From Acidobacteria bacterium RIFCSPLOWO2_12_FULL_68_19 (lineage in GTDB: Bacteria > Acidobacteriota > Vicinamibacteria > Vicinamibacterales > UBA2999), in assembly GCA_001767525.1 (NCBI GenBank), contig MELF01000031.1, forward strand, positions 1 to 37,045: a stretch of 37,045 bases of DNA, in the 5' to 3' direction. The notes below the pieces were generated by a model. It made no database searches. It was not told the origin of the DNA and saw nothing but the letters and a program-made list of their open reading frames with translations. This document shows, one piece after another, positions 1 to 37,045 of the stretch (position 1 is the stretch's first letter; each line of letters opens with the position of its first letter). A program made the translations under genes and the position numbers.

Positions 1-1
1 T

Positions 2-85
2 AGAGATCGTGTGAGCGCTCAACCCTCGGGGCAGCCGCGAGCGAGCGACATTGCCCAAGCCCCGTTATCTGTTTCACTGGCGTGA
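2..85 (+). CDS. Possible C-terminal end of a gene that starts outside the window
   Basis: Frame 2 is open from the window edge to a TGA at 83-85 and reads like an ordinary protein tail (27 residues, ending LSVSLA). This is only an open frame at the edge; there is no recognisable domain. Confidence 0.2.
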   Translation, partial: RDRVSAQPSGQPRASDIAQAPLSVSLA

Positions 86-130
86 AAATCGAGGCTAACT
101 GACTACGTTTCGAAAGAAACCAACGCGACA

Positions 131-391
131 GTGTTAGCAGCAAAAGGACAGTTGGCTCTTCTAAACAAGAAGGTGGAGAACTCGTATCTGCGGACGATTG
201 CGGCGCTTAGTTCGATGACATCGCCGAAATTGAGGTTGGAGAAAAATTCGACCTCGGCGAAGAACGTGCGGCTGAAGACAAGTCTCGACGCGAAGCACCT
301 CCCTTCACAGAAAACTCTCGCGAAGATATTCAAGGACGCGCACGTTCTGACAGGAGATCCAACAGCGGCTCCAGAAGATCAATCGGAATAG
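131..391 (+). CDS. Doubtful hypothetical ORF in the left arm of the element
   Basis: An 86-codon GTG-started ORF, rich in lysine, with no domain I recognise and no good ribosome binding site. A competing frame (211-462, just after a TAG at 208-210) also looks protein-like, with an acidic then Arg/Ser-rich composition, so this 86-495 stretch may be a decayed gene rather than an intact one. No RNA gene is seen in it. Treat this as a placeholder for the only long reading frames in about 400 bases. Confidence 0.22.
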   Translation: MLAAKGQLALLNKKVENSYLRTIAALSSMTSPKLRLEKNSTSAKNVRLKTSLDAKHLPSQKTLAKIFKDAHVLTGDPTAAPEDQSE

Positions 392-460
392 TTCATCTTC
401 TCGCCCTGAGCGCGAAGGGTCTCGTAATTACGTGGCTCCACTCGCCCCGGTACCGCCAAT

Positions 461-474
461 AGCGCAATTGCGCT
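461..474. promoter_or_regulatory. Perfect 14-bp palindrome upstream of the HTH fragment
   Basis: AGCGCAATTGCGCT is a perfect palindrome, followed by CCTTTT, 57 bp before the likely ATG (532) of the excisionase-like reading frame. It could be an operator for that small DNA-binding protein or a weak terminator stem for whatever lies to the left. Function is inferred from symmetry and position only. Confidence 0.35.
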
Positions 475-495
475 CCTTTTAATCCTGGCGACGCA

Positions 496-661
496 ATGTC
501 GTTCGATGGTTGTGGCCCAATCATCGGTGTCATGGGTCCGCTACGTACGGTTGACCAGACGGCCGCAGATCTGTGCGTCTCCGTCCACACAATTCGCGCT
601 TGGATCGCCCGCCGCAAAATCGCGGTCGTGCGCCTCGGCCGCGCGGTCAGGATTCGCCTGG
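496..661 (+). pseudogene. Excisionase-like / MerR-type HTH DNA-binding fragment
   Basis: The reading frame from ATG 532 (an upstream ATG at 496 is less likely) gives a compact helix-turn-helix of the HTH_17/excisionase type: TVDQTAADLCVSVHTIRAWI followed by a basic wing with RLGRAVRIRLD. About 43 residues match the usual family pattern, after which the frame loses similarity and reads through shadow sequence. In another frame the DNA continues directly as the end of a tyrosine integrase. So the original excisionase-like gene has lost its 3' end, most simply by a deletion that joined it to the integrase tail. The HTH itself may still be translated, as part of a 218-codon open frame with a meaningless middle. 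Confidence 0.6.
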
Positions 662-925
662 ACGGCGGCGCGAGAGGCCTCGGGCGTCCGGTGCCGCTTT
701 CACGACCTGCGGCACACCGTCGTGACGCGATTGCTGGAGGCCGGTCAGCCGTTCGCAGTCGTGGCCGACATCATGGGTTGGAGTCGGGCGACGGTCGTCC
801 GAATGGCGAAGCGGTACGCACACATCGGGAATTCGGCGCGCCGTCCGGCGATTGCGGCGCTGGACGGACCTGCGGAGTCAACGAATCACAAACAACAGGC
901 AACGGCACAAAGGAGAACGAGATGA
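662..925 (+). pseudogene. C-terminal fragment of a tyrosine recombinase (phage-type integrase)
   Basis: Read in the frame containing 692, the DNA encodes the end of a tyrosine integrase catalytic domain: box II CRFHDLRHT (His-x-x-Arg) followed by LLEAGQPF and IMGWS, then RYAHIG, where the Tyr is the expected nucleophile. The N-terminal DNA-binding arm and the first catalytic arginine (box I) are missing, because upstream in this frame the sequence turns into the HTH fragment. It therefore cannot be an active recombinase. The fragment ends at a TGA (923-925) that overlaps the ATG of the next small gene. Confidence 0.75.
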
Positions 926-1152
926 ATACTGAACGTATCGAACGGAACCGTGAAGGTCGCCTGCGTCACCGGGCAGTGCGATTTGGATACCGGTTGTCAA
1001 AGTCTCGCCGGGCGCGGACTCACGAGAACCTGGGCGGGTTCATGGTCATCGACAAGGACACGAATTTCCCATCACTAGGCTTTCACTACGACGCGACGCT
1101 CGACGACATCGAGGGCTTCCTTGCAAAGGATGACACGGCGGTTGCGGACTGA
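922..1152 (+). CDS. Small protein of unknown function (76 aa)
   Basis: Start ATG 922 has a good ribosome binding site (AGGAG at 911-915). The N-terminal half is strongly basic (RLRHRAVRFGYRL, then SKSRRARTHENLGGF), and the end carries the pattern FMVIDKDTN and TLDDIEGFL. Small proteins with this layout, a basic Arg-rich start, a GGF/Y-hydrophobic-ID motif and a TLDD-E end, are widespread in actinobacteria and proteobacteria, often near integrases. No function is established. The start overlaps the stop of the integrase fragment, so it was probably co-transcribed with that gene. It is an accessory gene of the element. Confidence 0.6.
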   Translation: MNTERIERNREGRLRHRAVRFGYRLSKSRRARTHENLGGFMVIDKDTNFPSLGFHYDATLDDIEGFLAKDDTAVAD

Positions 1153-1346
1153 TCGACAGGCCCGCCGGCCAGTTCAGCGGCATGGGGAACGCCGTGCGCC
1201 CGCTCTTTCCTGTTCATCATCGCGCGCCATCCGTGGCGATACGACACCTGGAGCGCTCACAGCCGTTGGGCAGGTCAAGTCACCGCGACAGAGGCAGGGT
1301 AAACGTCTCGACAGGATTTTTGATGGCACTCGGACTGGAGGTCTGT

Positions 1347-1607
1347 ATGGCACAACGGAATGCAACACGTCCTGGAAAAGCCGCCGCACGTCAGGCGCTG
1401 GACAGCATCGGACGCTTCCTTTTCCGGGCTATGTATCTCGACGAGGAGATCGATTTCAGCGCGTCGACGAAACGGCTACCGGATCGGTCGATGATCGTCA
1501 CGGTCGTGCACCCATCTGGCACGTTCCAGTTCAATGTCCCTGCGGAGGAACGCGCCGCTGTAGCTGCCCGTATGCGACAGGAGGGCGGCGGGCAAGAAGG
1601 CTTTTGA
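1347..1607 (+). CDS. Hypothetical protein of the element (86 aa)
   Basis: The ATG at 1347 is preceded by GGAGG at 1337-1341 with 5-nt spacing, which makes it a better start than the longer reading frame beginning at 1182. The protein has a basic N-terminus, a predicted helix (ARQALDSIGRFLFRAMYLDE) and a two-strand segment (SMIVTVVHPSGTFQF), then a helical charged tail. I do not recognise the family. It lies between the integrase remnant and the serine recombinase in the same orientation, so it is likely element cargo. The 190-225 base gaps on both sides contain no convincing gene. Confidence 0.5.
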   Translation: MAQRNATRPGKAAARQALDSIGRFLFRAMYLDEEIDFSASTKRLPDRSMIVTVVHPSGTFQFNVPAEERAAVAARMRQEGGGQEGF

Positions 1608-1833
1608 CGGCGACAGCGCGGCCCAGGGTCATGCCCAAGATCCTGGAGAGCGAGCCGGCGCCGCGTTGTGCCGTGAGTATGCGAAGCAGCAACAGACTCA
1701 ACACGATGAGCGAGGGCGCGCGAGGATGCTGCGGCCGTCCCCGTGCAGGGGCCGACTTGCGCCTTCAATCTGACATGGATACCAATAGCGTCAGGTGCTT
1801 CTCTTCGATCGATCTAGCCGCTACGGAGACATG

Positions 1834-1956
1834 ATGACCACCCCAACACCGCTGCCGATGTTGCCGAATGAACTTCGCGCCTTCATTGACGCGGTTGTCA
1901 TTCCTGCGCTACTACAACGGCTGATGAACGAGCGATCTCCCAGGCTTGCAGCGTAA
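1834..1956 (+). CDS. Micro-ORF translationally coupled to the recombinase (40-41 aa)
   Basis: GGAG at 1825-1828 precedes ATG 1831 and ATG 1834; the second has the better spacing. The peptide, about 40 residues, reads LPNELRAFIDAVVIPALLQR in its middle and is predicted to be one amphipathic helix. The stop TAA (1954-1956) lies 3 nt before the recombinase start at 1960, which itself has no ribosome binding site. Translation of the recombinase therefore probably depends on translation of this ORF. It may also be a small protein in its own right; function unknown. Confidence 0.45.
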   Translation: MTTPTPLPMLPNELRAFIDAVVIPALLQRLMNERSPRLAA

Positions 1957-1959
1957 CTT

Positions 1960-3636
1960 ATGCAGCAAATGCGGACTGCCTGCTACGCGCGATTCTCATC
2001 AGACATGCAGCGGCAAACGTCGCTCGACGATCAGATCGGCGGCTGTCGCGAGTACGCCGAACGACAGGGCTGGACGTGGCAGGACGCGCAGATTTACACG
2101 GATGCTGGGATCAGCGGCAGCAGTATCGAGGGACGTCCAGGGCTGCGCGCGTTACTCGGCGCTGCGGCCTCGACTCCCCCGCCCTTCGATGTCCTACTTG
2201 TGGACGATTCGTCACGCGTCGCCCGCGATCTCGCGGACGCGTTGCGAATTGTTCAAGGGTTGAAATTCGCCGGCATCCGCGTCGTCTACATCTCGCAGGG
2301 CATTGACTCCGACAGCGAACAGGCTGAGACGCTGCTCGCCGTCCACGGCATCGTGGATGCCCTGTACCTCCGCGAGATGGCGGCAAAGATTCGTCGCGGC
2401 TTGGCCGGCCAGATCGAACGCGGCTTTTCGACCGGCGGCATTACGTACGGATATCGGGCCGTCCCTGTCCCAGACCCAAGCGGTCGTCTCGATTCGAATG
2501 GACATCCCCTGTTGCTCGGCAAGCGCCTCCAGGTGTACGAAGCGGAGGCCCGCGTCATCCGCGACATTTTCACGTGGTACGCCAGTGGCGTCGTCGGTGT
2601 TCCCTCGATTGTCGAGCGGCTGAATCGCACCGGCATTCAGGGGTCGTGCGGGCGGTCATGGAAGTTCGGCGCCGTCCGGCGACTTCTCGGAAACGAGCGG
2701 TTCACAGGTAAGCAGATTTGGGGACAGCGGCGCTACGAACGGCGGCCGGGCACACACCAAAAGGTTGCGCGTCATGTGCCACGTGCGGAATGGCGGATCC
2801 TTGATCGGCCCGATCTTCGGATCATCGATGACGAACTCTGGACCGCGGTACAGGCTCGCCGTGACATCGTGTCGGCGGCGCCGCGACAAGCGGGAACAAT
2901 GTTGATGCGCGGCAAGGACGCGGCGCTGTACTCACGGCACTTGTTCAGCGGTTTCATGCGATGCGGAATCTGCGGCGGCGCCGTGACGGTGGTTAGCGGC
3001 GGCTGGGGAATGCCCCGATACGGGTGCCAACGGCATTCGAAGAACGGTGCCACGGCCTGCACGAATCGCCTCACCATCAGGGCCAAGATCGCTGACACTG
3101 CTCTTCTTGCTGGGCTCCAGGCCGAACTCGTTCGCCCAGAGACCATCGCATACATCTCCGATCGTTTGGCTGGTGCGTTGAACGAGCTCATTGACCGGCG
3201 ACCACAACAGCGCGACGAGATCGAGCGGGCCAAGACGATCGCGGAACAGAAGCTCCACAATCTCGTAGCTGCCGTCGAAGATGGTGCAGGCGCAGCAACG
3301 GTGTTCCAAGCTATCAGGGAGCGTGAAGCAGAAATTCGTGCATTGGAGACGAACCGGGTCGCTTTGGACGAGCCTTTAGAACAACGTCTCGCCGTGATTC
3401 CGACGTGGGTGCGGCAGCAGCTCCAGGACGCCGCTGGTGTGCTCAGCGAAGTGCCAGAGCGCGCGAAAGCCGAATTCCGTCGCCTCGAAATTCGATTCAC
3501 GATTCATCCGGTCCATGACGAGGGGCCCCGGCCATTCCTGAGGGCCGAGGGCGCCGGAAACTTTGAATATCTCGCCTTTTCTCAGTACGCGCCTCTCACT
3601 ACTACCGCTCGATCGGACCCTCGACCAGCACCGTGA
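1960..3636 (+). CDS. Large serine recombinase (site-specific integrase/excisionase)
   Basis: 558 aa; catalyses strand exchange at attachment sites through a phosphoserine link. The resolvase N-terminal domain (about residues 5-150) starts ACYARFSSD, with Ser13 as expected nucleophile, and contains the DSSRVARD segment equivalent to the DRLSR arginine motif. The recombinase domain follows from about 160 (GGITYGYRA). A zinc ribbon with four cysteines sits at about 334-366 (CGICGG ... CQRH ... CTN), then a coiled-coil stretch. ATG 1969 (MRTACYA) is an alternative start that fits the family better; neither start has a ribosome binding site. The last residues (about DPRPAP and the stop) are encoded by the antisense strand of the interrupted sigma-54 regulator, so the attachment site overlaps the gene's 3' end. 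The family is certain; activity is inferred. Confidence 0.93.
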   Translation: MQQMRTACYARFSSDMQRQTSLDDQIGGCREYAERQGWTWQDAQIYTDAGISGSSIEGRPGLRALLGAAASTPPPFDVLLVDDSSRVARDLADALRIVQGLKFAGIRVVYISQGIDSDSEQAETLLAVHGIVDALYLREMAAKIRRGLAGQIERGFSTGGITYGYRAVPVPDPSGRLDSNGHPLLLGKRLQVYEAEARVIRDIFTWYASGVVGVPSIVERLNRTGIQGSCGRSWKFGAVRRLLGNERFTGKQIWGQRRYERRPGTHQKVARHVPRAEWRILDRPDLRIIDDELWTAVQARRDIVSAAPRQAGTMLMRGKDAALYSRHLFSGFMRCGICGGAVTVVSGGWGMPRYGCQRHSKNGATACTNRLTIRAKIADTALLAGLQAELVRPETIAYISDRLAGALNELIDRRPQQRDEIERAKTIAEQKLHNLVAAVEDGAGAATVFQAIREREAEIRALETNRVALDEPLEQRLAVIPTWVRQQLQDAAGVLSEVPERAKAEFRRLEIRFTIHPVHDEGPRPFLRAEGAGNFEYLAFSQYAPLTTTARSDPRPAP

Positions 3637-4099
3637 AGTCGGTCTGCGCCACGCGCACGACCTGATCTCGAAGCGTGGCCATGCTTCGGCTGGAGCCGAC
3701 GAGCGGGCTCGCACCAGGCGGCAGGACCGCACGCGCGGGAGCCCACCGGCGAGCGGCTTCGAGCACCAGCCCCCCGAGCTGAGCAGCGGAGGTCAGGAGC
3801 TCGACGTCGCGTTCGTCGAGCGTGCGGTCGCGTTCGAAGGACGCCTCGAGCACCGCCTGGACGCCAGGGTCGGCCGTCGGCACTCCAACGACGATGGATT
3901 CGGACGTGCGCGTCGGTGTCACGAGGCGCGCCTGATATCGCGCCGGAATCTCCCGCAGGCGCACCGCACGCATCGACAGCAACTGCTGAACGTGGCGTTC
4001 GAAGATACCGGGAAGATCCTCCACCGCGGGACGGGTGAGCGCCGCACTGACGGCAGCCACGACCTGACGGAGATCGGTCGTTCGCGCGTCGCTGGTCAT
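3602..4099 (-). pseudogene. Sigma-54-dependent transcriptional regulator, truncated by element insertion
   Basis: The 165 codons encode a GAF-like N-terminal sensor domain (about residues 10-115), then the entry to the AAA+ domain: PLVGSSRSMATLRDQVVRVA followed by DFTVLVEG. Family members continue with the Walker A ESGxGKE, the GAFTGA loop, Walker B and a Fis-type HTH; all are missing here. After VLVEG only PIER and a stop, supplied by element DNA, remain. The product could be at most an unattached GAF domain. It lies downstream of comEA and the pseudopilin gene, so the intact gene may have regulated type IV pilus or competence genes, an inference from position only. The start ATG 4099 has a GGGA-type site close upstream. 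Confidence 0.85.
3611..3619. other. Element/chromosome junction (attachment site half)
   Basis: On the minus strand the regulator reads VLVEG and then changes to PIER-stop, where the family normally continues with a Walker A motif (E-S-G-x-G-K-E). The switch falls between about 3611 and 3617. The recombinase 3' end spans it from the other side. The exact core cannot be fixed without the empty site or the left end. Confidence 0.6.
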
Positions 4100-4111
4100 G
4101 TCCCGGCATAG

Positions 4112-4127
4112 AACAATCCTCGTGCCG
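4112..4127 (-). promoter_or_regulatory. Near-consensus sigma-54 promoter before the truncated regulator
   Basis: On the minus strand, CGGCACGAGGATTGTT resembles TGGCACG-N4-TTGCW, with GG and TTG in register but T instead of C at the -12 GC. Transcription would start about 0-5 nt before ATG 4099. It is a suggestive match only, consistent with autoregulation. Confidence 0.3.
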
Positions 4128-4224
4128 CATGGTGTCGGCGTCGGCCTGTCCGGTCCTGTCAGCTTGTGTCCCCTGCCGGGTGAGGCTGGGGGTATCGAAT
4201 GCCCTCTCGCAACGATCGCGGCTG

Positions 4225-4238
4225 TTCCCGTCTGGGAA
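4225..4238 (-). terminator. Weak hairpin after the pseudopilin gene
   Basis: TTCCC-AGAC-GGGAA on the minus strand, 15 nt beyond the stop of the pseudopilin gene, with no T-run. It may be an intrinsic terminator stem or chance. Confidence 0.2.
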
Positions 4239-4252
4239 GAGACTACTCGGTC

Positions 4253-4858
4253 TCAAAACGACTCCACCCACTGATCCGTGCGTGGGACGTAACGCAAGAC
4301 GCGGGTGCGGGCGGTGGCACCCAGTACGCGCACAGCCAGTTGCATGCCGTCACGACCACGGACGTAGATGGTGCCGGCCGTTGCCGTGCCCAGCGGAGTA
4401 AACGACAGCAGGTCACTGTCGCCGATTCTGACCGGGTCGCGCCCAAGGGCCGGCGTAATCCCGACGGCGACGCCCGGAAACAAGTCGGCCAGTCGCGTCG
4501 GGGCGTCGAGGGGGTAATCGACGGCGGCATCGATGTCACTGGTGCGGACCCCGTTGTGATTGCCGTCGACGAACATCTGAAAGGTCACGTCCGATCGAAC
4601 CTCGACGAACCGGAGCGCCACGTGCGAGGAGCGCAGCACCGCGTACGAGCGCGCGACCGCCATTCGTGAGGCGAGGTACCGCGCGGCCGCCCATGTCCGC
4701 GCGCGGTCGACTCCAGCAAACAGTTGCGGAACCGTCGTGGCAGCCAACACTGCCACCAGGCCAGTGGCGAACAGAAGCTCGATGACGGTGTAGCCGGAGG
4801 CCCGCGGAGCGCCGCGCGCCCCACGGGCCTTGACGGAGGCCGGAAGGCCTTCCTTTAC
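4253..4858 (-). CDS. GspH/FimT-type pseudopilin
   Basis: The protein carries a class III prepilin signature: [20 protein letters not shown], where cleavage by prepilin peptidase is expected after Gly and before Tyr, with the conserved Glu at +5. The hydrophobic helix is followed by a soluble domain typical of minor pseudopilins (about 170 residues; [18 protein letters not shown] near the start). The product would join a type IV pilus or type II secretion pseudopilus, fitting the upstream comEA. The frame has no ATG, GTG or TTG between the comEA stop region and the prepilin motif; the nearest in-frame ATG upstream is about 370 nt away, inside sequence covered by comEA. The given 5' end is just the comEA stop. 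A GTG at 4824 would serve if there were a 1-nt indel. It may be a pseudogene, use a rare start, or reflect an assembly error. Confidence 0.65.
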
Positions 4859-5187
4859 TGGGTGGCGGCGCGGTCCGTCCTGGGCGGCGTCACCGTGACG
4901 AGCGCCTTCAGCTTCAGGAAGCTCGTTTCGCCGATGCCGCGCACGTTCATCAGCTCTTCGATCTTCTTGAAGCCCCCGTTCTGCTGGCGATAGTCGACGA
5001 TCCGCTGGGCCAGCGCAGGACCGACGCCCGGCAGCGTCTCGAGCTGCACCGTGGTCGCCGTATTCAGGTTCACCGGGGCTGCCGTCTCCGGCATTGCCCT
5101 TGTCGCCGCCGCTCGGCCACCGTCCTGCGCCGCGGCCGCCGCTGCCCCGAGCGCCAGCACGAGCAGCGCCGCAAACATCATTCGCAT
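4855..5187 (-). CDS. comEA: ComEA-like helix-hairpin-helix DNA-binding protein
   Basis: 110 aa. A signal peptide ([20 protein letters not shown]) is followed by a linker and a tandem helix-hairpin-helix domain: [20 protein letters not shown], then [20 protein letters not shown] and [15 protein letters not shown]. This is the compact ComEA HhH module, which binds double-stranded DNA in the periplasm and pulls it in during natural transformation. The start at 5187 was chosen over longer frames because AGGAGGAG lies just upstream and the signal peptide begins there. The stop overlaps the region where the pseudopilin gene should start, which suggests a shared transcript for DNA uptake or pilus function. 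Confidence 0.88.
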
Positions 5188-5424
5188 CGCATCTCCTCCT
5201 GTGTCGTGTGGTCGTCCATGCCATCTGAGCGTGCCCGCGGTGTCCGTGTGGCGCGAGGTCGGGCGCCTTCGACGGATCACCGACGGGACGCCGAGCAGGA
5301 GTGGCAACGGAGAGGCCGCACGCGCGGCGCCACGGCCGTCTCCGCAACATCCTCATGCGGCGGGGGTTGGGGTGAAGGATAGGAAGAGCGAAGGCGCCAG
5401 TGGCCTGGCGACCGACAACCGGAG

Positions 5425-6369
5425 TTACGCGGTGGTCACCTGCGAGGCGCGATACCAGTCGACGGTCTTCCGCAGTCCGTCCTCGAAGCCGACGGCCGGC
5501 TCGTAGCCGAGCAGCCGGCGGGCCTTGCCGATATCGGCCTGGGAATCGCGCACGTCTCCGGCGCGCGCCGGCCCGTAGATTGGCGCCACATCCACACCAA
5601 TCAGGTCGCGCAGCGCGCGGAAGAGCGCATTGATGCTGATGCGGCCGCCGGTGGCCACGTTGATCACCTCGCCGGCCACACCCGGCGCCTCCGACGCGCG
5701 CAGGACGCCGTCCACGACGTTCGACACGTAGGTGAAGTCGCGCGTCTGCTCGCCGTCGCCGCAGATGGTCGGCGCGCGCCCGTCGCAGATCGCGCTGATG
5801 AAAAGCGAAATGACGCCCGAATAGGGCGACGAGGGATCCTGCCGCGGCCCGAACACGTTGAAGTAGCGGATCGTCACGGCTTGGAAGCCGTAGAGCTGCG
5901 TGAACAATTGGCAATACTGCTCGCCCATCAGCTTCTGGAGCGCGTAGGGCGACAGCGTGGCCGTGCGCATGGTTTCGACCTTCGGCAGCGTCGGGGTTTC
6001 CCCGTAGGCCGACGACGAGCCGGCGTAGACGAGGCGCCGGACTCCCTCGTCGCGGGCCGCCAGCAGCACGTTGAGGGTCGCATCGGCGTTGGCGCGATGC
6101 GAGGTCAGCGGATCGGTTACCGACCGCGGCACCGAGGGGATGGCGGCCTGATGGAGTACGAACTCCACCCCAGCGACCGCGCGCCGCGCCACCTCGAGGT
6201 CGGCGAGGTCCCCCTCGATGAATTCCACGCCGCCGAGGTGCGCGAGATTCCGCCGGTGGCCCGTGGAGAGGTCGTCGACCACGCGGACGCGATGGCCTCG
6301 GCGAGCGAGCTCCTCCGTCAAGTGGGAGCCGATGAATCCGGCCCCGCCGGTTACGAGATAGAACGCCAT
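5425..6369 (-). CDS. NAD-dependent sugar epimerase/dehydratase (UDP-hexose 4-epimerase type)
   Basis: 314 aa, an extended short-chain dehydrogenase. The N-terminal Rossmann motif TGGAGFIGSH (residues 7-16) binds NAD; DDLSTG follows. The active-site set is the Ser region YAGSSSAYGE and Tyr-x3-Lys in SPYALQK. Downstream, RYFNVFGPRQ and GDGEQTRDFTYV are typical of UDP-glucose or UDP-N-acetylglucosamine 4-epimerases (GalE/WbpP-like). The protein probably makes an epimerised nucleotide sugar for surface polysaccharide in the cytoplasm; the exact substrate cannot be told. About 240 bases separate it from comEA downstream, with no gene seen there; upstream lies RNase P RNA. Confidence 0.88.
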   Translation of the reverse strand: MAFYLVTGGAGFIGSHLTEELARRGHRVRVVDDLSTGHRRNLAHLGGVEFIEGDLADLEVARRAVAGVEFVLHQAAIPSVPRSVTDPLTSHRANADATLNVLLAARDEGVRRLVYAGSSSAYGETPTLPKVETMRTATLSPYALQKLMGEQYCQLFTQLYGFQAVTIRYFNVFGPRQDPSSPYSGVISLFISAICDGRAPTICGDGEQTRDFTYVSNVVDGVLRASEAPGVAGEVINVATGGRISINALFRALRDLIGVDVAPIYGPARAGDVRDSQADIGKARRLLGYEPAVGFEDGLRKTVDWYRASQVTTA

Positions 6370-6404
6370 CAGCCCGGGTGCCTCACAACAGTGCTGCCAT
6401 CAGA

Positions 6405-6826
6405 AAAGCGTCGCAGCCATCCGATAAGCCGAATTCTGTCCCCCTCGACCCGCGCGGCCGAAGCCGCGCGCGCTCTGGGTAACGACCATTCCTCTAGTCC
6501 CGCGATTGCTCGCGGGCTCGAGCGACCTACCCGGTGGCTTCGGACGGGCCGTCCTCGAGCGCCACCCTATTTGGTCTTGCTCCGTGCGGGGTTTTGCCTG
6601 CCATCCGTGTTGCCACGGACGCGGTGCGCTCTTACCGCACCTTTTCACCATTGCCGCGGCTGACGCCGGTAGGCTGTGTGTTTTCTGTGCCACTGGTCCG
6701 TCAGGTTTCCCTGCCCGGGCGTTACCCGGCGCACTGCCCTTCGGAGTCCGGACTTTCCTCCCGCCCTCGCCTTTGGCCCGACGCCAGTACGAGAGCCGGC
6801 GGTCGTCTGGCTGACTGCGACACTCC
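6405..6826 (-). ncRNA. rnpB: RNase P RNA (bacterial type A)
   Basis: The minus strand carries the diagnostic conserved blocks: GGAGGAAAGTCCGGACTCC (from about 6761 to 6743) near the 5' side and ACAGAATTCGGCTTA (6439-6425) near the 3' end, which together form the P4 core. The two ends pair as P1: GTGTCGCAG (6823-6815) with CTGCGACGC (6416-6408), followed by TTTTCTG. The length, about 420 nt, and the extra stems fit the ancestral type A fold. This ribozyme removes the 5' leader of pre-tRNAs. Open reading frames in the region are not genes. The RNA begins about 12 nt after the stop of the upstream response regulator gene. Confidence 0.95.
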
Positions 6827-6837
6827 ATTATCGCAGG

Positions 6838-8253
6838 TTAGCCGTCCGCGTCCTGGCTGATGCCGTACTGCTCCAGCTTCTTGTAGAGGTTGCTTCGAGG
6901 GGTGTCGATGACCTCGGCCGTCTTCGAGATGTTCCAGTGGTTCTCCCGAAGCTTCTGGACGAGGAAGGCGCGCTCGGAGGCGTCCTTGAACTCGCGAAGG
7001 GTCCCGGCCGCGAGCGAAGCCGCCGGGCCGGCTGAGGAGGCCGCGGCCCCTGGCGGACCAGGCTCGACGGCTGCCGCTCCGACCGCGGCCTCTCCACGCA
7101 CCTCCTGAGGCAGGTCCCCGATGCGAACGAGATCGCCCGGCGTCATGATCATGACCCGCTCGACCGTATTTCGGAGCTCACGGATGTTGCCCCGCCAGCC
7201 GTGCCGCTGGAGCGCGTCCATCGCGCGGGAATCGAATTGCTTGGGCTTCAGGTTGTGCTCCTCGCCGGTGCGCTGCGCGAAGTGCTGCACGAGCAGCGGG
7301 ATGTCCTCGCGGCGTTCGCGGAGCGGCGGCACGACGATCGGGATCACGCTGAGACGAAAATAGAGATCCTCGCGGAACTCCCCTCGCTGGATCATCTCTT
7401 CGAGGTTCCTGTTGGTGGCCGCCACCACTCGAACGTCGACCTCGATGGTGCGCGCGGATCCGATCCGCTCGACTTCCTGCTCCTCGAGGACGCGCAGCAC
7501 TTTCGCCTGCGTCCTGGCGCTCATGTCGGCCACCTCGTCGAGGAAGATCGTCCCGCGGTCGGCCTGCTCGAACTTGCCAATCTGCTTTTCCGTCGCCCCC
7601 GTGAAGGACCCCTTCTCGTGCCCGAAGAGCTCCGACTCGATCAGTTCCTCGGGAATCGCCGCGCAGTTGACCTGCACGAACCGCTGGCCAGCGCGCGGGC
7701 TGTTGCGATGGATCGTGCGCGCCACGAGCTCCTTGCCCACGCCGCTCTCGCCGAGCAGCAGCACGGTGGCGCCGGTCGGGGCGGCGCGCGCGACCGCTTC
7801 GAGGACGGCGCGCAACGCGGGACTCCGGCCGACGATCTCGTACTTCGACTCCATCGCGAGCCGCAGCGCGCGATTCTCCCGGCGCAGCCCCTGCTGCTTC
7901 AGCGCGTTCTGCAGCGTGACGATCACCCGCTCGCTGCCGAGGGGCTTGTCCAGGAAGTCGACGGCGCCGGACTTGACGGCCTCGACGGCCGTGCTCGTGG
8001 TGCCGTGGCCGGAAATCATCACCACGGGCGGGCCGTCGTCGAGCTCGCGCAGCGTGCGCAGCACCTCCATGCCGTCCATGCCGGGCATCTTGATGTCGAG
8101 CAGCACCAGATCGGGCCGCTCCCGTTCGAGCAGGGCGAGGCCTTCCTGGCCGGACGCGGCGCCCATGAACCCGTAGCCCTCGTATTCGAGAATCATCCGC
8201 AGAGACTCTCGGATGGCGGCCTCGTCATCGATGACCAGGACACGCGGCTTCAC
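6838..8253 (-). CDS. Sigma-54-dependent response regulator, NtrC/NtrX family
   Basis: 471 aa. Receiver domain (1-120) with the acidic pocket VLVIDDE, phospho-acceptor Asp53 in LLDIKMPGMDG and Lys103 in DFLDKP. AAA+ domain (about 138-370) with Walker A GESGVGKE (168-175), the sigma-54 contact loop as GSFTGA (215-220) rather than GAFTGA, and Walker B GTIFLDE. An Ala/Pro/Gly-rich linker leads to a Fis-type HTH (SKTAEVIDTPRSNLYKKLEQ). When phosphorylated it should activate sigma-54 promoters. GSFTGA is typical of the NtrX branch. Start GTG 8253 follows the htrA stop by 8 nt, so it is co-transcribed with htrA. No histidine kinase is adjacent, so its sensor must be elsewhere. Confidence 0.92.
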   Translation of the reverse strand: MKPRVLVIDDEAAIRESLRMILEYEGYGFMGAASGQEGLALLERERPDLVLLDIKMPGMDGMEVLRTLRELDDGPPVVMISGHGTTSTAVEAVKSGAVDFLDKPLGSERVIVTLQNALKQQGLRRENRALRLAMESKYEIVGRSPALRAVLEAVARAAPTGATVLLLGESGVGKELVARTIHRNSPRAGQRFVQVNCAAIPEELIESELFGHEKGSFTGATEKQIGKFEQADRGTIFLDEVADMSARTQAKVLRVLEEQEVERIGSARTIEVDVRVVAATNRNLEEMIQRGEFREDLYFRLSVIPIVVPPLRERREDIPLLVQHFAQRTGEEHNLKPKQFDSRAMDALQRHGWRGNIRELRNTVERVMIMTPGDLVRIGDLPQEVRGEAAVGAAAVEPGPPGAAASSAGPAASLAAGTLREFKDASERAFLVQKLRENHWNISKTAEVIDTPRSNLYKKLEQYGISQDADG

Positions 8254-8261
8254 GGCGGCGC

Positions 8262-12828
<4,567 letters not shown>

Positions 12829-12836
12829 GCGGGTCG

Positions 12837-12866
12837 ATCAGACCATATCCCCGCGCGGAGTGTCAA
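12837..12866 (-). promoter_or_regulatory. Sigma-70-type promoter of the ispB-ligA-htrA operon
   Basis: Minus strand: perfect -35 TTGACA (12866-12861), 18-nt spacer, -10 TCTGAT (12842-12837, 4 of 6). Transcription would start around 12830, 2-3 nt before the GTG at 12828, so the mRNA would be nearly leaderless. Confidence 0.5.
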
Positions 12867-12871
12867 AGCGA

Positions 12872-12941
12872 GGTGGTAGCCGGTAGGTGGTAGCCGGTAG
12901 GTGGTAGCCGGTAGGTGGTAGCCGGTAGGTGGTAGCCGGTA
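12872..12941. repeat. Tandem array of five perfect 14-bp units
   Basis: GGTGGTAGCCGGTA repeated five times without a mismatch, starting 6 bp upstream of the -35 box of the ispB operon. Each unit is made of two related 7-bp halves (GGTGGTA / GCCGGTA). It is noncoding: the reading frames through it are low-complexity. Confidence 0.95.
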
Positions 12942-12960
12942 GTCGATAGGTGGTGGCGAG

Positions 12961-13044
12961 TTGGGAGTTGGTTGTTGGGAGTTGGTTGTTGGGAGTTGGT
13001 TGTTGGGAGTTGGTTGTTGGGAGTTGGTTGTTGGGAATTGGCTG
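12961..13044. repeat. Second tandem array, six 14-bp units of different sequence
   Basis: TTGGGAGTTGGTTG repeated five times perfectly, plus one unit with two changes (AA for GA and C for T). As in the neighbouring array, the unit is two 7-bp halves (TTGGGAG / TTGGTTG), and the plus strand is rich in G runs. It lies between the tatD stop and the first array, within the 260-base gap before ispB. Confidence 0.95.
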
Positions 13045-13088
13045 TTGGGGGTCCCCACCAGACGGTCGTCAGTCGACCCGAGCTCGAG

Positions 13089-13868
13089 TTACGGCTTGAA
13101 CAGGCGGCGGAAGTTCTCGGTGGTCGCCGATGCGAGATCTTCCACACTGGCGCCGCGAAGCCGCGCGATCGCCTCGGCCACATGGACGACCCGGGCCGGC
13201 TCGTTGCGTGTGCCGCGGTGTGGCACTGGCGAGAGGAACGGGCTGTCGGTTTCAATCAGGAGCCGGTCGATCGGCACGAGCCGCGCCACTTCGCGCAGCG
13301 CCTCTGCCCGCGGGAACGTGACGATACCGGCCAGCGACACATGGAAGCCGGCATCGAGCGCCCGGCGCGCCATGGCACGATCGCCCGTGAAGCAGTGAAA
13401 CACGCCTCCCACGCCGGCGTCAGCGTCTTCGGCAAGAATCCGGAACGTGTCCTCCTCGGCCTCGCGAGTGTGCAGCACGAACGGTAGGCCGCGACGGCGC
13501 GCCAGACCGAGTTGCACCCTGAATACGGCTTGCTGCACGTCGCGAGGCGCGAAGTCGTAGTGGTAGTCGAGACCGATCTCCCCAATTGCCCGGCAGGTGG
13601 CGGCACCCTGCAGCCGCCGCTCGACCAGTCGAACGGCCGCCTCCGGATCGGCGGCAAAGCCTCCGGCGGCATGGGGATGCACGCCAATCGACAGACGGAC
13701 GTCCGGCCACGCCGTTTCGACCAGCCCGGCCCGCTCGCATTCCCGGTCCTCGTTCGCGCCGACGATGACCAGCGCGCCGGTGAGCCCGGCGGCCCGGGCG
13801 CGCTCGACGACCGCCGGCAGGTCCGCCGCGAACTCCTCGCCCGCCAGGTGGCAGTGGCTGTCGATCAC
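13089..13868 (-). CDS. TatD-family metal-dependent hydrolase (DNase)
   Basis: 259 aa, TIM-barrel amidohydrolase. Metal ligands are visible in order: DSHCHL at the N-terminus, GEIGLDYHYD (Glu), PFVLHTRE (His), GVFHCFTGD (His) and IETDSPFL (Asp). This is the TatD/YcfH pattern of 3'-5' exonucleases involved in DNA repair or turnover; the true substrate is often unknown. Start GTG 13868 overlaps the metG stop in a GTGA, so the two are translated together, a common pairing in bacteria. Length is typical. Confidence 0.93.
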   Translation of the reverse strand: MIDSHCHLAGEEFAADLPAVVERARAAGLTGALVIVGANEDRECERAGLVETAWPDVRLSIGVHPHAAGGFAADPEAAVRLVERRLQGAATCRAIGEIGLDYHYDFAPRDVQQAVFRVQLGLARRRGLPFVLHTREAEEDTFRILAEDADAGVGGVFHCFTGDRAMARRALDAGFHVSLAGIVTFPRAEALREVARLVPIDRLLIETDSPFLSPVPHRGTRNEPARVVHVAEAIARLRGASVEDLASATTENFRRLFKP

Positions 13869-15751
13869 CGTACGCGCGCGCCGGGCGGAATCTCCTGGTC
13901 GAAGCCGACGAGGATGGGCTGACCGGCGTCGGTCGTTCCCGCGAGGATCATGCCGTTGGACTCGACGCCCATCAGCTTTGCCGGCTGTAGATTGGCCACG
14001 ATGACGACGGTGCGCCCCACGAGCTGCTCCGGCTGGTAGGCCTCGGCAATGCCCGCGACAATCGTTCGCTGGTCGCGCCCGGTGTCGACCTTGAGCTTGA
14101 GGAGCTTCTTCGATTTCGGAATCGCCTCCGCCTCGACCACCTTGGCGACGCGGAGCTCCACCTTCATGAACTCGTCGATCGTGATGCGCGGCTCCTCCGC
14201 GGGTGTTGTGGGTACTGACTGCTCCACCGTCATCTCCTTCTCTTCGACTCGAGGCCAGAGCGGCGGCCCCTTGACGATCTGCCTCGTTCCATCGGAGCGC
14301 CACCGGCCGTCCCGGTCCAGGCGAAGCGCATCCGGCGGCGTCGTCTCGCCCACGCGTGTCAGGATCTCCGCGGCGGACCCGGGCATGATCGGCCGCAGGA
14401 GCACCGCGGCGATCCGCACCGCTTCGGCGGCCGTGAACAGCACTTCGTCGAGGCGCGGCGCGTCCGAGGCCCGCTTGGCCAGGGCCCACGGCGCCGTCTC
14501 GGCGATGAACTCGTTGGCGGCATCGACGAGCTGGAATGCCGCCGCGGCGCCGTCGTGAAGGGCCAGGCCGTCCATCGAGGCGCGGTAGCGTCCGAGTACG
14601 GCGGCGGCACGCTCGGCGAGCCGGCCGCCGGTGCCCGCGGGCCTGAGCTCGAGGCCGCGGTATTTCTCCGCCATGGCGGCCACGCGGCTGACCAGATTGC
14701 CGAGGTTGTTGGCCAGATCGACGTTGTACCGCTCCTCGTATCGGTCCCACGTGAAATCGCCGTCGCCGCCGTACGAGATTTCCTTCACCAGGTACAACCG
14801 CAACGGATCCGGTCCGAAGCGGCCGGTGACGTCCGATGGGTCGAGGCTCGTGCCGAGCGACTTGCTCATCCGCTGGCCACCGAAGTGCACCCACCCGTGC
14901 CCGAACACCTGCTTCGGCAGCGGCAGGCCGGCGCTCATGAGCATTGCAGGCCAGACAATGGTGTGAAAACGGGTGATGTCCTTCCCGACGACATGCAGAT
15001 CCGCCGGCCACCATGCGTCGAAGCGCCCCTCGTCGGTCCCGTAGCCGACGGCGGCGGCGTAATTGATGAGCGCGTCGAACCAGACGTAGACGACGTTATT
15101 CGGCGCGAACGGCAGTGGAATTCCCCAGTGCTGTCCCGCCCGGCTGACCGAGATGTCCTCCAGGCCGGCTTCGAGCAGCCGGAGCATCTCGTTTCGCCGG
15201 ACATCGGGCTGAAGGAACGTGGGGTTGGCCAGAAAGTGCGCCAGCAAGGCGTCGCGGTACCTGGACAGGCGGAAGAAGTAGTTCTTCTCCCGAATCCACT
15301 CGGGGACGAGCGTCGGATGGAGCGGACACTTTCCGTCCACGAGGTCCTTGTCCTGCTTGAAGGCCTCACAGGAGACGCAGTACCACCCTTCGTACAGCCC
15401 TTCGTAGATATCGCCCTTGTCGAAGCACACCTGCGCGAGCTTCTGCACGGCCGCGCGATGACGTGGCTGGGTCGTCCGGATGAAGTCGTCGAAGGAGATG
15501 TCGAGCTGTGCCCAGACGGTTCGGAACTGCTGCTCCATCTGATCGCAGTACGCCGCGGGATCGAGTCCCCGTTCGAGCGCCCGCTTGTAGACATTCTGCG
15601 AATGCTCGTCGTTGCCCATCAGGAAGTGCGTGTCGACGCCAGACAGGCGCTTGTACCGCGCGACCACGTCGGCGGTGATCTTTTCGTAGGCCGTGCCGAG
15701 ATGAGGCCGGCTGTTGACGTAGTCAATCGCGGTGGTCAGATAGAAGCGCAC
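13865..15751 (-). CDS. metG: Methionyl-tRNA synthetase with C-terminal tRNA-binding domain
   Basis: 628 aa; charges tRNA-Met. Class I signature RPHLGTAYE near the N-terminus, a zinc knuckle (CVSCEAF ... GKCPLH), and the KMSKS loop as RMSKSLGT. The anticodon-binding helical domain follows (NNLGNLVSRV). The last 110 residues form an EMAPII/Trbp-like OB fold (VELRVAKVVEAE ... VANLQPAKLMGVESNGM) that aids tRNA binding and dimerisation. Start GTG 15751, 4 nt after the larC stop; the stop overlaps tatD. Part of the radC-larC-metG-tatD run. Confidence 0.97.
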   Translation of the reverse strand: MRFYLTTAIDYVNSRPHLGTAYEKITADVVARYKRLSGVDTHFLMGNDEHSQNVYKRALERGLDPAAYCDQMEQQFRTVWAQLDISFDDFIRTTQPRHRAAVQKLAQVCFDKGDIYEGLYEGWYCVSCEAFKQDKDLVDGKCPLHPTLVPEWIREKNYFFRLSRYRDALLAHFLANPTFLQPDVRRNEMLRLLEAGLEDISVSRAGQHWGIPLPFAPNNVVYVWFDALINYAAAVGYGTDEGRFDAWWPADLHVVGKDITRFHTIVWPAMLMSAGLPLPKQVFGHGWVHFGGQRMSKSLGTSLDPSDVTGRFGPDPLRLYLVKEISYGGDGDFTWDRYEERYNVDLANNLGNLVSRVAAMAEKYRGLELRPAGTGGRLAERAAAVLGRYRASMDGLALHDGAAAAFQLVDAANEFIAETAPWALAKRASDAPRLDEVLFTAAEAVRIAAVLLRPIMPGSAAEILTRVGETTPPDALRLDRDGRWRSDGTRQIVKGPPLWPRVEEKEMTVEQSVPTTPAEEPRITIDEFMKVELRVAKVVEAEAIPKSKKLLKLKVDTGRDQRTIVAGIAEAYQPEQLVGRTVVIVANLQPAKLMGVESNGMILAGTTDAGQPILVGFDQEIPPGARVR

Positions 15752-15755
15752 GGTC

Positions 15756-16946
15756 TCAGTGCTGCCCGTCCAGGAACGCCTTCACGGCGGCCGCCTGCAC
15801 GTCCTTCAGCGGCGTGCCGGTGTCGGCGGCGATCCGGACACAATCGTCGAACTCCGGCGCCGCGTTCAACAGCGCGCCGTTCCGCCGCGCGAGCTTGACC
15901 CGGACCGGGCCGAACCGCGTCGAGACGGCGATGGTCTCCCGCTCGAGGCAGTCGCGCTCCATCTCCGCGTACCGCACCCCGATCGTCGTCGTCTCGCGGA
16001 AGACGAGCGAGGTCAGCGGGTCCCGCGCTTCCGGCGGCGCGACGATGGACAGCAGCGTTCCGGGACGGCTCTTCTTCATCTGGATAGCCGTGTAGAAGAC
16101 GTCGAGCGCCCCGGCCGCCATCAGGCGATCCATCAGGACGCCGAAGATCTGCGGGTTCATGTCGTCGATCTCCGCCTCGATGACGACCACGCGGCGCACC
16201 GGCGAGGTGGCGTCGGTCTCTCCGATGAACACCCGCAGGACGTTGGGAGAGCCTGCGAAATCGCGCGATCCGGCGCCGCAGCCGGTTCGCCGGAGCCGCA
16301 TCGGCGGAAGCGATCCGTAGCTCTGGGCGTAGCTCGTGACGAGCAGCGCCCCTGTCGGGGTCAGCAGTTCCGCGTTCTGCGTTCCGGCGTATATCGGTGC
16401 GCCTTCGAGCAGGCGCGCCGTTGCCGGCCCGGGCACCGGGTAGAGACCGTGGGCGCACTGAATCGTGCCGTTGCCGACGTTGAGCGGCGAGGCGGCCACC
16501 TGTTCCACCCCGAGCGCCTCCATCCCGTAGACGGTGCCCACGATGTCGACAATCGAATCACGCGCGCCCACTTCGTGCAGGTGCACCCGCTCGGGTGAGG
16601 TCCCGTGAACGGCGGCCTCGGCAGCCGCGAGCCGTGCGAACAGCGATCGGGCGCGAGCCTTCCCCGCCGCCGACAGCGCCGAGCCGTCGATCGAGCGTTC
16701 GATCTCGGCGAGGGTGCGGTGAGCGTGGCCGTGCGACCCGGCGGGCTCGCCCTCGCCGCGCACGTGGAGCTTGGTGGCGCGCATGCCCGCCCGGGTCACC
16801 GCCTCGGTCCAGACCGTCTCCGGCTCGACGGCGAGGCTCCCCAGCGCCCGGCGCACATCGTCGAGCGACAGCCCCGCGTCGATGAGCGCGCCAAGGATCA
16901 TGTCGCCGGCGGCGCCCGAGAAGCAGTCGAAATACAGAATGGTCAC
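15756..16946 (-). CDS. larC: LarC, nickel-pincer cofactor nickel insertase
   Basis: 396 aa in one frame. N-terminal motif YFDCFSGAAGDMILGALID is diagnostic of LarC (former DUF111), as are VHLHEVGARDSIVDI, ASPLNVGNGTI and IEAEIDDMNPQ. A His-containing stretch (GSHGHAHRTL) fits the nickel-binding region. LarC inserts Ni into the pyridinium dithiocarboxylate mononucleotide made by LarB and LarE, for lactate racemase-type enzymes. In Lactobacillus LarC is made from two frames; here no frameshift is needed. larA, larB and larE are not in this window, so its client enzyme lies elsewhere. Start GTG 16946, 11 nt after radC. Confidence 0.92.
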   Translation of the reverse strand: MTILYFDCFSGAAGDMILGALIDAGLSLDDVRRALGSLAVEPETVWTEAVTRAGMRATKLHVRGEGEPAGSHGHAHRTLAEIERSIDGSALSAAGKARARSLFARLAAAEAAVHGTSPERVHLHEVGARDSIVDIVGTVYGMEALGVEQVAASPLNVGNGTIQCAHGLYPVPGPATARLLEGAPIYAGTQNAELLTPTGALLVTSYAQSYGSLPPMRLRRTGCGAGSRDFAGSPNVLRVFIGETDATSPVRRVVVIEAEIDDMNPQIFGVLMDRLMAAGALDVFYTAIQMKKSRPGTLLSIVAPPEARDPLTSLVFRETTTIGVRYAEMERDCLERETIAVSTRFGPVRVKLARRNGALLNAAPEFDDCVRIAADTGTPLKDVQAAAVKAFLDGQH

Positions 16947-16957
16947 GCCGGACCATC

Positions 16958-17641
16958 TTATCCCGTCCGTCCCCGCAGCCGCCCTGCCTCGAGCAGCGAG
17001 CAGTACTGCTGGTCCGCAAGGATCAGGTGGTCGACGACATCGATTCCCATGATGGCGCCGGCGCTCACCATGCGACTCGTCAGCAGGAGATCGTCGGAAC
17101 TCGGCGTCGGATCGCCCGACGGATGGTTGTGAAAGAGCACGATGGCCGCGGCCGACGCCGAGGCGGCTTCGCGGAAGACCTCGCGTGGATGGACGACGGT
17201 GGTGTCGAGCGAGCCCCTCGAGACGACCTTCACGCGAATGATCCGGTGCTTGGTGTCGAGCATGACGAGCCCGAACTGCTCGACCGATCCGCCGCCGTAT
17301 TGCGGCAGGAGGTGCGCCGCCAGGTCGCGCGGCGTCCGGAGGCACGGCCGTTCGGCCGCGCCCCGCACGAGGGTGCGGCGACCCAGCTCGAGGGCAGCCA
17401 CGATCTGCGCCGCACGGGCGCGCCCGACGCCCGGCACGCGCCGCAACTGGCCAAGATCGGCGCGCGTCAGCCCATGCAATCCCGCTGCGTGCTCGATGAG
17501 GCTGTTGGCCAGTGAGAGCGCGTCGGCCTTGCCGGATCCGGTCCCGATCACGAGCGCCAGCAGCTCGTTGTCGCCGAGCGCCGCGGTGCCGAGCCGTTCG
17601 AGCTTCTCGCGCGGCCGATCGTGTGGTGCCACATCTTTCAT
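16958..17641 (-). CDS. radC: RadC-family JAB domain protein
   Basis: 227 aa. N-terminal UPF0758 region (RPREKLERLG ... LGDNELLALVIGTG), a helix-hairpin-helix (LRRVPGVGRARAAQIVAALE) and a C-terminal JAB/MPN domain with the metalloprotease-like motif HNHPSGDPTPSSDD. The protein is conserved and long called a DNA repair protein, but its function is not established. It is the first gene of the radC-larC-metG-tatD run and diverges from the lipoprotein gene, the two starts being only 21 nt apart. Start ATG 17641. Confidence 0.93.
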   Translation of the reverse strand: MKDVAPHDRPREKLERLGTAALGDNELLALVIGTGSGKADALSLANSLIEHAAGLHGLTRADLGQLRRVPGVGRARAAQIVAALELGRRTLVRGAAERPCLRTPRDLAAHLLPQYGGGSVEQFGLVMLDTKHRIIRVKVVSRGSLDTTVVHPREVFREAASASAAAIVLFHNHPSGDPTPSSDDLLLTSRMVSAGAIMGIDVVDHLILADQQYCSLLEAGRLRGRTG

Positions 17642-17647
17642 CGACGC

Positions 17648-17653
17648 TATACT
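17648..17653 (+). promoter_or_regulatory. -10-like TATACT before the lipoprotein gene
   Basis: TATACT ends 9 nt before ATG 17663, within the 21-nt gap between divergent start codons. The -35 region is poor and would lie inside the radC 5' coding end. The mRNA leader would be about 2-3 nt. Confidence 0.4.
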
Positions 17654-17662
17654 CAAGTGTTC

Positions 17663-18247
17663 ATGTCCAGGAGGATTGTGCCGCTCCTCGCCGCGGTCGC
17701 CACGTCGCTCCTCCTGCCGGCATGCGCGGAGCCGCCCAACAAGGAGATGGACCGCGCGCAGGGCGCAATCGATGCCGCGCATGCGGCCGGAGCCGAACAG
17801 TACGCCACTACGGAGTACGCCGCCGCAATCACGGCCCTCGAGCGCGCCACCGGCGCAGTGGGCGCCGGCGACTACCGGCTGGCGCTGAACTACGCCCTGG
17901 ACAGCCACGAGCACGCCCAGAACGCCGCCCGGGAGACCGCCGACGCCAAAGCCCGCATGCGGGCCGACGTCGAGCGGGCGCTCACCGAAATCCGCGCCCT
18001 CCTGGCCGACGGGCAGACCCGGTTGTCCGCCGCCGCTCGATCGGGCCAGCCGCGACGCCAGTTGACGCAGCCCACCCAGGCGTTTGAAGCCGCGCAGGCC
18101 AGCTTGCAAGAAGCGAGCGAGGCGCTGGAGGGCGGCGACTACCTGGCGGCCAACGCCGCGCTGGAGGGCGTAAAAGAAGGAGTTGGGAAGGCGATCGCCG
18201 CGCTGGCGGCCGCCTCCAGATCGCAATCGTTGCGACGTCGCCGCTGA
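17663..18247 (+). CDS. Helical lipoprotein (DUF4398-like)
   Basis: 194 aa. A lipoprotein signal peptide (MSRRIVPLLAAVATSLLLPA) with a lipobox ending LPAC puts the acylated Cys at about residue 21. The mature part is alanine-rich and almost entirely helical, with repeat-like pairs (AAITALERATGAVGAGDYRL, then QASLQEASEALEGGDYLAAN) resembling two TPR-like or DUF4398 helical hairpins and a charged middle. It is probably anchored in the outer membrane and faces the periplasm. No enzyme motif is seen. The chosen start ignores an upstream in-frame ATG at 17621, which would lie over radC and has no signal peptide. Confidence 0.75.
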   Translation: MSRRIVPLLAAVATSLLLPACAEPPNKEMDRAQGAIDAAHAAGAEQYATTEYAAAITALERATGAVGAGDYRLALNYALDSHEHAQNAARETADAKARMRADVERALTEIRALLADGQTRLSAAARSGQPRRQLTQPTQAFEAAQASLQEASEALEGGDYLAANAALEGVKEGVGKAIAALAAASRSQSLRRRR

Positions 18248-18287
18248 CCTGGCGCGGCAAAAACGTCGTCCCTCTTGATCGATCGGA

Positions 18288-18293
18288 TATAGT
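18288..18293 (+). promoter_or_regulatory. -10-like TATAGT placed for a leaderless dctA mRNA
   Basis: TATAGT is followed by exactly 6 nt and then ATG 18300, so transcription would start at or next to the A of the start codon. No ribosome binding site is present. The -35 match is weak. Confidence 0.45.
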
Positions 18294-18299
18294 CCTCCC

Positions 18300-19616
18300 A
18301 TGTCCGAGGCCGCACGGAAACCGCTGTACACACACCTGTACCTCCAGGTACTGACCGGGATTACGATCGGCGTCCTGCTCGGCTATCTCTGGCCCGCGAC
18401 GGGAGCGGCGATGCGGCCGCTCGGCGACGGTTTCATCCGGCTGATCAGGATGATCATCGCGCCCATCATCTTCGGTACGGTGGTCGTGGGGATCGCCAGG
18501 ATGGGCGACATGAAGAATGTCGGCCGCATCGGCGTCCGCGCCCTGCTCTACTTCGAGATCGTCTCGACCGTTGCGCTCCTCATCGGCCTCGTCGTCATCA
18601 ATCTGTACGCGCCGGGAGTGGGAATCAATGCGGACCCGCAGACGCTCGATGCCAAGGCCGTGGCGGCCTACACCGCGAGCGCCGAGCACCTGAGCACGGT
18701 CGACTTCCTGATGAACGTGATCCCGGCAACAGTCGTGGACGCATTTGCCAAGGGCGAAGTCCTCCAGGTGCTGCTGTTCTCGGTGCTGTTCGGCCTGGCG
18801 CTCCTCCACTTCGGCGACAAGGGGCGGAACCTCGTCGGCATCATCGACGAGTTCACCCATGCGCTGTTCGGTGTCGTCGGGATCATCATGCGCCTGGCGC
18901 CGATCGGCGCCTTCGGCGCCATGGCGTTCACGATCGGGCAGTACGGGATTGGAACGCTGTTTTCGCTCGGCAAGCTGATGGCCGGCTTCTATCTGACGTG
19001 CCTGCTCTTCATCATCGTGGTCCTCGGCTCGATCGGCGCATGGGCGGGCTTCAGCATCTTCCGCTTCATCGCGTTCATCAAGGAGGAGCTGCTCATCGTG
19101 CTCGGCACCTCCTCGTCGGAGTCGGTGCTGCCGCGGATGATGGCGAAGCTCGAGTACCTCGGGTGCTCGAAGTCGGTCGTCGGTCTGGTGATTCCGACGG
19201 GCTACTCGTTCAACCTCGATGGAACGTCCATCTACATGACGATGGCAGCCATTTTTGTCGCGCAGGCCACCAATACCGACCTGACGCTCGGGCAGCAGCT
19301 CGGCGTGCTCGCCGTGCTCCTGCTCACCTCGAAGGGGGCCGCGGCGGTGACCGGCGGAGGATTCGTGACGCTGGCGGCGACGCTGGCCACCGTGCCCACG
19401 ATCCCGGTGGCGGGCCTGGCGCTCATCATCGGCATCGACCGGTTTATGTCGGAGGCGCGCGCGCTGACCAACCTGATTGGGAACGGCGTCGGCACGGTCG
19501 TCATCGCCAAATGGGACGGCGCGCTCGACACCCGCCGCATGAAGCGGATCCTCAGCGGGCAGCCTGTCGAGGAGACGACGGAGGGATCCGAGCGGATGCT
19601 CGTCGTCGAGTCCTAG
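18300..19616 (+). CDS. Dicarboxylate/amino acid:cation symporter (DAACS family, DctA/GltP-like)
   Basis: 438 aa inner-membrane transporter with eight predicted helices and two re-entrant loops. Diagnostic segments: [17 protein letters not shown], the serine-rich hairpin [13 protein letters not shown], the helix [19 protein letters not shown], and the helix 8 motif [20 protein letters not shown]. It would take up C4-dicarboxylates or glutamate/aspartate with protons or sodium; the substrate cannot be told. The start has no ribosome binding site and fits a leaderless mRNA. The stop TAG is part of the CTAG at the left edge of a MITE; without the insertion it would share a CTAG with the convergent dapF stop. 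Confidence 0.93.
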
Positions 19617-19894
19617 GAGCCTGTCCGAGTAATAGCATGGGTCGCGCGCATGGGGCTTGCGAGGCGAGATCAAGGCGCGAGGAGGAGGCGATGCCCGTGC
19701 GCATCGGCGACGACGAGCAACGCCGAGCTCGCCCGCAACCCCCATGCGCCCTGCGGGTTCCGGCGGCGCACCGGCATCTGCGGCGTTGCCGCTCCTCGCC
19801 AATGCGCTCCGGCATTGCCTGCGTCGCGTCGCCTGGCATCTGCCGGCGCGGCGCTCGGAACGCGGCCCATGCTATTACTCGGACGGGCTCCTAG
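19613..19894. mobile_element. MITE-like non-autonomous element with 34-bp inverted ends flanked by CTAG
   Basis: The left end (19613-19646) and the reverse complement of the right end (19861-19894) agree in 32 of 34 positions and share CCGAGTAATAGCATGG. Both start with CTAG then GAGCC, so CTAG may be a 4-bp target duplication, as made by some IS5-group transposases (YTAR sites). The inside, about 210 bp, is GC-rich, has further self-complementary stretches (for example GCAACGCCG with CGGCGTTGC) and no transposase. The element fills the whole gap between two convergent genes and supplies both stop codons. Confidence 0.85.
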
Positions 19895-20679
19895 CCGCCG
19901 AGCCAGTCGCCGTCGAGCACGATTTCAGCCCAGCCCGTGAGATAGACGCCGTCGCCGCGCCACTCGACGCGCTGTGTTCCGCCCGGGGCAGCGACATCGA
20001 CCTGACGGGCCGCGCCGCCGTGAACGGCCGCCGCGACCGCTGCGGCGCAGCTCCCGGTGCCGGACGAGGCGGTCGGGCCCACCCCCCGCTCCCAGATGAG
20101 AATCCGCACACGGTCCGGCGTCTCGACGTGCGCGAACTCGACGTTGGTGCCGGCGGGGAACATCGGATGCGTGGCGAGCGCCGGTCCCAGCCGGTTGAAT
20201 CGGCCGGATTCGGGCAGCGGACCGAGGACAACGCACTGCGGGTTGCCCATCCGCAACACGGTGGCGGTCACCGTCTCCTCCCCGACTGGAATGCGGGCCT
20301 GACGGATGTCCTCTGGCGGCCCCAACGCCGCCCGACACGTGTACCGCCGCCCCGCACCCGCCAGGAGTTCAACCCGCATGACGCCGGCGTCGGTCTCGAT
20401 GCGGACTTCGGTCCCGGCCGGCAGTTGCTGCTCCCACGCCACGACCGCCGCGAGACACCGAAGGCCGTTTCCGGACAGCTCCGCGGCGCCCCCGTCGGCA
20501 TTGAACAGCGTCATGGCGGCGGCCCGATCGCCAAGTCCGTACAGAATGAGGCCGTCGGCGCCTATTCCCTGATGCCGATCACAGAGCGCACGCGCCAGCT
20601 CCGAACCGCCGGTCCGGCCGTCGGCGAGCGCGACGAACAGAAAATCGTTTCCGTAGGCGTGGGCTTTGATGACGCGCAC
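19891..20679 (-). CDS. dapF: Diaminopimelate epimerase-like protein lacking both catalytic cysteines
   Basis: 262 aa with the DapF fold marks: AYGNDFLFV, CDRHQGIGADGLI, FNADGG, GNG, MGNPQCVV, FPAGTNVEF and ERGVGPT. DapF racemises the meso centre of diaminopimelate with two cysteines, in the motifs MCGNG and ACGTG. Here the first is LSGNG (Ser69) and the second SSGTG (Ser206), while the non-catalytic cysteines in GNGLRC and GTGSC are kept. So it is either a divergent enzyme with altered chemistry or not a DAP epimerase. Start GTG 20679 (VRVIKAHAYG). The longer frame upstream overlaps the barrel-protein gene. The stop TAG lies in the right CTAG of the MITE. Confidence 0.82.
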   Translation of the reverse strand: MRVIKAHAYGNDFLFVALADGRTGGSELARALCDRHQGIGADGLILYGLGDRAAAMTLFNADGGAAELSGNGLRCLAAVVAWEQQLPAGTEVRIETDAGVMRVELLAGAGRRYTCRAALGPPEDIRQARIPVGEETVTATVLRMGNPQCVVLGPLPESGRFNRLGPALATHPMFPAGTNVEFAHVETPDRVRILIWERGVGPTASSGTGSCAAAVAAAVHGGAARQVDVAAPGGTQRVEWRGDGVYLTGWAEIVLDGDWLGG

Positions 20680-20693
20680 GCGGCCTGCCGCTC

Positions 20694-21539
20694 CTATGGG
20701 GACTGGAAGGCATTGAAGACGTAGGTGAAACCGGCGGTGACGCCAAAGCTCGGGTCCTGGCTCAACAGGCCGAACATCAACGCTCCGTCGGCGCGCCACG
20801 CGCCGGCGGTATAGCGCGCGCCCACCCGCAGCATGCTGTGCGACTCCGTGCCAGGCGGCGGGTCGCCCCGGCGCGTGTCCTTCCGTCCGTTGATCTCGCC
20901 GACAATCTCTCCCCTCTGCGACACCGCGCGGGCGAACGACAGCCCGTAGGTCAGCACGTCGTTCTGTCGGTCGCCGCGGGTGGGATCGCCGAGAATACCG
21001 AGCCCGATGTTCCCGACGAGGCGTACGGTCTGCACCGTCTTCGCGACGAGAAGCGAGGAGTAGAAGTCCATCGTATCGAGGCCCAGGCCGCTCTCGTTGC
21101 TCGCCATCGGCAGCCTGGTCGCCGACCGCAGTCCCAGCGACGGTCGCGACGCACCCTCAGAAACGAGACGAATCTTCGTGCCGACCACCATATCCTCGAC
21201 GTGCGACGTCTGGTCTCCGGTCACCGTGAGCATGTGTGCGAGCGGTGCGGGCCGCCGGTCGGTGATCGAAAGATGGTTGTAGAAGCCGCCATCGATCTGG
21301 ACCTCGCCGATCTCCCCGATACCCAGGCTGATGCCGATGACCGGGAAGCGCCGGAGATGGCCCGTCAGCCCCGACGCGGGATATTCCGCGTCGCGGGTGT
21401 AATCGATGCCCGCTTCGACGAGCATCCGCCCGGCGCCGACCGTCTCCGGGTCTTCGGTGACGAGCGGCCGCTGCTGCGCGAAGGCGGAGCCGGAGAGGCA
21501 GCAACTGGCCGCCATGATCGTGACAACCCGCATCCACAT
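20694..21539 (-). CDS. Outer-membrane beta-barrel protein of unknown function
   Basis: 281 aa. A signal peptide (MWMRVVTIMAASCCLSGSAF then AQQ) is followed by RPLVTEDPETVGAGRMLVEA, a start seen in the MetA-like/phenol-degradation and related outer-membrane barrel proteins. The rest is alternating polar/hydrophobic strands and ends in aromatic-rich GFTYVFNAFQSP, as barrels do. It may be a porin-like channel; no substrate can be assigned. Start codon 21539 or 21533 was chosen because the signal peptide begins there; the ORF is open back to 21635. The gene ends 14 nt before dapF, in the same direction. Confidence 0.7.
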   Translation of the reverse strand: MWMRVVTIMAASCCLSGSAFAQQRPLVTEDPETVGAGRMLVEAGIDYTRDAEYPASGLTGHLRRFPVIGISLGIGEIGEVQIDGGFYNHLSITDRRPAPLAHMLTVTGDQTSHVEDMVVGTKIRLVSEGASRPSLGLRSATRLPMASNESGLGLDTMDFYSSLLVAKTVQTVRLVGNIGLGILGDPTRGDRQNDVLTYGLSFARAVSQRGEIVGEINGRKDTRRGDPPPGTESHSMLRVGARYTAGAWRADGALMFGLLSQDPSFGVTAGFTYVFNAFQSP

Positions 21540-21642
21540 GCACCACCGAGGCACCAGGGCGAAGAGGCCATTCAGTAACCCGTGCTTGGGTGTCTCGGAG
21601 TCTCGGCGATACGGGGGAGCAATCGGACTGGGCATCGGCGTC

Positions 21643-22095
21643 TCAAAACTGTCGCGCGCTGTCGATAAGAATCGTCACAGGCCCGTCGTTGACGAGCTCG
21701 ACGCGCATCATGGCCTGGAACTCGCCGGTGGCGACCGGCAGCGGAACCGCCCGCAATTCTCTCACGAGTTCTTCATACAGCGCACGTGCCGGGCCTGGCG
21801 GCGCCGCGGCGTCGAAGGCCGGCCGCCGTCCCTTGCGAATGTCGCCGTAGAGCGTGAACTGGGAGACGACGAGCACGGCGCCGCCGACATCGACCACGGA
21901 GCGATCCATCGGCTTGCCCGCGTCGCCTTCGAAGATTCGCGCGTCCCGAATCTTGCCCGCGACGTACCGCACGTCATCGGGGCCGTCGTCGCGCCCGATG
22001 CCAACGAGCACCAGCAATCCGCGGCCGATTTCCCCGGCACGGCGGTCGCCGACCAGGACGCGCGCTTCGGTCACGCGCTGCACGACGGCTCTCAT
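21643..22095 (-). CDS. dtd: D-aminoacyl-tRNA deacylase
   Basis: 150 aa, the full family length. It hydrolyses D-amino acids (and glycine) from mischarged tRNAs. The two active-site motifs are present: SQFTLYGD (family SQFTLxxD/xxG) and NDGPVTILID (Gly-cisPro). MRAVVQRVTEARV at the start is typical. Start ATG 22095, 21 nt after the ttcA stop, so the two tRNA-related genes are probably co-transcribed. Confidence 0.95.
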   Translation of the reverse strand: MRAVVQRVTEARVLVGDRRAGEIGRGLLVLVGIGRDDGPDDVRYVAGKIRDARIFEGDAGKPMDRSVVDVGGAVLVVSQFTLYGDIRKGRRPAFDAAAPPGPARALYEELVRELRAVPLPVATGEFQAMMRVELVNDGPVTILIDSARQF

Positions 22096-22116
22096 CGGGT
22101 CGGCCGGATCCGCTCG

Positions 22117-22959
22117 CTATGCGGACCGACGTGGCTGAAGCTGCAGGAGGGGCGTCGCCCCCTCGCCATCGAGGCTGACGGCGAGACCGTCCCGCAGCTC
22201 GCCGCTCGGGTTGAGACGGGTGTCGAGGAGATGGCGCGGCATGACGTTGCCGATCGCCTTGAGCATCGACTGCTTGACGCCGGAATGCTCACGCTCGAGA
22301 TCGAGGATCAGTCGCTTGACCCGCTGGCGCTGCAGGCTCAGGTCTCCGCAGGACGGACAGCAGCAGCCGATGATCGGCAGCCCGCACTCCACGGCGTAGA
22401 GTCGCGCTTCATCCTCTCCCACGTACACGAGCGGCCGGATGACGACGTGCTCGGTGTCGTCGGACACGAGCCGCGCGGGCATCGCCTTGAGGGCGCCGGC
22501 GAAGAAGAGGTTCAGCAGGAGCGTCTCGATGAAGTCGTCCAGGTGGTGGCCGAGCGCAATCTTGCTGGCGCCCACCTCCGCGGCGATTCGGTAGAGCACG
22601 CCTCGGCGAAGGCGCGCGCAGAGCGAACACGGCGTGGCGCTGGCGTCGAGCAGATCGTCGATGACGTCGCCGATCGAGGTATGTTCGATGCGGCACTCCC
22701 ACCCGCGCTCCTCGCACGTCTTCGCGATAACGTCGTGCTTGAAGTCCTTGTAGCCCGAATCGACATTGACGGCCACGAGCGAGAACTCGATCGGCGCGCG
22801 CTGCCGCAGCACGTCGAGCGTCTGCATCAGCGTCCAACTGTCTTTGCCGCCGGAGAGGCCGACCATGACGCGATCGCCGTCCTCGATCAGGTTGAACTCG
22901 ACGATCGCCTTGGTCGTCTTCTTCGCGATGCGCGCCTCGAGAGGGCTGCGATACGACAT
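22117..22959 (-). CDS. ttcA: tRNA 2-thiocytidine biosynthesis protein TtcA
   Basis: 280 aa PP-loop ATPase. SGGKDSWTLM is the ATP pyrophosphatase motif. CSLCARLRRG supplies a CxxC pair, and GCCCPSCGD further cysteines, matching the three-Cys iron-sulfur site of TtcA. ALGHHLDDFIETLLLNLFF is the typical TtcA helix. It thiolates C32 of tRNAs. Start ATG 22959 was preferred over a longer frame into the amidase region because the family begins about 30 residues before the PP-loop. A 38-nt gap separates it from the amidase gene upstream. Confidence 0.92.
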   Translation of the reverse strand: MSYRSPLEARIAKKTTKAIVEFNLIEDGDRVMVGLSGGKDSWTLMQTLDVLRQRAPIEFSLVAVNVDSGYKDFKHDVIAKTCEERGWECRIEHTSIGDVIDDLLDASATPCSLCARLRRGVLYRIAAEVGASKIALGHHLDDFIETLLLNLFFAGALKAMPARLVSDDTEHVVIRPLVYVGEDEARLYAVECGLPIIGCCCPSCGDLSLQRQRVKRLILDLEREHSGVKQSMLKAIGNVMPRHLLDTRLNPSGELRDGLAVSLDGEGATPLLQLQPRRSA

Positions 22960-22997
22960 CAGTGACAGTCTACCCTCAAGGGACCGGTACGATCGAT

Positions 22998-24488
22998 CTA
23001 CAGCGTGGGTCGGCGCCGGTGCCACTCGGTCGCCTGCTCGTAGGCGTGCGCCAGCGCCAGCACCAGACCCTCGCCGAGCGGCGGTCCGCTCATCGAGAGA
23101 CCGATCGGCAGGCCGCTGCGGCTGACACCGCACGGCAGTGAGACGCTCGGCAACCCGTAGATGTCGAACGGCTGGGTGTTGCGCAGCGACGGCGCGACGC
23201 CGCCCGGCGGCGGCGTTCCCGGGTCGGCGAGCGCCTCCCGCACGGTGGCCGGCAGGACGGGGGTCGTCGGCGTGACGAGGAGATCGACGGTCTGAAACAC
23301 GCTGAGCACCGTCCGGCGCAGACGATCGAGTTCGCGCCGGCCCTCGATGTAGGCCGTCGCCGTTACGCGGGCGCCCGCCTCGAGCCGCCGGCGGGTCATC
23401 GGTTGATAGCGGTCTGGCGTCTTCGCGAAGTAGGGCGCATGGTACGCGTAAGCCTCGGCGGCGACGACCGGAAGCGTCTTGTACGGGGGGAGCACGACGT
23501 CCTGTATGGAAACGGACAGCCCCCGCAGCACACGCAGCGCCTCATTGACCGCCCGTTCGATCTCAGAATCGAGATCGTCGTAGAAGACGGCCCGGGGGAT
23601 GCCGAATCGCAGCGCCGGTGTCCGGCCGCGGATCGCCGCGGCGTAGTCGATCGGGGTGGCCGCCAGGCTGTTGGTATCGAGCGCGTCGTAGCCGGCGACC
23701 GGTTGGAGCGCAAGCGCCGCATCCATGACGGTGCGGCACATCGGCCCGACGTGGTCGAGCGACCACGACAGCGGCACGACGCCTCTCGTGCTGACCAGGC
23801 CGTAGGTCGGCTTGAGCCCCACGATCCCGCAGTAGGCCGCGGGCTGCCGAATGGAGCCGCCGGTATCGGACCCAAGAGCGGCGTAGCAGAGGCCCGCGGC
23901 CACCGCGACGGCCGATCCGCCGGACGACCCGCCGGCCACGCGCTCCGGGTCCCACGGGTTGCGCACTGGGCCGAAGTGACTCTGCGCGGAGCTGTCGCCG
24001 TAGGCGAACTCGTGCATGTTCAGTTTGCCGAGCAGCACGGCGCCCGCATTCCTGAGCCGCAGCACCACCTCGGCGTCCGCCCGCGGCACCCGATCGGCGA
24101 AGACCGCGCTTCCCGCCGTCGTCGGAACGCCGGCCGTGTCGATGAGGTCCTTGAGCGCGACGGGAATGCCGTGGAGTGGCCCCCGCCACCGCTTCTGGCC
24201 GATTTCGCTGTCCGCGGTCTTCGCGTCCCTGAGCGCGCGTTCGGCCAGGACCGTGATGAAGGCGTTCAGTCGAGGATTGAGCCGCTCGATGCGCGCCAGG
24301 CAGGCGCGGGTCAACTCGACAGCGGAGACCTTCCGGTCCCGGACGAGCGCGCTCACCTCGGAAAGCGGGAGCCAGGCGAGGTCGTCGTCTGCGACGGGAT
24401 CCTGCGCCGCCCATGAGGTCCCGCCCCACGCGCAGGCCGCCCACGCTCCGGCCGTCGTCGTCAAGAAATCCCGGCGGCTTCGATCCAT
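22998..24488 (-). CDS. Tat-exported amidase (amidase signature family, GatA-like)
   Basis: 496 aa. The N-terminus MDRSRRDFLTTTAG is a twin-arginine signal, so the protein is exported folded. The amidase signature core is complete: catalytic Lys in PVALKDLID, the Gly/Ser-rich GGSSGGSAVAVAAG and the nucleophile region GSDTGGSIRQPA. Such enzymes hydrolyse amides; because of the Tat signal it is not the GatA subunit of the cytoplasmic amidotransferase. Substrate unknown. It sits between the glycosyltransferase (20-nt gap) and ttcA. Confidence 0.9.
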   Translation of the reverse strand: MDRSRRDFLTTTAGAWAACAWGGTSWAAQDPVADDDLAWLPLSEVSALVRDRKVSAVELTRACLARIERLNPRLNAFITVLAERALRDAKTADSEIGQKRWRGPLHGIPVALKDLIDTAGVPTTAGSAVFADRVPRADAEVVLRLRNAGAVLLGKLNMHEFAYGDSSAQSHFGPVRNPWDPERVAGGSSGGSAVAVAAGLCYAALGSDTGGSIRQPAAYCGIVGLKPTYGLVSTRGVVPLSWSLDHVGPMCRTVMDAALALQPVAGYDALDTNSLAATPIDYAAAIRGRTPALRFGIPRAVFYDDLDSEIERAVNEALRVLRGLSVSIQDVVLPPYKTLPVVAAEAYAYHAPYFAKTPDRYQPMTRRRLEAGARVTATAYIEGRRELDRLRRTVLSVFQTVDLLVTPTTPVLPATVREALADPGTPPPGGVAPSLRNTQPFDIYGLPSVSLPCGVSRSGLPIGLSMSGPPLGEGLVLALAHAYEQATEWHRRRPTL

Positions 24489-24508
24489 CCTTCCTCGTCA
24501 GGCTGATT

Positions 24509-25261
24509 CTAGTGCGGCGCGCCTTCGATCATCTCGGCGATCTCGTAGAGACGAGGCGCCGGGCCCGTCCGTTCGACGGCCTGCCGCATCAATTGCCGCA
24601 GCCGCACGATGTCGCACACGACCCCACACGTCCGGGACAGGCCGTATTTCGAGCGCCCGAAGCGGCGCGGCCGGTGGTTGACCACGACCTCGGCCACCCG
24701 TCCCCCGAGCTGGCTGGCGAGCGCAGGCAGGTAGCGGTGCATGCCGGGCGCCAGCGCGAGCGGCTTGACGACCTCGGCGCGGAACACCTTCAGCGAGCAC
24801 CCGTTGTCGTGCAGCGGGATGCCGCTGGCGATCCCGAGCAGCCAGTTCGCCACGACCGAAGGCAGCTGCCGCGTCAGGTACGCGTCCTTGCGGTACTTCC
24901 GCCAGCCACAGACGATGTCGTGGTCTCGAGCCACGTCCAGCAGTCGGGGGATGTCAGCGGGATCGTTCTGAAGGTCGCCGTCGGAGGTGACGATCCACCG
25001 CCCCCGGGCATGGGCGAATCCGGCGGCGAAGGCCGCCGTCTGGCCGAAGTTGCGGCTGAACCGGATGACCCGAACGTGCGGGTCCCGCGCACAGACCGCC
25101 GCCAGCCGCGGGAACGTTCCGTCCCGGCTGCCGTCGTCAACGAGAATCAGCTCGTAGGAGCGGTCGAGCGCCCGCATGACCGCGGTGAGCTCGTGGTAGA
25201 GCGGCTCGACGTTCGATTCCTCGTCGTAGAGCGGAACAACGACGGAAATATCCGGCGTCAC
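24509..25261 (-). CDS. Family 2 glycosyltransferase (polyprenyl-phosphate sugar transferase type)
   Basis: 250 aa GT-A fold: SVVVPLYDEESNV at the N-terminus, ILVDDGSRDGT (nucleotide sugar), SDGDLQNDP as the metal-binding DxD region, and SRNFGQTAAFAAGF. It resembles DPM1/GtrB-type enzymes that load a sugar onto undecaprenyl phosphate. Unlike GtrB it has no C-terminal membrane helices, so it probably works at the inner face of the membrane. Start GTG 25261 overlaps the dedA stop by 4 nt (GTGA), which suggests the two work on the same lipid-linked pathway. Confidence 0.87.
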   Translation of the reverse strand: MTPDISVVVPLYDEESNVEPLYHELTAVMRALDRSYELILVDDGSRDGTFPRLAAVCARDPHVRVIRFSRNFGQTAAFAAGFAHARGRWIVTSDGDLQNDPADIPRLLDVARDHDIVCGWRKYRKDAYLTRQLPSVVANWLLGIASGIPLHDNGCSLKVFRAEVVKPLALAPGMHRYLPALASQLGGRVAEVVVNHRPRRFGRSKYGLSRTCGVVCDIVRLRQLMRQAVERTGPAPRLYEIAEMIEGAPH

Positions 25262-25875
25262 GGCGCGATCCTATCCGGCGGGCCAGCAGGATCCGCTCTG
25301 CCGGCGAACCACCACCACGCGACGGCGGCGGCGACGAGGAAGGCCGAGAGAGAGAGCGCGACCTCGCGGCCGCGCGTGCGCATCAGCTCGAGCGCGAAGT
25401 CGCCGTACCAGACCGCGAGCGCGCCGAGCGCCAGGTACCGCAGGCCGCGGGCGATCCCGACTGCCAGGACGAACTTCAGCGGCCGCACGCCGGCGAAACC
25501 GGCCAGCAGCACGAACAGCTTGAAGGGCGCCGGCGGCGGCAGGAGCGCGGGAACCATCAACGCCAGCACTCCATGACGACGGTAGAGGGCGAGCGCGCGT
25601 TCGGTATGTCCGGCCCGCAGCCGACGCCTGAGGAACGCCTCGCCTCCCTTGTCGGCAAGGTAGTAGATCGCGTAGCAGCCGGCGATCGAGCCGAGCGTCG
25701 CCATGGCCGCGTAGTACGGCATCCGGGCCTTGTGCTCGGTCACCATCAGCACGACGAGGATGTCGTTGATCTGCGGGAGCGACACGAACGAAGAGTCGAG
25801 AAACGCGATGAGCAACAACCCGGGCCCGCCAATGGCGAGCGCCACGCCGTAGAGCCAGTTGATCAGGGGTTTCAC
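25258..25875 (-). CDS. VTT-domain (DedA/YqaA-like) membrane protein
   Basis: 205 aa with four to five hydrophobic segments (LIAFLDSSFVSLPQINDILV, then LGSIAGCYAIYYLADKGGEA, and VALSLSAFLVAAAVAWWWFA). LRAGHTERALALYRRHG ... PPAPFKLFVLLAGFAGV is the conserved VTT amphipathic region. DedA-family proteins are thought to move or flip polyprenyl phosphates and other lipids, in keeping with the overlapping glycosyltransferase gene. Start GTG 25875 (VKPLINW). The 148-nt upstream gap holds a G-quadruplex-forming repeat and a TATAAT at 25989-25984. Confidence 0.85.
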   Translation of the reverse strand: MKPLINWLYGVALAIGGPGLLLIAFLDSSFVSLPQINDILVVLMVTEHKARMPYYAAMATLGSIAGCYAIYYLADKGGEAFLRRRLRAGHTERALALYRRHGVLALMVPALLPPPAPFKLFVLLAGFAGVRPLKFVLAVGIARGLRYLALGALAVWYGDFALELMRTRGREVALSLSAFLVAAAVAWWWFAGRADPAGPPDRIAP

Positions 25876-25888
25876 GAGGTGCTAAGTG

Positions 25889-25970
25889 GCTGGGTCGCTC
25901 GCTGGGCGGCTCGGTGGATGAAGGTTCGTGGACAGCCCCGCTACCCATGGACCCAGCAACCCAGTTGCCC
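25889..25970. repeat. Short-word repeats and G-quadruplex motif upstream of the VTT gene
   Basis: On the plus strand CCC occurs four times at 8-bp spacing (25944, 25952, 25960, 25968), so the minus (sense) strand has four GGG runs with 5-nt loops, a perfect G-quadruplex motif. At 25889-25912 a 12-bp word (GCTGGG then two varied bases then GCTC) is repeated twice, and GCTGGGT (25889-25895) can pair with ACCCAGC (25951-25957). It lies in the leader region of the dedA-glycosyltransferase operon. Confidence 0.75.
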
Positions 25971-26023
25971 TGGCGGCCCGGCGATTATAGCTCGCGCGCC
26001 CTGAGTGCACGGGTGACACCGGC

Positions 26024-26824
26024 TCAGGCGGACGGGAAACGGACGCGGAACTCGCGGATCACGTCGAGCATCGCCTGGTGCACGCGTCCGTTGGAGGCGA
26101 CGAGGTGTCCGGTAGCCGCATCGAATCCTGAGCCGTCCATGCCGGTGATGCGTCCGCCCGCTTCCTCGACGATGAGCGCTCCGGCCGCGACGTCCCAGGG
26201 CTTGAGGTGCCGCTCCCAGAAGCCATCGAAGCGCCCGGCGGCGACGTAACAGAGGTCGAGCGCCGCCGATCCAAGACGCCGGACAGCACGGCTGTGCTGG
26301 AGGAACACCGCGAAGAGATCGACCAGTTCCGGTTCGAAGAAATACGGAAACCCGGTCACCAAGAGCGCGTCGATCGGCTCGGGCGTCCCCGAGACGGTGA
26401 TCTCCCGGCCGTTCAGATAGGCGCCCTCGCTCCTCTCGGCCGTGAAGAGCTCCCGGCGCGACGGGTCGTAGACCGCGCCGACTTCGGTCCGGCCGTCAAT
26501 CTGGAGGGCGAGCGAGGCGCAGAAGATCGGCAGGCCGTGGGCGTAGTTGGTCGTGCCGTCGAGCGGATCGAACACCCAGCGACAGCGCGCGTCCGGCTGG
26601 GCCCCGGCGGCGCCGCCGAGTTCCTCGGCCAGGATGTCGTGGTCGGGAAAGCGCTCTGCGATCACGGCGCGGCACATCCGCTCGCATTCCAGATCGACCT
26701 CGGTGACCAGATCGCGAACGCCTTTCTTGGTCACACGGAAGCCTTCGTGCTGGCCCGCACGCTGGATCTCGCCCGCCCGCAGAACGATTTCGACGGCTGT
26801 GGCGAGAAAGCGAGGATCGGGCAA
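26024..26824 (-). CDS. suhB: Inositol monophosphatase family protein (SuhB-like)
   Basis: 266 aa. Magnesium-binding motif FDPLDGTTNYAHGLP, upstream EELGG (Glu ligand) and C-terminal WDVAAGALIVEEAGG give the complete signature. The enzyme dephosphorylates inositol-1-phosphate or related sugar phosphates; SuhB also binds rRNA transcription complexes in E. coli, which cannot be assumed here. The start is TTG 26824, placed directly after the TGA of the anti-sigma gene (26827-26825) with no gap, so translation is coupled. Confidence 0.92.
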   Translation of the reverse strand: MPDPRFLATAVEIVLRAGEIQRAGQHEGFRVTKKGVRDLVTEVDLECERMCRAVIAERFPDHDILAEELGGAAGAQPDARCRWVFDPLDGTTNYAHGLPIFCASLALQIDGRTEVGAVYDPSRRELFTAERSEGAYLNGREITVSGTPEPIDALLVTGFPYFFEPELVDLFAVFLQHSRAVRRLGSAALDLCYVAAGRFDGFWERHLKPWDVAAGALIVEEAGGRITGMDGSGFDAATGHLVASNGRVHQAMLDVIREFRVRFPSA

Positions 26825-27265
26825 TCAGGCCTGCTGGGGCTGGGCGCGCTTCACCATTCGCACCTCCATGCCGCCCTCGGGCGCCGGTTGCAGCACGAGT
26901 TCGTCCATGAAGCTGCGCATCAGGAAGATGCCGCGACCGCTCGCCTTGAGGAGGTTGTCGGGTGCACAGCAGTCGGGCAGCGCCGATGGGTCGAATCCGG
27001 GTCCTTCGTCGCGCACGCGGATCGCCAGGCCTGGGGTGTCGCGGCCGAGAGGCGTGAACTCGACGTGCACGCGCTTGCGTGCGTCGTTTCCGTTTCCGTG
27101 CTTGATGGCGTTGATGACCGATTCGCGGACCGCGACACCCACCCAGTGCACCGCGTCGTCATCGAGGCCGGCACGCCGGCCGATGTGGTCGCTCACCACC
27201 TGCACGAAGTCGAGGATGTCGAAGCTGCTGTGGAAGTCGAGCCGGACGGTGTTCGAGGCGCCCAT
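26825..27265 (-). CDS. RsbW-type serine kinase / ATP-binding regulatory protein
   Basis: 146 aa GHKL ATPase of the HATPase_c_2 (anti-sigma regulatory factor) type: N box RESVINAIKHGN, G1 DEGPGFD, G2 GRGIFLMRSF. RsbW-like proteins hold sigma factors or phosphorylate STAS-domain antagonists. No partner sigma factor or RsbV-like gene is adjacent, so the target is unknown. ATG 27265 was chosen over TTG 27268. A perfect TATAAT lies 13 nt upstream of it. It forms an operon with suhB and is divergent from aroA. Confidence 0.85.
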   Translation of the reverse strand: MGASNTVRLDFHSSFDILDFVQVVSDHIGRRAGLDDDAVHWVGVAVRESVINAIKHGNGNDARKRVHVEFTPLGRDTPGLAIRVRDEGPGFDPSALPDCCAPDNLLKASGRGIFLMRSFMDELVLQPAPEGGMEVRMVKRAQPQQA

Positions 27266-27278
27266 CAACTCTCTAGCG

Positions 27279-27284
27279 ATTATA
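27279..27284 (-). promoter_or_regulatory. Perfect -10 TATAAT for the rsbW-suhB pair
   Basis: Minus-strand TATAAT (27284-27279), 13 nt before ATG 27265; the -35 at 17-nt spacing (TCATAC) is poor. The short leader contains AGAGAG as a weak ribosome binding site. Confidence 0.5.
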
Positions 27285-27294
27285 AGCGGTTTGC

Positions 27295-27300
27295 TATAGT
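27295..27300 (+). promoter_or_regulatory. -10-like TATAGT placed for a leaderless aroA mRNA
   Basis: TATAGT is followed by 6 nt and then ATG 27307, the same spacing as before dctA. It overlaps the back-to-back promoter of rsbW. No ribosome binding site for aroA is seen. Confidence 0.45.
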
Positions 27301-27306
27301 CGTATG

Positions 27307-28623
27307 ATGGCGACTGAGGCCGTCAGGGTTCAGCCTGCCGCGCGCGTGCGCGGCCGCGTGCGCCCGCCGGGCGACAAGTCGATTTCCCACAGGTACGCGC
27401 TGCTGGCGGCGATCGCCCATGGGCGGTCCCGCATTCGCGGCTACTCCACCGGCGCCGATTGCGCCTCGACCCTGCGCTGCCTGCGCGGCCTGGGCGTGGA
27501 CATCCGGGAGACCGGCCCGCACGGGGAAGGCGGTCTCGAGATCGAAGTCAACGGACGCGGGCTGCGTGGCCTCCAGCCGCCCCTCTCGGAGCTCGACGCC
27601 GGCAACTCCGGCAGCACCATCCGGATGCTCTCCGGTATTCTGGCGGCGCATCCTTTCCGCGCGTCGATCACCGGAGACGACTCGCTCCGCCGCCGGCCGA
27701 TGCGCCGCATCATCGTCCCGCTCGAACGGATGGGGGCGCGCATCCTGTCGAGCGACGGCCGCCCGCCGCTGACGATCGACGGGTCGCTGACGCTCGCGCC
27801 ACTCGATTTCCGGCCGGATGTTCCGAGCGCACAGGTCAAGAGTGCCGTGCTCCTGGCCGGCCTCCACGCCGACGGGACGACCCGCGTGCACGAGGCGCTG
27901 GCAACGCGCGACCATACAGAGCGGGCGCTGCGGGCCTTCGGCATCGAGGTCGCACGGGCCGGCACGACCGTATCGGTGCGCGGCGTCGCGAGCCTCCGTG
28001 CCCGGGACCTCGTCGTGCCCGGCGATATCTCGTCGGCCGCGTTCTGGATGATTGCTGCCGCCGCGCTGCCCGGCTCGGAGGTCGAGATCGCGCAGGTCGG
28101 CCTCAACCCGACGCGCACGGGCGTTGTGAGCGTCCTGCGCCGGATGGGCGCACGGATCGACGTCTCGCCGGCGCCGGGAGCGGGCGCAGACGAGGCTGGC
28201 GAGCCGCTCGGAACGATCGTCGTCCGGTACGAGCGGCTCCTGGAGACGCGAATCGCGCCCGAGGAGGTGCCGGGCGTGATCGACGAGCTCCCGGTGCTCG
28301 CCGCGCTGGCGACGCACGGGGGCGGGCTGTCGGTGTCGGGCGCCGGAGAACTGCGCGTCAAGGAAAGCGACCGCATCGCGGCGCTGGCCGACGGCCTGCG
28401 CCGCATGGGCGCCGACATCGACGAGCAGCCCGACGGATTCGCCGTGCGAGCCAGCCGCCAGCTTCGGGGCGGCGAGGTCGACGCCCTGAGCGATCATCGA
28501 CTGGCGATGGCGTTCGCCGTGGCGGCGCTCGGCGCCGCAGGGCCGACGACGATTCACGATGCCGGCGCGGCGGCGGTGTCGTATCCGGAGTTCTTCGCCG
28601 TGCTCGAGTCGCTCAGGGCGTGA
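27307..28623 (+). CDS. aroA: 3-phosphoshikimate 1-carboxyvinyltransferase (EPSP synthase)
   Basis: 438 aa (439 from ATG 27304). Joins shikimate-3-phosphate and phosphoenolpyruvate in aromatic amino-acid synthesis. Motifs: PPGDKSISHRYALLAAIA (substrate and PEP binding), ELDAGNSGSTIRML, SAQVKSAVLLAGL, and near the end ELRVKESDRIAALADGLRRM with DHRLAMAFAVAAL. Two-domain inside-out barrel of normal length. The stop TGA overlaps the aroK GTG by 4 nt. The start fits a leaderless mRNA from TATAGT at 27295. Confidence 0.97.
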   Translation: MATEAVRVQPAARVRGRVRPPGDKSISHRYALLAAIAHGRSRIRGYSTGADCASTLRCLRGLGVDIRETGPHGEGGLEIEVNGRGLRGLQPPLSELDAGNSGSTIRMLSGILAAHPFRASITGDDSLRRRPMRRIIVPLERMGARILSSDGRPPLTIDGSLTLAPLDFRPDVPSAQVKSAVLLAGLHADGTTRVHEALATRDHTERALRAFGIEVARAGTTVSVRGVASLRARDLVVPGDISSAAFWMIAAAALPGSEVEIAQVGLNPTRTGVVSVLRRMGARIDVSPAPGAGADEAGEPLGTIVVRYERLLETRIAPEEVPGVIDELPVLAALATHGGGLSVSGAGELRVKESDRIAALADGLRRMGADIDEQPDGFAVRASRQLRGGEVDALSDHRLAMAFAVAALGAAGPTTIHDAGAAAVSYPEFFAVLESLRA

Positions 28624-29117
28624 AGGCCGACAAGCTGTACCTGGTCGGATTCATGGGCGCCGGGAAAACGACGGTGGCCCATGCGCTCGGCCGCCGGCTC
28701 GGCTGGCGTCCAGAAGACATCGACTCGCGCATCGAGGCGCGCGAGCACCGGACGGTGGCCGCGATCTTCGCCGAGGACGGCGAGACGTACTTCCGCCGGG
28801 CGGAGCGGTACGCGCTGCACGAGCTGCTGCCCGAGCGCAACCTCGTGGTCGCCACCGGCGGCGGCACGTTCGTGGATCCGGAGAACCGTGCCCTCATGTT
28901 GAGCGACGGCGCGGTGGCGTGGCTGGACGTGCCGCTCAGCACCGTCATCGCTCGCATTCCGGTGGACGGACGGCGGCCGCTGGCGGCGGACCGCCTTCAG
29001 ATGGAGGCGTTGTACGAGCGGCGCCGCGCGGCCTATGCGGCCGCGCACGTGCGAATCGACGCCGCCCGCCCGGTGGACGACGTGGTCGAACGACTGCTCG
29101 CCTGGATTGGATACTAG
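28620..29117 (+). CDS. aroK: Shikimate kinase
   Basis: 165 aa. Phosphorylates shikimate one step before AroA. Walker A GFMGAGKTTVAH, shikimate-binding DIDSRIEARE (Asp) and the FRRAE arginine, VVATGGGTFVDP, and a lid region with GRRPLAADRL. Length is typical. GTG 28620 overlaps the aroA stop, so the two consecutive pathway steps are translated together. Confidence 0.95.
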   Translation: MKADKLYLVGFMGAGKTTVAHALGRRLGWRPEDIDSRIEAREHRTVAAIFAEDGETYFRRAERYALHELLPERNLVVATGGGTFVDPENRALMLSDGAVAWLDVPLSTVIARIPVDGRRPLAADRLQMEALYERRRAAYAAAHVRIDAARPVDDVVERLLAWIGY

Positions 29118-29118
29118 G

Positions 29119-29883
29119 GTGAAATATCTCGTCCTGAGCGATATTCATGCCAACATCGAGGCGCTCGAGGCGGTGCTGGCGTCGGCGACGCGCTACGACA
29201 GGGTGCTCCTGCTCGGCGACTACGTCGGCTACGGCGCCGACCCGAATCGCGTGGTCGAGCGCGTGCGCGCGCTTCCCGCTGACGCGGTCATCCGGGGCAA
29301 TCACGACAAGGTGGCAGCCGGTCTCGCCGGCGTGGACGGGTTCAATCATCTTGCGAAGGAAGCCATCGCCTGGACGTCCACGGTGCTGACCCGGGAGAAC
29401 CGCGACTGGCTCGCGGCACTGCCGCAGGGTCCCGCGATCGTCGACGGGGCGATGGAAATCTGTCACGGCACCCCGTTCGACGAGGATGTCTACGTCTTCG
29501 ACGACCTCGACGCGTTGCGATCGCTGCGCGTGGCGAGGCGGCCGCTCTGCCTCTACGGCCACACGCACGTGCCAGCGGTCTTTCGCCTCGACGCGGGCGG
29601 CGAGGGGGACGGACCGAGGGGGGCCACACTCGATCTGGTCGGTCCGTCGAGGCGTGCGCCGTTCATCCTCGAGCTCGACGGCGGCTTTCGGTATCTGGTG
29701 AACTGCGGCGCCGTCGGCCAGCCGCGAGACGGGGATCCGCGGGCCGCGTACGGCGTCATCGACACCGACGAACGGAGCATCGTTATTGAGCGCGTCGCCT
29801 ACGACATCGCGGCGGCGCAGGCGAAGATCGTCGAGGCGGGGCTGCCCGACGTGCTGGCGCAGCGACTGGGGGCCGGCAGGTAA
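29119..29883 (+). CDS. Metallophosphoesterase (YfcE/calcineurin-like)
   Basis: 254 aa. The five metal-binding blocks are in order: LSDIHANIEAL, LLGDYVGYG, IRGNHD, a His region ICHGTP, and YGHTHVPAVF. This is the calcineurin-like phosphoesterase family close to YfcE/MJ0936 and diadenosine tetraphosphatase-like enzymes. It hydrolyses phosphoesters with two metals; substrate unknown. Start GTG 29119 is 1 nt after the aroK stop, so it is the third gene of the aroA operon. A roughly 85-residue insert after HTHVP is longer than in the smallest members. Confidence 0.88.
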   Translation: MKYLVLSDIHANIEALEAVLASATRYDRVLLLGDYVGYGADPNRVVERVRALPADAVIRGNHDKVAAGLAGVDGFNHLAKEAIAWTSTVLTRENRDWLAALPQGPAIVDGAMEICHGTPFDEDVYVFDDLDALRSLRVARRPLCLYGHTHVPAVFRLDAGGEGDGPRGATLDLVGPSRRAPFILELDGGFRYLVNCGAVGQPRDGDPRAAYGVIDTDERSIVIERVAYDIAAAQAKIVEAGLPDVLAQRLGAGR

Positions 29884-29943
29884 TCCCTGAAGGGCACGAA
29901 GGACCGCACGACGAAGAGCGCGCGGCGGCACCTGCGCTGTTCC

Positions 29944-30004
29944 GAGGCGCCGCCTCGAACTCAGCACGGATCACCGAGACACCGAAGCGCCGAGAGACTT
30001 CGGC
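29944..30004. terminator. Two hairpins between convergent transcripts
   Basis: CGAGGCG-C-CGCCTCG (about 29944-29958) and CCGAAG (29983-29988) with CTTCGG (29999-30004) form stems in the 246-base gap between the aroA operon and the convergent ccm operon. No T-run follows either stem. An 8-bp word, CCGAGACA / CCGAAGCG / CCGAGAGA, is repeated three times across the second stem. No gene is seen in the gap. Confidence 0.4.
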
Positions 30005-30129
30005 CCTGCTCCGCCCGTCGCGTCACAACCGCGTGCCGCGCTGCGTGAAGGCCGCGGCATCTCCCTCAGGAACTCGCGCTCGCAGCGTATTCAGGCGTAA
30101 CGGCCGGACCAGACGGCGCGGCTCTTGGC

Positions 30130-30312
30130 TCAATGAGCGGCCGTGCCGCTCTTGTCGCCGACCGGTTTGGTGTCCCTGACCGCGCGCTCCTGCAGCTTCC
30201 GCAACTGCCCGGCATACGCGTCGGCGGCTGCGCGAGACCCGAGTATCCACCCCACCACGATCCCGAGGATCAGCACCGCCGGGATGTAGAGGAAATGGGC
30301 GGCGTTCGGCAT
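30130..30312 (-). CDS. 60-aa single-helix membrane protein at the end of the ccm operon
   Basis: MPNAAHFLYIPAVLILGIVV begins the sequence and the helix continues with GWILGSRAAADA. A basic, helical C-terminal part follows (LRKLQERAVRDTK). One transmembrane helix, with the rest probably cytoplasmic. ATG 30312 overlaps the ccmD stop (TGATG), so it is translated with the ccm genes. The family is unknown to me; it may be a small helper subunit of the heme exporter. Confidence 0.7.
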   Translation of the reverse strand: MPNAAHFLYIPAVLILGIVVGWILGSRAAADAYAGQLRKLQERAVRDTKPVGDKSGTAAH

Positions 30313-30596
30313 CAGCCGCTGCTGCCCCGCTTGATGTCCGCCTCGAGCCGCTCCAGTTCCCGCTGCACGCTCGTCAGCCGGCGGGCCACGGACACGACAT
30401 AGACGAACAACGCCAGCACCACGAAGGCATAGGCCGCAACGAGGAGCGGCGCGGCCGGCAGTTGATCCTGCGGCGGCAACTGGTCGATTGGCACGAACTC
30501 GTCCTGCTGCTGCGGGGGCGACTGCTGCGCAACGAGCACCACGCGGCTGGCCCCGCAGGTGACGAGCACGACGAGGACGAGACGGGCGAGCTTCAT
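30312..30596 (-). CDS. ccmD: CcmD-family small heme exporter subunit
   Basis: 94 aa. A signal-like hydrophobic N-terminus (MKLARLVLVVLVTCGASRVV), a Gln/Pro-rich linker, then a single helix AAPLLVAAYAFVVLALFVYV followed by a positively charged coiled helix (SVARRLTSVQRELERLEADI). The helix with AYAFV and the RRL-x-ELERLE tail is the CcmD pattern. CcmD helps release holo-CcmE from CcmABC. Typical CcmD lacks the signal-like extension. Its position directly after ccmC (3-nt gap) supports the call. Confidence 0.78.
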   Translation of the reverse strand: MKLARLVLVVLVTCGASRVVLVAQQSPPQQQDEFVPIDQLPPQDQLPAAPLLVAAYAFVVLALFVYVVSVARRLTSVQRELERLEADIKRGSSG

Positions 30597-30599
30597 CGG

Positions 30600-31256
30600 C
30601 TATGTATCCATGGAGAGGTACAGCGCATCGATGCGGGCGCGCTGCTCCTCGAGCCGCATCCGCAGGCGAAGCAACAGCACGAAGAGCAGCAGAAACGCCG
30701 CCGCGCTGAACCAGAGCGGCACGCCGAAGGAGGTCGGGAGCGTCGGCACGACGTTCGTGGTCGGGTGAATCGTTCGCCAGTAGTTCACCGAGATGTACAC
30801 GAACGGGACGTTCGCCATCCCGAAGAGCGCCAGCCCGGCCGCGAGCTTGTCGGAGCCGGGCCCTCCGTACTTCCGGAGCAGCAAGTACGCCACAGCCACC
30901 ATCCATCCCATCAGGCTGGCCGTCAGACGGACGTCCCATTGCCACCAGACGCCCCACGCCTTGCGCGCCCAGAGCGGCCCGGTGACCAGCGTCACGACCC
31001 CGAAGAGCACCGCGAGTTCGGCGGCCGCCCAGGCCAGACGATCCTGGCGGGAATCACCTCCGAACAGGTACCGCACGCTGGCGATGCCGCAGACGATCGC
31101 CGCGAGCAGGAACATCCAGGCCGACGGCAGGTGCACGTAGAAGACCTTCTGCACCAACCCCATCGTCGACTCGTAGGGCGCCTGGGCGACCAGGATCGGC
31201 GCGGTCGCACACATCAGCCCGCACAGGATCGCGAGCGGTATGAACCATTTCGGCAT
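30600..31256 (-). CDS. ccmC: Heme exporter/lyase subunit CcmC
   Basis: 218 aa, six predicted helices, with the WWD heme-handling motif WGVWWQWDVRLTASLM between helices, flanked by conserved His (FYVHLPSAW upstream and YWRTIHPT downstream). CcmC loads heme onto CcmE during cytochrome c maturation. Start ATG 31256. Between it and ccmB lies a 152-nt gap filled by a large inverted repeat, unlike the tight joints elsewhere in the operon. Confidence 0.94.
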   Translation of the reverse strand: MPKWFIPLAILCGLMCATAPILVAQAPYESTMGLVQKVFYVHLPSAWMFLLAAIVCGIASVRYLFGGDSRQDRLAWAAAELAVLFGVVTLVTGPLWARKAWGVWWQWDVRLTASLMGWMVAVAYLLLRKYGGPGSDKLAAGLALFGMANVPFVYISVNYWRTIHPTTNVVPTLPTSFGVPLWFSAAAFLLLFVLLLRLRMRLEEQRARIDALYLSMDT

Positions 31257-31272
31257 GTCTCAGTCTCTGTCG

Positions 31273-31381
31273 TTCACGCTTCGATGTGCTCACTTCTCCG
31301 TTTGTGTTCATGTTCGGTTCAGCGTTCTCGGTTCCTCCGAACCCGAACACGAACCCAGAAGTGAGAAGCCAGAAGCGTGAA
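31273..31381. repeat. 109-nt inverted repeat between ccmB and ccmC
   Basis: Outer arms TTCACGCTTC (31273-31282) and GAAGCGTGAA (31372-31381), then CTCACTTCT (31289-31297) and AGAAGTGAG (31357-31365), then TTC-rich and GAA-rich stretches (31301-31352) that also pair. The right arm is built of 7-bp words beginning GAA (GAACCCA, GAAGTGA, GAAGCCA, GAAGCGT, GAACACC). It could slow or end transcription between ccmB and ccmC. Confidence 0.85.
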
Positions 31382-31408
31382 CACCGCCTCCATTGTCCAG
31401 TGTCGGCG

Positions 31409-32086
31409 TCAATCCGTCATCAGCGGTTCGAAGGTCCAGAGCGCCAGGGTCACGAACACCACGTCGAAACAGACGAGCAACGCCAGCCAGACCTGCAGGA
31501 AGCCCGTGTTCACGTCCGGCTCCAGCAGCACGCTGGTCGCCCGTACACCGGCAATGATGACCGGAACGGTAATCGGATACAACAGCACCGGCAGCAGCAC
31601 GTCCCGGCTGCGCGCCCGGATGAGCATGGCCGCAAACAGCGTCCCCACTGCCGCGAACCCGACGGTCCCCGTCAGGAGGATCAGCGCCAGCCAGATCGGG
31701 TGCGCGAGCAGCGGCGCCTGAAACAGCAGCGCTACGAGCGGCACGAGCACAGTCTCGGCCGCCGAGAGCAACGCCACGATTCCCAGGAGCTTTCCCAGGT
31801 ACACCGCAGGTCGGGCGGCCGGCGCCAGCAGCAGCGCGCGGAGCGTCTCTGCCTGGCGCTCCCGCTCGAACGTCCGTCCGAGCGCCAGCGTTCCGGCGAA
31901 CGCGATGGCGATCCACAGAATCCCCGCCGCGCCGCCTTCGGGCGCCCTTCCCTCCTGCACGAGCGCGAAGGCGAAGACGAGGACGCAGGAGATCGCGAAG
32001 AACAGCATCGTATAGGCGGTCTCCAGACTCCGGACCTCGATCATGAAGTCCTTGCGCAGCACGAGCCAGACGATGCGCCCGAACAT
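31409..32086 (-). CDS. ccmB: Heme exporter permease CcmB
   Basis: 225 aa, six hydrophobic helices. The CcmB pattern is visible: KDFMIEVRSLETAYTMLFF, the strongly conserved FERERQAETLRALLLAPA, and LLPVLLYPITVPVIIAGV. It forms the membrane part of the CcmA2BCD transporter that releases holo-CcmE. ATG 32086 follows the ccmA stop with no gap. Confidence 0.94.
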   Translation of the reverse strand: MFGRIVWLVLRKDFMIEVRSLETAYTMLFFAISCVLVFAFALVQEGRAPEGGAAGILWIAIAFAGTLALGRTFERERQAETLRALLLAPAARPAVYLGKLLGIVALLSAAETVLVPLVALLFQAPLLAHPIWLALILLTGTVGFAAVGTLFAAMLIRARSRDVLLPVLLYPITVPVIIAGVRATSVLLEPDVNTGFLQVWLALLVCFDVVFVTLALWTFEPLMTD

Positions 32087-32827
32087 CTACCGACTCGTCA
32101 GGTCAGGGGCGTCGGCCGCGGTTCCGACGCGCGCCATGAGGTCACGATACATCGCTCGCAGCGCGTCGGGACGGTCCGCGGCGTGGACCACGCGGCCGTC
32201 GCGCAGGAACACCGCCCGGTCGAGCAGTCCCTGCGCCAGATCCAGGTCGTGGGTCGCGAGGATGACGATGGCCCCGCCGGCGCGAAGACCGGTCAGACGC
32301 CGGCCGAGCGCCTCCGCCGAGGCGTCGTCGAGGCCGGTGAACGGCTCGTCGAGCAGCACGAGCCGCGGCTGGTGAATGAGGGCCCGTTCGAGGGCGACGC
32401 GCTGCCGCATGCCGCGCGAGAAGCTCGACACCGCATCGTTGCCACGGCCGGCGAGCCCGGCGGTCTCGAGCGCTCGGGACGCCGCGGCGCCGAGGTCGGC
32501 GATGCCGTACAGACCGGCGAAGAACTCCAGGTTTTCCCGAGCGGTCAACTCGGGATAGAGGAACACATCGTGCCCGAGCACGCCAATCGCCGCCCGCAGC
32601 GCTGCGCCCGCAGCGCCGCCGTCACCGTAGCGGATGCGGCCGCTGGTGGGCCGAAGCAGCGTCGCCAGCAGCGCCAGCATGGTCGACTTGCCGGCCCCGT
32701 TGGGACCGAGCAGGCCGAGAATCGCGCCCCGGTCGGCGCGAAACGAGATGTGCGACAGCGCACGCCGGCGACCGAAATGCCGGGACACGTCGTCGACCGT
32801 GAGATGGTCGAAGTCAGCGGGCGTCAC
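32087..32827 (-). CDS. ccmA: Heme exporter ATP-binding protein CcmA
   Basis: 246 aa ABC ATPase: Walker A GLLGPNGAGKST, Q-loop replaced by His in VLGHDVFLYPELTAREN, signature SSFSRGMRQRVALERAL, Walker B LVLLDEPFTGLD and H-loop LATHDLD. The divergent signature SFSRGMRQR instead of LSGGQ is usual for CcmA-like proteins. It hydrolyses ATP to free holo-CcmE from CcmC. GTG 32827 overlaps the upstream gene stop by 4 nt. Confidence 0.93.
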   Translation of the reverse strand: MTPADFDHLTVDDVSRHFGRRRALSHISFRADRGAILGLLGPNGAGKSTMLALLATLLRPTSGRIRYGDGGAAGAALRAAIGVLGHDVFLYPELTARENLEFFAGLYGIADLGAAASRALETAGLAGRGNDAVSSFSRGMRQRVALERALIHQPRLVLLDEPFTGLDDASAEALGRRLTGLRAGGAIVILATHDLDLAQGLLDRAVFLRDGRVVHAADRPDALRAMYRDLMARVGTAADAPDLTSR

Positions 32828-34089
32828 GCGGCGATATCCCGGCCGCCTCCCCGCGGACCCGTGCCGGCCTCGTCCAGCTCACCGTAGATCTGCTCCAGCT
32901 CCGCGACGAGGCGTTGTCGGCGCTCCTCCTCCGGCTCGGCGAGCGGCGCACCCTTGCGTGCCCGGCGCTCGAGCGCCGCAAGCTCGCCGAGGAGCTTGTC
33001 GCGGCGCGCCTCCAGCCGGCGTCGTGAGCCGGAATCGTCCTGGCGCCCCCCGACCGCGAACCACGCTCCGAGGGCGAGGATGGCGGCGGCCAGGCCGAGC
33101 GCCACGTACCGCGGCGTCGGGCTGTGCACGGGCAGGTCCGTGAGTTGCAGCGACAGCGTCCCGCCGGCGGGCAGAGGCGGTCCACTGGCCAGCAGGAACG
33201 GGGTACCGCTCTCGGCGTTGACCTCGCCGACCGTGGAAAACTGCGCCGACGAGATCGACACGGCGCCAACCTTCTCGACCGCCACGGTCAACTGCTCGAG
33301 CGCCACCGGCCAGCGCTGCTCCACGGTAATGGCTGCGCTGTCGTACAGCAGGCGGAACCCAATCTGGACAGACGTCGTTCCCGGTGCGAACGGCCCGGTC
33401 ACCGTGACGCGGTCGCCGCTCACGCTGGCGGTCGGCGACGACCCTTCGAGCAGTGCCGCTCCCGCCGCCCCTTCCGGCAGGTCGATGATGAGAGGCCCGC
33501 CCAGATCGACGCGCGAGGCGGCGTTGTTGACGACCTCGAGCACGTAGAACAGCTGCAGCGTGTCGTCACGGAACTCCATCAGCACGCGGGAGTTCGGTCC
33601 GAACGCGACCGTCCCGCGCACCGGTGGGGCCGCGGCGGCCGCCGCCTCTTCCGCAGCCTTCTGCTTTCGCGCGTCCTCGAGCCCCGCGACCAGGATCACG
33701 CGCAGGCCACCCGATGTCGGCACGGTGAACGATTCCGAGACGAGCTCCTCCCCGCCAACGGTCGCCCGGGCGCGTCCCGCCACGCCGCCAGGCACACCTT
33801 CGAAGGTCGCCCGCCCCTGGTCGTCGGTCTTCGCCGTGCGGGGAGTGCCGTCGGCAGTGAGCTGCACCTCTTGCCCCACGACGTTGCTGCCGAGCTGCTC
33901 GCGGACGAGCCGCACCGTCACAGTGCCGGTGGGCAGATCCGCTGCGGGAACCGCGCGGCCATGCATCAGTGACGGGTCGGGCATCTGGCCTGCCGCTGGA
34001 ATCGCGACAAGCACGCCTGCGACAAACCCCAACGCCCAACGCCCAAGACCCAAGGCCCACAGCCTGACGCCCGACGCCGGCCGGATCAC
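32824..34089 (-). CDS. Exported carboxypeptidase-regulatory-like membrane protein in the ccm operon
   Basis: 421 aa from GTG 34089, which has GGAGGGG just upstream and overlaps the previous stop (GTGA). An N-terminal signal segment (WALGFVAGVLVAIPAAG) is encoded by a run of 7-bp repeats. Next comes an Ig-like/carboxypeptidase regulatory domain (GTVTVRLVREQLGSNVVGQE ... DDQGRATFEGVPGG), a second beta-rich region (about 170-320), a transmembrane helix (YVALGLAAAILALGAWFAVG), and a charged cytoplasmic coiled coil (RRRLEARRDKLLGELAALER). It has no Ccm family name. Its place between the ccmF-H fusion and ccmA suggests a part in heme or apocytochrome handling; the evidence is context only. Confidence 0.75.
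   Translation of the reverse strand: MIRPASGVRLWALGLGRWALGFVAGVLVAIPAAGQMPDPSLMHGRAVPAADLPTGTVTVRLVREQLGSNVVGQEVQLTADGTPRTAKTDDQGRATFEGVPGGVAGRARATVGGEELVSESFTVPTSGGLRVILVAGLEDARKQKAAEEAAAAAAPPVRGTVAFGPNSRVLMEFRDDTLQLFYVLEVVNNAASRVDLGGPLIIDLPEGAAGAALLEGSSPTASVSGDRVTVTGPFAPGTTSVQIGFRLLYDSAAITVEQRWPVALEQLTVAVEKVGAVSISSAQFSTVGEVNAESGTPFLLASGPPLPAGGTLSLQLTDLPVHSPTPRYVALGLAAAILALGAWFAVGGRQDDSGSRRRLEARRDKLLGELAALERRARKGAPLAEPEEERRQRLVAELEQIYGELDEAGTGPRGGGRDIAA
34027..34058 (-). repeat. Heptamer repeat / G-quadruplex motif inside a signal-peptide coding region
   Basis: On the minus strand five GGG runs are spaced every 7 nt with loops CCTT, TCTT, CGTT, CGTT. This meets the G-quadruplex pattern and encodes the hydrophobic stretch LWALGLGRWALGF. 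Gene start 34089 is about 31 nt upstream. Confidence 0.85.
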
Positions 34090-34643
34090 GGCGCCCCTCC
34101 GAGCGCCGCACCGCAATGCTTGCAGAAGCGCGCATCCACGTCGTTGATCGTCGCGCAGGCGGCGCAGTGCCTCGTCGACGCGGCGGGGCGGGGCTCTCCA
34201 ACCCGTTTCGCGATCTCCTTTTCGATCTGTTCGCGATAACCGGCGCCGGCGTCGAGCTGTCGAATCAGCCCTGCGGCGCGTACTCGCAGGCGGGCGCTCA
34301 TCTCGACGAAGTCCTTGTCGGACATCTTTCCCATGGCGTGATCGAACTCGAGATCCTTGATCGCACGCAGCGCCAGCGCCTTCTCCCGCTCCAGCGCCGC
34401 GCGGGTGCGGCCTCCGAGGATCTGCGGCCCCGCGATGTCCTCTCCGCCAGTGAGCGGCGCGAGCGTCCGCCAGGCCGACAGACCAACGACTGCGGCCGCA
34501 AAGATCGTGGCGCTCAGGAGGATGACGCCGGCCGGTGTCTGGCCCTCCGACACGAAGACCACGACGGTGGCGCCGATCAAGCCGGCCAAGGTGAACAACT
34601 GCCAGGGCTGGAACGTGTCAGTCGAGGTTCCTGAGCTCATCAT
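34086..34643 (-). CDS. Membrane protein with C-terminal zinc ribbon in the ccm operon
   Basis: 185 aa. Two N-terminal helices (FTLAGLIGATVVVFVSEG and GVILLSATIFAAAVVGLSAW) are followed by a cytoplasmic helical part (EREKALALRAIKDLEFDHAM ... KMSDKDFVEMSARL) and a zinc ribbon of two CxxC pairs (CAAC ... CKHC). Proteins of this kind lie in ccm clusters of several bacteria and resemble the CcmI/CycH-like helical hairpin (the LKDLEFD-x-GKxS segment). It may therefore bind apocytochrome or CcmH; that is an inference. Start ATG 34643 overlaps the end of the ccmF-H gene by about 26 nt; no better start is present. Confidence 0.72.
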   Translation of the reverse strand: MMSSGTSTDTFQPWQLFTLAGLIGATVVVFVSEGQTPAGVILLSATIFAAAVVGLSAWRTLAPLTGGEDIAGPQILGGRTRAALEREKALALRAIKDLEFDHAMGKMSDKDFVEMSARLRVRAAGLIRQLDAGAGYREQIEKEIAKRVGEPRPAASTRHCAACATINDVDARFCKHCGAALGGAP

Positions 34644-37045
34644 CCAGGCGGGCGCTGAGCGCCGGGTCGAGGCTGGCGTCGCCGCCAGCCACCGCCGCCG
34701 TGCGGCTCGACCAGCGGCGCGCCGTCGCGACGATGGCCACGAGCGCCGCCAGAGCCGCCACGTACGGCAGCAGCCACGCCAGGCGATTGAAGCCGCGGTC
34801 GACGGGAGCGGCAAGAACCGCCTCGCTGCCGAAGTCGCGAATGAAGGCGGCAATCACTGCGTCGTGGTCCTTCCCCTCGGCGAGGAACTGCCGGAGCTTC
34901 GCTGTCTGCGTGGCATGTCCCTGGCAGTTGAACATCCCGCAGTCGTTGAGCGGCCGGCGACAACCGCACGTGCAGAGGATCTCGCCTTCGAGCTGTCGCT
35001 CGAGCGCGCCGCGCTCCTCGGGCGCGATCGTCTGGGCGCTCTGTGCGCCGACAGCGGCGGGCCAGAGAACGAGCGAGAGCAGGAGGAGCGGCGTGGTGAC
35101 CGCGCCTGCCGGCACGCGCGCCACCGCAAAGGCGAAGACGGTCTCCGGCAGCAGCGCAATCAGCGTACCCGCCGCCATGATGCCGAACCCGACCCAGACC
35201 CAGTTCACGAGCGGGTTGACGACGATCTGCATGCTCGCGCTCTGCTCCTCCAGGTTGAACGCGGGCATCACGAGGTAGATGTCCTCGGTGAACGACCGGC
35301 GAATCGCGACCTCCGTTGTCGGCTCGCTCTCGTGCTTGCGGAAGAACCACTTGGCCGGATACATGCGTCCGACCTCCTGCCCGTCGCGGAAGATCGTCGT
35401 GTGGCCCGTGATCATCTGCTTCTGGCCGTCATCGGTCACGCGCACCGCGTCGAGCCGGACGAGGAAGTCGCCCACCTGCGTCTGCTGGCCCGGCTTGAGC
35501 AGCACCTGCTCGTCGCGCTTGAACCCTTCGCCCGCAAAGCCGAGAAACAGCAGGACGATGCCGACGTGGACGATGTAGCCGCCGTAGCGGCGCTTGTTGC
35601 GGGCCGTCAGGCCGATGAGCGCCGTGAAGACGTCGCTGCCGGTTGCGCGCTGCCGCACCCGCGCGCCGCGCCAGAACTCCTGTCCAATCGTCCCAAGGAC
35701 GAAGCCGCACAGGGCGAAACAGATGCCCGACGTCCAGACGCGGACGCCGAGCGCGACGAGCGCGCCGCCGACGACGGACGCCACGACGACCGGCACGAGG
35801 AACTGATCGCGCAGGTTGACGAGGGTCGACTTGCGCCACGCCAGGAGCGGTCCGACGCCGGTGAGCAGCAGCAGCGCCAGGCCGATCGGCAGCATCCACT
35901 TGGTGAAGAACGGTGGTCCCACGGTCAGCCGCTCGCCGGTCACGGCTTCACTCAGCGTCGGGAACATCGTCGCGAAGAGGACGAAGAACGCCGAGAACAG
36001 CAGGATCCAGTTGTTGGCCAGGAACGCCGCCTCGCGGGACACCCAGGAATCGAGCTCGTTGCGCGCCCGGAGCAGCGGCAGCCGGTAGATCACGAACCCG
36101 AAGCTGACCGTCAGGATCGTGACCATGAATATCGTGAAGAGCCGCGCCAGCTCCGGATCCTCGCCGAAGGCGTGCACCGACTGGACCACGCCAGACCTGG
36201 TCATGAACGTGCCGAAGATCGTCAGGAAGAACGTCACGCTCACCAGCGTCACGTTCCAGACGCGCAGCATCCCGCGCCGCTCCTGGACGATGACCGAGTG
36301 AAGGAACGCCGTCGCCGTGAACCACGGCAGCAGCCCGGCGTTCTCGACCGGATCCCAGCCCCAGTAGCCGCCCCACCCGAGCTCCTCGTACGCCCAGATC
36401 ATGCCGAGACCGAGGCCGATCGAGAGGAAGAGCCACGAAATCATCGTCCAGCGGCGCACGGCGCGCAGCCAGGAGTCGTCCAGGTAGCCGGTGATGAGCG
36501 CCGCCATGCCGAAGGCGTACGGAATCGTCAGCCCGACGAAGCCGGTGTACATGGTGGGCGGGTGGATCACCATGTAGAAGTTCTGCAGCAGTGGGTTGAG
36601 CCCCTCGCCGTCCGCCGGGTTCTCCGTCAGATACGTCTGGAAGGGGTTGTTGTGGATGATCATCAGGAACAGGAAGAACATCTCCACGACGGCGATGACC
36701 GCCACCACGTACGGGACGAGCTCCCGGTGGCGTTCCCTGTTCACATAGACGGCGGCGCTGCCGAAGATCGACAGCAGGAACACCCAGAACATGATCGACC
36801 CGTCGAGCCCGCCCCAGTACGACGTGATCTTGTAGAACAGCGGCTGCACGGAGTCGGAATAGCGCGCCACGTACCGGATCGAGTAATCGCCCGAGACGAA
36901 CGCGTAGACGATGACGGCGGAGGCCGCCGTCATGATCGCGGCGAGCAGGTAGAAGGCGCCGATCCCGCTCTCAATCAGCGGACGCGAGCGCCGTCGCGCG
37001 CCCGCCACCGAGGCGGCCGCCGCATACGCGCAGACGATGAAAGCC
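34618..37045 (-). CDS. CcmF-CcmH fusion protein (5' end outside the window)
   Basis: 808 codons are visible, and the frame runs off the right edge. The first part (to about residue 630, counting from GTG 37008) is CcmF, the heme lyase: many helices, conserved His in VIHPPTMYTGFVG and the WWD motif GWGGYWGWDPVENAGLLPWF (211-230). From about 638 a new membrane segment leads to a CcmH-like domain with LCTCGCRRPLNDCGMFNCQG, five cysteines, and FLAEGKDHDAVIAAFIRDFG, then a helix (LPYVAALAALVAIVATA). CcmH reduces the apocytochrome CxxCH; here CTCGC replaces the usual LRCxxC. The fusion would join thiol handling to heme ligation. ccmE and ccmG are probably upstream, outside the window. Confidence 0.9.
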   Translation of the reverse strand, partial: AFIVCAYAAAASVAGARRRSRPLIESGIGAFYLLAAIMTAASAVIVYAFVSGDYSIRYVARYSDSVQPLFYKITSYWGGLDGSIMFWVFLLSIFGSAAVYVNRERHRELVPYVVAVIAVVEMFFLFLMIIHNNPFQTYLTENPADGEGLNPLLQNFYMVIHPPTMYTGFVGLTIPYAFGMAALITGYLDDSWLRAVRRWTMISWLFLSIGLGLGMIWAYEELGWGGYWGWDPVENAGLLPWFTATAFLHSVIVQERRGMLRVWNVTLVSVTFFLTIFGTFMTRSGVVQSVHAFGEDPELARLFTIFMVTILTVSFGFVIYRLPLLRARNELDSWVSREAAFLANNWILLFSAFFVLFATMFPTLSEAVTGERLTVGPPFFTKWMLPIGLALLLLTGVGPLLAWRKSTLVNLRDQFLVPVVVASVVGGALVALGVRVWTSGICFALCGFVLGTIGQEFWRGARVRQRATGSDVFTALIGLTARNKRRYGGYIVHVGIVLLFLGFAGEGFKRDEQVLLKPGQQTQVGDFLVRLDAVRVTDDGQKQMITGHTTIFRDGQEVGRMYPAKWFFRKHESEPTTEVAIRRSFTEDIYLVMPAFNLEEQSASMQIVVNPLVNWVWVGFGIMAAGTLIALLPETVFAFAVARVPAGAVTTPLLLLSLVLWPAAVGAQSAQTIAPEERGALERQLEGEILCTCGCRRPLNDCGMFNCQGHATQTAKLRQFLAEGKDHDAVIAAFIRDFGSEAVLAAPVDRGFNRLAWLLPYVAALAALVAIVATARRWSSRTAAVAGGDASLDPALSARLDDELRNLD

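Follow-up and report, generated by a model that had tools for sequence, protein, structure and literature searches.

Non-autonomous elements with IS1182-like ends have been described. MITEPye1 of Paracoccus yeei has such ends (ISPye18) and 4-bp direct repeats, lies preferentially between genes, folds into a long stem-loop and lacks a transposase (PMC11578231). The element described here resembles MITEPye1 in these respects, but the ends of MITEPye1 are 18 bp, and the available part of its description mentions neither CTAG nor stop codons (PMC11578231). Two autonomous members of the IS1182 family also resemble it in their targets. ISPsy36 has a palindromic 4-bp target repeat, but the target is GGCC rather than CTAG, and the element is autonomous with a length of 1666 bp; the CTAG target in the part of that paper available is that of ISPsy32 (PMC8027508). 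ISPse1 of Paracoccus seriniphilus (1653 bp, 16-bp ends) also has a 4-bp target repeat, but is likewise autonomous (PMC3281130). MITEPsy1 of Pseudomonas syringae is a 100-nt MITE that duplicates CTAG or YTAA and is reported to transpose; unlike the present element, it is listed as 'IS5?', probably originates from ISPsy2 and has different ends (PMC3189936). IS1272 carries the same IS1182 family label and targets inverted repeats, but it replaces a target stem-loop without duplication, whereas the present element has CTAG alone as its target and duplicates it (PMC5678879). No description of a MITE on a stop codon shared by two genes was found in the portions of open-licence PMC text searched.

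The DNA analysed here is a stretch of 37,045 nucleotides (the window) from Acidobacteria bacterium RIFCSPLOWO2_12_FULL_68_19. Positions 19613–19894 hold a non-coding foldback element of 282 bp including two copies of CTAG, a net insertion of 278 bp. Judged by its sequence, it is an IS1182-type MITE, and thus of a kind already known. Arm detection placed the left terminal inverted repeat at 19613–19646 (plus strand) and the right one at 19861–19894 (minus strand). The arms are 34 nt each, 94% complementary and separated by 214 nt, with CTAG at the outer edge of both, as the earlier note had reported in describing a MITE within CTAG. The element is short and leaves no room for a transposase, despite one open frame of 93 codons. 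This plus-strand frame is open throughout 19613–19894, its stop being the TAG in the right CTAG; the remaining two frames run only as far as the first TAG or to RSLSE. A 17-mer from the element end (up to three mismatches) occurs twice in the window, where 0.04 occurrences are expected, and CTAG occurs eight times against 39 expected from shuffles, two of the eight being the element edges. The excess of the 17-mer, the rarity of CTAG and the seven full copies in the genome argue that the element is not a product of chance.

The element separates two convergent genes identified by their open reading frames and by curated models. To the left, dctA (18300–19616, plus strand) encodes a C4-dicarboxylate transporter (DctA model, E 3e-202). 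To the right, dapF (19891–20799, minus strand) encodes a diaminopimelate epimerase (DapF model, E 8.8e-54); its start is uncertain, the open reading frame reaching 20799 and in-house codon scoring placing the start at 20679. The left CTAG (19613–19616) contains the dctA stop TAG at 19614–19616, and the right CTAG (19891–19894) contains the dapF stop as the complement of 19891–19893. The ends of the open reading frames agree with the stop positions given in the earlier note, and its statement that neither protein was changed holds by construction, with the ends of DctA and DapF unaltered. Each gene retains its own C-TAG stop because the duplication puts CTAG back on each flank.

The earlier note also supposed that one CTAG had ended both genes before the insertion and suggested comparing relatives without the element. 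A DapF search of 43 genomes of the family, the host included, matched 40, and 30 loci were taken, the host's among them. Only in the host and in one genome of the same genus (G035) was dctA on the same retrieved locus as dapF. The G035 locus (L053) lacks the element and has exactly the supposed arrangement: dctA occupies 185–1498 on the plus strand with its TAG at 1496–1498, dapF occupies 1495–2292 on the minus strand with its stop as the complement of 1495–1497, and a single CTAG at 1495–1498 terminates both. Joining the window flanks across one CTAG reproduces this layout. At this one site, compared with one other same-genus genome, CTAG on both sides of the element thus corresponds to a single CTAG in the empty site, as expected of a target-site duplication. 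Second empty sites were sought in G035 at three other host loci, and no comparable junction was found: PurA had no match, and the phosphoglycerate-dehydrogenase and gyrase-B-like queries had only matches of 37–42% identity with junctions that are not comparable.

The host assembly (4.21 Mb in 52 contigs) contains seven full copies, the window copy included, along with a 55-bp form and, at the edge of a contig, a 117-bp piece. The six other full copies are 98–99% identical to the window copy and lie at separate loci with differing flanks; adjoining genes include purA and those for phosphoglycerate dehydrogenase and gyrase-B-like, lptG-like and dedA-like proteins. CTAG at other copies had been named as a check, and 13 of the 14 ends of the full host copies read CTAG and one CCAG. 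The exception is the left end of L006; the script kept two surplus bases in the left flank there, and the class of this site was taken from the right-hand gene. The contig-edge fragment (L008), which has one flank only, and the 55-bp form (L009) are counted among the nine host sites. L009 (1501–1555; G000:C20:119074–119128) is a near-perfect palindrome with little beyond two element ends, has CTAG on both sides and lies in a divergent intergenic region. It is either an extreme internal deletion or a minimal mobile form.

The harmlessness of the insertion does not hold at every host site, as L002 and L004 illustrate. At L002 (1501–1520), the frame of the left-hand gene, another frame than that of the CTAG stop, continues into the end of the element and terminates after RSLSE. 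The same gene ends RP-stop when the empty site is modelled, so the element end supplies a new C-terminus. At L004, L007 and, in another genome (G055), L155, CTAG immediately adjoins the start called for a gene on the minus strand and reads CTAG-ATG. The CTAG at L004 doubles as the stop of the gene upstream, and this stop/start junction is now split by the element.

The ends of the element connect it to autonomous elements in other genomes. Of 162 genomes in the order, 21 (the host included) carry a 24-bp end pattern with up to three mismatches, and none contains the reversed-pattern control. A looser 17-mer genome search gave 12 and 12 hits in the host against 11 and 10 for the control, and the three-mismatch hits of that pattern are therefore uninformative. 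In G056, G063 and G097, end pairs 1510–1540 bp apart flank transposase frames. Those of G056 (E 8.9e-110) and G097 (E 1.2e-106) match the IS1182 model NF033551 above its cut-off, and the G063 transposase, of which a partial frame was scanned, scores 231.9 bits against a cut-off of 270. An exact 24-mer search of named genomes returned 24 stretches from metagenome bins, a set from which the host's own records were perhaps excluded. Eighteen are labelled Dehalococcoidia, Dehalococcoidales or Chloroflexi, and the remaining six Bauldia, Gammaproteobacteria, Planctomycetota or Elusimicrobia. One of these, a Dehalococcoidia contig (L187), holds a 1567-bp element whose right end is the exact 24-mer, whose left end differs at 3 of 21 positions and whose transposase matches NF033551 above cut-off (E 9e-113). 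The ends are thus common to an autonomous element with an IS1182 transposase, with related ends in G056 and G097. The earlier note had expected an IS5-group partner; this expectation failed, as IS5 models gave 19–65 bits against cut-offs of 110–275, and the transposases are IS1182 by the curated model. Since the matching elements of about 1.5 kb encode IS1182 transposases, the window element is IS1182-type, not IS5-group.

The host genome yielded no autonomous partner scoring above cut-off. The G056 transposase as query had no match there, in a search run without a positive control, and the IS1182 family model gave a single 26-bit match (L182), with controls matching in 6 of 14 named genomes. 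A repeat such as an autonomous partner could be missing from an assembly in 52 contigs. L182 (G000:C47, about 129339–129626) is a transposase encoded in two frames that overlap, close to the end of a contig; as a candidate host autonomous copy it was rejected, since by eye it looks like an IS5-like split transposase.

Among the best 45 matches to elements elsewhere, similarity does not extend beyond about 41 bases from the end, except in L195. This locus (5–85, at a contig edge of Gammaproteobacteria MAG SJ809) is a relative of the MITE, 79.5% identical to it in an alignment of 83 bases, the shared end among them. CTAG flanks 103 of the 106 ends counted across 60 loci of other genomes, a figure biased toward CTAG because the search pattern (24 letters, up to three mismatches) itself contained it. 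At L100 (G065:C73, 1504–1541), two abutting elements have one CTAG in common, as if one had entered the target repeat of the other.

Based on these results, the window element is very probably an IS1182-type MITE that was moved in trans and duplicated CTAG at the shared stop of dctA and dapF. An IS1182-family transposase supplied in trans would have recognised the element ends, and the 278-bp element would have inserted at the palindrome CTAG that formed the common stop of the two convergent genes, duplicating those 4 bp. With CTAG regenerated on each flank, dctA and dapF would each have kept a C-TAG stop. That an IS1182 transposase moved the window copy we infer from the shared ends and target; its source may since have been lost from the host genome or be absent from its assembly. 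Insertions would be frequent at stops because of where CTAG survives in a CTAG-avoiding genome and because insertions that damage genes are lost.

Avoidance or modification of CTAG has been described in haloarchaea, according to the parts of two reports available (PMC3119063, PMC2841640). In 1.13 Mb of the 4.21-Mb host genome there are 211 CTAGs, whereas dinucleotide composition predicts 1264 and trinucleotide composition 796, a depletion of about six-fold or nearly four-fold, respectively. After ten CTAGs less than 300 bases from the end of a stretch were dropped, 201 were classed as 86 intergenic, 58 within genes, 52 at a single stop and 5 at shared convergent stops, with genes called by an in-house codon-usage script instead of a standard gene finder. 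Stops thus account for 57 of 143 non-internal background CTAGs (40%). This background is partly on element-bearing contigs, but the script flagged none of its CTAGs as element-linked, and it supersedes an earlier, simpler codon test of 400 kb (stops at 22 of 77 CTAGs). Of the nine insertions in the host, two are at shared stops, five at single stops, two intergenic and none within genes.

It is improbable that the element is instead drawn to gene ends, with stop-codon CTAGs or 3'-end structures preferred over other CTAGs. Such a preference would fit the host counts, in which stops are over-represented (7/9 against 57/143; one-sided binomial P 0.025, two-sided Fisher 0.036), as are shared stops (2/9 against 5/143; one-sided P 0.037, Fisher 0.056), but these P values are uncorrected and were chosen after the data were seen. 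Selection against gene damage also predicts the same direction, and the host excess of insertions at stops is weak. The insertions elsewhere argue against the preference. From 62 loci, hand-picked among the first matches listed for each genome, 39 two-ended insertions with 250-base flanks on each side were kept, drawn from nine other genomes of the order and one Elusimicrobia contig and classed with the host codon model throughout. Two are without CTAG; the other 37, which include a perhaps false pair of 37 bp (L159), comprise 11 at single stops, 1 at a shared stop, 16 intergenic and 9 internal. Stops therefore make up 12 of 28 non-internal insertions (43%), near the host background, which indicates that the stop overlap mostly follows the distribution of CTAG. 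A per-end count over 60 loci of other genomes placed 19 of 106 ends on a gene's TAG. In the earlier note the insertion was a case of target choice; CTAG as the target stands, whereas a choice beyond CTAG is not supported, the stop overlap being near that given by the CTAG distribution. The overlap is mostly that of a CTAG-duplicating element in a genome whose surviving CTAGs lie mainly outside genes or at C-TAG stops. A stronger proposal is that, in CTAG-avoiding genomes, C-TAG stops, above all shared convergent ones, act as safe harbours for CTAG-duplicating elements, because duplication restores the stop of any gene ending at the target, and that the MITE has accumulated at stops beyond the supply of CTAG; this is doubtful.

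It is similarly unlikely that the element is retained because it terminates transcription in both directions, or stabilises RNA as a hairpin, between convergent genes. A single strand of the element folds very strongly (−195 kcal/mol, z −11 against shuffles), and convergent gene ends flank four of the nine host sites (L001, L002, L003 and L005). However, such folding is common to any foldback MITE, and the near identity of the copies would have left little time for selection to show. A scan of 19000–20500 for a G+C-rich stem followed by a T run, with loops of 3–8, found no terminator. An Rfam search of 19400–20100 gave no match up to E 1, and a structured RNA was rejected on that basis. The foldable, terminator-like spacer of the earlier note is thus foldable, but it has no stem and T-run terminator by simple scan. 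Neither active stop targeting nor a terminator role is supported.

It is very improbable that CTAG is part of the element ends and that insertion occurred without duplication: although a palindromic CTAG makes a direct repeat indistinguishable from an extension of the inverted repeats at one occupied site, the single CTAG in the empty site refutes this here unless G035 gained CTAG independently, and gene stops fall within CTAG at 7 of the 9 sites in the host and at 12 of 37 elsewhere, a coincidence unexpected if CTAG merely came with the element.

Finally, the CTAG-duplicating, IS1182-type MITE at the dctA/dapF junction is a base-by-base case in which a palindromic target containing a stop codon renders an insertion neutral for two proteins, since a C-TAG target, once duplicated, automatically preserves the stop. 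A sister species with the empty site backs this example of a neutral insertion. The example also ties an element lacking a transposase to partners of IS1182 type, and contigs labelled as several phyla carry the same ends. The results suggest that avoidance of a motif, here CTAG, may direct mobile elements to the ends of genes even when these ends are not themselves targeted.
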